Shown: in pieces, positions 1 to 64,000 of the stretch
Numbering within the stretch: the stretch's first letter is position 1
How the letters are laid out: every line of letters starts with the position of its first letter
Assembly (NCBI RefSeq): GCF_028694605.1
Contig: NZ_JAQVKP010000006.1
Location: 62,001 to 126,000 of the forward strand
Source: Sulfurimonas sp.
Lineage (GTDB): Bacteria; Campylobacterota; Campylobacteria; Campylobacterales; Sulfurimonadaceae
Direction: 5' to 3'
DNA: 64,000 bases
Program-made: the position numbers and the translations under genes
Notes under the pieces: model-generated
The model's input: the letters and a program-made list of their open reading frames with translations, nothing else
The model's database searches: none
What the model was told of the DNA's origin: nothing

Positions 1-336
1 GCAAAATATCCGCATATTCCTATCATCATGTTCCCAAAAGGTATTCCTGCATTTTTAGATAAGGTATATGGTAACTTTGATGTGTTTGGCGTTGACTGGT
101 CAACCCCTATGGGACTAGCCAAAGAGAAACTTGGAGAGAAGTATGTGCTTCAAGGAAATATGGAGCCATGCCGCCTCTACTCCAAAGAGGCAACTACGCA
201 GTGCGTAGAAGCACTCCAAAACATTATGGGCGGCAAAAGACATATCTTTAACCTAGGACATGGGATTTTACCTGATGTGCCGGTAGAAAATGCTAAACAC
301 TTTATCTCTGAATGCCACAGAGTCAGCAAAAAATAA
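1..336 (+). CDS. hemE: Uroporphyrinogen decarboxylase, C-terminal part (5' end outside window)
   Basis: This is the last 111 residues of an enzyme that decarboxylates uroporphyrinogen III to coproporphyrinogen III in cytosolic haem synthesis. The visible sequence holds the [11 protein letters not shown] segment and the family's near-invariant C-terminal block [17 protein letters not shown]. The frame is open from base 1 and stops with TAA at 334-336. The next gene begins on the following base, so the two are probably co-transcribed. The identification is firm; only the start is missing. Confidence 0.95.
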
Positions 337-1275
337 GTGAAGACGATTTTTGGACCTATAAACTCAAGAAGATTCGGCTCTTCTTTGGGTATAGACCTTT
401 CCCCTGCTCTAAAACAGTGCAATTTTGACTGCCTCTATTGTGAGCTTGCTCCAAGTGCTACCACAGATACGCAAAAGAGCATCGTGGAAGTATCTGCGAT
501 TATTAATGAACTAAAAGAGCATTTAAACGACCATATAGATGTCGTAACTATAACGGCAAACGGCGAACCGACTCTTTATCCATATCTTGACGAACTAATC
601 GATGAGTTGAACAAAATCAAAAACGGTACTCAAACGCTTATACTTACTAACAGCGCGACCTTAATAGACAAAAAAGTTTTTAACTCACTCCTAAAACTTG
701 ATCAAGTAAAACTATCCCTTGATGCTGCTACAGACAATGTGTTTAAGAGAATCGACAGACCGCATACCGGCATTCAAATCGAAAAAATCATTGAAAAAGT
801 CATAGAATTTAGCCATATTTTCCAAGGCAAACTCTTCATCGAGATACTTTTTGTTCATGGGCTTAACGATACAAAAGAGGAGATAAAAAAACTAAATGAT
901 ATCCTCTTAAAAATGAATGTCACTAGGGTTGATTTAGGAACTATCGACAGACCCCCTGCGTACCCGGTCGTAGGACTAAGCTACAAAGAGCTATATGATG
1001 CTTCTCTTCTTTTTGACAGCTCACTGCCTATCCATATAGCCTCAAGAGTTCATGCAGAGCCAAATCACGCCAGCTATACAGAAGAAGAGATAGTAAACAC
1101 GCTGGATAAAAGACCCCTAACCGCTGAAGATATAAATCTGCTTTTTGATGAAGATAGTAAAAAACGCCTAGAAAATCTCATCTCCTACAAAGAAATAATC
1201 ACAAAAAAAGTAGGCAACTTAGAATTTTATATTTTACATGAAAATGAAAAGAGAAAACGGTTAAAAACGCACTAA
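337..1275 (+). CDS. Radical SAM protein (COG0731/TYW1-like family)
   Basis: The 312-residue protein has a CxxxCxxC cluster-binding motif (CNFDCLYC, about residues 28-35) for a SAM-cleaving [4Fe-4S] cluster. A GEPTLYP segment follows as in radical SAM barrels. The N-terminal FGPINSRRFGSSLGIDLSP is typical of the COG0731 group of Fe-S oxidoreductases, which are related to wyosine-synthesis TYW1 but mostly uncharacterised in bacteria. The start is GTG, directly after the hemE stop. The substrate cannot be read from the sequence. There is no SPASM-type cysteine tail, unlike the two prophage radical SAM proteins in this window. Confidence 0.85.
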   Translation: MKTIFGPINSRRFGSSLGIDLSPALKQCNFDCLYCELAPSATTDTQKSIVEVSAIINELKEHLNDHIDVVTITANGEPTLYPYLDELIDELNKIKNGTQTLILTNSATLIDKKVFNSLLKLDQVKLSLDAATDNVFKRIDRPHTGIQIEKIIEKVIEFSHIFQGKLFIEILFVHGLNDTKEEIKKLNDILLKMNVTRVDLGTIDRPPAYPVVGLSYKELYDASLLFDSSLPIHIASRVHAEPNHASYTEEEIVNTLDKRPLTAEDINLLFDEDSKKRLENLISYKEIITKKVGNLEFYILHENEKRKRLKTH

Positions 1276-1279
1276 AACC

Positions 1280-1308
1280 TTGACTTTTTGCTCTTCATAA
1301 AGTATAAT
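1280..1308 (+). promoter_or_regulatory. Sigma70-type promoter of tRNA-Asn copy 1
   Basis: TTGACT (1280-1285) and TATAAT (1303-1308) are separated by 17 bases. The tRNA begins 17 bases after the -10 box. A similar AGTATAATTC context precedes the tRNA-Met gene at 20570-20575. Confidence 0.7.
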
Positions 1309-1324
1309 TCCGCCCTATCAACAT

Positions 1325-1399
1325 TCCGAATTAGCTCAGCGGTAGAGTAGGTGACTGTTAATCACTTGGCCACTGGTTCGAATCCAGTATTCGGAGCCA
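1325..1399 (+). tRNA. tRNA-Asn (anticodon GTT), copy 1
   Basis: The acceptor stem pairs TCCGAAT with ATTCGGA. The anticodon arm is GGTGA-CTGTTAA-TCACT, giving GTT at 1357-1359. The T arm contains GGTTCGAATCC. CCA is encoded at 1397-1399. The 75-nt sequence is identical to the copy at 20681-20755. Confidence 0.97.
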
Positions 1400-1509
1400 C
1401 CACATTTACAATCACTCTTTTTTTTACGTGTAGTTCAGTAACAAAATTATCACATTTATCACATTTTTTATCCGTATATAAAAAAAATTATAATATTATG
1501 ATAAAATTG

Positions 1510-1541
1510 CTCTACTGTATCATTAAAAAATCATAGTAGAG
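1510..1541 (+). promoter_or_regulatory. Hairpin just upstream of the response-regulator start
   Basis: CTCTACT (1510-1516) pairs with AGTAGAG (1535-1541) five bases before the ATG at 1547. The right arm overlaps the weak purine stretch that would serve as ribosome-binding site. Folding could limit translation; this is inference. Confidence 0.35.
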
Positions 1542-1546
1542 AAACC

Positions 1547-2296
1547 ATGGAAAAAAACACTATTATTATTGTCGAAGATGATGAAATTACTGCACTTAAT
1601 CTCAAACTTTCTCTACAAAAGCATGGATATAAGATTCTTGCTATTTGCGACACTGCTTCTGATGCGATGCAAAGTATTGAAAAGTATAAACCTCAAATTG
1701 TCATCATAGACATCTCTCTTCAGGAGGGAAATGATGGGATAACTCTAGGCAGAAAAATCGGCAAAAACTATCCAATTCCTTTTATTTATCTTACTTCTTA
1801 CAGCGATGACGATATTATCACAGAAGCAATCACGACAGAACCTTACGGATATATTGTTAAGCCTTTCGACCCGTCTTCCCTGCACGCAACAATTCAAATG
1901 GCAATTTTTAAATTTGATATGGAATGCAAAAGAAGAGAGGATGCAAATGCATCTAAAATAGATGAAGAAATTGTGGAAAAACTTCTCTTTTCAAAAAGAG
2001 AAACAGACAGACCGATTGTTTCTTTTGGAGCTGTTTACTACATAGACATTGCAAAGAACGAAATATATTACAATACTCAGAAGCTCAAATTAACAAAAAA
2101 AGAGAATTCTATTTTACGTCTTCTTGTGGCAAAACTTGGAAGCGTGATTACTTTTGAACAAGCTATCAACTATGTCTGGAAAGAGGACGGAGCAACCGAA
2201 AACAGCATCCGCACACTTGTTTGGAGACTAAGAAGCAAACTCCCTACCGACATTATAAAGAATGCATCGGGGATTGGCTACTATATAGAAAGCTAA
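1547..2296 (+). CDS. Response regulator, REC plus winged-helix DNA-binding domain
   Basis: The 249-residue protein has an N-terminal receiver domain with the acidic pocket EDD (10-12), a likely phospho-acceptor Asp55 (IIDIS) and the switch lysine in VKPFDP. A long linker leads to a C-terminal OmpR/PhoB-like winged helix (about 160-249) ending in NASGIGYYIES. The receiver resembles those of regulators next to PAS-containing hybrid kinases. The gene converges on the histidine kinase at 2293-4950 and overlaps its stop by four bases, so the two may be partners although they are not in one transcript. Target genes are unknown. Confidence 0.9.
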   Translation: MEKNTIIIVEDDEITALNLKLSLQKHGYKILAICDTASDAMQSIEKYKPQIVIIDISLQEGNDGITLGRKIGKNYPIPFIYLTSYSDDDIITEAITTEPYGYIVKPFDPSSLHATIQMAIFKFDMECKRREDANASKIDEEIVEKLLFSKRETDRPIVSFGAVYYIDIAKNEIYYNTQKLKLTKKENSILRLLVAKLGSVITFEQAINYVWKEDGATENSIRTLVWRLRSKLPTDIIKNASGIGYYIES

Positions 2297-4950
2297 AGTT
2301 CAATTTTTATGAGCATTAGCCTGTCTCTGATATACTCGAACGCTTCTTCGTAATCAAAATCTTCTTTAAGCGATTTTGCCATTTTTTCTATATTTGCACT
2401 CTGCTCTTGTATATCTTCAAGTCTAAAATTACCGCTTGAACCTTTGATGCTATGTGCCATCAATGCTATGTTTTTGTAGTCTCTCGCCGCAATAGCATTC
2501 TGCAATTGAGGAAGCTGTGTGGACATTTTTTTAATGAAGAGATCTACTAACATCATCAGTTCATTTTGGCTTAACATCAGCTCCTCAGAGAGTTTTTGCG
2601 CATCCAACCCTTTTACACCGCTATTTTTTATAACCGGTTTTTCACTATAAGCACTCTCTTTGGAAACTTTTAGGTAGTGTGTAAACACCCTCTCCAACTC
2701 TTTAAGTACAATAGGCTTGCCCAAAAAGGAGTCAAATCCGCTCATCAGCCCTCTCTCACGTGCCCCTTTGATGACATTGGCAGTCAATGCAGAGACAGGA
2801 GTATGGCGCAATCCATTCTCTCTCTCGTATGCTAAAATCTCTTGTACGGCTATATTTCCATCCATAATCGGCATCTGCTCATCCATCAATACAAGGTCAT
2901 ATCTATTCTCTTTGTATAAACGAACAGCCTCTAAACCATTTGGCGCCAAATCGTATGTAAGCCCGTATTTGCCTAAGAGGATTTTAATAAGCTCTTGATT
3001 GGCTTCATTATCTTCTGCAACAAGGACATGCCCCTCAAATCTTAGAGCTTTTTCTACCCTTTGAGGAGAAACTACGTCCGGATTGAGCAACTCATCAAAA
3101 GTGCTTTTTATCTTTGAGCAGTAAAGCGGAAAACAGATACTTGTGATATGTGGGTATTGTTCGTAAATATCACTTGGTTTGTTTGTAAGAGAAATATACT
3201 TTTTATCTGAGTGAATAATCTGCTTTTTAAACTCCTCGTCAACACCCTCTTCCAAGAAAATAACAACATCATTGCTATCAACGATAGTATCAACCACTTT
3301 TATATTCATATCAAATATGCTAGAGTATTTTAAAAAAGAGTCTGATTTATAGTCATGCTGCAAATCTTTGAGATAAAACACGATTTGGAGTTTTTTTATG
3401 TCTTCTAAGTCATTAAATACTTGACATGTGTTATCGTGAATCTCTACAGGAAGTTCCGCCCAAAAAGTACTTCCTTCTTTAAGTTCAGAGCTTACATGAA
3501 CGCTCCCGCCCATATGCTCTGCTAACTGATGGCAGATAGAGAGTCCAAGTCCCGTACCTACCATATGTTCAACTTCTCCTCCGCCCGCTTGCGTAAATGC
3601 GGTAAAAATATTGTTTATATCGCTCTTTGCTATCCCGATACCGTTATCACGTACACTTACTTTTAAGATTCTATCTCTGCAAGTGGCTTCAACGTGGATG
3701 TGTCCTCCGTTTCTGGTAAACTTAATCGCATTGCTTAAGAAGTTTGACAAAATTTGTTTTATTCTCAGGGAGTCAGCATAGAGTTCTTTAGATATTGCAG
3801 GGTCGATAAATGAGGTAATAGTAATATCTTTATGGTTTGCAGAAGCAACAAAAAGCTCCAATGTATGGCTGATTTCATTATGTATAGAAAAGATTCTGGG
3901 TTCAATGGTAAACTCACCGCTTCTAAGTTTTGAAAAGTCCAAAATATCATTAATGATGCTTAAGAGATTTTCCCCGCTGTTTAAAATAATCTCAAGATAT
4001 TTTCTATGCTGTTTTGAGATATTTTGCTCCAGCAAAAGATCTACAAAGCCCAAAATAGCATTAAGAGGAGTTCGTATCTCGTGCGACATGTTAGATAAAA
4101 AGTACTCTTTTGCCTGCGAAGCTTTTTGTGCCTCAAGTCTTGCATCTATAAGCTTGGTAACATCATTTGCGATTGAGATATACTCTGTCGTGTTGTCATA
4201 GGGGTCTGTAATTTTAACAATGGTAACATCGACATAAAAATAGTCTCCGTTTTTCTTATTGTTTTTAATAGTGCCTCGAAAGATACCGTTATGCTCAAGC
4301 TGAAACCACAAGTCTCTAAAATACTCCTCCGGCATATCAGGGTGCTTTACGATGCTATGGTAACTCCCTATAAGCTCCCCTTCGCTGTACCCGCTAATTT
4401 TGATATATTTGTCGTTCACATAAGTTATTTGACCGTTTTTATCGGTCTTTGAGATAATCGAACTCTCATCAAGCGCTTTTTGGTACTCACTAAGAAGTTT
4501 GACATGCCTGTCTATCTCTTGCTCTTTTTGATAAATCGTATCCGTGTAGTATTTCAAAACACCTTTAAAATTTTTATCGAAAATGTATGAAATTTCATCA
4601 AAAATCTCTTGCGAATTAAATTTCATATCAAAAGTAAAACTTATCATTGCACGTCTAAAATGGCTACATATCTCAAAAAGCTCATCAGCTCTTATATCCC
4701 TGTCTTTTAGGTATGCCAAAAGACTCTGCATAATGGGGCAGTCTCCTATCTCGACTTCACCTGCAATGACACCCATAAAATAGTCAAATACGCCGCCTGC
4801 ATAATCATCTAAAAACTGTTGTTTATCAATAGCATGAAGCTCCAGTATTCTTCGCGGTGATTCATAAGAGACCCATTTCAGAAGAATCGATTCCTTTGAA
4901 GCTATAAAAATTTTCCGTGTTTTTACAAGATAAGGGATTTTTTTTTCCAT
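2293..4950 (-). CDS. Hybrid sensor histidine kinase (PAS-HisKA-HATPase-REC-Hpt)
   Basis: The 885-residue protein has an N-terminal helical region without membrane segments (1-150) and a PAS domain (about 160-270) with the KHPDMPEEYF motif common in redox or aerotaxis PAS domains. These are followed by HisKA with phospho-His290 (SHEIRTP), an HATPase domain (about 390-505, with DNGIGI and GTGLGLS), a degenerate second receiver-like stretch (about 520-620), a receiver with Asp690 (DLVLMDEQMP) and a C-terminal Hpt domain with His833 (AHSIKGSSGNF). The architecture is a full cytoplasmic phosphorelay. The likely output is the convergent regulator at 1547-2296. The signal is unknown; the PAS motif suggests flavin or haem sensing. 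Confidence 0.92.
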   Translation of the reverse strand: MEKKIPYLVKTRKIFIASKESILLKWVSYESPRRILELHAIDKQQFLDDYAGGVFDYFMGVIAGEVEIGDCPIMQSLLAYLKDRDIRADELFEICSHFRRAMISFTFDMKFNSQEIFDEISYIFDKNFKGVLKYYTDTIYQKEQEIDRHVKLLSEYQKALDESSIISKTDKNGQITYVNDKYIKISGYSEGELIGSYHSIVKHPDMPEEYFRDLWFQLEHNGIFRGTIKNNKKNGDYFYVDVTIVKITDPYDNTTEYISIANDVTKLIDARLEAQKASQAKEYFLSNMSHEIRTPLNAILGFVDLLLEQNISKQHRKYLEIILNSGENLLSIINDILDFSKLRSGEFTIEPRIFSIHNEISHTLELFVASANHKDITITSFIDPAISKELYADSLRIKQILSNFLSNAIKFTRNGGHIHVEATCRDRILKVSVRDNGIGIAKSDINNIFTAFTQAGGGEVEHMVGTGLGLSICHQLAEHMGGSVHVSSELKEGSTFWAELPVEIHDNTCQVFNDLEDIKKLQIVFYLKDLQHDYKSDSFLKYSSIFDMNIKVVDTIVDSNDVVIFLEEGVDEEFKKQIIHSDKKYISLTNKPSDIYEQYPHITSICFPLYCSKIKSTFDELLNPDVVSPQRVEKALRFEGHVLVAEDNEANQELIKILLGKYGLTYDLAPNGLEAVRLYKENRYDLVLMDEQMPIMDGNIAVQEILAYERENGLRHTPVSALTANVIKGARERGLMSGFDSFLGKPIVLKELERVFTHYLKVSKESAYSEKPVIKNSGVKGLDAQKLSEELMLSQNELMMLVDLFIKKMSTQLPQLQNAIAARDYKNIALMAHSIKGSSGNFRLEDIQEQSANIEKMAKSLKEDFDYEEAFEYIRDRLMLIKIEL

Positions 4951-4964
4951 GGCGATTCCATCTG

Positions 4965-5774
4965 CTACATTATAAAATAGGAGAGAAGCATAACGACAGA
5001 GAGCTTAATCAAAAGAATAGCCGCCGTTCCTATGATATTTCCAATTTGACAGCTGGTGCATGAGGTAAACCGCTTGCCCTCGTACTGCGCATAAAAAATA
5101 TAAATGATGTTTAGCCCGACGGAGGCGAGAAAAAGATAGCTCTGATAGTTAAAAAGTTGCCCTGAAGTGCTTTTTTCCGTAAATAGCGAACCAATCAGCA
5201 ATGCCGCCATAACGACTAAAAGTGCATTTATAACCTTAACGATATAGTCCCTTTTAAAAACAGTAGGGCAACTTTGCGAAATCGCAATATCACTTCCATA
5301 CTCCAGTTTTTTTTGAAACAGTTTTTTCTCTTCTTTGTCCAGTTTGTTAAAAAAACTTGATCCAAATGTGTAATCAATCTTTCTTTGCAGCAAGATACTC
5401 AAATCTCCGTCTGCTCTGAGTGAATGTTGAGCTCCGTCTCTGTCTTGATATACCAAACCTATCGCCTCGTATCTTGTAACTTTGGCACTTAGTTCCGGAA
5501 AATAAGCGGTCTTTTCAATGGTAGTTACTTTACCGCTTTGGCTTATGATACGTGGATTGATAAGTTCCAAAAAAGAGCCGTCGTCTTTTTTGACAACCAC
5601 TATGTTATAGTAACTCCCTACTTGAAACGCAGCAAGTGCTTCTAGGGAGTTGGCTTTGATGGTCTCTTTTATATCTTCAATCAAAGAAAATATCTCTTCA
5701 TCAAAAACTCTTACATCCGTCGCATACTCCACACTCGGCGGCGTAGGATAGGTAACTATTTCCCTAATCATCAA
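4965..5774 (-). CDS. Membrane protein with degenerate peptide-deformylase-like domain
   Basis: Residues 1-150 of 269 align with peptide deformylase landmarks: the start MIREIVTYPTP, ALAAFQVGS in place of GLAAPQVG, then LINPRIIS and a PxxxxxVTRYEAI block. The catalytic residues are gone. EGCLS is replaced by EKTAYFP, so the metal-ligand cysteine is absent. The HExxH helix is replaced by LLQRKIDYTFG. Three hydrophobic segments follow (about 175-197, 207-227 and 242-269), and a CTSC pair lies between the last two. The protein therefore cannot be a working deformylase and is probably a membrane-anchored peptide-binding domain. The role is unknown. It lies upstream of the kinase in the same direction, 14 bases away, and may be co-transcribed. 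Confidence 0.7.
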   Translation of the reverse strand: MMIREIVTYPTPPSVEYATDVRVFDEEIFSLIEDIKETIKANSLEALAAFQVGSYYNIVVVKKDDGSFLELINPRIISQSGKVTTIEKTAYFPELSAKVTRYEAIGLVYQDRDGAQHSLRADGDLSILLQRKIDYTFGSSFFNKLDKEEKKLFQKKLEYGSDIAISQSCPTVFKRDYIVKVINALLVVMAALLIGSLFTEKSTSGQLFNYQSYLFLASVGLNIIYIFYAQYEGKRFTSCTSCQIGNIIGTAAILLIKLSVVMLLSYFIM

Positions 5775-5974
5775 AAATGCGGCTAGTGACTTTTATTTAC
5801 TACAATTAGCATTTTTATGTTAATAACTATAAAGCGAATCAACTGCCAAATTTTGCATGTTCTTAGCTTTATGGCAAAGCTTCCCGGTGTCATTGTCGTA
5901 AAATTATTGCCGTATGCTTTGATATTGTGCTCTGCTTTCTTTTCCATGTTTATATCTCCTCTATATATATTTTT

Positions 5975-7444
5975 TTATTCAGGAATCATCGTCCAGCCTG
6001 GTTTAAGCTTAGCTTTCCAGAGGAACAAGTGGTGAAGAATATGTTTTATCCAGTGTCCGGCAAGACCTATCTCACCAAAAGTATAATCTACATCACGACC
6101 GGTTCCTGGATACTTTTCAAAATCGGGAACAACAGGGTATATCGTCATAGCGGCAGCCGTTCCGTCAAATATACCTTTTCCTGCACTTGCCACGCACGCC
6201 GCACCCATGTGTGCCATAGAAGCTTCATGCAACGGCGCATCTTTGCCTTTTAAGATTCTATCACAGATGCTGTGTGCAACCGCTTTGCCGATGATGCCCG
6301 ATGGCATACCTGTCCTTGGAGGAGTTGGACCTATCGGTGTCCCGTTTGGAGAACTCATAGGTTTTGAGATGGGATGAGGAGGTGCAAATGCTATACCGCA
6401 AGCAAAGAGGTTGTCATACGTCGGATTTTGGTATGTTTTTGGCCAGTCGCTTGCCTTCCAGTTATCGTAACTGCCCGCCGCATAGTTGGCATCCACCTTC
6501 ATAAAGCCGTTTGGAGCAAAAACCGTGCTTGTGATATCTGAGCCGTCTTTAGCGTACGCTTTTAGCCCCACACCTGCAAACGGAGGGATGAGCATAGAGA
6601 AGTCAAACTCCTCTTCTCCCATAGAACCGTCAAGAAGTTCATAATGAACCTTTCCTTTTTCAACCTTGTTTACGTGCGCACCGATAATCCAGTCAACATT
6701 TCTCTCCGTAAAGAGCGATTCTGCAAAGATTTTTGAGCTGACTGCAAATCCCATGCTCTTCATATGAAGTCCGCCGACTCCAAAGTCGCCCAAAAACGAC
6801 TCATTTGAAATCCATTTCAAATCAGCCATATCACGAACACCAGCTTTGTTTAGCTCATGTTCGATGTTGAAAATATACTCAAAAGCCGCACCTTGACATG
6901 TACACAAGCCATGTCCCGTACCGATGAGGAATTTTTGGCGCTCGCCCTTTTTCATCTTTTCTATGCATTTTTGGAACTCCTCATTTGCATGTACGGCATG
7001 GTCCGCGGTACAAACAGAGACCGTAAATTCGCCAAGACCGTTGGCATCGCCAAGTCCCGGAGTTGCTCCAAAGTTAAGTTTTGGACCCGTAGCGTTGATG
7101 AGATAGTCATACTCTACATTTTCACTCTCGCCCTCACGACCTGCAAGAGTGTATGAAATAGTGACAAAAGGTTTGTCACTTGTTTCACTCCCCTCAGGGT
7201 TGATAGAAACAGCTTTCGCCTGCTTATAAGTAATGCCTGCTTTTGCATACACAGGAGCCAAATCAAACGTAACGTCCTCTTTGCTCATGCCACCGACTCC
7301 AACCCAAATATTTGATGGAATCCAGTTCCACTTTGAATTTGGAGTTACAACAACAACCTCATGTGCCGAACCCAACCACTCCGCTGCAAAAGTTGCAGCG
7401 GTATGACCTGACACGCCTCCTCCTAAAACAACTACTCTAGCCAT
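5975..7444 (-). CDS. sqr: Sulfide:quinone oxidoreductase-like flavoprotein
   Basis: The 489-residue protein begins with the FAD-binding motif VVLGGGVSGHTAA and has a second nucleotide-fold segment (DYLINATGPKLNF). Cysteines sit in SVCTADHA, GHGLCTCQGAA and GAACVAS, in the positions used by sulfide:quinone oxidoreductases to carry sulfur between sulfide and FAD. The C-terminus has an amphipathic helix region (HWIKHILHHLFLWKAKL) suited to membrane attachment. The enzyme oxidises sulfide to polysulfide or sulfur and reduces quinone in the membrane, which fits a sulfur-oxidising Campylobacterota host. Which SQR type it belongs to needs alignment. Confidence 0.88.
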   Translation of the reverse strand: MARVVVLGGGVSGHTAATFAAEWLGSAHEVVVVTPNSKWNWIPSNIWVGVGGMSKEDVTFDLAPVYAKAGITYKQAKAVSINPEGSETSDKPFVTISYTLAGREGESENVEYDYLINATGPKLNFGATPGLGDANGLGEFTVSVCTADHAVHANEEFQKCIEKMKKGERQKFLIGTGHGLCTCQGAAFEYIFNIEHELNKAGVRDMADLKWISNESFLGDFGVGGLHMKSMGFAVSSKIFAESLFTERNVDWIIGAHVNKVEKGKVHYELLDGSMGEEEFDFSMLIPPFAGVGLKAYAKDGSDITSTVFAPNGFMKVDANYAAGSYDNWKASDWPKTYQNPTYDNLFACGIAFAPPHPISKPMSSPNGTPIGPTPPRTGMPSGIIGKAVAHSICDRILKGKDAPLHEASMAHMGAACVASAGKGIFDGTAAAMTIYPVVPDFEKYPGTGRDVDYTFGEIGLAGHWIKHILHHLFLWKAKLKPGWTMIPE

Positions 7445-7599
7445 AAAAATATCCTTTTTACTAAAAGTCTAAAAACTTCGCTTTCATTCTATCTTAAAAA
7501 GGAAAAAAATAGTAGTTTAAAATAAGAAATAATTATTATATGATAATATTATATTATGTAAAAAGAAGCCGTAATTAGGACAATCTTCATTAGCAAATT

Positions 7600-10158
7600 T
7601 TATAATTTAATTATTTTACCAATAATTTCATAAACATTTTTTGAGATAGAGTGTGTAGAAACTACACGCTCAAGCTCTTTTAGCATCACGTTTTTGTTCT
7701 GTTCATTAAGCTTTTCATAAATTTTAAATGCTCCGGCAAGAGATGATGCCATCTGAGGGTTTATCTTGTCTATCTCTATGATTTTGTCCGCTACAAACTT
7801 GTAACCCAAACCATCTTTAGCATGGAAATATTTATAGTTTCTAGTAAATGTGCCGATAAGCGAGCGGACAAGATTTGGAACAAGTTCATTATAAACATCA
7901 TCATTTTGAAGCGCCATAACTCTATCAAGTGTTCCTTCTCTATGCGAAGCCGCCAAAATGGAGAAATACTTTTGCATTACCAGCGTTTCGTTTTTATGTT
8001 TTTTGTAAAAATCATTGAACGCAACAGCCCCACGCATTGGCGAGATATTTTCCAAAACATCAAGCGCAGCGATTTTATCCGTCATCGTTATGGCATTGTT
8101 GTACTGCTCATGCGCTATGGCTGCCACCTCATCACTCTCAATGGAAGCCAGAAGTTTGAGCATGCGGTTTTTGAGACTTCTCTCACCTACACTTTGTGCA
8201 TCCAGCTCTTTTGAGTACGGTTTGTGATTTTGCTCATAAAGTGCCAAAAGCTGTTCTTTGTATCTTTGTGCGAGATATTTTTGGAGCTTCTCTTTTGCCT
8301 CATAAATGCACTCAAAGTCGATAACTTCCTCTTTTTGCATAATCGCCGAGACACTTGGAAGCTCTAAAAGAAGCGCTTTGTAGGAGAGGTCAAGCGAACT
8401 CTCAAGCACATACCCATACGCCTCCACGTACGCCTCGTCTATCTCTCCGCCACGCATCAATGCCTGAATAACCTCAAGCGCAAAGGATTGCGCCGATTCA
8501 TACTTGACAAAACTGTTTGTGTCATGCTGCATCAAAAAGGCATAATCGCTCTCTTTTTGCTCTATGATGATGGGAGCGGAAAAATCTCTGTTTAGAGACA
8601 AAACAGGCTTGGATGCAAGTTTGAAATGAAACTCTTCGCTCTCTTTTGAGATAAGAAGCGTTTTCTCCTCCACGATTTTGCCGCCCGCATCTAAAAGTGC
8701 CATTTTTAGCGGGTAAAAGCAAGGAAGTTGCTTGCTTCCATCGACTGCATTTGGGATAACCTGAGTAAGCGTGAGCGTATATCTGCCATCTTCAAACTTC
8801 TCATCCACCAAAAGTTTTGGCGTGCCTGACTGGTGGTACCATCTCTTAAAATGCTCCAAATCAAGCTTGCCCGCACTGCTCATCGCCCACAAAAAGTCAT
8901 CCGTGCGTACCGCTTGTCCGTCAAACTTCTCAAAGTATAAATCCATCGCCTCTCTATACTTCTTTTCACCCAAAAGCGTGTGAAGCATGCGGATAACCTC
9001 TGCCCCTTTTTCATAGACCGTTGCGGTATAAAAGTTGTTTATCGCCATGTACGAATCGGGTTGGATGGGGTGTGCAGTGGGCGAGGCATCTTCCACAAAC
9101 TGTCTCTCTCTTAGAGCCTTAACATCCTCTATGCGCTGCACCTCTTTGGAGTTCAAATCCGCAGAGAAGCACTGGTCACGAAAAACCGTCAATCCCTCTT
9201 TGAGTGTGAGCTGAAACCAGTCACGGCATGTGATGCGGTTGCCTGTCCAGTTATGAAAGTACTCATGGGCAATGACACTCTGAATCCCCATAAAGTTCGC
9301 ATCCGTTGCACTCTCTTCATCCGCCAGAACATAAGCGGAGTTGAAGATATTTAGCCCCTTGTTTTCCATCGCACCCATGTTGAAGCTATCCACCGCCACT
9401 ATGCTGTAGATGCTTAAATCATACTCCCGTCCATACACCTCTTCATCCCAGCTCATCGCCTCTTTAAGCGACTTCATGGCATGTTTGCATTTGGATTCGT
9501 TGCCTTTGTCTGTGTAGATGTAGAGCCTTACATATTTGGAACTTTTTGTGATAAACTTATCCTCCATAACGCCCAAATCTCCCGCAACAAGCGCAAAAAG
9601 GTAGGAAGGTTTCGGATGCGGGTCAAACCAAGTCACCCCGTGCCTGCCGTCATCAAGCCTAAAGTTGGACTCTCTGTTTCCGTTGCTAAGAAGTACGGGA
9701 TAATGCCCTCTGTCCGCTACAAGCGTTGTTTTAAACACTGCCATAACATCGGGACGGTCTATATACGGGGTAATACGTCTAAAACCCTCAGGCTCATTTT
9801 GCGTACAAAAGATAGCTCCGGATTTGTAAAGCCCCTCAAGTTCGCTGTTGAGATGTGGGTAGATTTTGTTGATAACGATAACTTTAAATGTGTCTGGAAC
9901 ATTCAAAACTATCAAATGCTCCTCTTCGACCCGATAGCCGCTTGCATCAAGTTTTCTATCATCAAGATAAATTTCTAAAAGCTCAAGATGTACGCTATCA
10001 AGCACCAAATCTTTTACGCTTTTATCCATCTTTACGATTTGCATCAAGTTGGTTACTTGAGTATGTTCTTCAAAGAGTTCAAAAACCAAATCGCAAGTTT
10101 TGATAGTAAATTCAGGTACCTTATAATCTTTTAGGTAAATAGTTTCTACTTTATTCAT
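7600..10158 (-). CDS. pepN: Aminopeptidase N (M1 zinc metallopeptidase)
   Basis: The 852-residue protein matches the usual length of bacterial PepN. It has the substrate-binding GAMEN motif (262-266), the zinc site HEYFH (298-302) and the third ligand Glu321 in LTLKEGLTVFRDQ. The C-terminal half has the helical PepN fold with DKIAALDVLENISP and a final KNVYEIIGKIIKL. It removes N-terminal residues from cytosolic peptides. It is a single gene with a divergent neighbour at 10267. Confidence 0.95.
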   Translation of the reverse strand: MNKVETIYLKDYKVPEFTIKTCDLVFELFEEHTQVTNLMQIVKMDKSVKDLVLDSVHLELLEIYLDDRKLDASGYRVEEEHLIVLNVPDTFKVIVINKIYPHLNSELEGLYKSGAIFCTQNEPEGFRRITPYIDRPDVMAVFKTTLVADRGHYPVLLSNGNRESNFRLDDGRHGVTWFDPHPKPSYLFALVAGDLGVMEDKFITKSSKYVRLYIYTDKGNESKCKHAMKSLKEAMSWDEEVYGREYDLSIYSIVAVDSFNMGAMENKGLNIFNSAYVLADEESATDANFMGIQSVIAHEYFHNWTGNRITCRDWFQLTLKEGLTVFRDQCFSADLNSKEVQRIEDVKALRERQFVEDASPTAHPIQPDSYMAINNFYTATVYEKGAEVIRMLHTLLGEKKYREAMDLYFEKFDGQAVRTDDFLWAMSSAGKLDLEHFKRWYHQSGTPKLLVDEKFEDGRYTLTLTQVIPNAVDGSKQLPCFYPLKMALLDAGGKIVEEKTLLISKESEEFHFKLASKPVLSLNRDFSAPIIIEQKESDYAFLMQHDTNSFVKYESAQSFALEVIQALMRGGEIDEAYVEAYGYVLESSLDLSYKALLLELPSVSAIMQKEEVIDFECIYEAKEKLQKYLAQRYKEQLLALYEQNHKPYSKELDAQSVGERSLKNRMLKLLASIESDEVAAIAHEQYNNAITMTDKIAALDVLENISPMRGAVAFNDFYKKHKNETLVMQKYFSILAASHREGTLDRVMALQNDDVYNELVPNLVRSLIGTFTRNYKYFHAKDGLGYKFVADKIIEIDKINPQMASSLAGAFKIYEKLNEQNKNVMLKELERVVSTHSISKNVYEIIGKIIKL

Positions 10159-10266
10159 ATTGCTTCTTTTAAATTTTTTTATAATAATAGCATAAGGGTA
10201 CCTCTAACACCCAAAAAAGTAGAAATGTAGTAAAATTACATCATAAAACAACAAAAGGCAAAAGCA

Positions 10267-11625
10267 GTGAGTATTTATAGAGAGTATGACATCAGAGGGA
10301 TTTTTGAAAAAGAGTTGAATGAACAGAGCGTTACACGCATCGGGTATGCGCTTGCGTCAAAAATCAAGGGTGAATATGTTGCGGTCGGGTATGATGCGAG
10401 AAGCCATTCGCCTATCCTTTTTGAGTACCTTGTTCACGGACTAAATGCAGGAGGAAAAAAGGTTTTGGACATGGGCATGGTTCCAACACCCGTAAACTAC
10501 TTTTGCAACTACAACGAGTTTGACGGTGTGCTTGCTTCTGCTTCTGTAATGATTACAGGCTCACACAACCCGAGCGAATACAACGGTTTTAAGGTCACCA
10601 TAGATAAAGCTCCGTTTTTTGGCGAGCAGATTTATGCACTCGGGCGTGAATGTGAAGCGATGTCGAGTGTTCCTAACGCTGTTAGAGATGTGACAAAGAT
10701 TGACGCAACTTCTCGTTATGTTGACTTTTTGGTAAGCGAGTTTGCACACCTCAAAGGGATGCCGACACGCATCGTTTATGACTGCGGCAACGGCGTGGCG
10801 GGCATCGTGACAGAGAGGATTTTTGCGGGACTTGGGCTACACACTAAAGGACTTTATGTTGACCCTGACGGAACATTTCCCAACCACCATCCAGACCCGT
10901 CCGATGAACACAATCTTGAAGATATAAAAGAGCTTCTTGCTAAAGATGGCGATATCGCTTTTGCTTATGACGGCGACGCAGACCGTATAGCAGTTCTCAC
11001 CCATAAAAACAACATCAAGGGCGACATGATGGCTCTTTTATATGCGATGAAGATGGACAAACCGACGGTTGTGGGCGAGGTAAAATGTTCCCAAGTGATG
11101 TATGACGAGCTTGAGAAACGCGGTGCAAAAGCGGTCATGTACAAAACCGGACACTCAAATCTTAAAGTAAAGATGCAAGAGATAGAAGCGGATTTGGCGT
11201 GTGAAGTGAGCGGACATGTATTTTTCAAAAACCGCTATTTCGGTTATGATGATGCAATCTACGCAACGCTTCGTATGTTAGAGCTTGTTCATGACGGGGT
11301 TGACCTTGATGCAGAGCTTGCAAAACTTCCACAGGTTTTCTCAACAGAAGAGATAAAAGTAAAAACAACCGAAGCCGAGAAGTTTAAAATCATCGACAAA
11401 GTAAAAGAGCTTCTTAAAAACCCTCCTGCATCTTTTCCTGCTATCAAAAACATCATTGATGTGGACGGCGTGCGTATCAACTTTGCGCATGGATGGGGAT
11501 TGGTACGTGCTTCCAACACAACGCCTATCTTGGTAACCCGTTTTGAAGCGACCTCAAAAGAAGAGGCAAAAGAGTATGAAGAGGCGATTAATGCGCTTAT
11601 CTTAGAGGCAAAAAACGCTCTTTAA
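10267..11625 (+). CDS. Phosphomannomutase/phosphoglucomutase
   Basis: The 452-residue alpha-D-phosphohexomutase has the catalytic serine loop TGSHNPSEYNG (Ser99), the metal-binding DGDADR loop near residue 240, the sugar-specificity loop (GHVFF) and the C-terminal phosphate loop (RASNTTPILVTRFEA). It interconverts hexose 1- and 6-phosphates for polysaccharide and lipooligosaccharide synthesis. The start is GTG at 10267, set by the MSIYREYDIRGIF family start. The exact mannose or glucose preference cannot be told. Confidence 0.92.
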   Translation: MSIYREYDIRGIFEKELNEQSVTRIGYALASKIKGEYVAVGYDARSHSPILFEYLVHGLNAGGKKVLDMGMVPTPVNYFCNYNEFDGVLASASVMITGSHNPSEYNGFKVTIDKAPFFGEQIYALGRECEAMSSVPNAVRDVTKIDATSRYVDFLVSEFAHLKGMPTRIVYDCGNGVAGIVTERIFAGLGLHTKGLYVDPDGTFPNHHPDPSDEHNLEDIKELLAKDGDIAFAYDGDADRIAVLTHKNNIKGDMMALLYAMKMDKPTVVGEVKCSQVMYDELEKRGAKAVMYKTGHSNLKVKMQEIEADLACEVSGHVFFKNRYFGYDDAIYATLRMLELVHDGVDLDAELAKLPQVFSTEEIKVKTTEAEKFKIIDKVKELLKNPPASFPAIKNIIDVDGVRINFAHGWGLVRASNTTPILVTRFEATSKEEAKEYEEAINALILEAKNAL

Positions 11626-11637
11626 AAAGAGTTTTGC

Positions 11638-11643
11638 TATAAT
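11638..11643 (+). promoter_or_regulatory. -10 box upstream of pyrC
   Basis: TATAAT in TTGCTATAATTGCGCC lies 37 bases before the pyrC ATG. No convincing -35 box is seen, which is usual in this group. AAAGGAT precedes the start as ribosome-binding site. Confidence 0.5.
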
Positions 11644-11679
11644 TGCGCCAATATTGTGATAGAAAATAAAGGATAAACG

Positions 11680-12687
11680 ATGAAAACTCATACACTTTTG
11701 ATGCCTTTGGACATGCACCTGCACCTGCGAGACGGCGTGATGCTTGAAAACATTGCACCTTTGAGTGCATACAGTTTCAGTGGTGGTTTGGTTATGCCAA
11801 ATCTTGTGCCTCCAGTTGTATCACTTGAAGAGATAAAAGCCTATAAAGCACGTATTATGGCATCTGTGCCAAACAACTTCTTTGAGCCTTACATGACACT
11901 TTTTTACAAAAACTATGACAAAAAGTTTCTCACAAGCGTGGCGGAGCATATTGTGGCTATAAAACTCTATCCGGCGGGGATTACAACCAACTCAGAGGGC
12001 GGAGTTTCATCATTTGACATAGAAGAGATGCGTCCGACACTTGAAGCTATGAGCGTGCTTGGCATTCCTCTTTGCGTGCATGGCGAGACGGATGGTTTTG
12101 TGATGGACAGAGAGGCGGAGTTTATGTCTATCTATGAGCTTTTGGCGCAAAACTTCCCTGATTTAAAAATCATAATGGAGCATATAACCACAAAAGAGGC
12201 GGTGGCGATGCTGGATAAGTACGAAAACCTCTATGCGACCATTACCGTGCACCATCTTCTTTTTACCCTCAATGATGTCGTGGGCGGCATGATGATGCCG
12301 CACAACTTCTGCAAGCCCATCGCAAAACGTCCTGAAGATTTGGATGCACTCTTAAGCGTTGCACTTGAAGCGCATCCAAAAGTGATGTTTGGTTCAGACT
12401 CAGCGCCGCATCCAAAAGAGAAAAAAGAGTGTTCCGGATGTGCGGCGGGTGTCTTTAGCGCACCAATCGCTCTGCAAATCCTCTGTGAAATCTTTGAACA
12501 ATACAACAAGCTTGAAAACTTACAGGCATTTGTAAGCGACAACGCACAAAGCATCTACAAAATCTGTCCTGAGTTTAAAGAGATAGTTTTAGAAAAACGC
12601 CCTTTTGTCGTGCCGCCACACTACAGCAATGTCGTTCCGATGCTTGCAAACCAAACAATCAACTGGGCCATAAGAAGCGTTGAGTAA
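11680..12687 (+). CDS. pyrC: Dihydroorotase
   Basis: The 335-residue amidohydrolase has the zinc ligands DMHLHLRDG near the N-terminus, a metal-bridging lysine region (VAIKLYPAG), HGETD, a metal-ligand histidine in MEHITT, and GSDSAPHP with the catalytic aspartate. The length and motifs are those of class II PyrC. It cyclises carbamoyl-aspartate to dihydroorotate in pyrimidine synthesis. The stop overlaps the next gene by eight bases, so it heads a five-gene operon with the regulator, kinase, exbB and exbD. Confidence 0.95.
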   Translation: MKTHTLLMPLDMHLHLRDGVMLENIAPLSAYSFSGGLVMPNLVPPVVSLEEIKAYKARIMASVPNNFFEPYMTLFYKNYDKKFLTSVAEHIVAIKLYPAGITTNSEGGVSSFDIEEMRPTLEAMSVLGIPLCVHGETDGFVMDREAEFMSIYELLAQNFPDLKIIMEHITTKEAVAMLDKYENLYATITVHHLLFTLNDVVGGMMMPHNFCKPIAKRPEDLDALLSVALEAHPKVMFGSDSAPHPKEKKECSGCAAGVFSAPIALQILCEIFEQYNKLENLQAFVSDNAQSIYKICPEFKEIVLEKRPFVVPPHYSNVVPMLANQTINWAIRSVE

Positions 12688-13333
12688 GGTTTTACTCCTT
12701 GAAGATGACCTGCTTTTTGCAGAGTCTCTTGTTGATTTGCTTGAAGAAAACGGCTTTGAGGTTGTTCACGTTGCAAATGGGCATAGTGCACTAGAGAAAA
12801 CATTTGCGCAAAAGTTTGACCTCTATCTGCTTGATATCAATGTACCACTGGTTGACGGTAACACTCTTTTGCAAGAGCTGCGTGATGCAAAAGACACCAC
12901 CCCCGCCATTTTTGTCACCTCCCACAAAGACAAAGAGATGCTCAAAAAAAGTTTTCTTTGCGGTGCAGATGATTTTGTCACAAAGCCTTTTGATAATGAC
13001 GAACTTCTGCTTAGAGTATCCGCACTTCTTAAAAGAGCAAAGAGCGAGAGTGTCTCATGTATCGGACTGCTTTGCAACGATGCTCTGCATAAACGCTTTT
13101 TATACAACAACCAAGAGCTTGATCTCTCCAAAAAAGAGTATGAGCTTCTCTTGCTTCTTGTCAAACATGTAAACGCAACAGTGCCAAAAGAGATGATTTT
13201 GGATACGCTTTGGAGCAGCAGCGAGGGCGGGAGCGAGGGGGCATTGCGAGTTTATATCAACCGTATCAAACAGCTTCTTCCACAACTTAGCATAGAAAAT
13301 ATTCGCGGTATCGGATACAAACTTGTTTCGTAA
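12680..13333 (+). CDS. OmpR/PhoB-family response regulator
   Basis: The 217-residue protein has a receiver domain (EDD pocket; likely phospho-Asp in LYLLDINVP; the lysine in VTKPFD) and a winged helix ending in IENIRGIGYKLVS. It starts with TTG inside the end of pyrC. Its own stop lies inside the start of the kinase gene, so the pair is translationally coupled. The operon suggests control of envelope or ExbB/ExbD functions, but the regulon is unknown. Confidence 0.9.
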   Translation: MSKVLLLEDDLLFAESLVDLLEENGFEVVHVANGHSALEKTFAQKFDLYLLDINVPLVDGNTLLQELRDAKDTTPAIFVTSHKDKEMLKKSFLCGADDFVTKPFDNDELLLRVSALLKRAKSESVSCIGLLCNDALHKRFLYNNQELDLSKKEYELLLLLVKHVNATVPKEMILDTLWSSSEGGSEGALRVYINRIKQLLPQLSIENIRGIGYKLVS

Positions 13334-14153
13334 TCTCGGTATCGCTGTCTTTCTCTTCTATGTTCTAAGTGTCACGGCTCTTTTGGGGGTGCTTTACTAT
13401 TTTGTAGTTTTTGTACAGCTGCAAAATCTTTTGCCGCTCTTTGCGATTTTGCTCACGCTTACACTCTTTGGAGGCTTTGTTATCGCCAAGCTCTCCATCG
13501 ACCCGCTTGCAGAGTACATCAAAAATCTGCAAAATCTCTCCACCGAGACGCTCCACGAACTCAACCTTCCCATCAGCACCATCAAGACAAATATCGGTAT
13601 GCTCAAAAATGCTCTTGCAAGCGAAAAGGAACAAAAAAGAGCGCAGAGAATCGAGAGTGCGTGTGAGATGCTCCAACAGCGTTACAACGAACTTGACTAT
13701 ATGATAAAGCTTCAAAGTGCAAACATTACGCACGAGACTATCGCACTTGACGAACTTGTCCAAAACAGAGTTGCCTTTTTGAAACAAATCTACCAGCACA
13801 TCACATTTTCGCTTGAACTCGCACCCTTACAGATACAAAGCGACAGGGTGGGCTTATCTAAAGTCATTGACAATCTTTTGGACAATGCAGTAAAATATTC
13901 ACTAAATATTCACAAAATAGATATAACATTGCACGACCAATCGCTCGCCATCAAAGATTATGGCTGCGGGATGGATGAAGTAGAACTTTTAAAGATATTT
14001 GACAGATATTATCAAAGTAACCAAAATATGCGAGGCTTTGGAATCGGGCTAAGTATGGTAAAGCGCTTTTGTGATACAAACAACATCTTGCTTGGCTTCA
14101 AATCCAAAGTAGGCGACGGCACGACAGTAACATTAACATTTAAGGAAAAATAG
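13323..14153 (+). CDS. Membrane sensor histidine kinase with minimal sensor
   Basis: The 276-residue kinase starts with two close hydrophobic segments (about 5-31 and 35-55) and almost no periplasmic loop. A HisKA-like helix with LHELNLPISTIK follows, where His is the expected phospho-acceptor. The HATPase domain has DNLLDNAVKYS, KDYGCGMD and GFGIGLSMVKRF. The TTG start overlaps the regulator stop by 11 bases. It presumably senses membrane state or an intramembrane partner. It is the cognate kinase of the 12680 regulator by arrangement. Confidence 0.87.
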   Translation: MFRNLGIAVFLFYVLSVTALLGVLYYFVVFVQLQNLLPLFAILLTLTLFGGFVIAKLSIDPLAEYIKNLQNLSTETLHELNLPISTIKTNIGMLKNALASEKEQKRAQRIESACEMLQQRYNELDYMIKLQSANITHETIALDELVQNRVAFLKQIYQHITFSLELAPLQIQSDRVGLSKVIDNLLDNAVKYSLNIHKIDITLHDQSLAIKDYGCGMDEVELLKIFDRYYQSNQNMRGFGIGLSMVKRFCDTNNILLGFKSKVGDGTTVTLTFKEK

Positions 14154-14615
14154 ATGCAAAACGGTATCTTGGCGTATGCGGAAGCAACATTAGACTACGG
14201 AGTTATGGGGCTTCTTCTGCTTATGAGCGTTATCACTCTTTGGCTATTTATAGAGCGTATGATGTTTTATAGCTCACTGCGCTTAGGCGATTATGACAAC
14301 AGAGACACGCTGGAGATGGAGCTTACAAACAACCTCAGCGTTATCAGTGTGATTGGCTCAAATGCTCCATACGTTGGGCTTTTAGGAACAGTCATAGGGA
14401 TAATGCTTACGTTTTACACAATGGGTGAGGTCGGTACGATTGATGCAAAAAAGATTATGGTAGGTCTTGCCCTTGCACTAAAAGCTACGGCTATGGGACT
14501 TGTGGTTGCGATGCCTGCTATCATTTTTTACACTATGCTTTTGCGCAAAGTAGAGAAGATTTTGACCCATTTTGATGTTATGCAAGAAAAAAAACAAGTA
14601 ACGAACAATGGCTAA
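14154..14615 (+). CDS. exbB: ExbB/TolQ-type proton channel subunit
   Basis: The 153-residue protein has three hydrophobic segments (about 15-32, 65-88 and 105-128) and the GTVIGIMLTF and ALKATAMGLVVAMPA blocks that line the proton path in the MotA/TolQ/ExbB family. It is a short ExbB. With ExbD it uses proton motive force to energise TonB for outer-membrane uptake. The gene starts on the base after the kinase stop and overlaps exbD by eight bases. Confidence 0.9.
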   Translation: MQNGILAYAEATLDYGVMGLLLLMSVITLWLFIERMMFYSSLRLGDYDNRDTLEMELTNNLSVISVIGSNAPYVGLLGTVIGIMLTFYTMGEVGTIDAKKIMVGLALALKATAMGLVVAMPAIIFYTMLLRKVEKILTHFDVMQEKKQVTNNG

Positions 14616-15000
14616 ATTCAAAAAGCAGAGAAAACGTTTTGACGAGATAAATGTTATCCCCTTTATCGACATCATGCTTGTTCTCTTAGTGATGGTTCTT
14701 ACAACCGCAACATTTGTCAACCAAGGCATTATCCCCATAGAGCTTCCCAAAGCAAAAGCCTCAAAAAAAGAGGATACAAAGCAGGAAGTTACCGTTTATG
14801 TCAATGACAAAGGAGAGATGTTTTTTGAAAAAGAGATGGTTGACTTGAAAACTCTTGAGACAAAACTCTCCGCACTCTCAAAAGAGCAGACGGTCGTTCT
14901 TAGAAGCGACAAAGAGTCAAGATTTCAAGACTTTGTGAGCGTGATGGACATACTAAAACGCCTTAACCATGAACAGCTTTACATTGTGACAAAAGAGTAG
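14608..15000 (+). CDS. exbD: ExbD/TolR-type accessory protein
   Basis: The 130-residue protein has a short cytoplasmic N-terminus, then one membrane helix with the essential aspartate (INVIPFIDIMLVLLVMVL). The periplasmic domain contains the pattern VTVYVNDKGEMF and VVLRSDKESRF. It partners with the upstream ExbB. The stop TAG is directly adjacent to the convergent gene at 15001. Confidence 0.9.
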   Translation: MAKFKKQRKRFDEINVIPFIDIMLVLLVMVLTTATFVNQGIIPIELPKAKASKKEDTKQEVTVYVNDKGEMFFEKEMVDLKTLETKLSALSKEQTVVLRSDKESRFQDFVSVMDILKRLNHEQLYIVTKE

Positions 15001-15228
15001 TTAGTACCCCTTCTCTAAGAGCTTAAATTGCGGTTTTGAACTATTTTGTTCATCGCTGCGCTCTTGTTTCCTCTCTTTTTTACCCTCTTGTTCAAAAACT
15101 CTTTGCTCGACCACTTCAACATCATGAAAAAGAGATGTAGCAAAAAAGAAAAGAATCATAATTATTACGACACTCACATATAACACAACATAATTTTTAA
15201 TATGACCTGTTTCAAAGGGATTTTGCAT
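15001..15228 (-). CDS. Small single-span membrane protein
   Basis: The 75-residue protein has one strong membrane helix (about 14-33) and a highly charged tail rich in Lys, Glu and Arg. GGAG five bases before the ATG supports translation. It converges with exbD with no gap. No family is recognised. A TonB-like or spacer role beside exbBD is possible but unproven. Confidence 0.6.
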   Translation of the reverse strand: MQNPFETGHIKNYVVLYVSVVIIMILFFFATSLFHDVEVVEQRVFEQEGKKERKQERSDEQNSSKPQFKLLEKGY

Positions 15229-15260
15229 ATTTTCTCCAAAGTTACTATCTGTTGTTACGC

Positions 15261-15341
15261 ACTAAAACGAACTCGTCCGTTTTAGTGGCAGGGACTAAAG
15301 TCCCTAGAACCCCCTAAAGCTACGAAAAACTATGTTTTTCG
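15261..15341. repeat. Three successive intergenic hairpins
   Basis: The 15229-15481 gap has three perfect inverted repeats: ACTAAAACG/CGTTTTAGT (15261-15269 and 15278-15286), GGGACT/AGTCCC (15291-15304) and CGAAAAAC/GTTTTTCG (15323-15341). The middle one recurs with one loop change at 33443-33456 in the prophage. No T-run follows, so a simple terminator is unlikely. Confidence 0.55.
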
Positions 15342-15481
15342 AGACTCACAATGTGCTTACAAACTTTTTACAAAAGTACGTAAGGTCAGTTACTACATCC
15401 AAAATTATAATCAAAAAAGAAGTTTAAAAAGTTGAATTACATATTTTTTATGTTACCATAATCAAAAAAGAGGGGATGTTT

Positions 15482-15991
15482 ATGCAATCAACAAAATTTA
15501 AAGGAACAAAAGTTACTCTTGTAGGAGATGCCATTGGGGTTGGAGATACTGCTCCGGTGGTAACGGCTATCGGAACAGATCTTAACGATGTAGAAATCGG
15601 CGGTGCAAAGGACAAAATTCAGCTTATCGTTACAGTTCCCTCACTCGACACAGACACATGTGCGGCAGAGACAAGAAGATTTAACGAGGATGTAAACAAC
15701 CTCGACATCTGCGAAACAACCGTTGTCTCTATGGACTTGCCGTTTGCTTCGGAGCGTTTTTGTACTACTTCAGGCATTGAAAACCTAACGGTTGTGAGTG
15801 ACTACATCGACAAAAGCGTAAGCCTTGCGTATGGTGTTTTGATGGATGACAACAAACTCAAAGGTCTTAGCGCCAGAGCGGTCTTTGTAGTTGATAGAAG
15901 CGGAACTATAGTCTATAAAGAAATAGTTCCGGAAGTAACATCTGAGCCAGACTATGAAGCGGCTCTTGAAGCGATAAAGCAGGCGAGATAG
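15482..15991 (+). CDS. tpx: Thiol peroxidase (Tpx, atypical 2-Cys peroxiredoxin)
   Basis: The protein of 169 residues has the peroxidatic cysteine in DTDTCAAETRRFN and the resolving cysteine in ASERFC, spaced as in Tpx, and the conserved region VFVVDRSGTIVYKEIVPEV. It reduces hydrogen and alkyl hydroperoxides in the cytosol with thioredoxin. An ATG also exists at 15476, but it is too close to the AGGGG ribosome site, so 15482 is preferred. Confidence 0.93.
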   Translation: MQSTKFKGTKVTLVGDAIGVGDTAPVVTAIGTDLNDVEIGGAKDKIQLIVTVPSLDTDTCAAETRRFNEDVNNLDICETTVVSMDLPFASERFCTTSGIENLTVVSDYIDKSVSLAYGVLMDDNKLKGLSARAVFVVDRSGTIVYKEIVPEVTSEPDYEAALEAIKQAR

Positions 15992-15994
15992 CCA

Positions 15995-16825
15995 TTGAAA
16001 ATTTTTCTCTTTTTAGTTTTTGCACTATTTTTACAGGCAGATGAAATTAAAAAAAACAGCTTAGTGATAAGCGGTGCAACAACCATTCAGTCCATCATAG
16101 AAGAGCTTGCAAAACCGTACTTTGATGCTATGAAAATCGAGCTTGTAGTCGAGGGAGGCGGAAGCGAAGGCGGGTTAAAAAAACTAAAAGAAAAAATGGC
16201 GGATATTGCCATGGTTTCAAGAGATTTGAGCCAAGAAGAGAAAAGCCGCTATGAGTACGTAACTATCGCTTATGATGCAGTAGCGATAATACATACCAAC
16301 AGTGAGCCAAATCTTACCCTTACAAAAGAGATGCTTATCAAAATCTATAACGGAACTATAAAAGAGTGCAAAGAGATAGGCTGGAAATGTGATAACATAA
16401 CTGTTATCTCAAAAGCCATAGACAGAGGAACATTAGCTACTTTTGAAGCATACACGGGTCTAATAAGTCCTCGCCACAAAAATTTACCTATAAATGTAAA
16501 ACTTATCAGAGCAGATGCGTGGGAAGCTGAGTCAAACATAAACTCACTTCTTTGGGTCTGCGGACTTAAAAACTCTATCGGCTATGTCTCTTATGGCGAG
16601 GCTAAACGCTATCAAGACATGTCATATCCTATTCATATCAGCAGCATTGAGGGTGTATTCCCATCTATAGAAACGATTAAAAACAGGCACTATCCTCTTA
16701 TACGGGAGCTAAACCTTGTTTGGAATAAAGATAATAAAAAAGCAGCCCAATTTATCGAATGGAGCAAAAATCAGCTATTTAAACAAACAGTAGAGAAACT
16801 TGGTTTTGTGGCGGTAGAAAGATGA
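15995..16825 (+). CDS. PstS-like phosphate-binding periplasmic protein
   Basis: The 276-residue protein starts with a signal peptide (MKIFLFLVFALFLQADE) from a TTG codon. The mature part begins with LVISGATTIQSIIEELAKPY and EGGGSEGGLKKL, the ligand-loop pattern of PstS-type phosphate-binding proteins. No ABC permease genes are nearby. The gene overlaps the diguanylate cyclase by four bases, so it may act as a periplasmic sensor for that enzyme rather than in transport. Both roles are possible. Confidence 0.75.
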   Translation: MKIFLFLVFALFLQADEIKKNSLVISGATTIQSIIEELAKPYFDAMKIELVVEGGGSEGGLKKLKEKMADIAMVSRDLSQEEKSRYEYVTIAYDAVAIIHTNSEPNLTLTKEMLIKIYNGTIKECKEIGWKCDNITVISKAIDRGTLATFEAYTGLISPRHKNLPINVKLIRADAWEAESNINSLLWVCGLKNSIGYVSYGEAKRYQDMSYPIHISSIEGVFPSIETIKNRHYPLIRELNLVWNKDNKKAAQFIEWSKNQLFKQTVEKLGFVAVER

Positions 16826-18354
16826 AGACAAGATGCTCCTATTGTACCCTATGGCTTCCTACGCTTCTTACAAGCATCGCGACCATACTCAGCTTCTTGG
16901 CTATGTACTTTTTTCTCCATTTCAACATAAATGCTATGATAAAAGCACATGAGCACTCTGCAGAATTGACAAAAAATATAGAAAAAATGATTTCATCAAC
17001 GCTCAATGCCACATTTTTGGAAAATGATGAAGTATTTTTAAGAGCGGTTAATCTCTCAAATCGGATATATGATGAGATGGTAGAACTCAAAAAGAGCTCA
17101 TCTTATGACACCTCTTCCTTGATGGAGAGCTATAAACAACTCTACAAGATACTTATAAGTGCTGTCTCCTACTCAAAAGAAAATCGCTTGGAAGATGCAA
17201 AAAATGCACTTGAAGAGGTAAGCATTTATACCCTTCATCTTGGAAAACAGACAGAAAAACTAAACAACTATTTTATGGAACAAGAAGAGAATGCAGAAAA
17301 AGCATTTGCGTTGCTTATCGTTATTTTGGCGTTAACTCTTTTATCTGTTGCACTTTTCAACGGTCTTTATCTTATCCCAAAACGAGTTATCCGTCCACTT
17401 GAAGAGTTTGGCGAAAAACTGCAAAAAAACGAAGAGAAGTACCGCATTGTTGCAAATTGGACATACGACTGGGAGTATTGGGTAGGAAAAGAGAAGGAGA
17501 TTATCTTTATGACCCCCTCAGTTGAGAGAATAACCGGCTATACCGCACAACAGTTTATAAACAGTCCTTCTCTTTTAACTACCATTATCCACCCTGATGA
17601 TATGTCTCTTTGGATGCAGCACGTCAAAGAGGCACATCTTCCAAACAGACCGGAAGAGGACGCACAGGGTGTGGAATTTCGAGTTATTACAAAAGATGGG
17701 CATGTAGTCAACATAGACCACATCTGTCGTCCTGTCTATAATGAAAACAAAGAGTTCTTAGGAGTGCGCGTGGCAAATCGTGACGTCACCGTAAAGATGA
17801 GCATCCTTAATGAACTTAAAGAAAAAAACATCCTCTTAGACACACTTGCAACAACCGATGAGCTTAGCGGACTTTACAATCGCCGCTATTTTAATGAGGC
17901 TTTTGAGAGAGAAATAGAGCGTGTCAAACGCATGAGGACAACACTCTCTATCATCATGTGTGATATCGACTATTTTAAATACTACAACGACACATACGGA
18001 CATCAGATGGGCGATGGTGTAATCCAAAAAGTTTCAGCTGTACTAAAATCATCGTTTAGTCGGAAAATGGATATTGTTGCACGTTATGGCGGAGAAGAGT
18101 TTGTTATTCTTCTTCCATCCACTCCCCCAGAAGAGATTAAAAGATTGGTAGAAAAAGCAAGAATTGGAGTTGTAGCGCTTGGCATAGAGCATAAAGACTC
18201 AAAAACTGCGCCATTTGTAACCATGAGCTTTGGAATTATAAATTGTCTGCCAGACGCCTCTTTGCATCCGGACAAACTACTTAAAATAGCAGATGATTCA
18301 CTCTATGAAAGCAAAAGAAAAGGGAGAAACTGCGCAACATTCGTAGAGTGTTAA
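16822..18354 (+). CDS. Membrane diguanylate cyclase (sensor-PAS-GGDEF)
   Basis: The 510-residue protein has a membrane helix near residues 12-34, a periplasmic helical domain, a second helix (about 160-182), a PAS domain with a PAC tail (about 205-335) and a C-terminal GGDEF domain with RYGGEEF. GGEEF is an active-site form, so it should make cyclic di-GMP. It overlaps the upstream PstS-like gene, which may supply the signal. It converges on groL. Confidence 0.9.
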   Translation: MKTRCSYCTLWLPTLLTSIATILSFLAMYFFLHFNINAMIKAHEHSAELTKNIEKMISSTLNATFLENDEVFLRAVNLSNRIYDEMVELKKSSSYDTSSLMESYKQLYKILISAVSYSKENRLEDAKNALEEVSIYTLHLGKQTEKLNNYFMEQEENAEKAFALLIVILALTLLSVALFNGLYLIPKRVIRPLEEFGEKLQKNEEKYRIVANWTYDWEYWVGKEKEIIFMTPSVERITGYTAQQFINSPSLLTTIIHPDDMSLWMQHVKEAHLPNRPEEDAQGVEFRVITKDGHVVNIDHICRPVYNENKEFLGVRVANRDVTVKMSILNELKEKNILLDTLATTDELSGLYNRRYFNEAFEREIERVKRMRTTLSIIMCDIDYFKYYNDTYGHQMGDGVIQKVSAVLKSSFSRKMDIVARYGGEEFVILLPSTPPEEIKRLVEKARIGVVALGIEHKDSKTAPFVTMSFGIINCLPDASLHPDKLLKIADDSLYESKRKGRNCATFVEC

Positions 18355-18360
18355 CACTTA

Positions 18361-18377
18361 ATGGGGGCATCCCCCAT
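18361..18377. terminator. Hairpin between convergent genes
   Basis: ATGGGGG and CCCCCAT are separated by CAT. The position between the diguanylate cyclase stop and the groL stop suggests a bidirectional terminator, though no long T-run follows on either side. Confidence 0.5.
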
Positions 18378-18390
18378 GCGAGGAGAGTTT

Positions 18391-20019
18391 TTAGTACATC
18401 CCCGGCATACCGCCCATACCGCTCATATCGGGAGCAGCAGGTTTTTCTTCAGGTATCTCGTAAATCGCCGCTTCTGTCGTTAAAAGAAGGCTTGAGATAG
18501 ACGTAGCATTTGTAAGTGCCACACGTCCCACTTTAAACGGGTCGATGATTCCAGCCTCAAACATATCGACATATTCGCCCGTTGCAGCGTTAAAGCCTAT
18601 GTTTTCATCTATGGCGTTTTCAACTGCATTAACCACCACACCGGCATCATAGCCTGCATTTGCTGCTATCTGCTTGAGCGGAGCTTTTATAGCACGCAAG
18701 ATTATCTCTGCACCGATTTTTTGATCACCGCTCAAATCTAGTTTTACTTTAGCCGCCGCACGAACAAGAGCAGCTCCGCCACCGATAACTATACCCTCTT
18801 CAACAGCCGCTTTTGTAGCACTTAGCGCATCATCGACACGGTCTTTTTTCTCTTTCATCTCAGTTTCGCTTGCCGCACCGACTTTGATAACCGCAACACC
18901 GCCGCTAAGTTTTGCAAGTCTCTCTTGAAGCTTCTCTTTGTCGTATTCGCTTGTAGTTGCAGCGACTTGAACTTTGATCTCCGCAACTCTTGCTTGAACC
19001 GCTTCTGCCTTTCCTGCACCGTTTACGATAACAGTATTGTCTTTGTCTATAACAATGCGAGAAGCTTGTCCAAGGTGTTGGATAGTAGCGCCGCTTAGTG
19101 TATGTCCCGTCTCTTCAGAGATAACAGTTCCGGCAGTTAAAACCGCTATGTCTTGAAGCATAGCCTTTCTTCTGTCGCCAAACCCTGGAGCTTTAACGGC
19201 AGAGATATTTAACACGCCACGAAGTTTGTTTACAACCAATGTTGATAGTGCCTCGCCCTCTACATCCTCGGCGATGATAAGAAGCGGACGGGAAGTTTTT
19301 TGAACCTGTTCCAAAACAGGAAGCAAATCTTTAAGTGATGTTACTTTGCCCTCAACAAGCAAAATCCACGGATTTTCAATCTCCGCTACCATCTTTTCGG
19401 TATTTGTGATGAAATACGGGCTTAAGTATCCGCGGTCAAACTGCATACCCTCAACAACTGCAAGCTCGTCAACGATTCCCTTGGCTTCTTCTACGGTAAT
19501 AACGCCGTCTTGTCCAACTTTGTCCATAGCTTCTGCTATCATATTTCCGATTTGCTCATCAGAGTTTGCGGAGATAGTAGCAACCTGTGCTATATCTTTT
19601 TTGCCGTTAATTACTTTGCTTGAAGCTTTTAGGTTTGCCAAAATAGCTTCGCAAGCTTTATCCATTCCTCTTTTTACTTCGATAGGATTTGCCCCTGCAG
19701 TGACATTTCTAAGACCCTCAGAAAAGATAGCATTTGCCAAAACAGTAGCTGTTGTAGTACCGTCTCCCGCCTCATCAGCCGTTCTTGAAGCGACATCTTT
19801 TACAAGCGTTGCACCCATGTTTTCCAACTTGTCGCTAAGTTCTATCTCTCTGGCAACAGAAACACCGTCTTTTGTGATTACCGGATTTCCATAGCTCTTT
19901 TGAATCAAAACATTGCGACCACGAGGTCCCATTGTCACTTTTACCGCATCCGTTAGTTTTGCAACACCGCGAGCAAGGGCATTTCTTGCATTATCTGAAA
20001 AAATTATCTCTTTTGCCAT
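18391..20019 (-). CDS. groL: Chaperonin GroEL
   Basis: The 542-residue protein is full length with every standard landmark: [15 protein letters not shown]-site [10 protein letters not shown], the apical [24 protein letters not shown] and the C-terminal GMGGMPGM tail. With GroES it folds cytosolic proteins in an ATP-driven cage. It follows groS in the same direction with an 89-base gap. Confidence 0.98.
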
Positions 20020-20108
20020 ATTTATTTCCTTAGTTTTTATTTTATTAGACTTTTTTGCATAGCTAAAAAATTAGATTCCAAATTGAGAATCTTTGGTTTG
20101 CAAGAACT

Positions 20109-20369
20109 TTATTTAATGATTCCAAAAATATCTTCTGCTTCCAAAACCAGATATTTCGTACCATCAAGCGAAACTTCACTGCCGGAAAACTTTCCAAAAA
20201 GAACAACGTCACCGCATTTAAGTTCACTAACCTCAGAACTTACCGCTACAACCTCACCGCGAGAAGGTTTCTCTTGCGCATTATCAGGAATAATAATACC
20301 ACTTGCCGTAGTATTTGCCTCTTCTACTCTTTTGATTAGGACTCTTTTTCCTAACGGTTGAAAATTCAT
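20109..20369 (-). CDS. groS: Co-chaperonin GroES
   Basis: The 86-residue protein has the start [18 protein letters not shown], the mobile loop ([12 protein letters not shown]) and the C-terminal [13 protein letters not shown] typical of GroES. It heads the groS-groL operon. Upstream, only one half of a CIRCE-like element (TTAGCACTC, 20522-20530) is present, with no partner. Confidence 0.97.
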
Positions 20370-20592
20370 ACAAAACTCCTTAAATAATAGTGTTTAGAAT
20401 CGCAATGATACAAAAGAAAGGTAACAAAGTCAATGCTCTTAGTCTATATGACTAAACATATCTTATCATTTCAACTCAATCTAATTGACACAACAATCCA
20501 TTTAATTGCTTATGTCAGTTTTTAGCACTCTTTTTTCTATTTCTTAGGTAAATTAAAGTTTTAAACAAGTATAATTCTGCCTCTTAAAAGAT

Positions 20593-20669
20593 GTCAGGGT
20601 AGCTCAGCTGGTTAGAGCACTGGTCTCATAAGCCGGGGGTCGGGGGTTCAAGTCCCCCCTCTGACACCA
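20593..20669 (+). tRNA. tRNA-Met (anticodon CAT)
   Basis: The acceptor stem pairs GTCAGGG with CTCTGAC, the anticodon arm is CTGGT-CTCATAA-GCCGG, the T arm is GGGGGTTCAAGTCCCCC and CCA is encoded. The anticodon stem lacks the three G-C pairs of the initiator, so this is an elongator Met tRNA or, less likely, a lysidine-modified Ile tRNA. Confidence 0.9.
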
Positions 20670-20680
20670 CTTTTTAAGAT

Positions 20681-20755
20681 TCCGAATTAGCTCAGCGGTA
20701 GAGTAGGTGACTGTTAATCACTTGGCCACTGGTTCGAATCCAGTATTCGGAGCCA
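20681..20755 (+). tRNA. tRNA-Asn (anticodon GTT), copy 2, at island border
   Basis: It is identical over 75 nt to the copy at 1325-1399, with CCA at 20753-20755. It sits 11 bases after tRNA-Met. Accessory, AT-rich sequence starts directly downstream, so its 3' end is a plausible integration site for the island. Confidence 0.97.
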
Positions 20756-21323
20756 CCACCTTTTAAATCCCTAAAATACGCACTTCCAAAGACCTAAATA
20801 TTCTTATGAAATAATTTTATTCTTTATACGGCACTCTATTTTACTAATCTGTACAACGTTGAATCTAAGCTAATATTAGCAAAACCAAAAGTATGCTTTT
20901 TGTTTAAGTTTTCTATGGGTCCCACTTTGGGTCCCACTTTTTAGAAGATATTTATTTTGTCAGTTATGTTGCTTGAGATAAGAAATCCCCACTAGACACG
21001 GTCTCTTTATCTATATAATAAGCTATTGAATTAATACTAAAACACTAAAAGCTATCTTTAAAAAATTATTATTTTAGTACTTTTGTATTAGTTAAATACT
21101 ATCGAATACATATTTTTCTATTATTTAAATATACGTCATAGGCTCAAATAATAGATGCCACAAAGTTTATATTTGAAAATGCAATCCTAGAAAAAGAAAA
21201 GCACCCTGTTCATAGGACTGTCAAAGAAGATTAGGAGCAACGAATATCGGAGAGATATTAGTTTTACATGATTTGATACCAGAGTAAAAGATATTGCTAC
21301 AACTAACCCGGCTTCTACTCACT
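20756..21323. other. Gene-free AT-rich segment after tRNA-Asn
   Basis: No supported gene is seen in about 570 bases. There is a direct duplication GGGTCCCACTTT (20918-20929 and 20930-20941) and several short AT-rich stretches. A short in-frame stretch near 21145-21235 could be a decayed gene end, but nothing recognisable remains. Confidence 0.5.
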
Positions 21324-21608
21324 TCAATCCTCTATCTCGCAAAGCCTTATCTCTAAAAGCGTCTCCTCTTTTTTAAAGTATCTCATTTTATGGATCTCCC
21401 AGTTGCCGCTCTTGCTTACTAATAGTTTTTGATTACCCATAAATCCGGTTGAACAGATAAAGGTTTTGTCATTTTGAAAACTCTCTATTCTTTCATTCAA
21501 ATCAAACTCATTCATATAATTTATGCCTGTTCTTAGCAGAAGCATAAAGCCCATAAAGATGCCTCCAATTAAAACTATTACTATAATACTCTCTATAAAC
21601 TTTCGCAT
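21324..21608 (-). CDS. Small membrane protein, paralogue of the 22064 gene
   Basis: The 94-residue protein has one N-terminal membrane helix (about 6-26). A soluble tail has the pattern DKTFICSTGFMG, GNWEIHKMRYFKKEETLLEI and a final CEIED. The gene at 22064-22429 shares this tail pattern (DKTVLCKAGALG, GWSVYDDRFFKKDDLLLEI, CEVK). Two conserved cysteines could form a disulfide outside the cell. No known family is recognised. Confidence 0.6.
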   Translation of the reverse strand: MRKFIESIIVIVLIGGIFMGFMLLLRTGINYMNEFDLNERIESFQNDKTFICSTGFMGNQKLLVSKSGNWEIHKMRYFKKEETLLEIRLCEIED

Positions 21609-21624
21609 CTATTTCTCTCCTTTT

Positions 21625-21795
21625 TTAAAAAAGCTTCATAAAAAGCTCTCTGATTTTTTTATATCTCTCAAACTTCATTATTACGACCACTACACCTATA
21701 AATATACCTATACCAAGGTAGAGAAGCAGCGGCGGTTCATTCGAGGGCGGTAAAAATTCTCTTATGGCTATAAGAGTGTCTTGACTTATTAACAT
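21625..21795 (-). CDS. Small membrane protein (56 aa)
   Basis: The reading frame starts at ATG 21795 and gives a short N-terminus, a hydrophobic segment rich in Leu, Ile, Gly and Val (about 28-46) and a basic tail. It ends 16 bases before the 94-residue gene, in the same direction. The ribosome site is weak. It is likely real because of its membrane-protein character and position. Confidence 0.45.
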   Translation of the reverse strand: MLISQDTLIAIREFLPPSNEPPLLLYLGIGIFIGVVVVIMKFERYKKIRELFMKLF

Positions 21796-21856
21796 CTCTG
21801 TTTTTTTCTCTTCTTTTTATAATATTGTAGTAAGTAACAGTGCAAGCGTTGTTTCG

Positions 21857-22064
21857 TTAAAGCTCAAAGCTGCTAAGAGTTATGATCTTTAGATTTTTAT
21901 CGGTTAGGTTTATCTTCATGGCGATGAGTTTTTTATCTTTGTATCGCTATCTGTTTTATGGGATTGGTCGTTATGATAAATGAACGCTCAGTAGCGAACT
22001 TGAGCGCTTCATCCACGATTCTGAAATATCTATCAAAGTTAAAAATACCGCAAAAAAGCTTCAT
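21857..22064 (-). pseudogene. Short gene coupled to the 22064 gene, probably frameshifted
   Basis: ATG at 22064 overlaps the stop of the upstream gene (TGATG). The frame gives 43 residues (MKLFCGIFNFDRYF and so on) and stops near 21933. A second frame continues with natural-looking protein sequence (YKDKKLIAMKINLTDK) to a stop at 21857. A one-base change would join them into about 68 residues. The function is unknown. Confidence 0.4.
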
Positions 22065-22429
22065 CAACGGCTCTCCTTTACTTCACAGTTTATGATCTCC
22101 AAGAGCAAATCATCTTTTTTAAAAAATCTATCATCGTAAACACTCCATCCCTCGTTTTCTAAGACAAGATAGTTATGTTTAATGCCAAGTGCTCCCGCTT
22201 TGCAAAGAACTGTTTTTTTGTCATAAAAAGCTTTTATCTTATCTTTTGCGTCGCTATTTTCATAAAGCGCTATAAGTGATGAAAGTATCGTAATAAATAA
22301 AAATGAGCCTATAAAGATAAATGCCACTACCCTCATTGAGAACTTCTCGCCTTTTTTTAATAAAGAGAAGTAAAGCAGCAGCAGTGAAAAAACTAACATC
22401 ACTGAGAGTTTAAATATTTCAATATCCAT
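22064..22429 (-). CDS. Membrane protein, paralogue of the 21324 gene
   Basis: The 121-residue protein has two membrane helices (about 6-23 and 33-54) and then a soluble tail with DKKTVLCKAGALG, LVLENEGWSVYDDRFFKKDDLLLEI and a final CEVKESR. The tail matches the 94-residue neighbour. The stop overlaps the next start, implying translational coupling. The gene is probably part of an accessory envelope cluster. Confidence 0.6.
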   Translation of the reverse strand: MDIEIFKLSVMLVFSLLLLYFSLLKKGEKFSMRVVAFIFIGSFLFITILSSLIALYENSDAKDKIKAFYDKKTVLCKAGALGIKHNYLVLENEGWSVYDDRFFKKDDLLLEIINCEVKESR

Positions 22430-22601
22430 ACTTTGCCTTTTTATAAATATAAAAAAGTATAGATTGTTTGAATGAAAGGGTTATTTCGTTTGACAGTAGA
22501 CCAAGAAAAGAATCTGGTTTATAGAAAATGAAACGATCATAGGCCATAATCGACTCATATTATGATACTATTACAGTAGTTATTCGTCTCAAGGGTTAAA
22601 T

Positions 22602-23753
22602 ATGAAAGAAGAAATTAAAAAATGGATATGGCAACATCAAGAGTATCCAAATTTTAAATATGACAAATCGAAATTAACTGAAACAATCAGTAAAATTGAT
22701 TATAGCAGAGGAATACTTGATGGTATCTCAAAACTATTTGAGCCTAGCGATATTGTCAATATTGAGATTGAGACTCTAACAGATGAAGCTATCAATACCT
22801 CTTTGATAGAGGGTGAAATATTTAAAAGAGAAAGCGTGCGATCATCTTTTAGAAAAAAACTTGATAAAGATTTTGATGGAAGATATGACAAGTATTCAAC
22901 ACGAGCAACTGATAATCTTGTGGAGATTTTAATTGATTCAAATTTAAATAAAGATGCTTTGAATTTGGAAAGACTTCATGGCTGGCATAATTGTCTTTTT
23001 GAGCATACCGGATATGATAGATTAAGCAAAATTGATATTGCTAAATTTAGAAGCCATAGTGATATGGAGGTGGTATCAGGTGCAATTGGACATGAGAAAG
23101 TTCACTATAAAGCAGTACCTCTTGAAAAGCTAGAGGACGATATCGAAAATTTTCTAAGATATTGTAATGAAAGTAATGAAAATATTTATATAAAAGCTGC
23201 AATTGCTCATATTTGGTTTGTAATAATCCATCCTTACGATGATGGAAACGGAAGAATTGCAAGGGCTATTACAGACTATATTCTCTCACAAAATACTTCA
23301 AGCACAAAGTTCAAACTTTACTCTATCTCTACAGCAATTAGTATTGATAGAGCAGGATATTATACTGTTTTGGATAACACTACAAATCTCTTTTTAAACA
23401 AAGAATTTGATTTAACCCCTTGGGTTTTATGGCACTTGAATATTTTAAATAATGCTATGCAGCAAGCACTAAGAAATATCGAGTATCTTATACAAAAAAC
23501 AAAGTTTTGGGATATTCACCGCAAACAAGCTCTTAATGAGAGACAAATAAAAGTACTTAACAAAATACTTGACATGGGTAGCGAAAATTTTGAAGGCGGG
23601 CTAAATACTAAAAAGTATATAGCACTCACAAAAGTAAGTAAAGCCACCGCCATAAGAGATATATCTGAACTTTTAGAATATGGGTGCATTGAACAAGTTG
23701 AGGGGACAGCTGGCAGAAATATTCGATATAAAGTAAAAATACCTAATGGTTAA
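22602..23753 (+). CDS. Fic-domain AMP-transferase with N-terminal inhibitory helix
   Basis: The 383-residue protein carries the full Fic motif HPYDDGNGRIAR (His210 to Arg221). Its N-terminal part begins IKKWIWQHQEYPNFKYD, as in the DUF4172-Fic architecture. The autoinhibitory motif T66-S-L-I-E70-G71 fits (S/T)xxxE(G/N), which marks the class with the inhibitory helix N-terminal to the Fic core. A C-terminal winged helix (about 310-380; TKVSKATAIRDISELLEYGCI) suggests DNA binding. It likely AMPylates a protein target. The gene stands alone in the island. Confidence 0.9.
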   Translation: MKEEIKKWIWQHQEYPNFKYDKSKLTETISKIDYSRGILDGISKLFEPSDIVNIEIETLTDEAINTSLIEGEIFKRESVRSSFRKKLDKDFDGRYDKYSTRATDNLVEILIDSNLNKDALNLERLHGWHNCLFEHTGYDRLSKIDIAKFRSHSDMEVVSGAIGHEKVHYKAVPLEKLEDDIENFLRYCNESNENIYIKAAIAHIWFVIIHPYDDGNGRIARAITDYILSQNTSSTKFKLYSISTAISIDRAGYYTVLDNTTNLFLNKEFDLTPWVLWHLNILNNAMQQALRNIEYLIQKTKFWDIHRKQALNERQIKVLNKILDMGSENFEGGLNTKKYIALTKVSKATAIRDISELLEYGCIEQVEGTAGRNIRYKVKIPNG

Positions 23754-23807
23754 CCAACTTAAACCCTACAATAGAGTCTCACTCATGGTCTAAGAGTTTT
23801 TAAGATA

Positions 23808-24044
23808 TTATTGCTTCACCGCCTCAATCTTGCTACAAATCTCCCTCATTACATACTCAAGCTTTTGGGCTTTTTCGTAGTAGTCTAAGAACGGCTCTAC
23901 CCAGTTTGGTATTATCATAGGTTTGCCGTCTCTCATAACTCCCCAGTTTGTAACCGTAGAGTATGGAACTCTTGAGATCTCTGAGAAATCCTGCTTGTTT
24001 ATCCCCAGCTCTTTTAGCCTGTTTTGAAAAAGATCTTTATCCAA
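23808..24044 (-). CDS. Small HTH-type DNA-binding protein
   Basis: The 78-residue protein has an N-terminal helix-turn-helix (KELGINKQDFSEISRVPYSTVTNWG), as in small Cro-like regulators, and a C-terminal helix. It is divergent from the 24179 gene across a strong promoter at 24112-24140, so it may control that promoter and itself. Confidence 0.6.
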   Translation of the reverse strand: MDKDLFQNRLKELGINKQDFSEISRVPYSTVTNWGVMRDGKPMIIPNWVEPFLDYYEKAQKLEYVMREICSKIEAVKQ

Positions 24045-24111
24045 GCTTCATCCTTTATTGCTATATTTGTGAAAATTATAGCATATATATTTCCAATTTA
24101 CATATTTTTAC

Positions 24112-24140
24112 TTGACACTATATGTATATTTATATATAAT
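24112..24140 (+). promoter_or_regulatory. Consensus sigma70 promoter
   Basis: TTGACA (24112-24117), a 17-base spacer and TATAAT (24135-24140) form a perfect consensus, rare in this AT-rich group. It is followed by AAGGAG and the ATG at 24179. The spacer and flanks are rich in TATATA repeats that may serve as operator for the divergent HTH protein. Confidence 0.75.
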
Positions 24141-24178
24141 ACTTCTTATATATTCCATATCGCACTAAGGAGAAAGAG

Positions 24179-24292
24179 ATGAAAAAAGCAAAACAGCTGA
24201 CAAAAGAGCATAAATTTACGTTTCTTGTGCTGACCATAGAGCTTGTTGTTAGCATAACTCAGGCACTGCCGCTATTAAATGGCGCCACATAA
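24179..24292 (+). CDS. Small hydrophobic protein (37 aa)
   Basis: AAGGAG precedes the ATG. The peptide has a basic start (MKKAKQLTKEHKF) and a hydrophobic core (FLVLTIELVVSI). It is the first gene after the strongest promoter in the window, with the HTH gene 17 bases later. The function is unknown; a membrane-active small protein is possible. Confidence 0.5.
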   Translation: MKKAKQLTKEHKFTFLVLTIELVVSITQALPLLNGAT

Positions 24293-24309
24293 CCAACAAA
24301 GGAGTACTT

Positions 24310-24570
24310 ATGGCTCAAAAATCATACGACAAGGCTCTTTATAGGCTTATCTCCATCTTATCTATGCTAGTAAAAGATGAGAGACCTACAATAGACTCTT
24401 TGGCAGAAGAGTTCAATGTCTCAAAGAGAACTATTCAAACCGATGTTTACAATAGACTTGCAGGGTTTGACATAACGAAAGATGCTTTTGGAAGGCTTGT
24501 CTTTAGGGAGGGATTTAATATCCTTAACACTGCTGGAAGAATTGGAAAAAAGATGAAGAGAGGTTATTGA
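24310..24570 (+). CDS. Small DeoR/WYL-type HTH protein
   Basis: The 86-residue protein is little more than a winged helix with TIDSLAEEFNVSKRTIQTDVYN, the N-terminal domain found in WYL and DeoR regulators. No sensor domain follows. It is probably a stand-alone DNA-binding protein co-transcribed with the 37-residue gene. Confidence 0.65.
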   Translation: MAQKSYDKALYRLISILSMLVKDERPTIDSLAEEFNVSKRTIQTDVYNRLAGFDITKDAFGRLVFREGFNILNTAGRIGKKMKRGY

Positions 24571-24603
24571 GTTTTGATTTAATATTCGTTGTGATAAAAA
24601 ATA

Positions 24604-25701
24604 TTACTCATATCTTATCTTGTAAGTTACGCCTCTCCTGCTGGGAGCGTCAAAGAGCGCGTCTTGAAACAGCAGCTTTAGTATCTGCCTCAAGCCTCTG
24701 GCTCCTAAATCGCTTTGGGCTGCCTCTTGAGCGATGTTCTCCAATGTGTTCATATCAATATCTACGAAATTGCCATGATACTGGATCTTAGTGGTAAAAT
24801 CTGCAAGAGGAGTGCTTTTGCTTTTTGTCAAAATGTTCAAATAATCATCTTTGCTTAATTTTGATAAATTTAAAACGCTTCCAACTCTCCCCAAAAGCTC
24901 TTTTGGCACACCGTATGCGTAGAGATCCTCTAGAGTTATTGCTATATTTTTCTCTTTTTTGTTATTGTCAACAAACCCCATGACATCTTTTTGGGTGAAT
25001 TTTTCATCAACTATAGATTGAAAAGCGCCGCCTAATATAAAAAGCATATTGTCTGTCTTGATAGTGTATGTACTATCATTTTTATAGACCTTCAGATCTC
25101 CCCCTTCGAGTATTCTAAGTATCTGAGCGGCAACTTTTGAGCCAAACTGAGAATCAGAATTGTCGTCAAGAAAAAGCTTGTCTATCTCATCAAGAAATAT
25201 AACCGCATGATAGAGCCTGCCCATACCTCCGTCTGATAGTTTTAGCAGTTCCGAACCGATACTGTCGACACTATAGCCTTTTATACCGTCAGGAACCATA
25301 TTTGCGGTATTTACATGTAAAAAAATCAGATCCACCGCCTCACAAGCTTTTTGCATGATAAATGTTTTTCCGCTACCAGTTGAGCCTACCAGCATAAGTG
25401 GGAGATTTTGACCAAATACTGAGGCTTCACGGTTTTTGAACCTGGCATAGTGATAGTAGAGCGTTTGCGCTATTTCGCGTTTTGGCAAATCCTGAGATAC
25501 GACATATTGGTCTAAATGTTCAAGGATTGAGTGGGGAGTTATTTTACTATGCATATTTTTTTTATATGAACCAAACGCGGCAAATCTGTCTTTTACCCTT
25601 TTTATGACCAAACCAGGGTTGGCTTTTGCATAAATATGTGCTTCAGCTGCAGTGTCAAAATATATGATCTGCGTTTTTTTACCGTACTCTGCTTTATTCA
25701 T
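24604..25701 (-). CDS. ClpX-like AAA+ ATPase
   Basis: The 365-residue protein has Walker A GSTGSGKT (106-113), Walker B VIFLDEID (167-174), QILRILEGG, the FILGGAF sensor-1 stretch (221-227), an arginine in LLGRVGSV and the sensor-2 GARGLRQI (333-340). These follow the ClpX core order. The N-terminal zinc domain of ClpX is absent and replaced by about 60 unrelated residues. The pore loop differs from housekeeping ClpX. ATG 25701 is preferred over the upstream GTG because AAGGGG lies just before it. It sits 65 bases after the LRR gene in the same direction and may unfold a specialised target. Confidence 0.8.
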   Translation of the reverse strand: MNKAEYGKKTQIIYFDTAAEAHIYAKANPGLVIKRVKDRFAAFGSYKKNMHSKITPHSILEHLDQYVVSQDLPKREIAQTLYYHYARFKNREASVFGQNLPLMLVGSTGSGKTFIMQKACEAVDLIFLHVNTANMVPDGIKGYSVDSIGSELLKLSDGGMGRLYHAVIFLDEIDKLFLDDNSDSQFGSKVAAQILRILEGGDLKVYKNDSTYTIKTDNMLFILGGAFQSIVDEKFTQKDVMGFVDNNKKEKNIAITLEDLYAYGVPKELLGRVGSVLNLSKLSKDDYLNILTKSKSTPLADFTTKIQYHGNFVDIDMNTLENIAQEAAQSDLGARGLRQILKLLFQDALFDAPSRRGVTYKIRYE

Positions 25702-25766
25702 GCACACCCCTTTTATAAAATTTATAGAATCTTATAAAATAAAATGTACACATATTGTCTATAATG

Positions 25767-27164
25767 CTATTTATGTTTAGATAGTACTATACATCCATGC
25801 CCTTTATAATCTTTATCTTCCATCCATTTTTCATCATCATGATTTAAGCCAAGAGAACTGATTATTTCATCACTTTTTTTATATTGGCTATGAACCAAAT
25901 TTATTGTGTCGATCTCTTTTAGTCGATGAAGATTTTTTACAAAAAATGGCAAAAGCCTATCATCAAAGCTTATTTTTTCAATATTTTCCAAATTGACATA
26001 TTTCAATGAACTTTCATCTATTAATGTATTTTCAATATCAAGTTCTTTAAGCTTGATCAGTTTACTGACCGTAGATGGAAGTGAGTCAATAGAATTGTTC
26101 GATAAAATCAGATTATTCAGCTCAACCAGATTACCAATTTCTTCAGGTATTTCCTGTATCGCATTCCCATGAAGACATAAAACAGTGAGCTTGTTTAATT
26201 GAAAAAGAGTCTCTGGCAAGAATTTGATTTGGTTATTGCACAACATTAATAAAATACAATTTTTTAGCGAATTGATATTTTTAGGGATCTCTTTTATATG
26301 ATTGTTGAGTAAGGTCAGAAATCTGACTTCACTCAATACTTCGCAAAATTCATCTGGTATATATTCCAGATTTTGATCGTTTAGCTCAAAAACTATTGTC
26401 CCAAGTAGCTCAGCCCTGTTTCTTGGGAATATGTTTTGTTTAATATCATTCTCTTTGCCCCAAGCGATAAGATTCTTCAGCTTTTTGATTTTATTAATGT
26501 TTTTTATTAAAACAAATGCTCTTATATCTTTTGGATCGTTTTCATTTATCTCCATAGCAAGGTTAAAATTTTCTTTTTGAGCATATGGAGCTATTTTTTC
26601 AAATGTATGTTTGAATGTATCACACAACTCTTCTGGAAGATGGAAAATATATGTAGTAAAAATCTCTTTAACTATGCCATTATAATAAAGAGAAGCATAT
26701 TGCCCATATTCATCTTCTATAATGATATTTGAATAGTGCTTGCCATTATTGGAATGTTCAAGAGGCGGTTCAAAAACCTCAAGTCGCTTATTGCTAAAAT
26801 CAAGAAACTCTGCTAGTTCCAAATCAATATTTTTTATAGGTTTAGAATCTAGAATTCTAAGAGTAGTTGTTGTAAAAATATTCTCAAAAGCATATAGCTC
26901 CTCGGCGATGTTGGTTTTTTCGTCTTCATTTCCAAAATAATCCACTTCGTCCGAATATGACTTAAGATGGCTGAAGATCTTTCTAGTTACAAAAAATGTA
27001 AAATTTTCTTCGTTAATTGATTCAGTAATTTTGGAAAAAAGCTCTTTTGATTGAAACATGCTTGCTATGATTGAAATTTCAATTTTACATAGATCATTAA
27101 TGTTGATTCGTGATTCTCCTTGCCACCAGTTTGTGTCTATATTAATTGTTTCAGGAGCTTCCAT
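25767..27164 (-). CDS. Leucine-rich-repeat protein
   Basis: The 465-residue protein has a unique N-terminal part (1-255), then about five LRR units (264-385), with the pattern LxxLxLxxNxIxxIPxxI seen in FLTLLNNHIKEIP, LLMLCNNQIKFLP, LCLHGNAIQEIP and LILSNNSIDSLP. The C-terminal tail has HDDEKWMEDKDYKGHG. ATG 27164 is chosen over an earlier in-frame start because AGAGG precedes it and the earlier start would run into the integrase. It may form a unit with the ClpX-like ATPase. A decayed copy lies at 59530-59818. Confidence 0.75.
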   Translation of the reverse strand: MEAPETINIDTNWWQGESRININDLCKIEISIIASMFQSKELFSKITESINEENFTFFVTRKIFSHLKSYSDEVDYFGNEDEKTNIAEELYAFENIFTTTTLRILDSKPIKNIDLELAEFLDFSNKRLEVFEPPLEHSNNGKHYSNIIIEDEYGQYASLYYNGIVKEIFTTYIFHLPEELCDTFKHTFEKIAPYAQKENFNLAMEINENDPKDIRAFVLIKNINKIKKLKNLIAWGKENDIKQNIFPRNRAELLGTIVFELNDQNLEYIPDEFCEVLSEVRFLTLLNNHIKEIPKNINSLKNCILLMLCNNQIKFLPETLFQLNKLTVLCLHGNAIQEIPEEIGNLVELNNLILSNNSIDSLPSTVSKLIKLKELDIENTLIDESSLKYVNLENIEKISFDDRLLPFFVKNLHRLKEIDTINLVHSQYKKSDEIISSLGLNHDDEKWMEDKDYKGHGCIVLSKHK

Positions 27165-27207
27165 TATTATCCTCTTTAAAACCACAAATTCCGCACTTTC
27201 CGCACTT

Positions 27208-28239
27208 CTAAGCGGCGTGTTCCGTATCTTGCTCAAAATGGGACACGAAAACCTTGAAATCTCTTTCGTTTTCTATGTGGTGTCCGTACACTGTTTCTAT
27301 CATTTTCATGTCAACGTGTCCTACCATTTTCTTTATGAGCATTGGGTTTTCTCCTGCGCTTAGTAGGAGTGAAACGCATGTGTGTCTCATGGCGTGTGGG
27401 GTCTTTGGGTCTATGCCTAGCTCTTCTTGTAGCTTTTTGAGTTCTATGGACGGTCTGCCTATGTGTGTGAACTCTTTGCCCAGTACCCACTCGCTTGTTT
27501 TTTCTATGGTTTGGAGGTATGCTTTGAGTGGTGGCGGCATCTTGAAGGTTCTAGTTTTTCCGCTTTTTGGCAAGTTGAGAGAGCCTAAGCAGTTTCTGGT
27601 TTGGTTAATGCTCATCTTGTCGCCTTTGATGTCGTTCCACTTTAGAGCGATTATCTCGCCTGCCCTTGCTCCACTCAAGAAGCCTACCATCAAAAAAGTT
27701 TTTAACATACCTTTGGCGTTGTGCAGCAGGCTGTGCATTTCCTCTTTTGAAAAAATCTCTTTTTCCTCTTCCCTGGCCTTTGGCTTTTTGGCTTTTTTGA
27801 CTGGGTTTTTGTTTATGATGTCCAGTCGGTACGCTTCATCAAATGCAAGTGAGAGCGGTGCGAGATATGTTTTTATGCTCTTTGGCTTCATCCCTGCACG
27901 AGATAGCTCTCTTATGTACTCATCTACATCTTGCGTGGAGATAGTTGCTATGTGAAGTGTGGGAGAGAAATACTCTAACGCTCTTCGTATGGCTATCTCA
28001 TAGAGTTTGTAAGTCGCTGGTTTCTTCTCCAGCGTGTCCTCTAGCACTATGTTAAGGTACTCTTGCAGACCGTGTTTTTGCTTTTTTGGTGTTGTTAGCT
28101 TTGGTATGAGCGTTTTTTGCGCATACTCACGATTTGCAGGTGTGTCTGCTAGCTCCAAAGATTTTTTAAATCTCTTGCCTTTTATCTTAAAATCTGCGTA
28201 TAATACGCCTGACCTTTCAAATAACCTCATATCCATCAT
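27208..28239 (-). CDS. Phage tyrosine recombinase (integrase)
   Basis: The 343-residue protein has an N-terminal arm-binding part, a SAM-like core-binding domain (about 55-150) and the catalytic domain. Catalytic residues are visible: Arg in SGARAGEI, His-x-x-Arg in HAMRHTCVSLLLSAG, His in VGHVDMKM and Tyr in ETVYGHH. It catalyses integration and excision. It is the leftmost phage gene and its start overlaps the small gene at 28217. Confidence 0.92.
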   Translation of the reverse strand: MMDMRLFERSGVLYADFKIKGKRFKKSLELADTPANREYAQKTLIPKLTTPKKQKHGLQEYLNIVLEDTLEKKPATYKLYEIAIRRALEYFSPTLHIATISTQDVDEYIRELSRAGMKPKSIKTYLAPLSLAFDEAYRLDIINKNPVKKAKKPKAREEEKEIFSKEEMHSLLHNAKGMLKTFLMVGFLSGARAGEIIALKWNDIKGDKMSINQTRNCLGSLNLPKSGKTRTFKMPPPLKAYLQTIEKTSEWVLGKEFTHIGRPSIELKKLQEELGIDPKTPHAMRHTCVSLLLSAGENPMLIKKMVGHVDMKMIETVYGHHIENERDFKVFVSHFEQDTEHAA

Positions 28240-28540
28240 CCTTCATAAACTGAATTTCTTGAGCGATGATGGCTTCTCTGTTCCACAAGCGCATTTTACC
28301 ACCTGTCGTACGAAAATGTATATCTTCTTTATATAAACTTCTTTGTACTCTTGCTTTCATCCCGCTTGGCGTGAATGTTTTACCTCTTATGGCAGTGACA
28401 AGCATCGCCGCTTCTATGTCGCCTTTAAGCTCAAAAGGCTTAATAAGGCGGGCAAGTGTGATGACCAAAGTCATATCGTCAATGATGCGTTTTGTGAGGT
28501 GTAGTTGCTCACAAACTGATTTTAAACCTACATCTGGCAT
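28217..28540 (-). CDS. Phage protein beside integrase, possible excisionase-like
   Basis: The 107-residue protein starts at MPDVGLKS, where AAAGGAG lies eight bases upstream. It overlaps the integrase start by 23 bases. The C-terminal part (SLYKEDIHFRTTGGKMRLWNREA) looks like a winged-helix excisionase or DNA-binding module. No firm family assignment is possible. Confidence 0.55.
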   Translation of the reverse strand: MPDVGLKSVCEQLHLTKRIIDDMTLVITLARLIKPFELKGDIEAAMLVTAIRGKTFTPSGMKARVQRSLYKEDIHFRTTGGKMRLWNREAIIAQEIQFMKDDGYEVI

Positions 28541-28638
28541 AATTTCATCTCCTTTAGCCATTTTGCGAACTCGGCTACTGTGATAACCCCATCTCTTCTG
28601 GCTGCCACCAGAAGAGAACTTAAAACTTTTGCACTCAT
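28528..28638 (-). CDS. Small phage protein (36 aa)
   Basis: GAGGAGTTGAG precedes the ATG at 28638. The peptide reads MSAKVLSSLLVAARRDG and ends LKEMKLCQM. It overlaps both neighbours, as in a tight operon. No family is recognised. Confidence 0.55.
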   Translation of the reverse strand: MSAKVLSSLLVAARRDGVITVAEFAKWLKEMKLCQM

Positions 28639-28724
28639 CTCAACTCCTCAAAATGTTTTTTTAGTCTATAGCCTAGATAAAAAGCTACAATAAATGTTAT
28701 AATTAAGCCATCTAAAATAGTCAT
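28635..28724 (-). CDS. Small phage membrane protein (29 aa)
   Basis: AAGGAG lies upstream of ATG 28724. The peptide has one membrane helix (LDGLIITFIVAFYLGY) and a basic tail. Its stop overlaps the next start (ATGA). It is one of several tiny membrane proteins in this prophage. Confidence 0.55.
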   Translation of the reverse strand: MTILDGLIITFIVAFYLGYRLKKHFEELR

Positions 28725-28738
28725 GGCAGTGTCTCCTT

Positions 28739-29083
28739 ATGGATTTAAATTTACTTTATAGCTCTATGAGCAATCTTTCTGTCGGTGCGATAATCGCTAT
28801 CGTCTCTAGCCACATTTTTGTAGCTTACTGGAGCTTTGTGCTTGGTTTTCGCTATAGACACAACCAAACATTAAGCCATGAAGCAGAGCGTAAAATAGAA
28901 AAAAACAAGCTAGACGAACTAACTGAATCTCTCAAAAAACTAGAGCAGAAAAACAGTGAGATTCTCAAAGAAAAAGATGAGATTCTCAAAGAAAAAGATG
29001 AGATTCTCAAAGAAAAAAACTCTCTTACATTTTTGCTCCAGCAGCGTGATGCTAATCGCCCTATACGTTCTCGTCCTTGGTAA
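28739..29083 (+). CDS. Membrane-anchored coiled-coil protein
   Basis: The 114-residue protein has an N-terminal membrane helix (about 15-36) and a long charged coiled coil (50-100). The coil contains three tandem copies of the heptad EILKEKD, encoded by near-identical 21-base repeats (28959-29020). It is the only rightward gene inside the lysogeny block, like a phage moron. No good ribosome site is seen, so confidence is moderate. Confidence 0.5.
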   Translation: MDLNLLYSSMSNLSVGAIIAIVSSHIFVAYWSFVLGFRYRHNQTLSHEAERKIEKNKLDELTESLKKLEQKNSEILKEKDEILKEKDEILKEKNSLTFLLQQRDANRPIRSRPW

Positions 29084-29333
29084 TCTTGCGCTTATCTCTA
29101 CCTGCGTTAGGTTCTCTGCTTGCAAGATAGCTTGAGTTGTAAACTTTGATTTTGAAACCATTCACAATTCTCACAAGCTCTGCCGTTTCTTTAAAAATTT
29201 CCATTGCTTCTTTTGCTTCATAACCCGACGAACTCCAGCTTCCCTTTGCGTCCGCTCCGACTTCAACTCTTATGCTTTTATACTCATCGCCGATTTTGCT
29301 CAATATGTCGATAGTCATCACTAAATCTTGCAT
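29061..29333 (-). CDS. Hypothetical phage protein (90 aa)
   Basis: ATG 29333 follows AAGGGGTGTGAG and overlaps the antirepressor stop. The sequence (MQDLVMTIDILSKIGDEYKSIRVEVG) looks like a small alpha/beta protein. Its 3' end overlaps the convergent 28739 gene by 23 bases. No family is recognised. Confidence 0.5.
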   Translation of the reverse strand: MQDLVMTIDILSKIGDEYKSIRVEVGADAKGSWSSSGYEAKEAMEIFKETAELVRIVNGFKIKVYNSSYLASREPNAGRDKRKITKDENV

Positions 29334-29334
29334 C

Positions 29335-30129
29335 TCACACCCCTTTGAGTGCGATGTGTTCATACACTCTGACAGATTGTCCGTTTATGTTCATAACTTT
29401 TGAGTCTTTACCGATGGCGAACTTGATGTCTTTGCCAAAGTTGTTTTTTGACTTTGTCCCGCCCCATTGCAAATAGGCTTCATATACTGCCTGTGTCGTG
29501 ATGACTTCGCCTTTTCTCTCTTCTATGCACTCCGCTACAAACTGCTTCATCTCTGTTGTTGCGTTTAGAAAAGTCATCACAGGCACTTCAAGAACTTCTT
29601 GAGGCACTCCTAAGTGCGTGGCAAAGTAGTTTTCTGCTATGCGTTTGCCGTACAGTTCCACTATGCACTTTATCCATGATGGCGAGATAGTCTCTGGGAG
29701 TTTGTAGCGGTGGTCTTTTGGGTCGGGAATCTCTGCACCCTCTGAATCGTAATACTTCTTTGGTGCAACTGCTTCTTGTTCGAACTCATCTGGCTCTGTA
29801 AAAAAGCCTTTTGAGTATGAACCTGTGCGGCGGATGGATGGTAGGACTTCGTGGGTTACCCAGCGGCGGAATGGTTTCGCTTCGGGTTTGTTGCTTCTTA
29901 GGATGAGAGTGTATAGACCGCTTTCGGTTACAGCTCTCATCTCTCGAGACTGACCTGACTGTAAAATTTTTACAGTCAGGTGTTCATCATCTTCTAGTTT
30001 TTCTAGTACATTTGTGATATGCTCATATCCTAAAATATCACAAATATCTTTAGCTACAAAATAGAACTCTTTTTCTTGTTCTACAACTCTTACCATATTG
30101 TCGTTAAAATCGAATGTGGTTATGTTCAT
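29335..30129 (-). CDS. Phage antirepressor (BRO-N) with primase-like C-terminal domain
   Basis: The 264-residue protein has a BRO-N domain (1-100; FYFVAKDICDILGYEH, ESGLYTLILRSNKPEAKPFRRWV, LPSIRRTGSY). The C-terminal module (about 205-260) has TTQAVYEAYLQW, KSKNNFGKDIKFAI and VMNINGQSVRVYEHI. The same module ends the primase-helicase at 54839-57379. Antirepressors of this type bind the phage repressor or DNA to trigger induction. A hairpin (30134-30163) covers its ribosome site, and a 29-base palindrome lies inside the gene. Confidence 0.85.
   Translation of the reverse strand: MNITTFDFNDNMVRVVEQEKEFYFVAKDICDILGYEHITNVLEKLEDDEHLTVKILQSGQSREMRAVTESGLYTLILRSNKPEAKPFRRWVTHEVLPSIRRTGSYSKGFFTEPDEFEQEAVAPKKYYDSEGAEIPDPKDHRYKLPETISPSWIKCIVELYGKRIAENYFATHLGVPQEVLEVPVMTFLNATTEMKQFVAECIEERKGEVITTQAVYEAYLQWGGTKSKNNFGKDIKFAIGKDSKVMNINGQSVRVYEHIALKGV
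29953..29981. repeat. 29-bp palindrome inside the antirepressor gene
   Basis: ACCTGACTGTAAAA (29953-29966), one central T, then TTTTACAGTCAGGT (29968-29981). The 14-bp arms are perfect. It could be an intragenic operator or an RNA hairpin. The coding frame reads through as TVKILQSGQ. Confidence 0.7.
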
Positions 30130-30133
30130 GTTT

Positions 30134-30163
30134 TCTCTCCGTAAAGTTTTTTTTACAGAGAGA
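30134..30163 (-). promoter_or_regulatory. Hairpin that covers the antirepressor ribosome-binding site
   Basis: TCTCTCCGTAAA (30134-30145) pairs with TTTACAGAGAGA (30152-30163) at 11 of 12 positions around a six-base loop. On the minus strand GGAGAG lies in the 3' arm, five bases before the ATG at 30129. Folding would hide the ribosome site, so the antirepressor could be under translational control. Confidence 0.55.
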
Positions 30164-30175
30164 TTTGAGAAGTTT

Positions 30176-30283
30176 TTAGTGTGGGCGGTGGCTTTTCGTA
30201 AATCTTTCGTAAGCTAAGATAGATACGCCTATGGCGATAAACAATCCAGCAACTGCGATAATAGCAAAGTTAATTTCACTCAT
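30176..30283 (-). CDS. Small phage membrane protein (35 aa)
   Basis: AAAGGAG precedes ATG 30283. The peptide has one membrane helix (FAIIAVAGLFIAIGVSILAY) and a basic tail. Its start overlaps the end of the 30276 gene. It is directly upstream of the antirepressor gene. Confidence 0.6.
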   Translation of the reverse strand: MSEINFAIIAVAGLFIAIGVSILAYERFTKSHRPH

Positions 30284-30461
30284 CTTTAGCTCCTTTGTTT
30301 GTAAATACAATACCAATCCCTATTAGCACAAGGATAAGTCCTACCGCAAGAAATGAGATAGGCTCATTTTTTAGCATCGGAGGAACAAGTGCTAACGCAA
30401 TCAATATTTTTGAAATATCTAGGAAATATTTTCCTATCTCTTTATGAGTTTCTTTTTTCAT
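30276..30461 (-). CDS. Small phage membrane protein (61 aa)
   Basis: From MKKETHKEIGK the protein has two hydrophobic helices (about 15-30 and 35-53). It is the first gene of the leftward block after the operator at 30515-30532. An in-frame ATG five codons earlier is less likely. A superinfection-exclusion or holin-like role is conceivable but unsupported. Confidence 0.5.
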   Translation of the reverse strand: MKKETHKEIGKYFLDISKILIALALVPPMLKNEPISFLAVGLILVLIGIGIVFTNKGAKDE

Positions 30462-30514
30462 AATGAAGTATAGCACACTTTAAACTTCTAAATCTCTCTG
30501 TTTTTAAAGAACAA

Positions 30515-30532
30515 AGTTAAGATAACTTAACT
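30515..30532. promoter_or_regulatory. Operator-like inverted repeat
   Basis: AGTTAAG-ATAA-CTTAACT is a perfect 7-bp inverted repeat with a four-base centre. It lies between the Cro/CI-like regulator gene and the leftward membrane-protein/antirepressor block, where a repressor site is expected. Confidence 0.5.
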
Positions 30533-30624
30533 TATGAGAGAATTATATCAACTATAATTTATAATGTCAATAGTTAAATCAAGTAATATTTATTTTTTTA
30601 CTGCCGAAATTAAGAAGAATTGTT

Positions 30625-30849
30625 TTATAGGGTATTCATTATGTCTTGAGCTTTTTTAATAATCTCAAGTTTTCTTCTTAGTTCTTTGTTTTCAATTAAA
30701 AGTTCTAGTGCCAGTTGTATAGTTTTTGGTGTTTCAACATGCCACTGCGAAACTGCCTGAGGACTTACCCCCATCGTCTCCGCCAACTCCTTCTGCGTAA
30801 CCCCAAGCTCTTTACAAGCCTTTTTTACTATGTTTTCTTCGTTACTCAT
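30625..30849 (-). CDS. Cro/CI-like HTH regulator
   Basis: The 74-residue protein has a clear helix-turn-helix (KELGVTQKELAETMGVSPQAVSQWH) and a C-terminal helical tail that could dimerise. It probably binds 30515-30532 or the ORF6N promoter. It overlaps the ORF6N gene by eight bases. Confidence 0.8.
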   Translation of the reverse strand: MSNEENIVKKACKELGVTQKELAETMGVSPQAVSQWHVETPKTIQLALELLIENKELRRKLEIIKKAQDIMNTL

Positions 30850-31414
30850 TTATAAATCCTATTTGTTTAGTTTCTTTTTTTGCTTCATCTTGAAGTTGGC
30901 TCATGGACGCTACTACCTCTATGACCGTGTTTAAAAGGTCTCTTGTCTCTTTGTTGTCGGCTTCTAGGTTTGAGAGCCTTTGTATGATATTGAAGTAAGG
31001 GATAGACTGGTTTTTAACCTTTACAAATGTTCGCATAATCTGGAGATTTACCTGTGTGGCTATGGTGCTTCTTAGTACGGTTGCAAGCATATATACGCCT
31101 TGTTCGGTAAACACAAACGGCAAATACTTCTTGTGCTTGCCTCTTTGACTTTTTAAGGTCGCATTTTGCGACCTTAAAGAATCTTGCTCTGAGGTCGCAT
31201 TTTGTGACTGCAAGTTTTTAAACTCATAGTCATTTAACTGAAACATGAAGTCGCTCGGAAACCGCTCAATGTTTCTTTTTACTTGCTCATTTATCCTCTT
31301 TATCGGCACTCTGTATATCTCTGAGAGTTCGCTATCTAGCATTACCTTTACGCCACGAACGGTGTAGATCTTATCTTCTACCGCCGAAATGTTTACTATG
31401 TTTTCTTCTTGCAT
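30842..31414 (-). CDS. ORF6N-domain protein (antirepressor-like)
   Basis: The 190-residue protein has the ORF6N signature: IYTVRGVKVMLDSELSEIYRV, KRNIERFPSDFMFQL and KYLPFVFTEQGVYMLATVLRS. Proteins of this type occur in phages and bacterial islands as DNA-binding antirepressors. A coiled-coil tail follows. The central linker contains two SQNAT copies, encoded around a 12-bp perfect palindrome with a three-base loop (31152-31178). Confidence 0.85.
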   Translation of the reverse strand: MQEENIVNISAVEDKIYTVRGVKVMLDSELSEIYRVPIKRINEQVKRNIERFPSDFMFQLNDYEFKNLQSQNATSEQDSLRSQNATLKSQRGKHKKYLPFVFTEQGVYMLATVLRSTIATQVNLQIMRTFVKVKNQSIPYFNIIQRLSNLEADNKETRDLLNTVIEVVASMSQLQDEAKKETKQIGFINE

Positions 31415-31544
31415 AGCTTTCCCTTATGTCTATATTTGTGCAAAATTTTACCCCATTTTTCAAAGGGTTTAGAAGAGTGGCGGAAAAATGTGGGGTTTGT
31501 GGTGTTTTTGGTTTGGCTAATATGGGTTTAAGCTGTAGATAGTG

Positions 31545-31754
31545 TATAATTCTTTTTGTGATTAAAAACTTGTTAGTAAAGTCGATGGAGTGGCATATTT
31601 AAGGTTGGGGGAAGTCATGAGCCTCTGACCTTTTTTTTTGCCCTCCAAAGACTTTACTTTCAGGGGGTTCTTTATGGATAAGCTTTTAATCACAATCACG
31701 CTTATGTGCATCTTTGCACCGTTACTTCGGTAACGCCGAGGGGTTTTTACCCCT
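31545..31754 (+). ncRNA. Candidate structured transcript with long-range pairing
   Basis: A TATAAT box (31545-31550) predicts a 5' end near 31557. The first bases, TTGTGATTAAAA (31556-31567), pair perfectly with TTTTAATCACAA (31684-31695). Inside, AGTAAAGTC (31575-31583) pairs with GACTTTACT (31650-31658). Downstream are a UUCG-type hairpin CGTTAC-TTCG-GTAACG (31720-31735) and AGGGG-TTTTTA-CCCCT (31739-31754). The nesting is too regular for chance. It may be a non-coding RNA or a folded small mRNA for the 31674 peptide. Confidence 0.5.
31674..31733 (+). CDS. Possible 19-residue hydrophobic peptide
   Basis: AGGGGG lies seven bases before ATG 31674. The peptide MDKLLITITLMCIFAPLLR is hydrophobic with charged ends, like type I toxin peptides. 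Codons 4-8 form one arm of the long-range stem with the transcript 5' end. No antisense RNA gene is evident, so the toxin idea is only a hypothesis. Confidence 0.3.
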   Translation: MDKLLITITLMCIFAPLLR

Positions 31755-31823
31755 TGCCCCCGAAACTCCCTACCTCGTTAGGAAACCCCACACAATGGGG
31801 TGTAAATCATCTAACTTTTACTG

Positions 31824-31829
31824 TATAAT
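31824..31829 (+). promoter_or_regulatory. -10 box of the zinc-ribbon gene
   Basis: TATAAT in CTGTATAATATATAAAC lies 28 bases before the ATG at 31857, and AAGGAAG serves as ribosome site. No clear -35 box is seen. Confidence 0.5.
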
Positions 31830-31856
31830 ATATAAACTTTAACAAGGAAGCGTACA

Positions 31857-32081
31857 ATGAAAAAAAGTATGGGAAGCATCCGTAAGATTTATATCGTGTG
31901 TGCTAAGTGTGGCACGGAGACTATCTTAAACCTTGGGCATTCGCTCATCAAGTGTCAAGTGTGTATGGAAGACTTAGGCATAGACCCGATGGACAATGTG
32001 CTGCTAAAAGCTGCTAGAATGGTAGAGTTTGCGAGTAAGAATAAAAGTGCTGAGATAGGCTTTGTCTGCGACGAAGAGTAG
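31857..32081 (+). CDS. Small zinc-ribbon protein
   Basis: The 74-residue protein has two CxxC pairs (CAKC and CQVC) spaced as in a zinc ribbon, followed by a short helical tail. It has its own promoter and ribosome site. A nucleic-acid-binding or transcription-factor role is likely. It lies next to the large non-coding region. Confidence 0.65.
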   Translation: MKKSMGSIRKIYIVCAKCGTETILNLGHSLIKCQVCMEDLGIDPMDNVLLKAARMVEFASKNKSAEIGFVCDEE

Positions 32082-33490
32082 TCTCTAGCGTATAAATCCC
32101 CAAACCCCTATAAATCCCCGATTACACCCAATATCTCAAGTACAGCAGTTCCGCTCCCCACACCCCGCACCCCATCAATGACGAGCAGTAACCGTAATAA
32201 GTGCGCTTTGGTACTTTGGCATCAAGTGGGGGGATGGAGAGGTGGGGTGTTTTTTTTTGCGTGTTGCGTTTCGTTTTGAGTTTTTGAGTTTGGATTTGAT
32301 GTTGTTTTTGAGTTTGGTTTTGGTTTTTTGATGCTTTTGTTTGGATTTTTGGCGTGGGTGTTGATGAAAAAAAGAGCTAAAAACGTCTAAAAAGGAACAG
32401 AAAAAGGAACACTTGAGGCTTGAAACGCCCTTGTTTGTGGGGATTGTAGTTAACAATCACTTAATTTTGGCAATGAAACGGCGTGGTTTGGTTTGGTTGT
32501 GCATAGTAATCACTATGCGGTTTGGTTTGGTTGTGCATAGTAATCACTATGCGGTTTGGTTTGGTTGTGCATAGTAATCACTATGCGGTGTGACTAGATT
32601 TGTGTGGCGGTTGTCTTGCTTCTTTGGCTGGATGGTTAGGCGTGGTGTGATGGTTTTGCGGTTGGATGGGCTGATTTGTGTGGGTGTACCCACCCCAACA
32701 CACCTCGCAACATCTACACTAAGCCCTGTGAGAAAAATTTTGAGATTTTCAAACGATGTTGCAGGGCTAAAATGGGGCTAAAGTTCAAATTTGGCTCTTT
32801 TTGGGGTTGATTTTGCTTTTTTGGAAGTGCTATTTTGACATTCTTAAACTTTGCTTTTTTCCTTAAAAGTTGCTTGGAAACTCTGTTTAGCGTTTTTTTT
32901 GGGTGTAATAAAGTGCCAAAAAGGGGCAAAAATGAGGGTTGTGTTTTGCGATTTTGGGCTGATTACAGTACAAACGGCACTTTTGGGGAAATGGGGGCGG
33001 GGGCAAAGTGCCTAAAATGCGATGGTTACAGTACACGCTGTAATACCGCCTACTACCCTAATCTTTTTTTACCTCTTTTTTCTTTTTTTTCTTCTCTCTT
33101 TTTACTCTAATATATATAAATATTAACCTTTTTTTCTCACACTAAATAGAAGAAAAAGATGTAAAGCTATAACTTAAACTCTTTAAGCCCCTATAATAAG
33201 GGCTTTTCTTTCTCTTTTTTCCCTGTATTGGGCTGTAATCTTAAAGTTACTCTGTTTTGCTTAGAATGTCGATAAATAGGGGTTTGATGGTGGATTACAG
33301 AAGTGTTGGAGAGTTGGGAATTTGGCAAAAATGAGAAAAAAAGTGTAAAAAAAGTGGCTTTTTTGGCACTCATATAAAAGTTTTCTTAGGGCTATTGTGG
33401 GGTTTTTTGATTTGGTTTAAGGTTTGGCGTTATGGGTTGGGCGGGACTGAAGTCCCACCTCCTTTGTTGTGTGAGCTAAAAAAATTGTGT
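32082..33490. other. 1.4-kb non-coding region of the prophage
   Basis: No open frame has credible coding character; those present are low-complexity. The top strand is strongly T- and G-rich. It contains the three 34-bp repeats, a duplicated AAAAAGGAAC stretch (32390-32412), the inverted repeat TTACAG-N6-CTGTAA (33026-33043), copies of AAAGTGCC/GGCACTTT near 32910-33012, and GGGACT-GA-AGTCCC (33443-33456). It separates the early leftward genes from the next block and could hold a replication origin or a regulatory centre. Confidence 0.6.
32485..32586. repeat. Three perfect 34-bp tandem repeats, each with a hairpin
   Basis: The unit starts GGTTTGGTTTGGTTGT and ends in GCATAGT-AATC-ACTATGC, a 7-bp inverted repeat with a four-base loop. 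Copies are at 32485-32518, 32519-32552 and 32553-32586 with no differences. There are no spacers, so it is not a CRISPR. The layout is iteron-like. Confidence 0.9.
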
Positions 33491-33496
33491 TATAAT
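33491..33496 (+). promoter_or_regulatory. -10 box giving a probably leaderless mRNA
   Basis: TATAAT ends six bases before the ATG at 33503, so transcription would begin at or next to the start codon. TTGTGT (33467-33472) could be the -35 box. Confidence 0.45.
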
Positions 33497-33502
33497 CCCA
33501 GA

Positions 33503-33661
33503 ATGACAGAGCTTATAAAAAATATTGGTTTAGGTTTATTTGTAAACGGTAGTTATGATTTGCTACATTTTGACATAAGCGTGACAAATCTGTACATCAC
33601 TATTGGTTCTATCGTCGTGATGGCGATTATGATTAAACTTCAAAAAAAGGAGAGAAGATGA
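33503..33661 (+). CDS. Small phage membrane protein (52 aa)
   Basis: The protein MTELIKNIGLGLFVNGSYDL has an amphipathic start and a membrane helix (about 27-45) with a basic end. It overlaps the next small gene (ATGA). The start is set by the promoter position; the frame extends upstream, but that part is unlikely to be transcribed. Confidence 0.55.
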   Translation: MTELIKNIGLGLFVNGSYDLLHFDISVTNLYITIGSIVVMAIMIKLQKKERR

Positions 33662-33762
33662 CGGCAGGACAGGCTATTATCGTAGGACTTACAACGGTTC
33701 TCTTGGTATATTCGGTGTATCTTTTAATCAAAGATTCAAAAAAAGGTAAACGCTCTCATTGA
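33658..33762 (+). CDS. Small phage membrane protein (34 aa)
   Basis: AAAGGAGAG precedes the ATG. One membrane helix (AIIVGLTTVLLVYSVYLLI) is followed by a basic tail. It is coupled to the 52-residue gene. The pair forms a two-gene rightward unit amid leftward genes. Confidence 0.6.
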   Translation: MTAGQAIIVGLTTVLLVYSVYLLIKDSKKGKRSH

Positions 33763-33784
33763 GGGGCGATGGGAACGAGAGAAG

Positions 33785-34036
33785 TCATCTCTCGACTCCA
33801 TCAAAGTCATTTAAGCTCAACGGCTCGTTATTTTCTATGAGTGCGGCGGCAGATATGTCTAGTGCTTCCATGCGCTTCTCAATAATCTCATAGCAGAAGC
33901 AGTTGGTTTGCGTGTCGTTCCACGAGTTTGCCACCTCTTGGCGGAATGCTACTAGCTCCATGTATCCCATTTGGGGGACGGCTTCAAGACGTTTTTTTAG
34001 ATTCGGGGTTAGCATTATGTTTTCTGGGATTTTCAT
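33785..34036 (-). CDS. Hypothetical phage protein (83 aa)
   Basis: The start MKIPENIMLTPNLKKRLEAV overlaps the stop of the 34033 gene (ATGA). It is a mostly helical, acidic protein with a CFC pair. It is the last gene of the leftward small-gene operon. No family is recognised. Confidence 0.6.
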   Translation of the reverse strand: MKIPENIMLTPNLKKRLEAVPQMGYMELVAFRQEVANSWNDTQTNCFCYEIIEKRMEALDISAAALIENNEPLSLNDFDGVER

Positions 34037-34260
34037 ATCTCGCCTTGTCTAAAATTTTCGCACGGTGGGGCATCTGGGTCAACTTCATAGCCAAATACGG
34101 TTATGTTTTTATATCCATCTTCTCTTGAGCCGCCAACTTCAAAAAACGTTTTTGTTTTGTTATCTTTGACTGTACAAACCCACGGTTTTTCAAAATCAAC
34201 ATCGCTTTTGTCATCCGACAACTGCACCTTTACGTGTGCGCAATAACTGCAAGTTTTCAT
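34033..34260 (-). CDS. Hypothetical Cys-containing phage protein (75 aa)
   Basis: It starts MKTCSYCAHVKVQ, followed by WVCTVKD and a final PPCENFRQ. The four cysteines resemble a small metal-binding fold. Overlaps with both neighbours indicate an operon. Confidence 0.6.
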   Translation of the reverse strand: MKTCSYCAHVKVQLSDDKSDVDFEKPWVCTVKDNKTKTFFEVGGSREDGYKNITVFGYEVDPDAPPCENFRQGEI

Positions 34261-34448
34261 ATCTTGCGCTCCAAATACTCAACGATACTCTGCAATTTAA
34301 AAATTTCTTCCTTGTGAAACTTATCGTTAAGTTCGCAAATGTTATTGAGCTCTTTTAGCTCTTGCATCTGCATGTAGATAACTTTATTTGCACTGCCTAG
34401 CTTATCTTGAAGCTCTTTTAGCTCTTGTTTTAGTTTTTTGAATTTCAT
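34257..34448 (-). CDS. Small coiled-coil phage protein (63 aa)
   Basis: Almost the entire sequence is a heptad-like coiled coil (KFKKLKQELKELQDKLG). It overlaps its neighbours by four bases on each side. No function can be assigned. Confidence 0.55.
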   Translation of the reverse strand: MKFKKLKQELKELQDKLGSANKVIYMQMQELKELNNICELNDKFHKEEIFKLQSIVEYLERKI

Positions 34449-34585
34449 TTTACCAACCTGTATAATTTTAAAATTAACTCTTTTTGCTCTTCAGTCATCG
34501 GAGTGGTGAGCAACTGCATCACTATGTTTTTTATCTGTAGATTTTGGTCTTTTGCTTGGTCTATAAGCATTTTAGTTTTTGTCAT
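34445..34585 (-). CDS. Small helical phage protein (46 aa)
   Basis: From MTKTKMLIDQAKDQ it is a short helical protein. An earlier in-frame ATG would overlap the upstream gene more deeply and is less likely. No family is recognised. Confidence 0.4.
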   Translation of the reverse strand: MTKTKMLIDQAKDQNLQIKNIVMQLLTTPMTEEQKELILKLYRLVK

Positions 34586-34874
34586 TTTTGATTTGCTCGC
34601 ATACTTTTTGGATAAGAGCATTCGCTGCATTTTGGCGTTTTGCCGTGTTTGGATGCACTGTTCGCTTTTGAAAAAAATCTGCCAAAAGCACTATGTCAAA
34701 ACATGCCATAGGTACTATGTATCCTCTGCTGTCTTTGCCTGTTACCGTGTGATATCCGCATGCAAACTCAAATCTTAATGCAAGTATTAAGAGCGAATGA
34801 ATCTGCTGCTCACTTAGCGTTGTTTTTTTTCTTAGCGTTGTTCGTGTTACTAGCAAAAGAGATCCTGTTCGCAC
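34572..34874 (-). CDS. Hypothetical phage protein (up to 100 aa)
   Basis: The open frame starts at GTG 34874 inside the upstream gene. The true start may be a few codons later. The central part (FACGYHTVTGKDSRGYIVPMACFDIVLLADFF) looks globular. It lies in the small-gene operon. No family is recognised. Confidence 0.45.
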   Translation of the reverse strand: MRTGSLLLVTRTTLRKKTTLSEQQIHSLLILALRFEFACGYHTVTGKDSRGYIVPMACFDIVLLADFFQKRTVHPNTAKRQNAANALIQKVCEQIKNDKN

Positions 34875-35191
34875 ATAAGTTCTTCACGGCGGTATGCCCA
34901 TTCACGCTTCGTTATTTTGATAGCATCGCAAACGAGAAAATGTCCTAAACTTAGATAGAGCATGTCTTCAAGCTCTTTGAGATAGTTTTTGTAAGTTTCT
35001 ATCTTCTTTTCGTCTGCTTCAAGTGTGCCTTTGAACTCTTTTCTGAATTCGTACTTGAAGACGTTAAACTTGCATGTGCCTATCATCTCGCTAACCGTCA
35101 AGAGCTTTTCTGCTTCTTGGATGGCTACTTTTTTATTTTTCTCATAGTGAACGCTTTTCTCGTTTATGAGCGGATGTAGTGTTTTACTCAT
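34850..35191 (-). CDS. Phage protein resembling DUF3310
   Basis: The 113-residue protein starts at MSKTLHPLINEK after GGGGAG. The stretch CKFNVFKYEFRKEFKG followed by KKIETYKNYLKELEDM resembles the DUF3310 family of phage nucleotide-metabolism-associated proteins. The match is by eye and moderate. Confidence 0.5.
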   Translation of the reverse strand: MSKTLHPLINEKSVHYEKNKKVAIQEAEKLLTVSEMIGTCKFNVFKYEFRKEFKGTLEADEKKIETYKNYLKELEDMLYLSLGHFLVCDAIKITKREWAYRREELMCEQDLFC

Positions 35192-35288
35192 TTTCTCCCC
35201 ATTTTCTGGTTTTTCTTTTGTAATATTCGAGTGCAAAAAGCACACCTATGGCATATGCGATTAAGCTTAGTACGAGATAGTCAATCAT
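35184..35288 (-). CDS. Small phage membrane protein (34 aa)
   Basis: AAGGACACC lies upstream of ATG 35288. One membrane helix (LVLSLIAYAIGVLFALEYY) precedes a basic tail. It overlaps both neighbours. Confidence 0.55.
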   Translation of the reverse strand: MIDYLVLSLIAYAIGVLFALEYYKRKTRKWGENE

Positions 35289-35388
35289 TTATGGTGTCCT
35301 TCCAATTTAAAAAAATCATCACGTACATCACAACAATGATGTCAAGATAAAACGCCACTTGTGCGTTGAATGGATTGTCAATTATCAA
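35281..35388 (-). CDS. Small phage membrane protein (35 aa, TTG start)
   Basis: A TTG start overlaps the end of the ssb gene, with GAGGAG 11 bases before it. The peptide has a hydrophobic core ([17 protein letters not shown]). The start codon is uncertain, but the tight overlaps support it. Confidence 0.4.
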
Positions 35389-35794
35389 AATGGTATCTCC
35401 TCTCCATCGATGTCAACTTGTGGTTGCTCTTTTGGTACGTTTTCATAGACAACTTCCGGCGGCTTTGCGCTCTCTTGTTTGCTTCCTAGCATCTGCATAC
35501 TTTCCACCATGACGCTATGTTTGGAGTGGCGTTGTCCGTCCTTTTCCCATGTGTCATGTTTGAGCCTGCCCTCTACTAAAATCTTGCTCCCTTTTTGAGG
35601 TACTGGTTTGCTACCTCTGCGCTGCGTCCGAAAAAGGAGATATCCACAAAGCAGACATCCTCTTTTTTCTCGCCGTTGCTTGTATATTTATGGCTTGTTG
35701 CGATTGCCGTGTTTGCTAGAGCCGTGCCGCTTGGCAAGTAGCGCAACTCCACCTCTCTTGTTAAGTTTCCTACTAAAATGATCTTGTTATACAT
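35385..35794 (-). pseudogene. ssb: Single-stranded DNA-binding protein with -1 frameshift
   Basis: The first frame reads MYNKIILVGNLTREVELRYL up to NQYLKKG and then hits a stop at 35576. The -1 frame continues in perfect SSB consensus: [30 protein letters not shown] and a classic acidic C-terminal tail ending DIDGEEIPF at 35385. The shift falls at AAAAAGGG (minus strand, 35589-35596). Either one base was lost, the assembly is wrong, or ribosomes slip on AAA-AAG as in dnaX. The product would protect single-stranded phage DNA during replication. It follows the terminase gene without a gap. Confidence 0.8.
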
Positions 35795-37192
35795 CTACCA
35801 TGGTCTCCTTCTTCTTTGGTTTGGTGCTGTTTGGTTTTTGGACATATCTCTTTTGAAAGTGTAGTTTTGCAAGTAACTTAGTGCATCAATGATGTCATCG
35901 TGTGCGCCTCTTGGAAATGTGAGCAGTTCGTTTTCTAGTTCGCTCAAAAACTCTAGTTCTTTGCAAAAGTGTATTTTTTTGGCACGGAAAAGGGGTTGCA
36001 AGGCACTAATGCGTTTAAACTTAGCATCTGGTACGTTTGAGGCTTTTATCTCGTCTAGGGGCAGATATGAGCCGTTTTCTTTTGCGAGTGTGTCGAGAAC
36101 AAAAAAGAAGCCCTCCACTCCTGCTTTGTTCTCTATGCCTATGCGAAGTGGCTTCTCTCTCTCATAGAGGCTGTAAAGCTCTCGTCCTATCTTGTCTGTT
36201 TTGGCACTCCACTTACCCGCTGTGATATCAAGGATGAAGATGTCGTTTGCTTCTGATAAGCCTACCGTGACAAATGCGGTGTAGTCGCTTCTGGCGTTTT
36301 GCGTGAGTGCTAAGTCGCAAAGTGTGTAGGTGTAGCGTGAGAGTGCAAGGGCTTCCTCTCTTGCTATGTAAACAAAGTCGCTTCTCTTGAACGTTGCGTT
36401 CTCTTCGTCGATGATTTGGCACATCATCTCCATGAGCCAAAGGTTGCCTAGTCCGTTGCCTTTGTAGCTCTCATACTCCTCTTTGAGCATCGATGTTGAA
36501 AATCTATCTTCCCAGACGCTTTTGTCATCTTCAAAGACTGGGATTTTTACGGTTTTGAAGCGTTGGTCGTTTTCTAGGTTTACCACCACGCTGTCTTGGT
36601 GGATGTAGTTACCTATGTTTATGAACTTGATGCGTTTTGCATCAAAGGCTTTTAGCACCTCTCCATAAACAAAGCGTTTGGTGCGTTCTCTCTCAAGCTT
36701 ACTCTCAACTGTTTCGTAACTCTCAATATCATCTAATATGATAAGCGTAGGACGGCTTCCGCCTTTTGCTCTTGCCCCTCTTATCTTTTTTTCTCTGGTT
36801 AAAAAACGAATCTTTGAGGTCTTTTGCTCTGAGGTGTGCGTGATGGAGAGCGTGAGTTCGCCTGCTGTTTTTATGTCGATATTCATCGCCTCTTTGATAG
36901 TCTCTAACGCCTCACTAAAAGCGTCAAATGCTTCACGTGCTAAGTCTTTTGTTTCTCGGGCTATGATGGTGTAGGGTTCTTTATCGAGGACGATAGCGGC
37001 GAGTGGGTAAAGATATGCCGCCCATGTGGACTTGGCGCAACCACGAAATCCTGTGATGTTTGTGTAGGTGTTTGCGTTGATGGTGTCGAGGATTTCTTTG
37101 TGAAAACTTTTGATGCTGACTTTGTTGTTTTGTGCGCCGATTTCCCCAGGGAAGAAGAGTGCTGCAAAGTTGATAATTTCTTTTGTTGTCAT
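35795..37192 (-). CDS. Terminase large subunit
   Basis: The 465-residue protein has Walker A GFRGCAKST (about 48-56), Walker B LIILDDIE (about 148-155) and an RNase H-like nuclease domain with CDLALTQNARSDYTAF and PRGAHDDIIDALSYL. It packages phage DNA into the prohead. It lies on the opposite strand to the capsid genes, separated from the small subunit by a rightward gene. Confidence 0.9.
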   Translation of the reverse strand: MTTKEIINFAALFFPGEIGAQNNKVSIKSFHKEILDTINANTYTNITGFRGCAKSTWAAYLYPLAAIVLDKEPYTIIARETKDLAREAFDAFSEALETIKEAMNIDIKTAGELTLSITHTSEQKTSKIRFLTREKKIRGARAKGGSRPTLIILDDIESYETVESKLERERTKRFVYGEVLKAFDAKRIKFINIGNYIHQDSVVVNLENDQRFKTVKIPVFEDDKSVWEDRFSTSMLKEEYESYKGNGLGNLWLMEMMCQIIDEENATFKRSDFVYIAREEALALSRYTYTLCDLALTQNARSDYTAFVTVGLSEANDIFILDITAGKWSAKTDKIGRELYSLYEREKPLRIGIENKAGVEGFFFVLDTLAKENGSYLPLDEIKASNVPDAKFKRISALQPLFRAKKIHFCKELEFLSELENELLTFPRGAHDDIIDALSYLQNYTFKRDMSKNQTAPNQRRRRPW

Positions 37193-37212
37193 GTGTCGCT
37201 TCTGTTTAGGTT

Positions 37213-37239
37213 AGACCCTGAATCAAGTTCAGGGTGACG
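37213..37239. repeat. Palindromic repeat, copy A
   Basis: AG-ACCCTGAA-TCAAG-TTCAGGGT-GACG. An 8-bp stem surrounds a five-base loop. Copy B at 38302-38328 keeps the flanks and loop pattern but has a different, still fully paired stem. Confidence 0.7.
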
Positions 37240-37274
37240 GCGGTATTTTAGAGCTTTGGGCGGTGTGGCGGTAG

Positions 37275-37307
37275 CGTTTTTGCAGTTGTGCTAAAGTGTG
37301 CTATAAT
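37275..37307 (+). promoter_or_regulatory. Shared phage motif plus -10 box
   Basis: CGTTTTTGCAGTTGTGC (37275-37291) lies where the -35 element should be, upstream of TATAAT (37302-37307). The same 17 bases occur inverted at 46919-46935 and nearly unchanged at 38397-38420. It probably marks phage promoters that answer to one regulator. Confidence 0.6.
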
Positions 37308-37331
37308 TTTGGAAAATAAAAAGGTTGTGCT

Positions 37332-37712
37332 ATGGACAAAACAAGAGTTGATGATATGCTCATAGAGATGATAAGCCCAAAAATCAAAGAGATAGAGGAA
37401 AAGTTTAGTCGTGGCGAGGGGTTAACTCAAGATGATATAAATACGCTTCTGCTCAAGAGCCAATACAACCATATAAACCATTTGGATGATAAGCTAAACG
37501 AAACTGTGGCTAGCGTAAAGGCACTTGAGGGCAAGTTTAACGATTTGAGGGGTGAGTTTAAAGGGCTTGAGGAGAGGATGGATTTGAAATTTAAACTCTT
37601 TGAAGAGAAAGTAGAACATACCATCCAAAAAGCGTTAAATAAAAATATGGTTACTCTCATTATGGTTATGGGTGCGTTTTTGGCACTTTTTAAGGTTATA
37701 GATAAGTTTTAG
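37332..37712 (+). CDS. Coiled-coil protein with C-terminal membrane anchor
   Basis: The 126-residue protein is a long charged coiled coil (about 45-100), then a membrane helix (MVTLIMVMGAFLALFKVI). It has its own promoter with the shared motif and lies between the two terminase genes on the other strand. This is a moron-like position. The role is unknown. Confidence 0.65.
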   Translation: MDKTRVDDMLIEMISPKIKEIEEKFSRGEGLTQDDINTLLLKSQYNHINHLDDKLNETVASVKALEGKFNDLRGEFKGLEERMDLKFKLFEEKVEHTIQKALNKNMVTLIMVMGAFLALFKVIDKF

Positions 37713-37723
37713 GCATATTGGAA

Positions 37724-38287
37724 CTAATTTATCTCTATCTCAATAATATCTCTCATCTTCTCTCCTCTTAGCACTTTTAACACTTCATTTGCCGTTGCTT
37801 TTGCGTTGTCTTTTGCGTCGAGTTTGTCTATGAGTTTCTCATAAATCCTGCTTGTTGCGTCCATCACTTTTGCGGCTACGCTTGCCTCTTTTTCGTCGAT
37901 GATTTGTTTTTGCTTGAGGCTTTGTAGCCAGTTTTCTAAAACACAGAGTGCGTCGGCGTTTATCTTGCCTGTTTTATGCACATATGCGGCTAAGTCGTTC
38001 ATGCTTGTAAGAGCTTCGCTTTTGTCGGCTTTGCTAAAGTCTGCTTTTTGAACTATGGCGTGTTTGATGAGTAACGCTCTTTCGTTTTCCCAACCCTCCG
38101 AAACACTTCTACGGCTTAGCGTACTTGCACTTGGAGCATCTGCAAAGCCCTCGGCTTTTAGTTTGGCTTCTATCTCTCGGAGCGTGTAAACTTTTTCTCC
38201 AAAACCGTCAACCGTTAAAAAAAGCTCTTTTGCTCTTATCCACTCTGGGGGCGGTGGTGCTTCTACTTCAAAAAGATTTTCTTGCAT
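37724..38287 (-). CDS. Probable terminase small subunit
   Basis: The 187-residue protein has an N-terminal HTH-like part (YTLREIEAKLKAEGFADAPSASTLSRRS) and helical C-terminal regions, as in DUF1804-type small terminases. Its place upstream of the large subunit on the same strand agrees. It would bind the packaging site. No direct functional motif proves this. Confidence 0.6.
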   Translation of the reverse strand: MQENLFEVEAPPPPEWIRAKELFLTVDGFGEKVYTLREIEAKLKAEGFADAPSASTLSRRSVSEGWENERALLIKHAIVQKADFSKADKSEALTSMNDLAAYVHKTGKINADALCVLENWLQSLKQKQIIDEKEASVAAKVMDATSRIYEKLIDKLDAKDNAKATANEVLKVLRGEKMRDIIEIEIN

Positions 38288-38301
38288 TGTTGTTCCTTTT
38301 T

Positions 38302-38336
38302 AGATTCCAAATCGAGTTTGGAATGACGAACGTCAT
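38302..38336. repeat. Palindromic repeat, copy B
   Basis: AG-ATTCCAAA-TCGAG-TTTGGAAT-GACG (38302-38328). It has the same layout as 37213-37239 with compensating stem changes. ATGACG-AA-CGTCAT (38323-38336) forms a second palindrome that overlaps its end. Confidence 0.7.
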
Positions 38337-38396
38337 AAGTTTGCCAATGACGAACCGTAAATTTTATATCATTTAGTATAACACATATATTGCGCT

Positions 38397-38420
38397 TGTT
38401 TTCGCAGTTGTGCAAAAGTG
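38397..38420 (+). promoter_or_regulatory. Shared phage motif before the scaffold gene
   Basis: TGTTTTCGCAGTTGTGCAAA and the following AGTG match the 37275 motif except for one base in the core. TATAAA (38443-38448) may be the -10 box. The late structural operon starts at 38483. Confidence 0.55.
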
Positions 38421-38482
38421 CAAACAATAACAATGTGTTTAGTATAAAGTTGTGAAGATTTAAAATTTATAGGAGTTACTAA

Positions 38483-38959
38483 ATGGATATTTCAGAGCTA
38501 ATGGGTGCTGGTGCACCTCCGCCTAATGCAACACCGCCAAGTGCAATGCCCAATCCTCTTGAAGAGAAGATTGCCGCACTTGAAGCGCAAGTTGCAGGAA
38601 CAAAGTCAAAGCTGGATGATATGGTTGTAAAGCAGCAAAGAGCTGATCTGCTTAGCGAGTATAGCGGATTCAAAGCTTCAATCCCTGATTTTGATGAGAG
38701 CGCATTTTTTGCATCGCTTGAAGAAAAGTACAATGGGTATGTAGCAGAGGGTGCAACACCTGAGCAAGCGCAAGCGCTTGTGGATAAGGTTTTTCAAAAC
38801 CCAATTGGATGGAGAGCCGTCTGGGGCGAGATAGTGCAAAAGAGTGCGCCGCAAACACCAGACGCCATCATCCCGTCCGTGAACGGGTCGAATGTAGAAG
38901 AGTTGCCTGCGACAAGAGCGGGCTTAGGTAAATTTTTAAACAAACAAGGAGCTAAATAA
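38483..38959 (+). CDS. Probable capsid scaffolding protein
   Basis: The 158-residue protein has a Pro/Ala-rich start, a coiled coil (about 28-60), acidic helical segments and a basic end (AGLGKFLNKQGAK). This matches phage scaffolds in size, character and position directly before the major capsid gene. TAATG overlap couples it to the capsid gene. The assignment rests on context. Confidence 0.65.
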   Translation: MDISELMGAGAPPPNATPPSAMPNPLEEKIAALEAQVAGTKSKLDDMVVKQQRADLLSEYSGFKASIPDFDESAFFASLEEKYNGYVAEGATPEQAQALVDKVFQNPIGWRAVWGEIVQKSAPQTPDAIIPSVNGSNVEELPATRAGLGKFLNKQGAK

Positions 38960-39885
38960 TGGCAGCTTTAACACCAAATTCAAACTTAAGTACACTGTTT
39001 CCTAACCTTGCGGTCGGGACTGAACCGTCTATCTTAGAAAACATTTTACTTGTAGGCGCAAAAGATACGCCTATGCTTCGTGAAATCAAGAGAGTTCCTG
39101 TAAGCAACGTTAAGTCTGTATGGCTACATGATGCGCTTAGAGCTCCTCGCTCTGCTTCTGCTTCTGCTTCTAAGTATGTGCAAGATTTTGCCGCTTCTAC
39201 TTCAAACACGAGCGTTGAGAATGAGAACGTTGTTCAAATCTTCCGTGATGATGTCTCTGTTGCTAAAATTTTTCAAAATATCTCTAGCATCGATAAGCAA
39301 GCTGAGTTTGAGAGACAGCTCTCTAAGCGTTCTATAGAGCATCTCTTAGACATTGAAAACTCTTTTTGGGGTGCGCAATCACCGTTCTTGAGCTCAAACG
39401 ACACGGAGAAAAACGTAGTCGGCGGTGTATGGCACTTTGCGGCAAACCAAACAACCGACTACGCAGGCAAAGTCCTAACCTTTGATGATATCTTGGATAT
39501 CCAACAAAAAGTCTATGATGCAGGCGGAGACCCTAGAAAAATCTTTGTAGGTGCGGCTATGAAGCGTAAAATCAACACTATCGTTGAGAGTAAAAAAGTG
39601 AGCCGCTATGTGCAAAGTGATAGCAGAAAAGTGGACTTCCTCATCTCTACGATAGAGACGGACTTCGGTGCGACGGATATCGTGTTAACACGCTTTATGA
39701 AAGATATGCCTGACCGCATCCTTTGTTGTGACCCTGAGAGCATAGAACTTGGTATCTTGCAAGATACAACTATCTCTAAACCTGAGGGAGATAACCTTGC
39801 TGACAATGCCATCATCTACTCTGGTATGACGTACCACTTTAGAAACACGTTTGCGCTCTCTGCTGGCGTGGGATTTGCGGTGTAA
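38959..39885 (+). CDS. Major capsid protein (SU10/DUF5309-like)
   Basis: The 308-residue protein has the pattern of the SU10 major capsid group: an N-terminal ILENILLVGAKDTPMLREI, a central DDILDIQQKVYDAGGDPRKIFVG and a C-terminal Gly/Ala-rich end with FRNTFALSAGVGFAV. It follows the scaffold gene directly. It forms the icosahedral shell by HK97-type folding in that family. Family naming is by eye. Confidence 0.75.
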   Translation: MAALTPNSNLSTLFPNLAVGTEPSILENILLVGAKDTPMLREIKRVPVSNVKSVWLHDALRAPRSASASASKYVQDFAASTSNTSVENENVVQIFRDDVSVAKIFQNISSIDKQAEFERQLSKRSIEHLLDIENSFWGAQSPFLSSNDTEKNVVGGVWHFAANQTTDYAGKVLTFDDILDIQQKVYDAGGDPRKIFVGAAMKRKINTIVESKKVSRYVQSDSRKVDFLISTIETDFGATDIVLTRFMKDMPDRILCCDPESIELGILQDTTISKPEGDNLADNAIIYSGMTYHFRNTFALSAGVGFAV

Positions 39886-39886
39886 T

Positions 39887-40294
39887 ATGACTTTAGTGGA
39901 GTTGCAAGAGTATGTTAAATACAAGACGCTTAGAAGAAGTGATGCTATCGAACTTCCGATGTTTGCCTCCTTGACGTATGCGGCTATGATACGTGTCTGC
40001 ATGAAAACAATGCCTCTTGCGCTCCTTTGTTCGGGTGAAGCTAATGTGCTTCGCTACGACAAAAAAGCCGCAATCCGTCGTCCTGAATATCCAAAAGATG
40101 AAACTAAAGAACTTGATATAGACAATGAACTCTGCTTTGCAGTAGCCGCTCTTGTTGCGTGTGATGTTGTCGCTCCTGAAGCGAGAAACTGGTTTAAAAA
40201 TGAGGCTGAGGAGATAATCCTTGATTATGATAGAAATGTAAGCGTTATGGCTTTGGAGAGACAAAATGGACAACACACTGTATGCCGTCGCTAA
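39887..40294 (+). CDS. Probable head-tail connector/head completion protein
   Basis: The 135-residue helical protein starts at MTLVELQEYVKYK one base after the capsid stop. Its position after the capsid gene and its all-helical look fit gp6/gp15-type adaptors. It overlaps the next gene by 29 bases. The function is inferred. Confidence 0.5.
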   Translation: MTLVELQEYVKYKTLRRSDAIELPMFASLTYAAMIRVCMKTMPLALLCSGEANVLRYDKKAAIRRPEYPKDETKELDIDNELCFAVAALVACDVVAPEARNWFKNEAEEIILDYDRNVSVMALERQNGQHTVCRR

Positions 40295-40550
40295 TGAGCG
40301 AAACTTTATAAACACTGTTTCTCCAAAAGAGGAGCAAAGCGAATTTTTTTATAATAAAAGAGAGTTTGACGGTGTTGTCCTTGTGCCAAATGATGCCTTT
40401 TTGAGCAACATAGAGGCGTTTTTTGACGGAGAGAGGCTTTGTCAAAGAGAGTATGAGATGTTCGAGAGATTTGTTAAGTATGCAGACGAGCAAGGCTTAG
40501 ATGTATTTAGCAAAGTTCTTGATGAAGAGCTGGGAAAAATAGGAGTTTAA
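40266..40550 (+). CDS. Phage structural protein of unknown function (94 aa)
   Basis: GGAGAG precedes the ATG. The acidic protein MDNTLYAVANERNFINTVSP lies between the connector and tail fibre genes. Two bases separate it from the fibre gene. No family is recognised. Confidence 0.55.
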   Translation: MDNTLYAVANERNFINTVSPKEEQSEFFYNKREFDGVVLVPNDAFLSNIEAFFDGERLCQREYEMFERFVKYADEQGLDVFSKVLDEELGKIGV

Positions 40551-40552
40551 AA

Positions 40553-41614
40553 ATGGGATTCGTTGAAAATGTGAATGTTTTATTGCAGAATATGCCTGCA
40601 CTTGAGGGTTTTGCCTCTCAATCTGCCGGGTCTGCCGCACAGTCTGAGGGTTTTGCCTCTCAATCTGCCGGGTCTGCCGCACAGTCTGAGGGTTTTGCCG
40701 CTCAATCTGCCGGGTCTGCATTGCAGTCTGAGGGTTTTGCCGCTACTGCAACCATGCAAGCAGGTATAGCGACCGCAAAAGCAAACGAGATAAAGAATGT
40801 AACGGCACAAGCCGCGACACTTGTGGCTGGAAGTCTTGCAACTGCAAGCTACAATCCGGTGGATGGAAAGCTAACCTTTGGTATCCCACAGGGAGCAAAG
40901 GGAGCAAAGGGGGATAGTTTTACAGTTAATGCAGTAGGGCTTCTCTCCCAAAAGTCTCTTTATGATTTGCAAACAGCAGGCTTTAGCTTTTTGGCACTTG
41001 ATGAAGCGCTTATCTACTTCAAGCTTAGTGCAACATCTGCCGACTGGTCACTTGGCTCTCCGTTTGGAAAAGGCGAGACTGGCGATACAGGAGCAACTGG
41101 TAACGGCATAGCAAGTGTGAGTTTTTTCAGTACAACCGACATAAGCGGATTTGCTGCACAAAGTGGAGCTACGGACACTTACCGCATCACGTTTACAGAT
41201 ACAACGACAAGCGACTTTACTATACACAACGGACTTGATAGCGATGTGTTTATGGTGGATTTGACTGCTTTAGAAAACTCTTTTGTAGCTTCCTTTAATA
41301 CGAAAGCCAATAAAGATTTTAGTAATGTAACAGCTTTGCCGTTGTCAGTGGTGGAGCAGCTCAAAGGACCTGCCGGAGCAACTGGACCTGCCGGAGCAAC
41401 TGGACCTGCTGGAGCAACTGGACCTGCCGGAGCAACTGGACCTGCTGGACCGTCGGGTCTTGTAAGTTGGTCATTTTCAGCCGCTAAAAACCTAGCGATT
41501 AGCTCAACACAATACATCGCTGGCGACACATACTCTCTTGTAATCAATGGTGTTACCAAGCGCGCTTATACCGGGGCAATAACCAATATATCTAGTTGTG
41601 GAGGATGTGGATGA
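40553..41614 (+). CDS. Collagen-like tail fibre ending in SSCGGCG
   Basis: The 353-residue protein starts with a short N-terminal part (MGFVENVNVLLQNMPALEGF). Three copies of a 14-residue Ala/Ser repeat (EGFASQSAGSAAQS) follow, then a Gly-rich linker and globular parts. Four GPAGAT repeats plus GPAGPSG (about 272-302) form a collagen-type triple helix. A small C-terminal domain ends NISSCGGCG. The cysteines are the only ones seen in this protein. The gene overlaps the next start. It most likely binds host receptors at the virion tip. The Cys-Gly tail next to two radical SAM genes suggests post-translational modification. Confidence 0.8.
   Translation: MGFVENVNVLLQNMPALEGFASQSAGSAAQSEGFASQSAGSAAQSEGFAAQSAGSALQSEGFAATATMQAGIATAKANEIKNVTAQAATLVAGSLATASYNPVDGKLTFGIPQGAKGAKGDSFTVNAVGLLSQKSLYDLQTAGFSFLALDEALIYFKLSATSADWSLGSPFGKGETGDTGATGNGIASVSFFSTTDISGFAAQSGATDTYRITFTDTTTSDFTIHNGLDSDVFMVDLTALENSFVASFNTKANKDFSNVTALPLSVVEQLKGPAGATGPAGATGPAGATGPAGATGPAGPSGLVSWSFSAAKNLAISSTQYIAGDTYSLVINGVTKRAYTGAITNISSCGGCG
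40604..40729 (+). repeat. Three 42-bp tandem repeats in the tail fibre gene
   Basis: The units at 40604-40645, 40646-40687 and 40688-40729 differ at only a few bases, and a partial fourth follows. Each encodes a 14-residue Ala/Ser/Gln repeat. Near-identity at DNA level suggests recent slippage or recombination. Confidence 0.85.
41366..41455 (+). repeat. 18-bp collagen-like tandem repeats
   Basis: Units of GGACCTGCCGGAGCAACT recur at 41366, 41384, 41402 and 41420, then a variant at 41438. They encode GPAGAT. The number can change by slippage. Confidence 0.85.
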
Positions 41615-41931
41615 AGATGTTAGATGGAATTGCACTACAGCTTGCGGCTAGTGATTATTTAAAAAATACTGACTTTTTTGTGCTTAGAGAGTTGTCTGGA
41701 GGAGTGCCTATGCCAGAGAAGGTAAGAAAACGCAGAGCCGAGGCTGCTACTTTGATGGATAGAAGTGAGTTTAAAGCTATGCTTGATGAGCTTTTTTACA
41801 CAGACGAAGATATCGTGACCGCCTTTAGTAGAGTTGCCCAGCAAAGGGAGCAGAAAAACATAGAAGCTAAAGCGGCGGCAGAAGCTTATTTTGAAGCATT
41901 AGAAAGTGAGGCAACGACCAACAATGATTAA
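41611..41931 (+). CDS. Hypothetical protein between tail fibre and radical SAM genes
   Basis: The 106-residue protein (MKMLDGIALQLAASDYLKNT) is mainly helical, with a charged C-terminal helix rich in Ala and Glu. GGAGG (41600-41604) inside the CGGCG codons of the fibre gene is its ribosome site. Its own stop overlaps the first radical SAM start (ATGATTAA). It could be a tail-fibre chaperone, or a partner or carrier for the radical SAM enzymes. No family is recognised, and it lacks cysteine. Confidence 0.7.
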   Translation: MKMLDGIALQLAASDYLKNTDFFVLRELSGGVPMPEKVRKRRAEAATLMDRSEFKAMLDELFYTDEDIVTAFSRVAQQREQKNIEAKAAAEAYFEALESEATTNND

Positions 41932-43018
41932 AGAGAGTTATCTACATAAAAACTTGCAAATGCAGGTTAACCTCAAGAGTTTTTGTAATTTAAGGTGTGA
42001 TTATTGTGCTTTACCACAGGAGAGCAAATCAGACAAGCAAAGCGATGAGGGGCATCTTGTCGCCAACACAAAAAAACTCATAGAAAAGATAAAAAAAGAG
42101 GGTTACACCCTTGAGCGATTTTTTGCTTATGGTGCCGAACCTACTGTTGTTTCTGCTAGTGTTCTGGGCGCAATACTTCAAGTTGTTGCAGATAGCTTTC
42201 CTATGTGTAGTGTTGGCTTTCAAACAAACGGAACACTCCTAAATCAAGATTATGTAGGAGAGCTGCTTAAAAACTTCAGAGATGAAAATCGTCTTTTTAT
42301 CTTTTGGAGTATTGACGGTGTAAAAAAAATTCATGATAAGCATCGGAATAACAGCTATGGCGTAGCCATGGAAAATCTGCTATATGTTGCAAAAAACACC
42401 AAAGTGTTCAATAGAGTAACCTGTACAACAAACATAGAACATTATGAAGACGAAGACAGTAAAACTGAACTTGTCGATTTTGTGAAGATTTTACAGGAAA
42501 ACAACATAGACCTGCTTATGGCGGCGGCTGATATGACAATCAACGGTATAAGCGACAGCTCCATTAAAAATATAGAATTTTCAGAAAAATACTGCGACTT
42601 CATAATAGAGAACGATTTGATAAAAGAGTGTGGCAAACTGACTTCATCTGGTTTTTGTTACAGAGGCGGCAATGAATGCCACAAAACTCTCTTTGACATA
42701 AATAACGGGAATGTATATCTTTGCGAGAAGGGGTTTGATAGTCAAACGGTTCTGAGTAACTGGTTTGAAGATAGCATAGAAAAAATCATGCAAACTCGCT
42801 GTGATGCTACTGCTCATGCAAAGATAGACAAAGAGTGCTTTACCTGTGAATTTGCTATGTGGTGCATGGGCGGTTGTCCTATAAGAAGAACAAGCAGCGG
42901 TCTCTCACACTCTTGTCATGCGACTAAAAAAATTCTTACACATATAAAAGAGCATGTGAACGAGGATTGGCACGGCTATTTACTTGGGTTGCAATACAAG
43001 GCGGTGTCTAATGTTTAA
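41924..43018 (+). CDS. SPASM-domain radical SAM enzyme 1 (peptide-modifying type)
   Basis: The 364-residue protein has the SAM-cluster motif C21xxxC25xxC28 (SFCNLRCDYC) and a GAEP stretch as in radical SAM barrels. Its C-terminal SPASM domain is textbook: CHKTLFDINNGNVYLC fits Cx9Gx4C and CFTCEFAMWCMGGC fits Cx2Cx5Cx3C, followed by a final Cys in SHSCHAT. SPASM enzymes with auxiliary Fe-S clusters modify peptides or proteins (thioether crosslinks, formylglycine, C-C bonds). ATG 41924 overlaps the upstream stop, and its own stop overlaps enzyme 2. Context points to a phage late-protein substrate. It is unusual in a prophage. Confidence 0.93.
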   Translation: MIKESYLHKNLQMQVNLKSFCNLRCDYCALPQESKSDKQSDEGHLVANTKKLIEKIKKEGYTLERFFAYGAEPTVVSASVLGAILQVVADSFPMCSVGFQTNGTLLNQDYVGELLKNFRDENRLFIFWSIDGVKKIHDKHRNNSYGVAMENLLYVAKNTKVFNRVTCTTNIEHYEDEDSKTELVDFVKILQENNIDLLMAAADMTINGISDSSIKNIEFSEKYCDFIIENDLIKECGKLTSSGFCYRGGNECHKTLFDINNGNVYLCEKGFDSQTVLSNWFEDSIEKIMQTRCDATAHAKIDKECFTCEFAMWCMGGCPIRRTSSGLSHSCHATKKILTHIKEHVNEDWHGYLLGLQYKAVSNV

Positions 43019-44021
43019 AAATAATCTTTATTTTGAACTTACCAAAAGTTGCAACTTGAACTGTAGTTACTGCTATCTGAGTGCTGATGGCAGAGCGCAA
43101 AAGGTAGAGAACGAGGTGCTTATATATGAATCTTGCGAACTGCTTACCGACAAACTTTCAAAAGAGGAGATTGAGATCGATAATATCATCCTCCACGGAG
43201 CTGAAACTTTTGTCTTAAAGCCAGAGACTATAAAAGGGGTCGTTTCGAGACTAAAGCCATTGCATAAAGTCAGAGTGCAAACAAACGGCGTAGCGTTGAC
43301 ACCAGAGTATCTGGATGCTCTTGGGGATTTGAGCGACAAGTTGACGATAGGCTTTAGTATTGATGCCAAAAGTGTACACGACAAGTATAGGGGCGGTAGC
43401 TATGACACTGTTTTTTCTCATTTACTTGATGTTAAGGCTAGAGGCTACACATGCTCCATCTTGAGCGTAGTTTCGTGTGAGACAATAAAGTATCTTGACG
43501 AGCTGGCAGAGCTACTTAATGAAGCCGATAGTTTAGGCATAAAAGCGGTTATCAAACTGGCTCATGGGGACGGTTTTTCGCTGTCGCCTCACGATCAATA
43601 TCTTTTGGCTAAATGGGGTGTGCTCACTGGTCATTGGCGCAAAATGCAATCTTTTAACTATGAATACTGCATACACGGCGGGTGCAGTTCTAATGCCATA
43701 AGTGAATTTAGTGCAGTTTCTGGCGAGGTGTTTGTTTGTAATAAAACCAACAATATAGACGGTATTGTTGGCAATTGGAGGGATGAGAGCTTAAAGAGCG
43801 TTTTTGAAAAAAGGGATAAGGTTTTTGACAATGCTGCTATTTGTGCAGACTGTGCTGGATGTCCATTTTGGGGCGTTTGCTTTGGCGGATGTCCGAATGA
43901 TAGAGACAGTGAGGGTCGTGCGAATGACTGTTTTTTAAAACATCATGTTTATTTTTTCCTTGCACACAAAGGTATTTACTATGCTGATGCTTTTTTTAGA
44001 AATGTTGGGAGGGAAAAATGA
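43011..44021 (+). CDS. SPASM-domain radical SAM enzyme 2 (peptide-modifying type)
   Basis: The 336-residue protein has C14xxxC18xxC21 (SCNLNCSYCYL). The SPASM half contains CSSNAISEFSAVSGEVFVC (Cx12Gx4C) and CAGCPFWGVCFGGC (Cx2Cx5Cx3C), with an additional CADC just before and a closing Cys in ANDCF. It is clearly related in layout to enzyme 1 but not a recent duplicate, as most residues differ. ATG 43011 lies inside the end of enzyme 1, and its stop overlaps the holin start (ATGA). The two probably act on one substrate, in sequence or as a heterodimer. Confidence 0.93.
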   Translation: MFKNNLYFELTKSCNLNCSYCYLSADGRAQKVENEVLIYESCELLTDKLSKEEIEIDNIILHGAETFVLKPETIKGVVSRLKPLHKVRVQTNGVALTPEYLDALGDLSDKLTIGFSIDAKSVHDKYRGGSYDTVFSHLLDVKARGYTCSILSVVSCETIKYLDELAELLNEADSLGIKAVIKLAHGDGFSLSPHDQYLLAKWGVLTGHWRKMQSFNYEYCIHGGCSSNAISEFSAVSGEVFVCNKTNNIDGIVGNWRDESLKSVFEKRDKVFDNAAICADCAGCPFWGVCFGGCPNDRDSEGRANDCFLKHHVYFFLAHKGIYYADAFFRNVGREK

Positions 44022-44479
44022 TAGCAGAGGGAACAACAGCAAGTATATATGCAAAAGTGCTTTTTAACTTTTTTACGGTTTGTGTGGGTGGAATTTTGAC
44101 CTATCTTGGGTTAAATGTAGAATCTTTCTTCCTCTTTGCCATGCTCCTGCTTATCGACTATATCACGGGTGTAGCTAAGGCTTTTAGGCTCAATCAGTGT
44201 ATCACTTCAAATCGCATGAAATATGGCATTCTCTCTAAGCTCTCTTTGCTTTTGATACCTTTAGTTCTGGCAATCGGAGCTAAAGCGGTTGGTGCCGACT
44301 TTAAGACGGTGCTTCTTGTCGGCGTTAATATTTTGGTTCTGAGCGAGGTTTACTCAATCATTGGAAATATTTACAGCATACGCACAAAAGATGAACTGCC
44401 AGAGTACGACGTTGTGGCGATGCTTGGCAAGAGGATAAGAGCCGTGCTTTTACGCTACAGCGATAAAGAAGAGGAGTGA
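44018..44479 (+). CDS. Phage holin (Holin_4-like)
   Basis: The 153-residue protein has three to four membrane helices and the block LLLIDYITGVAKAF with NRMKYGILSKLSLLLIPLVLA, typical of the phage holin 4/toxin-secretion family. It opens the inner membrane for the endolysin. It is coupled to the radical SAM gene 2 stop and heads the lysis cassette. Confidence 0.85.
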   Translation: MIAEGTTASIYAKVLFNFFTVCVGGILTYLGLNVESFFLFAMLLLIDYITGVAKAFRLNQCITSNRMKYGILSKLSLLLIPLVLAIGAKAVGADFKTVLLVGVNILVLSEVYSIIGNIYSIRTKDELPEYDVVAMLGKRIRAVLLRYSDKEEE

Positions 44480-44481
44480 GC

Positions 44482-44874
44482 ATGAATCTTTTTATGTCTT
44501 ATAGAGAGTATCTTTTTTTAGGTTTGAGCGTTGTGGCGCTTGTGATGTTTGGAGTAAAAGAGTACCAAATCAACGCTCTTGAAAACGAACTTTTGGTTAG
44601 AGATTTGGAGATAGAGAAATACAAAACTACTCTAGCACATTTAGAGGCAAGCGTGAGCGTGTGCAATGCTTCTATCAAAATGCAAAACGAGACTATCGCC
44701 GTAAACGAGGCAGATATCAAGAAAAGGGAAGAGAAGCTAAGAGAGCTAAAGTCTCAACCTCCGGACGTGCGATACAAAGTCATATACAAAGAGATTCCAA
44801 AGATAGATCTCAAAAGCAATGAGTGTGACGACATCAAAAACATATTGGATAATATCAAAGAGAGCGGAATATGA
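44482..44874 (+). CDS. Inner-membrane spanin (Rz-like)
   Basis: The 130-residue protein has an N-terminal membrane anchor (about 8-25) and a long periplasmic coiled coil (about 28-95), the layout of Rz i-spanins. ATG 44482 with GAGGAG upstream is preferred to GTG 44476. The stop overlaps the lipoprotein gene, as in Rz/Rz1 pairs. Sequence identity to known Rz was not tested. Confidence 0.7.
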   Translation: MNLFMSYREYLFLGLSVVALVMFGVKEYQINALENELLVRDLEIEKYKTTLAHLEASVSVCNASIKMQNETIAVNEADIKKREEKLRELKSQPPDVRYKVIYKEIPKIDLKSNECDDIKNILDNIKESGI

Positions 44875-45098
44875 AAAAATTAATGCTTTTTGTAATGGCT
44901 TTTGTTGTTGTTGGGTGTGCCGAAAAAGAACCTAAAATCGTTTACGTTGATAGGTTTAATGAAGTGAAGATACCTCAAAAGTGCATAGTGCCAGACACTG
45001 AATGCACGATAGAGAAAACCGCTACATACACAGAGATTATAAAAGATATGAGACTTTGCATAGAAGAGTTAAGACGAAACAGTGAGGTTTGCAAATGA
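44871..45098 (+). CDS. Outer-membrane spanin lipoprotein (Rz1-like)
   Basis: The 75-residue protein has a signal peptide with the lipobox VVGC (about residues 13-16). A short periplasmic part with three to four further cysteines follows. The position after the coiled-coil anchor protein and before the endolysin supports an o-spanin. It would fuse inner and outer membranes at lysis. Confidence 0.7.
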   Translation: MKKLMLFVMAFVVVGCAEKEPKIVYVDRFNEVKIPQKCIVPDTECTIEKTATYTEIIKDMRLCIEELRRNSEVCK

Positions 45099-45541
45099 AG
45101 ACAAGTCTAAAAGGTATAGAGTTAATAACGACGTTTGAGGGCTTTAGTGCAAGTCCGTACTATTGCCCTGCCGGAATAGCCACTATAGGGTATGGCAGTA
45201 CAAAATATGCGGATGGTCGTCCCGTCAAGATGAGTGATAAGCCTGTTACGTACTTTGAAGCAGAGGAGCTTTTAGAAGCGACTTTGGGCGAATATGAAGA
45301 TGCAATAAACCGCTATGTTACTTTGCCATTTTTGAATCAAAATCAGTTTGATGCTCTTGTAAGTTTTACATACAATGTGGGCATAGGAAATTTTAAAAAG
45401 TCAACGCTTCTCAAAAAGCTCAATGCCTCTTTGTTTGAGGATGCGGCAAAAGAGTTCTTGAAGTGGGACAAGAGCAAAGGCATTGCACTTGCGGGTCTTA
45501 CAAAAAGAAGAAAAACGGAAATGGAGATGTTCAATGGATGA
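45095..45541 (+). CDS. Endolysin (T4-type lysozyme, GH24)
   Basis: The 148-residue enzyme has the catalytic Glu in ITTFEGFSASPY, the ATIGYGSTKY stretch, and the ALVSFTYNVGIGNFKKSTLL and GLTKRRKTEMEMF motifs of phage lysozymes. It cleaves peptidoglycan after holin opening. ATG 45095 is preferred because GAGG lies seven bases upstream. It overlaps the following gene. Confidence 0.93.
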   Translation: MKTSLKGIELITTFEGFSASPYYCPAGIATIGYGSTKYADGRPVKMSDKPVTYFEAEELLEATLGEYEDAINRYVTLPFLNQNQFDALVSFTYNVGIGNFKKSTLLKKLNASLFEDAAKEFLKWDKSKGIALAGLTKRRKTEMEMFNG

Positions 45542-45953
45542 AACAGTTGTAGCTACTCCTGTAGTAACGCTTGAAGAGTTTATAGCCGACTTTGTCACAA
45601 TATATGATACGCTTGTAGAAAAAGTACCGCTTGATAGTCTTAGTGATGCTGCTAAAGTTCAGGCGGTAGAAGTGCTGCTCAATTCTGCCATTGGTACGCT
45701 TAAGCTCAAAAAAGAGCTTGAACTTTTTGATGCCCAAATCTCCGAGCTTAGCGCAAGTAAGCTATACAAAGACAGACAGACCTCCGCGCTTGATGATGCG
45801 GTGCGTCGGGATACTGCCAAAATAGTGTGCGAGGCTCTTGGAATCATCAAGTCGGCAGGAAACAACGCAGGTGCTTGGTGGGGTGTGGCTAGCAAGTCCA
45901 TCAACCGTCTTGCAGATGATGAAGCTTTTGCCAGCGTAACTACAGACCCTTAA
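45534..45953 (+). CDS. Phage protein after endolysin (139 aa)
   Basis: The protein MDETVVATPVVTLEEFIADF is helical. ATG overlaps the endolysin stop (ATGGATGA), and its own stop overlaps the next start. It could be a tail or head protein. No family is recognised. Confidence 0.55.
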   Translation: MDETVVATPVVTLEEFIADFVTIYDTLVEKVPLDSLSDAAKVQAVEVLLNSAIGTLKLKKELELFDAQISELSASKLYKDRQTSALDDAVRRDTAKIVCEALGIIKSAGNNAGAWWGVASKSINRLADDEAFASVTTDP

Positions 45954-46912
45954 TGCGTGTCGTTCTTCGCAACTCTGATATCGTCTCCAGTTATAAGAGT
46001 GCGCTTCTTGGTTCTGTGATAACCAAAAGTGTTTTTAAAAATAAATTTTTTAATCTGGTCGATAACTACAGCGAGGGGACAAGGTCTGGTTCTGGATATC
46101 TGCCTCTTCCTATAGATATTTATTTTAATACGCCCATTAATGACGGTCGGCTAGATAGTGCAAAACCTGTTGCCGATTTCTTTTTTCCTACTTACGAGTT
46201 TGGTCTTGCTCACTGGCCTAATGAACTTGACCACTTATGGCCTGGTGTTTTGCTCTATCCACTCTCTCGTGCGGAGAGAATCAAAAACGAACAATTTCTT
46301 GTCAGTTCTAGCGACCCCGCTTTTCTTGGGTTTTTCCAGAGAGCGGTTTTTGAAGACGTTAACTCTGTTGATTATGTAGATGCTATGGGGATTTACTATC
46401 CGGAAAAAGACCCTACCGAGCTTGTTGTCAATACGTACAATGTCGATACTCTTGAGGGAATCAACATCACTGCCGAAGGTATCTCTTATGTGAGTGTTTA
46501 TGACGACCCGATGTCTGAGAACGCGGTGCTTCTTTACTACACCATAACCGAAACAAAAAGAGTGTTTTACTTTTATGACCTCCAAAAGATGCGTAAGAAC
46601 ATGAGTTCTACTGCATTTGCCGAGTGGCTAGACACAGAGGGGCGAATAGTGCAAGACATAGAGACTGAGGATGGCGGTTGGTTTAGTGACTTTTTTTCTT
46701 TTGCGCTCTCCGCACTTGCGATATATTTTACCGGTCCTATGGGGTTTATCATTAGCACTGCCATAAACATGGGTACGACAATGTTTTCCAAAGACAAAGA
46801 CAAAATGAACCCTAGTGAATCATCTTACAAAAACGACATGCTCTGGAGTGTTGATGATGATGAATATCTTGGAGATGACATCATGGCGGTTCCCCCTCTT
46901 CCACATTATTAG
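45953..46912 (+). CDS. Probable virion protein (319 aa)
   Basis: The N-terminal 220 residues look like a beta-rich globular protein (FNLVDNYSEGTRSGSGYLPLP). A Gly-rich hydrophobic stretch (WFSDFFSFALSALAIYFTGPMGFIISTAINMG) follows near 230-265, then an acidic tail ending AVPPLPHY. The hydrophobic part could enter a membrane during DNA ejection. The gene sits between lysis and portal genes. The role is unassigned. Confidence 0.6.
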   Translation: MRVVLRNSDIVSSYKSALLGSVITKSVFKNKFFNLVDNYSEGTRSGSGYLPLPIDIYFNTPINDGRLDSAKPVADFFFPTYEFGLAHWPNELDHLWPGVLLYPLSRAERIKNEQFLVSSSDPAFLGFFQRAVFEDVNSVDYVDAMGIYYPEKDPTELVVNTYNVDTLEGINITAEGISYVSVYDDPMSENAVLLYYTITETKRVFYFYDLQKMRKNMSSTAFAEWLDTEGRIVQDIETEDGGWFSDFFSFALSALAIYFTGPMGFIISTAINMGTTMFSKDKDKMNPSESSYKNDMLWSVDDDEYLGDDIMAVPPLPHY

Positions 46913-46918
46913 GCTTTT

Positions 46919-46935
46919 TGCACAACTGCAAAAAC
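46919..46935. promoter_or_regulatory. Shared phage motif, inverted, before the portal gene
   Basis: GCACAACTGCAAAAACG is the exact reverse complement of the 17 bases at 37275-37291. It lies 37 bases before the portal ATG, in the only real gap of the late operon. The portal gene lacks a clear ribosome site. Confidence 0.55.
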
Positions 46936-46972
46936 GATTTCTTTTCATAGTGAAAGCCCCTACTATGACAAG

Positions 46973-48418
46973 ATGAAAACAAAAGAGATAATCACGACCG
47001 CTAACGCGGCAAAATCACACTACGCACAATTTCATACAACGCTTGATAGTTACTTGTATAGGTTTATGAGCAAGTTCTCTCCCACTGTTGAGAGTGCGCT
47101 TGGCAACCGTGCCAAAATCTTTGTTCCAAAGACCTACTCAACCATCAAGCGCAAAGTCGCCTCTTTGTTTGAAACCTACCTCAATGCCGATGGTATCTTT
47201 ACCGTGAGCGGAAATGATGCAGAGGTTCTCAACGGTGCTATAAACCACTATGAACGCAACAAACCTTTTAAGTCGGTTCTAACTAGTGTCTTTTACGACT
47301 TTTACATCTATGGCATAGGGATAACGAGAACTTTTTGGAGTTTTGAGGGTCCTGTTGTTGAGAGAGTTGACCCACGGGACTTTGCTTTTGATGTGGATGC
47401 TAAGAGTTTGGGCGAGTGCAGATACTTTGTACACTCTTACTTTGTGGACGGCTCTGTGCTTGATAGCTACGGTGTTGAAAAGAAAGTATCAAAAGGTCTT
47501 AACAAAGGGATATTTAGCCGTTACGCCGTGGATGACTTCTACTACTTTGACAACGGCTGGAATGTAGCAAGTATCCACGCAAACGCTGTTTTTCGCACTG
47601 CTTTACTGCGTCGCCACCCTTTTAGTTTCGGGTATGCACTTGCAAAGATTTATGAGAAGTACGCCATGAACGGCATTGACGGTGTGATGTACTCCAATGT
47701 TTATGGAGACAGTGAGTGTCGTGTGCTTGCTCCGCTTCAAGATGAGCTTAACGAAATCCGCTCACAAATGCGTGACACCACAAGAGACAACCTCACGCCT
47801 CGTATCTTGGCGGAGACTGGGAGCGGTCTTAGCTCTTACGACTGGTTTAACTCTGCACCTGGGGATGTGCTTTATGTGAACAATCTTAGGAGCATACAGT
47901 TTGCCCCTACTCCATCCGTGCTTCAAGCGTCCAACGAGATAAAAAATCTTGACCTTGAGATACAAGAAGCAAGTGGAGTGACAAGCTACAACTCGGGTAT
48001 AAGCCGTGCAGGTATGCTCAACCAAACCGCAACGGGTATGAGCATACTCACAAGTGAGGGTAACACAAAGATAGCTGCTGAAATCCGCACGGTGCATGAG
48101 ACGTTCTTTAAAGACTTTGGAGAGCTTTATGTCTCTCTTGTCGCCGCTCATGCGCCTAAGGCTCTTATGAGAGGCATACGAGACAGAAGAGAGGTCGTCT
48201 ATGATGTGGAGATTGAGATAGAAAAGCCGGGGGAAAACAAAGAGCTTAAAAAGCAGAGACTTGTAGAATCGCTCCAGCTTCTGGGCAACATCGACCCGCA
48301 AAGTGCTTCTACCATCGCAAAAGATGCGCTTTTGCCAATGCTAGTTGACGCAAAAACTTTAGAAAAACTACAAGGAGAACAAAATGGGCTACAGCAACCA
48401 ACTACAGTACAAGCCTGA
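46973..48418 (+). CDS. Portal protein
   Basis: The 481-residue protein matches podovirus portals in length and layout: an N-terminal helical part, a VDPRDFAFDVDAKS block, a long helical stem (LAPLQDELNEIRSQMRDTTRDN) and a Q/S-rich region with SRAGMLNQTATGMSILTSEG. It forms the dodecameric entry for DNA packaging and ejection. The late position, well after the capsid, is unusual. Confidence 0.8.
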   Translation: MKTKEIITTANAAKSHYAQFHTTLDSYLYRFMSKFSPTVESALGNRAKIFVPKTYSTIKRKVASLFETYLNADGIFTVSGNDAEVLNGAINHYERNKPFKSVLTSVFYDFYIYGIGITRTFWSFEGPVVERVDPRDFAFDVDAKSLGECRYFVHSYFVDGSVLDSYGVEKKVSKGLNKGIFSRYAVDDFYYFDNGWNVASIHANAVFRTALLRRHPFSFGYALAKIYEKYAMNGIDGVMYSNVYGDSECRVLAPLQDELNEIRSQMRDTTRDNLTPRILAETGSGLSSYDWFNSAPGDVLYVNNLRSIQFAPTPSVLQASNEIKNLDLEIQEASGVTSYNSGISRAGMLNQTATGMSILTSEGNTKIAAEIRTVHETFFKDFGELYVSLVAAHAPKALMRGIRDRREVVYDVEIEIEKPGENKELKKQRLVESLQLLGNIDPQSASTIAKDALLPMLVDAKTLEKLQGEQNGLQQPTTVQA

Positions 48419-48965
48419 TTATGGCTATGCGGATGCACTTTTGAAAGTTAACCCTTTTAAGCAGATAGCAGAGCCTTTTGAGAAGATGGAAGCGGTAAAA
48501 GGTGCGAGAGCTAAGGCGGCACTTGATGCGCAAAAAACTCTCACTGATATAGCAAAAACAGAGGCAGACGCAAAAGGCGTCCAGATAGATAACCTCACAA
48601 GAGATAGTAAAAACAACGCTGAAATCGACGTAAAAACCGCAACGGCACTCAACACAAATGCGCAAAAGAACAAAACATTAGAAGAGATACCGACTATCGC
48701 CCCTAAAGCGTTTGCGGATATAGCTTTGAAAAATGCGCAAAAAGAGAAAACTGATGTAGAGGCGGGTTTGTTGCCTAAGAAGTACGCCATAGACTTTAGA
48801 AACTTGCTAAGGCAAGAAAAAGATAGTCAAAACGAGAGAGAAAACAGAGACATAGGTACTTCACAAAGAGGTCTTTTGAATCTCTCAAATGTCGAGTACT
48901 TGAATGAAAAAGCGAAACGCTTACAAAAAGGTGGGACTATAGGTAGTTCCATGTTTGAACAATAA
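48384..48965 (+). CDS. Probable internal virion protein (193 aa)
   Basis: AAGGAG precedes ATG 48384, inside the portal end. The protein is charged and helical, with Ala/Lys/Asp-rich segments (KTEADAKGVQIDNLTRD) and a basic end. Its position between the portal and large ejection protein genes suggests an ejected or core protein. No family is recognised. Confidence 0.55.
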   Translation: MGYSNQLQYKPDYGYADALLKVNPFKQIAEPFEKMEAVKGARAKAALDAQKTLTDIAKTEADAKGVQIDNLTRDSKNNAEIDVKTATALNTNAQKNKTLEEIPTIAPKAFADIALKNAQKEKTDVEAGLLPKKYAIDFRNLLRQEKDSQNERENRDIGTSQRGLLNLSNVEYLNEKAKRLQKGGTIGSSMFEQ

Positions 48966-48976
48966 AGGAGAGTGAT

Positions 48977-49240
48977 ATGTGGGAAAATATACTAAGTGCG
49001 GGGACTTCCCTGCTTGATGGTGCTAAGGGTTTAGGTGGTTCGCTTCTCTCTAATGCTGAGGGTTTGAGCAATCTAGCAAACATCGGAGCGGCTGGGTTTG
49101 GAGCGTACAACTCTTACAAGGCTCTTGGCGAGGCAAAAAAAGAAAACGCCCTGGGAAGAGAGAGCTACTACAAAAACCAGTTGCGTCAAGATGAAGAGGA
49201 TGCTACGATAAACAAAGCGGCGGCTTCGGTGGCGATATGA
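48977..49240 (+). CDS. Small Gly/Ala-rich virion protein (87 aa)
   Basis: The N-terminal part is a hydrophobic Gly/Leu/Ala-rich helix region (LLDGAKGLGGSLLSNAEGLS) and the tail is charged. The size and character resemble the small ejection proteins of podoviruses. It overlaps the next gene by four bases. Confidence 0.55.
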   Translation: MWENILSAGTSLLDGAKGLGGSLLSNAEGLSNLANIGAAGFGAYNSYKALGEAKKENALGRESYYKNQLRQDEEDATINKAAASVAI

Positions 49241-52200
49241 GCTTAAAAAACATTCTTGATACCTCCTCTGATAGTGTTAGTGATGGGTTTTTGCGTGGTT
49301 TTGCTTCTACTGGGGCAAGAACTCTCTCTTATACAAATGCACTAGCAAAAGCGGTGGGGTTTGATGCTCCGTTTGATGAGAAAAAACTTAGCGGTTTGCA
49401 ACAAAAACTGGAAGAGACCAAAGAGCAAATCCTTGACAAAGAGCGCACTCCAGAGCGTAAGGCAGAATTGGAGAAGCTTAAAGCCCAATCACAAAAGGCT
49501 GAGGGTACGCTTGACATCATCAAGAGTACTGGAATGTCGCTTGGAGATACGCTTATGCATCCTAGCGAGTGGACTGTGCAAGGCGTGGTAGAAAACTTCT
49601 CTCCATCTGACCCGCTTAATCTTGCGGGGCTTGGTGCGGGCGGGTACTTGGCTAAAAAAGGTGTTACTACTCTTGGTAAGATAGGTTTAGGTGCTATGGG
49701 CGGTGCGGCTGAGGGTGGTGTGATAGGAAGTGTCGGAGAGGCGGCGAACGCTTACGGCAAAGGCGATAGTGATGAGGAGATAAAAAAAGCAGCTATGGGC
49801 GGTGGATTTGGCGGTGTGGCAACTGGCGGTGTGATGGGTGCGGCTGTTGCTCCTTTTTCAAAACCCTCTCCAAAAGCAGAACCAAAACCAGACAACGCTA
49901 AGCTTTTTGAAGCGGAGGAGATATCTCCCGATGATATCATTGATGTTAGAAAAAAAGCCAAAGAAGAGCCAAAACCTACACAAGCGCAAAACGTCGTCAA
50001 CGGCGTGGTTGAAGCAAGGGCTGAGGCTATGGGTAAGAGCAAAGATGAGCTTTTGGGCGAAAAACCGCTTGAACTCAAAGAGCATAGCGTAAGCGGGGAT
50101 GTGTTTGTAAAGTCAAAAGAGATGGATGAGGCTCTAGCAAAAGCTCAAGAACATCCACGTTTTGAAGAGCTTATGAGTATGCGAGAAGAGGTAAAAGCTG
50201 AGGACACACGATACGGACAAAACTTAGAAGCACCACGCCACATAAACCACTACAACAACGGCGAGGGATGGCAAACAGACGTAACAGGTGCTAGCTACTC
50301 CAAAAACTACAATGCAGACTTTACGCTTACCAAACAAGACATCAAAAACATCAGAGAAGGCAAGCTTAACGATACGATACTCCAAAAGGTAAACACCGAC
50401 CTCTCCACGCTAGATAACCACCCAGACTATGCAGACGCAAGATACAACGACCCAAAATATACAGACAAACCCAAAGAGATGAGTTTTGATGACTGGGATG
50501 AGGCTGTTACGCTGTTTCAGAAAAAAACAAGTGAAGATAGAGCAGAAATAAACTCTTTTTTTGATGATAACGCTGAGCCTATGAGAAAGTTTAGTGTTGA
50601 GAATATACAAGAAGAGTTTAATGCAAATAGTTTCAAAGACCCTCTTGGTAAAGATGTTGAAGTTCCTCTCAAGCTTATTGTGAAAAATATAGGCAACGGC
50701 AGAGAGCAGTATCTTGGAATGTTGCGCCCGTCCATAGAAAAGCCTTTGATGGTCGTGGAACATAATGGTGCTGATATCTATGTGAAATCTTTTACCGATT
50801 TTGATGCCGTTAAAAAGTTTGCGGCGGTTGAGTTTGATGGAGAGAGCGTTAGTTTTCATATCATAGAAACAGGAAAAATAGACAATAGAATAAAAGAGGG
50901 GAAAATAAAATACATCGCCCCAGACGCTCGATTTTCGGCGGGAAGCGTCTTTGATACAAATGGACTGCCACGACAAAATCCCAATCCAAAAGGCGATACT
51001 AAAACTATACCACAAACCCCGCAAACTATGCAAGGTTCTATCAAGGGTATGTTTGAGAAGCTTGGAGACAAGGGTGTTATACATATCTTTGAGAACTCCG
51101 ACCTTACTACTGTTTTTCATGAAAGTGCGCACTGGCTTGAGACTACTTTTACCAAAGATGAGAGAGTGGCTTTTGATGAGGCGTTTGGTGGTGTTGAAGC
51201 TGGACGTGATAGGAGTGAAGCTTTTGCAGAGGGATTTGTGAAGTGGGCGGCAACCGGAGACGCTCCAAATACAACCATCAAAGGCGTGTTTGAAAAAACA
51301 AGAGCGTTTTTGAAAGATGTTTTAGCAACGCTCCTCAACTCTAATGAGGCTAAGTTTAAACTCACTGCTTCTCAAGAACTCTTTTACCGTGCGGTGTTTG
51401 GAGATGAGGAGGCAAAGGCTTACTTTGCTAAGGCTTTGGAGAAGAGAGAGGCAAATAAGCCTAAAGATGCAGGTGTTAAAAACTCTAGCATACTCTACCA
51501 AGATGGTGAAAGTTTAAGTGTTGGAGTAGTCAAAAAAGAGTTTTTGAAGTTTACATCAAAGGCTTTGAATGATGGTAGCTTTAATGGTTATTTTAATCTT
51601 GGCGTGATAAATAAAGCTAGTGCAGACAAGATATATAAATTTACAAACGGACTTATAAATCTAGCAGGATACACAAGAGAGATAAAAGCAAGTGAAGTAA
51701 GACATATAAAAAACAGACATAGTAAAGACTTGAAGTATATAGGCGAGATTGTTAATGTGCTAGATAACTTTGAGTTTGCAAAAGTCACTTCATATAAAGA
51801 AAAAACGGGTCGAACTACTAGCGGTGTCATGCTTTACATGAGGCATCCAGACGGCGTTTTAGTCGGTGTGGAACTTAGAGATTTCGGCAATAAAAAAGTA
51901 GAGCTAAAGACTTTCTACATGGGAGATAAAGCGAAGATAGTAAGAGACCAAGAACTCCCACTGTTTTTACGGCTATGGGCAGATGAAGATTACCGAAGTA
52001 AAAATCCTCTGCCTTATCGTCCTGACACGCATTCCGATGGTTTTATGGATAAAAGTATATCACAAAACGATGTTCTTTACCAAACCGCCGCAAATGCAAG
52101 TGACAAAAAGCAAGCGCAAAGGCTTATGCCCGTTTATAACTTCCTTAGCGACTTTTTGCGTGGTCAGGGCAAAGTCGGGGCTGTTACAAAAGAGGCTTTA

Positions 52201-54477
52201 GCAAAAGTCCATGCGGATAAGCTCTATGAAGCTCTGAGCCGTCACTTGGTTTATGGCGGTGCGAGAGCCGATGATGTCATAGATGCTTTTAGTGCGTACA
52301 AGATAGAGCAAAGTGCGAGAGGCAACAAGGCTACCGAGGTTTACAAACATCTTGAAAAACTCTCTAAGGCTGATAGAGAGAATCTTCACTTAGTCTTGAG
52401 CGGCGATGCCGAACTCTCTGCGCTGAAGCCAGAACTTGAGAACACTTACAAAGCTCTAAGGAACATCATCTCTCAAAATGCTAAAGAGTTGGTAGAGCTT
52501 GGAGAGCTTAAGGCGGATGAGAGCATAGAACATTATCTGGCTAGAACTTACCAAAAAGATATACAAGAAGCGACAAGTTTGCAAAACTCTCTTTTTGCAA
52601 GCGGTGGCAGTGTTGATCATATCAAGGCGAGACGTGGCAAAGAAGTTGTGATGCAGATGGATAGTGAGAGTGCCAAAGAGCTTGAAGTGGGCGATAGCGT
52701 AGCTACTAAAAACAGTGATACTCTTTTTACTGTTGAAAACATAACACATGGTGCGGATGGCAAAGCAAAAATAGAGCTTCATAGAGACTATACATTTGCA
52801 GAGAGAAGCGAGATGGGCGAGGTGCGAGATGCGGCGTTTAGTGTCTGGTACACACTTCAGAAACAAAATGCGCAAATCGCAAGGGCTAAGATACTTCAAA
52901 AGATACCTACTAAGATGTTTGAAAGTGAAGAGGCGGCTAAAGCGGCGGGGTTTGAAAAAGTACCTGATGAAGCGACGGCTGATAGGTTTAAACTCTATGG
53001 TGCGCTTAGTGGCAAGCATATAAGCAAGTATGACAAAGCCGACCTTGACTACTACCTTAACATCTCGCACTCAAGCGGTTTGGCTGCTAAGGCGTTTGGG
53101 CTTAGTAATGCGTGGGCAAAAGGCGTGACGCTCATGAAGCTTAACGACACGGTAAAAAATGCCGCTACGCACTTAAACAACTTTATGAGTAACGTTTTTG
53201 TGATGAGTTTGCGTGACCCGATGGCGTTTGCTACTCTTGGAAATCCAAAGAAGCTGAGAGAGGCGTACAAACGCATCCATGAACTTGGGCTTAGCGACGG
53301 AGAGATGCCAGACATCGAGGCGGCTATGCTCAAAGACTTTAGCGATGATACCGCAAAAAATACAAACTTCCTTTTGGATATGGCGACAAGAACCGCTAAG
53401 GAGCTTTTTCTGGCAAAAGGTACGACGCTTGGAGAGGCGGCAAGAACGCTTTACCGTTTTGAAGATGCTCTTTTTAAGGCTATGGTGTTTGCTAAAAAAA
53501 CAAGCGAGGGCATGAGTGAAGCGGACGCTGTCGCATACTTAAGGGATGGTTATGTGGACTACACAAAACCGCTTCCTCCGGCAGTGCGAATGCTTGACCG
53601 TGGTGGCGTTTTGCCGTTTGCTTCTTTTACCGTGCGTTCTGCCCCTGTAGCGTTTCGTGCTATAGCCGAGAACCCTGTGAAGTTTGGGCTGTTTGTGGCG
53701 GCACTTAGTGCGAGTGGGCTTAAACCGGATGAAAAAGAGAATGAGCTTTTGCCTTTTTTTCATAAAGGAAGCGGCAATATCTTTTTTGTGCCTAAAACTT
53801 TAGTGTGGGACAGTGAAGATGGCAAATACCTTGAGGGGTTTAATGTCGGACGATGGGCGATAGGCATGAGAAGCAACCCGCTAGAAATCATCGATGCTTG
53901 GACTAACCCTCTTTCTGAAGATAGTCGCTATGAGCAGAAGCTTGGATATGTCGGTTCTCTGATAAAAATATTGTCTTCTCAACATCAAAACGATAAAAAA
54001 GGCGTTTTTGAGAGAGGCGTTGAAGCGTACAAAGAGGTTGCCCCAAACTATGCAGGCAAACTCATAGGAGACTTAGCAGATGCCAACAACGGCAAGATAG
54101 ACAAGTACTCACACAAAGCACTCACAAAAAGCGAGGTTTTAAAGGATTACTTGCTTGGAAAAGATATCACTGTGCATAAAGCCTCCGCTACAAAAGAGCT
54201 ATGGGAGAGCAAAGAGCGTAAGTTTAAAGCTTCTATCTCAAAGGTGGCTTATGGCGATATGGAACTTGACGAACTTTTGCTTGAGGCTAAGAGAGTGCAA
54301 AAGCTTGGAGAGACGTTTGAGAAAAAGATAACCATTGATGATAAAAAAGTGAAAGCTTTGGTGCTTGAGAAGATAGAAAACGAGGGTAGAAGAGTTTTGC
54401 AGAGCAACGAAATAAGCCCAGATGAGAAAAAAGTCAAATTCGCAAAACTGCGAAAAAGCTACCAAAAACTTAAATAG
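49237..54477 (+). CDS. Large polyvalent internal virion protein with nuclease and protease-like domains
   Basis: The 1746-residue protein has a helical start, a Gly-rich hydrophobic region (about 130-205) and a linker. A domain near 475-565 (LRPSIEKPLMVVEHNGADIY to KEGKIKYIA) resembles PBECR-type phage nucleases. HESAH (628-632) with Glu665 forms a zinc-protease motif. A second nuclease-like domain lies near 765-945 (VRHIKNRHSKD at 820-830). The helical C-terminal half has LMKLNDTVKNAATHLNNFMS and further segments like those in large polyvalent proteins. Such proteins are injected with phage DNA and act in the new host. The hydrophobic region could help cross the membrane. Domain calls are by eye. 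Confidence 0.7.
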   Translation: MSLKNILDTSSDSVSDGFLRGFASTGARTLSYTNALAKAVGFDAPFDEKKLSGLQQKLEETKEQILDKERTPERKAELEKLKAQSQKAEGTLDIIKSTGMSLGDTLMHPSEWTVQGVVENFSPSDPLNLAGLGAGGYLAKKGVTTLGKIGLGAMGGAAEGGVIGSVGEAANAYGKGDSDEEIKKAAMGGGFGGVATGGVMGAAVAPFSKPSPKAEPKPDNAKLFEAEEISPDDIIDVRKKAKEEPKPTQAQNVVNGVVEARAEAMGKSKDELLGEKPLELKEHSVSGDVFVKSKEMDEALAKAQEHPRFEELMSMREEVKAEDTRYGQNLEAPRHINHYNNGEGWQTDVTGASYSKNYNADFTLTKQDIKNIREGKLNDTILQKVNTDLSTLDNHPDYADARYNDPKYTDKPKEMSFDDWDEAVTLFQKKTSEDRAEINSFFDDNAEPMRKFSVENIQEEFNANSFKDPLGKDVEVPLKLIVKNIGNGREQYLGMLRPSIEKPLMVVEHNGADIYVKSFTDFDAVKKFAAVEFDGESVSFHIIETGKIDNRIKEGKIKYIAPDARFSAGSVFDTNGLPRQNPNPKGDTKTIPQTPQTMQGSIKGMFEKLGDKGVIHIFENSDLTTVFHESAHWLETTFTKDERVAFDEAFGGVEAGRDRSEAFAEGFVKWAATGDAPNTTIKGVFEKTRAFLKDVLATLLNSNEAKFKLTASQELFYRAVFGDEEAKAYFAKALEKREANKPKDAGVKNSSILYQDGESLSVGVVKKEFLKFTSKALNDGSFNGYFNLGVINKASADKIYKFTNGLINLAGYTREIKASEVRHIKNRHSKDLKYIGEIVNVLDNFEFAKVTSYKEKTGRTTSGVMLYMRHPDGVLVGVELRDFGNKKVELKTFYMGDKAKIVRDQELPLFLRLWADEDYRSKNPLPYRPDTHSDGFMDKSISQNDVLYQTAANASDKKQAQRLMPVYNFLSDFLRGQGKVGAVTKEALAKVHADKLYEALSRHLVYGGARADDVIDAFSAYKIEQSARGNKATEVYKHLEKLSKADRENLHLVLSGDAELSALKPELENTYKALRNIISQNAKELVELGELKADESIEHYLARTYQKDIQEATSLQNSLFASGGSVDHIKARRGKEVVMQMDSESAKELEVGDSVATKNSDTLFTVENITHGADGKAKIELHRDYTFAERSEMGEVRDAAFSVWYTLQKQNAQIARAKILQKIPTKMFESEEAAKAAGFEKVPDEATADRFKLYGALSGKHISKYDKADLDYYLNISHSSGLAAKAFGLSNAWAKGVTLMKLNDTVKNAATHLNNFMSNVFVMSLRDPMAFATLGNPKKLREAYKRIHELGLSDGEMPDIEAAMLKDFSDDTAKNTNFLLDMATRTAKELFLAKGTTLGEAARTLYRFEDALFKAMVFAKKTSEGMSEADAVAYLRDGYVDYTKPLPPAVRMLDRGGVLPFASFTVRSAPVAFRAIAENPVKFGLFVAALSASGLKPDEKENELLPFFHKGSGNIFFVPKTLVWDSEDGKYLEGFNVGRWAIGMRSNPLEIIDAWTNPLSEDSRYEQKLGYVGSLIKILSSQHQNDKKGVFERGVEAYKEVAPNYAGKLIGDLADANNGKIDKYSHKALTKSEVLKDYLLGKDITVHKASATKELWESKERKFKASISKVAYGDMELDELLLEAKRVQKLGETFEKKITIDDKKVKALVLEKIENEGRRVLQSNEISPDEKKVKFAKLRKSYQKLK

Positions 54478-54566
54478 TATCGCAAAATGTATCTCTTTGC
54501 GACACTCGTAAGAGATGGGCAAAAACTCGTATAAAATACTGAAAAATTTACAAAAAAGGAGCGCAT

Positions 54567-54842
54567 GTGGAGATAGTCAGACTGCTAAAAAAAGATAAAA
54601 AAAGATTTGCAAAAGCAGTTGGCGTGGATGTCTCTACTGTCTATCGATGGCTTGGCGGTGTCTGCTCGCCAAACTTCGATGAGCTTCTTGCCATAAAGCG
54701 CATTACCAGTGACAACGGGGATGAGTTGCTCCATTTTTTTTCTGACCTAATCAGTGAGAGGGCAACAAAAAGCCCAGATGAAGCAAGGGTGTATATCAAC
54801 GGGCTAAGAAGCGTGCGTATGTGGAGAGAGGTGTTTAAATGA
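54567..54842 (+). CDS. HTH DNA-binding protein (91 aa)
   Basis: The GTG start follows AAGGAG. A helix-turn-helix (KRFAKAVGVDVSTVYRWLGG) lies at the N-terminus, with a helical tail. It overlaps the primase-helicase by four bases, so it may control replication genes or recognise an origin. Confidence 0.7.
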   Translation: MEIVRLLKKDKKRFAKAVGVDVSTVYRWLGGVCSPNFDELLAIKRITSDNGDELLHFFSDLISERATKSPDEARVYINGLRSVRMWREVFK

Positions 54843-57379
54843 ATGTGTTTGAGGCTGCTAAAAGTATAGACGCATGCGGGTTTGCTACACTTAACCTTGG
54901 TGTGGAGTTTAACCGACAAAAAAAAGCAAAATCGCCTTTTCGTCCCGATGAAAAAACGGCTTCTTTTAGCTATAAAGATGGGCTTTTTAGCGATTTTGGA
55001 GGGGACTTTAAAGGGACGCTTATAGACCTTGTTATGGTGTTAAAAAATCTTAGCAATGTTGATGCGGCTAAGTATATCTGCGATGCGGCAAAAATTCCCT
55101 ATGAAGAGGAGAAAAAGCACTCTGCACCTAAAAAAGCGTTTGATATGCAAAGCTTTTTTGAAGAGTGTCATAACCGTTTAAAGCTCCATTTTCGTGACTA
55201 TCTTCCGCACTTGCAGAAGATATTTGTGAATGTGGAGAGGATAGTGCATGATGATATGCTCTTTCGCTCTCTTGGGTGGGACAGTTTTCACAACACGCTT
55301 GTTATAGGCATCTTTGATAATGAAAAAATTGTCAACATCAAGTGGCGTGAAAAAAAAGGTTTTGAGGGCAAATGGATAAGTGCCTCTGCAAAAGATGGCG
55401 CAACCACGGCCGTGTTTCCTAACATCACGAGTTTTAAAGAGTATGCTGTGGTCGTTGAGGGCGAAAAAGATGCACTCAATCTCTCTGCTCTTGGCATCAA
55501 CGTCATGACACTTGGCGGTGTCGGTAACTCGTGGGTCAAGTTCTCCAAAGCTCTTGATGGCATAAGTACGGTGTACATATGGTTTGACTATGACAGAGCG
55601 GGGTTTGACGCTGTTTTGCCCAGGGCTAAAGAGTTTTACAAGATGGGCATTAAGACTGTTTACTTTATGGACTTTGAGAAACTTTGTCATAAGAGACAAC
55701 TCTTTGAAAAGTTCGACGTTAGCGACTATCTCACGCTCTACCCTCTCTCAAATGAAGCTGAATTTTTTGAGATAGCAAGAAGAGCTTTTATAGTTCCAAA
55801 GAAAAGTGCATCGGCTCTTAGCACGGCAAGAACCATGCTCTTAGAGAGCCTAAAAGCTCCACTTGACACAAACGACTTTAGTGTTCTTGCTAAGTTTGAA
55901 TACGCACTTTTGGCAAACATGAACCGCTATAAAGCCTCGTTGATGAGTTGGGCTGATAAAAAAAACTATGAGATAGTACGCATTAAAAAAGCGATCGAGG
56001 AAGCTCAAGACAACCTTATAAAAACTGCTTCTTATGAAAACACAAAAGAACTCTCTCAAGCGTTGGCTACTATCTCAAACATGGAAAAAGAAATCAATTT
56101 TTTCAATGTTGAAAAGCGCATCAAGGCGAGTGAACACATAGCCCTTGAGTGTGAACGTCTGGGTTTTGCGCTTAGAAGTGATGGGATGAATGTTTACTTT
56201 TACAATGGGAAATATTTTGAGAAGTGGGACCTGAGGGACTTTAACCGTTTTTACCTCTTGAAGCTTGGGAAACTTATAGTTGAAGTGCAGGATGTCACGG
56301 CTTCGACTGCCATCTACCTAAACATTGCAGAGATAGTTCCTAGCCTCTACAATGTCGGGATTGATAGAAACATAACCATAAACACGCTCAACTGTGTAGT
56401 TGACATGACGCAAAGCAAGACACTGCGCCATGATGTGAGTTTTGGGTTTGACTACATACTGCCCTTTGAGTATGACAAAGATGCGACATGCCCTATGTTT
56501 GATGAGTTTCTCGACAGCTCTCTCCCAAACAAGGCTCTACAAAATGTTGCTTTAGAGTTCATAGCTTACTCGCTCATGAGTGGCTCTAAGCTTCAAAAGT
56601 TTCTACTCTTAACCGGTAGCGGAGCAAACGGCAAATCTGTATTTATGAACATTTATAAAGCGTTCTTAAATCCATCAAGTATAGGGCGTGTTATGCAGTT
56701 TGAGGGCTTTACGATGGAGGGTCTTGTCGGCAAGGTGGTAAACTTCGCAGAGGACAGAAACCTCTCGACCCTAAAACCCTCAGAACTCGACTATATAAAG
56801 ATGATGAGCGACGGTACGCCCTTTGAAGTAAACCCTAAGTTTAAAAGTGCGGTACTGCTCGAGAGACCGCCTAAACTTGTAATATCAACAAACAAAATGC
56901 CAAAAAATACTGAACCATCGTTCATACGCCGTTTGGTTCTTTTGCCTTTTGAGCAGACTTTTTCATACGACCATCCAAACCCACGATACCGCCGTGTTGA
57001 TGGCTTGGACGATATGATTATCCAAAACGAGCTAAGCGGCATCTTCAACAGAGTTCTTGAAGCGATGAGAAGACTCATCCAAAACGGAAGATTTAGCGCA
57101 GCAGATGAAGTAAAACATATCATAAACGAGTACGAACTTGACGCAAACAATGTTTACAGGTTTGCAAGTGAACACATAAGACTTAACAGCGAAGTGGTTT
57201 ACATAACAACACAAAGCGTTTACGACAAATACAGAGAGTACTGTGAGAGTGAGGGCGTGATGGCTAAGAGTAAAAATAACTTTGGCAAAGACTTAAAAGA
57301 GTTTATGAAACTTGAGAGCAGAGTGATGAATCTTAACGGTAAATCTGAGAGAGTTTATAACGGTATAGAGACAATCTAG
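54839..57379 (+). CDS. Phage primase-helicase (Toprim + D5-like SF3 helicase)
   Basis: The 846-residue protein has a primase-like N-terminus (KSPFRPDEKTASFSYKDGLF, without zinc ligands). A Toprim domain follows with Glu208 in VVEGEKDAL and Asp250/252 in WFDYDRAG. The SF3/D5-type helicase has Walker A GSGANGKS (593-600), a D5_N part and the KLVISTNKMP and SFIRRLVLLPFEQTF motifs. The C-terminal module (775-846) matches the antirepressor C-terminus (TTQSVYDKYREY, KSKNNFGKDLKEFM, VMNLNGKSERVYNGI). It primes and unwinds phage DNA. Its place after the virion genes is unusual. Confidence 0.88.
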   Translation: MNVFEAAKSIDACGFATLNLGVEFNRQKKAKSPFRPDEKTASFSYKDGLFSDFGGDFKGTLIDLVMVLKNLSNVDAAKYICDAAKIPYEEEKKHSAPKKAFDMQSFFEECHNRLKLHFRDYLPHLQKIFVNVERIVHDDMLFRSLGWDSFHNTLVIGIFDNEKIVNIKWREKKGFEGKWISASAKDGATTAVFPNITSFKEYAVVVEGEKDALNLSALGINVMTLGGVGNSWVKFSKALDGISTVYIWFDYDRAGFDAVLPRAKEFYKMGIKTVYFMDFEKLCHKRQLFEKFDVSDYLTLYPLSNEAEFFEIARRAFIVPKKSASALSTARTMLLESLKAPLDTNDFSVLAKFEYALLANMNRYKASLMSWADKKNYEIVRIKKAIEEAQDNLIKTASYENTKELSQALATISNMEKEINFFNVEKRIKASEHIALECERLGFALRSDGMNVYFYNGKYFEKWDLRDFNRFYLLKLGKLIVEVQDVTASTAIYLNIAEIVPSLYNVGIDRNITINTLNCVVDMTQSKTLRHDVSFGFDYILPFEYDKDATCPMFDEFLDSSLPNKALQNVALEFIAYSLMSGSKLQKFLLLTGSGANGKSVFMNIYKAFLNPSSIGRVMQFEGFTMEGLVGKVVNFAEDRNLSTLKPSELDYIKMMSDGTPFEVNPKFKSAVLLERPPKLVISTNKMPKNTEPSFIRRLVLLPFEQTFSYDHPNPRYRRVDGLDDMIIQNELSGIFNRVLEAMRRLIQNGRFSAADEVKHIINEYELDANNVYRFASEHIRLNSEVVYITTQSVYDKYREYCESEGVMAKSKNNFGKDLKEFMKLESRVMNLNGKSERVYNGIETI

Positions 57380-57653
57380 TGTTCCTTTTTTTGTTCCTTT
57401 TGTGTCCCACAAAGGGTATAAATTTGCGATTTTTTCAAATGTGGAAAGAGAAACCAACCGCTATGTAAGCCTAAAATAGGCACTTTTAGCAACTTTTAGA
57501 TTATTTTAAAAATTGCATTTTCTTAACCTCTTGTTAAGCTATATTGTAGATAAACATTTAATCATATAATATCTATTAGAAGTTAAACTATGTTTTTTAT
57601 TTATAAATTATCACGATTAGCGCAAGCAAAAAGCTTGCAGCTAAGAGCTGTAT
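57380..57653. other. Right prophage border, gene-free
   Basis: No gene is seen. GTTCCTTTTTTTGTTCCTTT (57381-57400) is the approximate inverse of the AAAAAGGAAC pair near 32390. GTGTCCCAC and an AT-rich stretch follow, and GCAAGC-AAAAA-GCTTGC (57622-57638) forms a hairpin. No obvious direct repeat with the integrase side was found. Confidence 0.45.
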
Positions 57654-58001
57654 CTACTCTCTTGGATAGAGAGTCGCCTTGAGCGTTGTTTTATAGCTGG
57701 TGCCGACAAACGCATAAGTCCATGATTCTTCTATCCTTATATTTGTCATATATCCATCACCGGCTTGCGCCTTTAAAAGCTGATAAGCTCTTTCATGACG
57801 ATCATTTATATCAATCGGTATAAATAAAAGGAGCTGAAAGCCACTTGCCGAAGCGCTTATCTCTCTGCCTTTGTCTTTAACATTTTCATACTTTTGCGGC
57901 GGTACGCTCTTAAACGATATAGGCTTGCCGGCACATCCTACTACCAAAAGAGACACTGCTCCAATAAGCAAAGAGCTTATGATATATCTGGGTGTTTTCA
58001 T
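57654..58001 (-). CDS. Lipoprotein A of a tandem paralogous pair
   Basis: The 115-residue protein has a signal peptide with lipobox VVGC (about 20-23). The mature part has VPPQKYENV, an RHERAYQLL stretch and ESWTYAFVGTSYKTTLKATLY. The gene at 57998 shares this layout. The pattern is reminiscent of TRL-like small lipoproteins, but no firm family call is made. It lies outside the phage and overlaps its neighbour by four bases. Confidence 0.7.
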   Translation of the reverse strand: MKTPRYIISSLLIGAVSLLVVGCAGKPISFKSVPPQKYENVKDKGREISASASGFQLLLFIPIDINDRHERAYQLLKAQAGDGYMTNIRIEESWTYAFVGTSYKTTLKATLYPRE

Positions 58002-58351
58002 TTTTCTACCTCCTTGAGAGCATCACCGGTTATAGTTACCTTTCGGTTAGTTCCTATAACCCACCAGTACCAATCTTCTTGAAAAGTGACATTCATCAGC
58101 CCTGTAGAACCTTCAACGCTTTCAAGCGCATCATCGTACGCATTCTCGACTCTTGTATTTAACCCCATCGGCACAAAGTAGTATGCTGTTCCAAGAAGTC
58201 CCAAAGAACCGCTGCCCGTTCCCTCTGCTTTGCCAAGAACTTCATAGTTTTTCGGCGGTACTTTTTCTAAGACAACCTCTTTGCTTGAACATCCAGAAAA
58301 GACGACTCCAAAAACCAGCAACAATGCCGTAAACATTTTAATGCTTTTCAT
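57998..58351 (-). CDS. Lipoprotein B of a tandem paralogous pair
   Basis: The 117-residue protein has a lipobox (FSGC) and mature motifs VPPKNYEVLGKAEG, RVENAYDDALE and EDWYWWVIGTNRKVTITG, parallel to the downstream lipoprotein. It is first in the two-gene operon. The function is unknown, probably envelope-associated. Confidence 0.7.
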   Translation of the reverse strand: MKSIKMFTALLLVFGVVFSGCSSKEVVLEKVPPKNYEVLGKAEGTGSGSLGLLGTAYYFVPMGLNTRVENAYDDALESVEGSTGLMNVTFQEDWYWWVIGTNRKVTITGDALKEVEK

Positions 58352-58460
58352 TATTTTCCTCTTATATTTTGAATTTTAAAGATGATGATCTTATTTAGAT
58401 TTTTTTACCATGTTCACCCCCACATTTCTTATGAGAGTGATTGTATTGAAAGTAGTGGAC

Positions 58461-59432
58461 TTATTTTGTCGCGGCTAGATACTGGCTTAATTCTGCAGTT
58501 ATTTTATCTCTTAGAGTTGCGGGTGAGACGATTTTTACATGTGGTATCCACTGTTTTATGAAATCCTCTATCTCCCGCTCTTGCGTTACTTTGTAAGAAA
58601 CCAAAACATTGCCGTTCTCTTTGGTATCTATGATATTTTGAGATGATAAAAACTTCTTTGCGCCAAAGAAGTAGGCTTTTGAGGCATCAACCTCAAGTAC
58701 AACCTCTATAAGGTGCTGCCTATAGTTTTTTCTGTAAAGGGCAAAAGGCGTTTGCATATATTTTATAAAGTCTGCTATATCAAAGTTCATCTGATATGTC
58801 TTTTTTGTCTCTTCTATATTTTTGATCTTAGAGATCCTAAAGATACTAAACTCATACTCTTCATGTTCGACCGCACATGCAAGATAGAAGTTCTCGTTCA
58901 TAAAGACCATCTTATACGGCATAACCTCTATCTTTTTCCACCCGTCATTGGAAGGATATTCTATGATGACATATTTTTGTTTTAGTATGCACTCTTGAAG
59001 TTTTCCAAAGAGCACCTGATCATCTTTTTTGCTCTCAAAGGGTTTGTTTTTAAATTCAAATGCTTGACCAATCTGTTTTATTTTTGCACTAAGTATGGTC
59101 TTATCATCTTTGCTGATTTCAAACTCATCAAAAAGATCACTTCTTTGTGCTATGTTAAAAACTTGAACCATTAGCGAAAGTGTTTGAGGTTTAAGAAAAT
59201 TATCAAATGCCTGTTTTGTGATGGCTTTGTAGCACCCTTTTTCTCCTTTGCCACCTCTGATAAGCTCAAATGAATCCGGGAACAGCTCTTTTATGATGTC
59301 CAGATCTCTTCTGATGGTTTTTTCGTTTTTACCCTCCCATAACATATCATTCTTGAGAGCATCTATACAAACTTTTTGCCCATCGTTAAATCTTTTAAGC
59401 AGTTCAAGTACTCTTACTGTTTGGTTAGTCAT
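58461..59432 (-). CDS. WYL-domain transcriptional regulator
   Basis: The 323-residue protein has an N-terminal winged helix (VLELLKRFNDGQKVCIDAL, KTIRRDLDIIKELF) and a WYL domain (about 140-230; IIEYPSNDGWKKIEVMPYKMVFMNENFYLAC). A WCX-like C-terminal part follows. WYL regulators sense nucleic acids or nucleotides and often control defence genes. It faces away from the 59.8-64 kb operon. Confidence 0.85.
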   Translation of the reverse strand: MTNQTVRVLELLKRFNDGQKVCIDALKNDMLWEGKNEKTIRRDLDIIKELFPDSFELIRGGKGEKGCYKAITKQAFDNFLKPQTLSLMVQVFNIAQRSDLFDEFEISKDDKTILSAKIKQIGQAFEFKNKPFESKKDDQVLFGKLQECILKQKYVIIEYPSNDGWKKIEVMPYKMVFMNENFYLACAVEHEEYEFSIFRISKIKNIEETKKTYQMNFDIADFIKYMQTPFALYRKNYRQHLIEVVLEVDASKAYFFGAKKFLSSQNIIDTKENGNVLVSYKVTQEREIEDFIKQWIPHVKIVSPATLRDKITAELSQYLAATK

Positions 59433-59529
59433 ATAGTAGCCTTTTAAAAAATTGCATAATTATATACTTTATTTAAGACATATTTTGTCTATTTATAAAT
59501 TTAAATTTTACCTTTGTTTAAGTCAACAT

Positions 59530-59818
59530 TTATTTCTTCTATCAGAATTAAAAGATTTACAAAAACTTAATATATCAAACAACGATATTAAAAAGCTTCC
59601 ATCTTCTTTTTCTAAATTAACACAATTAAGAAGTTTAGATATTGAAAATACAGTGAATATCAAAAGATGATGAAGTAATCAAAGCTTTGAATTTAAAATA
59701 TGATGATACATTATGGATAGAAGATAAAGATTCTAGAGGGAATGGGTATATTTTGCCATCAAAAGCAAAAAAAAACAGAATAGACAAAATATGTTTATTT
59801 AATCATATAGGATCTTGA
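59530..59818 (+). pseudogene. Decayed copy of the leucine-rich-repeat gene
   Basis: One frame reads LSELKDLQKLNISNNDIKKL and QLRSLDIENT, matching the LRR end of the 25767 gene. A +1 frame from 59660 continues SKDDEVIKALNLKYDDTLWI and EDKDSRGNGYILPSK, matching its C-terminus (SDEIISSLGLNHDDEKWMED). About 45 residues between these blocks are missing, and no N-terminal part is present. It is a clear remnant with deletion and frameshift. Confidence 0.8.
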
Positions 59819-59837
59819 AAAATAAGAAGGAGTTAGT

Positions 59838-59930
59838 TTGGAATCAATAGATCAATTAAGATATGTACCTTTGTCATTAAAAGAAGAAATAGAAACTTAT
59901 TTAAAAAAATATTTATTAATAAATGGATAG
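59838..59930 (+). CDS. Possible short leader ORF (30 aa)
   Basis: AGAAGGAG precedes TTG 59838. The peptide MESIDQLRYVPLSLKEEIET ends eight bases before the DUF1848 start. It could couple translation or be a gene remnant. The TTG start makes it uncertain. Confidence 0.3.
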   Translation: MESIDQLRYVPLSLKEEIETYLKKYLLING

Positions 59931-59938
59931 ACTTACTA

Positions 59939-60949
59939 ATGCTATTAAAAAAACAAATAATAACTTTAAATGACGGCACAACAACAGAAGCACAGGCTCC
60001 TGTTATTATTTCTGCTAGTCGTTCTACAGACATACCTGCATTTTATAGTGACTGGTTCATAAACAGATGGGAAGCTGGATATATAAGGTGGACAAATCCA
60101 TTCAATGGCAAACCTCTTTATGTCTCGTTTGCAAATGCAAGAGTAGTTGTATTTTGGACAAAAAATCCTCGACCTATGTTTAAGTATCTTGATTGGTTAG
60201 ACAAAAATACACCTCAGTACTATTTTCAATACTCTTTAAATGACTATGATGCAGAGGGGTATGAAGCAAAAGTCCCTAGTGTTGAAAGTAGAATAAAAAG
60301 CTTTAAAGAGCTATCACAAAGAGTAGGTAAAAAAAGGGTGGTCTGGAGATTTGACCCGCTTATACTTACCAAAGAGATAGATATAGATGAGTTACTAAGA
60401 CGCATCAAAAAAATAGGTGATGAGCTACATAACTACACAGAAAAACTTGTATTTAGTTTTGTGGATATTGGGATCTACCAAAAAGTACAAAGCAACCTTG
60501 ATAAAGAGCAGGTACCATATATAGAGTGGTCAACTGAACTGATGGATGAGTTTGCTAGTAAGCTGAGTGAGCTTAACAAGGCTTGGAACTTACAGCTAGC
60601 AACTTGTAGCGAAAAAATAGATCTGCAAAAATATAAAATAGCACACAACAAATGTGTTGATGATGATTTGATGATAGAGTTGTTTAGTCATGACAAAGAA
60701 CTTATGGACTTTTTAGGTGTAGAGATACAACAAGCAGATCTTTTTAGTGATGGTGAAGTAGTTAAAACAAAAAAACTAAAAGACAAAGGGCAAAGAGAAG
60801 ATTGCGGCTGTATTGTTGCAAAAGATATAGGTGCATATAATACTTGCCCACATGAGTGTAACTACTGCTATGCAAACGTGTCTAAGCAAGTTGCAAAGAG
60901 AAATTACGAGAGTTATTTGAGTGATAAAAACAAAGAAAGTATTATTTGA
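59939..60949 (+). CDS. DUF1848 family protein
   Basis: The 336-residue protein has the family start IISASRSTDIPAFYSDWFI, NPFNGKPLYVSF and VVFWTKNPRPM. It ends with a cysteine cluster CPHECNYCYAN, which resembles a radical-SAM-type or other Fe-S site at the C-terminus. The biochemical role is unknown. It heads an operon with the WD40 gene, which suggests a conflict or stress role here. Confidence 0.85.
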   Translation: MLLKKQIITLNDGTTTEAQAPVIISASRSTDIPAFYSDWFINRWEAGYIRWTNPFNGKPLYVSFANARVVVFWTKNPRPMFKYLDWLDKNTPQYYFQYSLNDYDAEGYEAKVPSVESRIKSFKELSQRVGKKRVVWRFDPLILTKEIDIDELLRRIKKIGDELHNYTEKLVFSFVDIGIYQKVQSNLDKEQVPYIEWSTELMDEFASKLSELNKAWNLQLATCSEKIDLQKYKIAHNKCVDDDLMIELFSHDKELMDFLGVEIQQADLFSDGEVVKTKKLKDKGQREDCGCIVAKDIGAYNTCPHECNYCYANVSKQVAKRNYESYLSDKNKESII

Positions 60950-61003
60950 GCATATCAACTAAATTTATCATCTTATATGGCATTATAAAGAGGGAAATTA
61001 TAT

Positions 61004-61339
61004 ATGGGGATTTTTAAAAATATAATTCATGGATATAGAATTTTAAAACATGAAAAAAACAAATGTTGCGAGGAATTGATAAACTATTTAGATGATTTTA
61101 GTGCTGATTTAAAAAGAGAAAGTGAAGAAAGATGGAAAAAGTTATATGACATCTATCAAAAAGATAATAGCTTCATAAACTACATAAAAATGGATTTTAT
61201 ACTCGATGATAAAACTATGAGTGATGATCATATAGAAAAGTTTAACAAAATGTTAGAAATAAAAAAGTTAGAAATTGAATCTGGAAAAATCAGTTATAGT
61301 GAGTTTTTCGGCTATATGAACACATGGAAAAATAGATGA
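61004..61339 (+). CDS. Hypothetical helical protein (111 aa)
   Basis: The protein MGIFKNIIHGYRILKHEKNK is charged and helical, with many Lys and Glu. It ends in an ATGA overlap with the WD40 gene, so the two are translated together. No family is recognised. Confidence 0.65.
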   Translation: MGIFKNIIHGYRILKHEKNKCCEELINYLDDFSADLKRESEERWKKLYDIYQKDNSFINYIKMDFILDDKTMSDDHIEKFNKMLEIKKLEIESGKISYSEFFGYMNTWKNR

Positions 61340-63447
61340 AAAATGATATAACCACAATTAACCAAAACAGTAAGGCAGCGCTTGTAAAATCAAAAAGCTT
61401 GCTTGATGTAACCAATAAAATACTTTCTAAAAAAGATACTAGAGATTTGGTGCAGAGCTTTAGTTATAAACATTTTCTTATGGAAAAGGGACATAGCAAC
61501 GAAGTAAATACCCTTGTCATCACCCCAGATGGAGAGCATATAGTCTCTTCTGAAAGCTATGATGAGAGTATCAAAATCTGGAACATCCAAAGCGGAGAGT
61601 GCTTAAAGACTTTAAAAGGGCATAGTTACAGGGTGAGTACCCTTGCCATCACTCCGGATGGAGAGCATATCGTCTCCGGAAGCGATGATGAAACAATCAA
61701 AATCTGGAACATAAAGAGTGGAGAGTGCTTAAAGACTTTAGAGGGACATAACGGCACAGTAAATACCCTTGCCATCACTCCGGATGGAGAACATATCGTC
61801 TCTGGGAGCTATTATGAACCAATCAAAATCTGGAACATAAAGAGTGGAGAGTGCTTAAAAACTTTAAAAGGACATAGTAGCCGGATACATACCCTTGCCA
61901 TCACTCCGGATGGAGAGCATATAGTCTCTTCTGGAAGCTATTATGAACCAATCAAAATCTGGAACATTCAAAGCGGAGAGTGCATCAAGAATTTAGTGGG
62001 GCATAGTCGCGCAGTAAATACCGTTGCCATCACTCCGGATGGAGAGCATATCGTCTCCGGAAGTGAAGACAAGAGTATCAAAATCTGGAATATAAAAAGC
62101 GGAGAGTGCTTAAAGACTTTAGAGGGACATAACGGCACAGTAAATACCCTTGCCATCACTCCGGATGGAGAGCATATCGTCTCTGGAAGCTATGATGAGA
62201 GTATCAAAATCTGGAACATTCAAAGCGGAGAGTGCTTAAAGACTTTAAAAGGGCATAGTAGCCGGATACATACCCTTGCCATCACTCCGGATGGAGAGTG
62301 TATCGTCTACGGAAGTAAAGATAAGAGTATCAAAATCTGGAATATAAAAAGCGGAGAGTGCTTAAAGACTTTAGAGGGACATAGAAACCGGGTAAATACA
62401 CTTGCCATCACTCCGGATGGAGAGTGTATCGTCTCCGGAAGCGATGATGAAACAATCAAAATCTGGAACATCCAAAGCGGAGAGTGCTTAAAGACTTTAG
62501 AGGGACATAACGGCACAGTAAATACCATTGCCATCACTCCGGATGGAGAGCATATAGTCTCTTCTGGAAGCTATTATAAACCAATCAAAATCTGGAACAT
62601 TCAAAGCGGAGAGTGCTTAAAGACTTTAGATGGGCATAGTTACAGGGTGAGTATCCTTGCCATCACTCCGGATGGAGAGCATATCGTCTCCGGAAGTGAA
62701 GATGACACTAACACTATCAACATCTGGAATATAAAAAGCAAAGAGCGCCTAAAGACTTTAGAGGGACATAACGGCACAGTAATTACCCTTGCCATCACTC
62801 CGGATGGAGAGCATATAGTCTCTTCTGGAAGCTATGATGAGAGTATCAAAATCTGGAACATTCAAAGCGGAGAGTGCTTAAAGACTTTAGAGGGGCATAG
62901 TGGCTGTGTTATGGCTCTTACCATCACTCCGAATGGAGAGCATATCGTCTCTTCTGGAAGCGATGATGAAACAATCAAAATCTGGAATATAAAAAGCGGA
63001 GAGTGCTTAAAGACTTTAGAGGGACATAGTGGCTGGGCAAGTACCCTTGCCATCACTCCTAGTGGGGAGCATATCGTCTCTGGAAGCTATGATGAACCAA
63101 TTAAAATCTGGAATATAAAAAGCGGAGAGTGCTTAAAGACTTTAGAGGGACATAGAAACCAGGTAAATACCCTTGCCATCACTCCGGATGGAGAGCATAT
63201 CGTCTCTGGAAGTGAAGATGGAGCTATAAAAATCTGGAACATTCAAAGCGGAGAGTGTATATATACCATAGATAACTCATACAAAATAGCGATAGATAAA
63301 AATGGTTATTTTAGAGCTGATGATGAAGCTATAGAAAAATATATAAGAGTAAGTGAAACACCGCTTAGTCAAAGAAAACTAACCCATGAAGAGATTGCTC
63401 ACTTTAGAAAAAAAGGGAATTTTATAGAAGCAGGAAGATATGAATAG
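61336..63447 (+). CDS. WD40 protein with 14 near-identical repeats
   Basis: The 703-residue protein has a short N-terminal helical part (1-54), then 14 repeats of about 42 residues with the frame GHxxxVxTLAITPDGEHIVSG and SIKIWNIQSGECLKTL. Fourteen blades make two seven-bladed propellers. Repeats are nearly identical in DNA, and variation is concentrated at the three residues after GH and at the two or three after GS. A C-terminal tail (DNSYKIAIDKNGYFRADDEA) closes it. This fits a recognition scaffold that diversifies by recombination. Its partner is unknown; the operon includes DUF1848 and coiled-coil proteins. Confidence 0.88.
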   Translation: MKNDITTINQNSKAALVKSKSLLDVTNKILSKKDTRDLVQSFSYKHFLMEKGHSNEVNTLVITPDGEHIVSSESYDESIKIWNIQSGECLKTLKGHSYRVSTLAITPDGEHIVSGSDDETIKIWNIKSGECLKTLEGHNGTVNTLAITPDGEHIVSGSYYEPIKIWNIKSGECLKTLKGHSSRIHTLAITPDGEHIVSSGSYYEPIKIWNIQSGECIKNLVGHSRAVNTVAITPDGEHIVSGSEDKSIKIWNIKSGECLKTLEGHNGTVNTLAITPDGEHIVSGSYDESIKIWNIQSGECLKTLKGHSSRIHTLAITPDGECIVYGSKDKSIKIWNIKSGECLKTLEGHRNRVNTLAITPDGECIVSGSDDETIKIWNIQSGECLKTLEGHNGTVNTIAITPDGEHIVSSGSYYKPIKIWNIQSGECLKTLDGHSYRVSILAITPDGEHIVSGSEDDTNTINIWNIKSKERLKTLEGHNGTVITLAITPDGEHIVSSGSYDESIKIWNIQSGECLKTLEGHSGCVMALTITPNGEHIVSSGSDDETIKIWNIKSGECLKTLEGHSGWASTLAITPSGEHIVSGSYDEPIKIWNIKSGECLKTLEGHRNQVNTLAITPDGEHIVSGSEDGAIKIWNIQSGECIYTIDNSYKIAIDKNGYFRADDEAIEKYIRVSETPLSQRKLTHEEIAHFRKKGNFIEAGRYE

Positions 63448-64000
63448 CTTACTGAAAAACAGGCTCTCTTTATTATTAGAAACATTGAAAATTAAAGATT
63501 ATGAGGTCAGTGAAATTTTAATTGCAAAAATATTAGAACTTGGAGATATAGAACAAGAAATAGATTTGATACTAGAAGATATCATGTTTAAAGATTATAC
63601 TTTAGCTTACCAAAATCTCACAAAATATATAAATACAATGCAAAAGACTCATGATATAACTATTTATGAAGATAAAGAGTTTCATAAATTACAACGAGAA
63701 TTAAAAAAATTAGAAAAAAAACTCCAAAGCCTAAGCGAACAAAAAGCAGAATATCTCAATGATATAGAAGAGTTTAACACACAGTATAATCTCCATCTAG
63801 GTTCTATCATAGAAAATATTCTCAACCTAAAAAAAGAGATACTTTACAAACAAACCATAAAAAAACAAAAGTTAAAAGAGCAGTATGCACAAGATCATAA
63901 AACTTATAATGAAACTAAAGAGACTGTAGATGAACTAAAAAGCACTATAGATGAACTAAAAAATGCACTTGATAATATAGATGAATCTCATGAACAATAC
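63440..64000 (+). CDS. Coiled-coil protein, partial (3' end outside window)
   Basis: ATG 63440 lies inside the end of the WD40 gene. The 187 visible residues are helical: a globular start (MNSLLKNRLSLLLETLKIKD), then a long coiled coil with YNLHLGSIIENILNLKKEIL and repeated TVDELKSTIDELK. Similar N-terminal parts occur in some J-domain proteins, but the end is not visible. It likely acts with the WD40 protein. Confidence 0.7.
   Translation, partial: MNSLLKNRLSLLLETLKIKDYEVSEILIAKILELGDIEQEIDLILEDIMFKDYTLAYQNLTKYINTMQKTHDITIYEDKEFHKLQRELKKLEKKLQSLSEQKAEYLNDIEEFNTQYNLHLGSIIENILNLKKEILYKQTIKKQKLKEQYAQDHKTYNETKETVDELKSTIDELKNALDNIDESHEQY

Follow-up and report, generated by a model that had tools for sequence, protein, structure and literature searches.

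Organization of the locus

The stretch analysed, hereafter the window, comprises 64,000 nucleotides of a Sulfurimonas contig and carries at its end a WD40 gene embedded in a chain of overlapping genes, which encode a 111-aa ORF, the WD40 protein, an 859-aa protein and a 151-aa leader-LRR protein (Table 1). The ATGA stop-start overlap of the 111-aa and WD40 genes suggests that the two are translationally coupled. As the contig ends about 90 bp past the leader-LRR gene, only a portion of the island is visible. Its first gene in the window encodes a DUF1848 protein (77% identical to that of genome G005); a similar gene also adjoins the islands of G005, G321 and G304, as observed at the loci L062, L063 and L116, at the latter two by eye. 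No RT gene was recognised near the DUF1848 gene despite its match to an RT-associated PADLOC model.

Table 1. Position of the features discussed, counted from the first nucleotide of the window
Feature	Position	Strand	Description
tRNA-Asn(gtt)	1325-1399		score equal to that of the second copy
tRNA-Asn(gtt)	20681-20755		after a tRNA-Met, before the prophage-like region
LRR protein	25767-27236	-	beside the prophage integrase; weak DnaB-N-like part
Prophage-like region	about 27200-57400		ends a few kb ahead of the WD40 island
Integrase	27208-28239		in prophage-like region
34-bp unit	32485-32589		in prophage-like region; short inverted repeat, three exact copies
Second SSB gene	35487-35788	-	in prophage-like region; split over two frames, apparently frameshifted; tail ...DIDGEEIPF
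Terminase large subunit	35795-37192		in prophage-like region
SU10-type major capsid protein	38959-39885		in prophage-like region
Collagen-like protein	40553-41614		in prophage-like region; 18-bp repeats
DUF1848 gene	59939-60949	+	336 aa; Pfam PF08902 E=1.6e-93; PADLOC RTasDUF1848 E=9e-41
111-aa protein	61004-61339	+	family not recognised; stop overlaps WD40 start (ATGA)
WD40 protein	61336-63447	+	703 aa; leader, 14 blades and short tail
Leader (MKNDITTINQNSKAALVKSKSLLDVTNKILSKKD...)	61336-61479	+	about 48 aa, N-terminal, predicted helical (low confidence)
Array of 14 WD40 blades	61489-63273	+	aa 52-646; variable columns 3, 4, 5, 7, 23, 25, 26 per blade
C-terminal tail	63274-63444	+	57 aa, last residues NFIEAGRYE; without the SSB-like tip of G005, G109, G321
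859-aa protein gene, start	63440-64000	+	overlaps WD40 gene; continues beyond the window to contig base 128019

The 859-aa protein consists of a coiled coil, a J-like domain, an LRR stretch and a methyltransferase-like C-terminal domain. The HPD motif of the J-like domain is invariant in 8/8 relatives and its profile matches PDB DnaJ chains with E=2.7e-6, so that the gene carries both marks of the J-domain (DnaJ) class. The methyltransferase match of the C-terminal domain is weak (best E=0.003), and a single-sequence model of this domain (pLDDT 43) was too poor for use. PADLOC matched the WD40 operon to no defined defence system: the WD40 protein matched only HEAT-ARM_XIII, across a repeat stretch, and the 111-aa, J-domain and LRR genes gave no hit. 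Completion of the island by a 2CompART gene elsewhere was rejected, as 2CompART was sought in the genome of the window and found to be absent.

Upstream of the island lies a prophage-like region, which besides the features of Table 1 encodes a Bro-N protein, two radical-SAM proteins, a portal/head-tail adaptor, a D5-type primase and a 1746-aa protein with a PBECR nuclease-like domain. The LRR protein beside its integrase resembles at its start and end a 483-aa protein that lies next to the G005 island (L061:1037-2488).

Architecture and amplification of the WD40 array

The WD40 protein contains exactly 14 repeats of 42-44 aa each, preceded by 51 aa in all. This is in line with the Pfam scan (14 WD40 stretches) and with TRF analysis of the gene (period 126, 13.8 copies). 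Pairwise identity of the blades is 60-93% with a median of 76%. The longest stretch repeated exactly within the array measures 71-79 bp, and since none attains 80 bp, a short-read assembly is unlikely to have collapsed the array; an assembly artefact as its source is likewise unlikely.

The AlphaFold2 model of the protein, built on a 3-row alignment, has a mean pLDDT of 68 and a pTM of 0.49; the leader is helical in it, at low confidence. The predicted beta strands number 56, i.e. four for each of the 14 blades. The closest PDB match by both fold and sequence is 2YMU (sequence E=6e-199), a WRAP propeller in which 14 blades form two 7-blade rings (PMC6805158). The window array probably also forms two 7-blade propellers, an arrangement taken from the homologue since the TM-scores against 2YMU over the whole chain are low (0.31/0.37).

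When 49 blades of five proteins were placed in one tree, those of the window, 14 in number, formed a single clade with 100/100 support and were thus amplified or homogenised within the lineage. The blades are more alike to each other than to those of any relative, as is characteristic of recently amplified propellers of the WRAP type. Whether blade number is fixed among relatives had been proposed as a check in the preliminary description; among the leader-sharing WD40 proteins, which come from different species, the number of recognisable blades is 14 in the window, 9 in G321 and 7 in both G005 and G109, and is hence not fixed. In G273 (L071:6124-8579), a leader-WD40 gene is truncated after two blades, with an IS3-type transposase gene just downstream; a J-domain gene fragment follows the truncated gene, which makes this locus a decaying copy of the pair. 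Another recently amplified array occurs in the genus at L005, where an unrelated protein (G078) with an N-terminal hydrophobic segment bears 14 near-identical blades.

Variable columns and codon substitutions

Blade columns are given in a 42-column numbering, in which the G of GH is column 1. The residues following GH are, in blade order, SNE, SYR, NGT, SSR, SRA, NGT, SSR, RNR, NGT, SYR, NGT, SGC, SGW and RNQ. The highest amino acid entropy is displayed by columns 3, 4, 5 and 7 (after GH), by 23, 25 and 26 (after GS) and by the last residue. The preliminary description had located the differences between blades at these two places, and both its list of triplets after GH and the variability just after GS are reproduced. 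Hence 14 near-identical, freshly copied WD40 blades, varying mainly on what is predicted to be one binding surface, are confirmed at the level of sequence.

Seven sites (10, 11, 12, 14, 30, 32 and 39) are used to classify HET-D/E repeats (PMC12222747), and by a constant offset these fall on columns 3, 4, 5, 7, 23, 25 and 32 of the window, the mapping being an alignment made in the present analysis rather than taken from the papers. Six of the seven lie among the eight most variable window columns, while the seventh (column 32) is invariant; the entropy of the six is far above that of random columns (permutation p < 1e-5). The four strongly selected fungal codons, in the pairs 7/9 around a conserved 8 and 25/27 around a conserved 26 (Paoletti; PMC1805685), match columns 5/7 around V6 and 23/25 around D24.

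Counting of codon steps gave a nonsynonymous to synonymous ratio of 22:5 at the six hot sites and 31:29 at the other columns (Fisher p = 0.0095; p = 0.06 once the invariant seventh site is counted in). Nonsynonymous changes predominate at the hot sites, and variation is unevenly spread along the repeat, as the first reading of the array had anticipated. The nonsynonymous share at these sites is 79-81% against about 83% expected without selection, and the 22:5 steps, lying near this expectation, fit neutrality; the hot columns behave neutrally and positive selection there is not demonstrated by the codon-step counts. At the remaining columns, the 31:29 ratio against an expectation of 78% nonsynonymous (p about 1e-5) indicates purifying selection.

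This pattern bears on the possibility that the protein is an ordinary, recently amplified bacterial WD40 propeller, the exposed sites of which vary owing to weaker structural constraint and serve no dedicated role in recognition or diversification. About 20% of the prokaryotic WD40 proteins have raised internal identity, with variable hotspot sites in the highly repetitive ones (Hu et al.; PMC5587647), propellers are known to be continuously amplified from single blades (PMC9218822), and the hot columns are neutral, with no nonsynonymous excess. The control protein L005, from the same genus and of other architecture, has the same median identity and varies largely at the same columns; hotspot variability is thus a general trait of highly repetitive WD40 proteins, in agreement with Hu et al., and the pattern by itself is ordinary for the class. 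This explanation nevertheless leaves unaccounted for the differing blade numbers, a leader common to LRR and Lcl_C modules, and the pairing of constant ends with a divergent core on a transferred island whose other genes are 86-100% identical, all described below; we regard it as unlikely, though deserving of real weight.

The shared leader and its J-domain partner

The leader (consensus NLTTTNQNAKxALSKSKSLLxITNxIL) has no Pfam match among the proteins scanned and precedes three unrelated kinds of domain. It occurs on WD40 proteins in the window, G005, G109 and G321, with a broken copy in G273; on LRR proteins in the gene downstream in the window and in G005, G106, G119, G125 and G321; and on Lcl_C (C-type-lectin-like) proteins in G043 and G321. 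Leader genes were detected at E <= 0.01 in 10 of the 135 genus genomes, several of them weakly; profile A2 detected them, at E <= 0.001, in 6 of 397 phylum genomes, and a contig scan with alignment A3, which represents a closer set, gave four loci in two MAGs, one of Sulfurimonas and one of Sulfurospirillum.

A J-domain protein adjoins the leader genes in the window, G321, G106 and G119, and leader-like LRR genes in G252 and G442, whereas for some leader genes, that of G043 among them, the stretch read contains no J-domain partner. DUF4143 ATPases neighbour leader genes in the sister islands, which also carry a 2CompART ADP-ribosyltransferase together with an SF1 helicase; the G304 island has a MazF/PemK-like toxin gene. 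A viral origin was considered and rejected, as neither the leader nor the methyltransferase-like domain was found in IMG/VR, and the J-domain protein gave only distant plasmid and phage-collection hits, of DnaJ type where annotated.

One short N-terminal element ahead of unrelated domains is also what trafficking modules display. The WD40 protein might accordingly be a polymorphic protein that is delivered or secreted in conflict, in which the leader, common to different effector or adhesin domains, would direct loading or trafficking and the overlapping upstream gene would encode a partner, for instance an immunity protein or an effector. The slot before the WD40 start holds a different small gene in each relative, as would suit this role, and Lcl_C-like domains are found in surface adhesins. 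However, the leader does not resemble a signal peptide, no secretion genes were recognised in the stretches read, and the partners are of intracellular type (J domain, SF1 helicase, ADP-ribosyltransferase, SSB-like tip), all of which makes secretion quite improbable.

Constant ends and variable core

Over the first 48 aa, the WD40 proteins of G005, G109 and G321 share 85-92% identity, and over the last ~90 aa 79-89%. The propeller core in between shows 54-64% amino acid identity as compared to 81-88% for the pooled ends (p from 3e-4 to 1e-11), core values that blade gain or loss can depress, the aligner being nonetheless free to choose the best match. Synonymous differences among the three are also raised, being 34-38% in the core and 10-16% at the ends (p from 1e-6 to 3e-5), so that the core has probably been exchanged or remodelled at the DNA level and not solely through amino acid selection.

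The same discontinuity is evident from a comparison of whole islands. Between G005 (Sulfurimonas) and G321 (Sulfurospirillum), most of the shared genes are 86-100% identical: DUF4143 ATPase 98%, 2CompART 97%, helicase 92%, HEAT-MTase-DUF4145 99%, the 142-aa LRR protein 100% and the J-domain protein 86%. The exceptions are the WD40 core (54%, against 81-92% for the ends of this protein) and the leader-LRR protein (49%). The DUF4143-leader cassettes share 90-100% of their nucleotides as far as the leader, beyond which the value drops to about 30%, one cassette continuing into an LRR part and the other into an Lcl_C part. Upstream of the WD40 ATG, the identity per 30-bp block is 0.2-0.6; at the ATG it jumps to 0.90-0.97 among G005, G109 and G321, and is 0.67-0.73 between the window and these three. 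Constant ends with a variable core, as seen in the three relatives, would result if modules were swapped between islands and genera through recombination around the leader and the ends.

Copies of the host SSB tip

The WD40 tail reads PEIDIDDDEIPF in G005 and G109 and PQIDIDEDEIPF in G321, while the host SSB tip reads PEIDIDEDEIPF. The J-domain protein of G321 ends in LIDIDSDEIPF, the equivalent domain in G110 in FLDIAEDEIPF and the LRR protein of G304 in KIEIDDDEIPF; all of these tails are nearly identical to the host SSB tip. Most SSB-like tails use a TAG stop, and the pattern with TAA or TGA stops matched almost none. The DEIPF-TAG DNA pattern occurs in 101 of the 135 genus genomes, almost always once, against 0 for the reversed control.

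A second copy is present in G005, G109 and seven other genomes. Inspection of those in the seven revealed, among others, SSB or replication proteins of phage type, another SSB, the G110 protein and, in G127, a TIR/deoxyribosyltransferase-like protein, while the copy in G108 gave no clear protein. Proteins other than SSB with a near copy of the tip are encoded at L009, L037, L058, L091/L116, L170 and L173, and are of WD40, J-domain/methyltransferase-like, LRR and TIR/deoxyribosyltransferase-like kinds.

These tails could be read as those of a housekeeping component of replication or repair, in which the copied tip recruits SSB-binding enzymes to a target; that the WD40, J-domain and LRR tails of relatives copy the host tip, in a pattern found about once per Sulfurimonas genome, agrees with it. 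The WD40 and J-domain proteins of the window itself are devoid of the tip, so the tip is not needed for the WD40/J-domain arrangement. Moreover, the patchy distribution of the leader, confined to few of the 135 genus genomes, and the signs of horizontal transfer are ill suited to a housekeeping function, which renders this the least credible of the explanations, with very little probability.

Proposed function

The balance tips slightly towards the WD40 array being the variable recognition module of a modular and probably defensive island, renewed by blade amplification and module exchange. In such an island, the WD40 protein would act as an intracellular recognition module, the variable top-face loops of two 7-blade propellers binding a ligand; the fold is deduced from 2YMU and a model of moderate quality. 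The array would be renewed by blade duplication and homogenisation, as the single-clade tree and the varying blade number suggest. The helical leader may serve as a docking element that plugs interchangeable WD40, LRR and Lcl_C domains into one machinery. The most constant partner in this machinery is the J-domain coiled-coil protein with its methyltransferase-like end, which co-occurs with the leader genes and might form a complex with their products and recruit Hsp70.

The likeliest purpose would be to guard the cell against phage and other mobile DNA, or to take part in another cell-level conflict. Circumstantial support for a conflict role comes from the ADP-ribosyltransferase with SF1 helicase, the MazF/PemK-like toxin and the link of WRAP to immunity. 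Against a defence reading count the lack of a PADLOC system match, a window genome without 2CompART, the weak methyltransferase match and a J-domain pairing that is not universal.

More tentatively, with somewhat less than even probability, the islands may represent an as yet undescribed modular recognition system of the Campylobacterales, in which a leader of ~35-48 aa joins WD40, LRR or lectin-like receptors to a J-domain/methyltransferase-like machine. Receptors would be exchanged and renewed by leader recombination and blade amplification, and several receptor and partner ends, copying the host SSB tip, would tie recognition to replication and repair enzymes. If so, three recognition folds are interchangeable behind one short leader, the SSB-tip copies on receptors offer a lead on the linking of recognition to the replication machinery, and the system provides a test bed for bacterial receptor diversification.

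Comparison with known systems

Bacterial NTP-dependent and EAD/death-like conflict systems (PMC7159879, PMC8195603) similarly combine variable repeat or propeller modules, small shared adaptors and a common apparatus, but no MoxR-vWA core was seen here and the leader is not demonstrably an EAD, death-like or TRADD-N domain. In the bNACHT25 system (PMC12169576), a J-domain chaperone also takes part in sensing; it is the host DnaJ there, whereas here a dedicated J-domain gene adjoins the putative receptor and there is no NACHT protein.

The likeness to fungal HET-D/E proteins that the preliminary description proposed holds in part. As in the fungal HNWD proteins, internal blade identity is high, repeat number differs, a two-propeller model is likely and six of seven hypervariable sites coincide with variable columns; the recent internal amplification and a propeller core that diverges more than its flanks add to the resemblance. 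On the other hand, the fungal repeat positions are under diversifying selection while substitutions at the matching window positions fit neutrality, with positive selection not demonstrated and the pattern common to L005. The fungal proteins, besides belonging to a fungal host, have a HET and a NACHT domain ahead of their repeats. Membership of the HET-D/E family was rejected, as the families shown included neither HET nor NACHT (nor STAND) and only the 51-aa leader stands before blade 1.

The bacterial WRAP/highly repetitive WD40 class is the closer precedent; highly repetitive WD40 proteins are defined by a minimum of six repeats, out of eight in a row, that all share at least 70% pairwise identity (Hu et al. 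2017). WRAP-type propellers have been linked to prokaryotic innate immunity (PMC9218822). WRAP of Nostoc punctiforme (Npun_R6612, 2YMU) shares with the window protein the 14 blades and the recent internal amplification, and is its best match in sequence and fold. Its blades are nearly identical, whereas those of the window are more divergent (median 76%). WRAP is the terminal part of a protein with a STAND ATPase, coupled to a TIR-STAND gene; the window has a short leader of helical type and a partner with a J domain instead. No STAND/NACHT match was found before blade 1 or in the downstream gene, so the STAND/TIR feature of WRAP is lacking. If the proposed function is correct, Sulfurimonas and its relatives would share with fungal HET and cyanobacterial WRAP proteins the trick of freshly copied blades with a variable face, mounted on another chassis.
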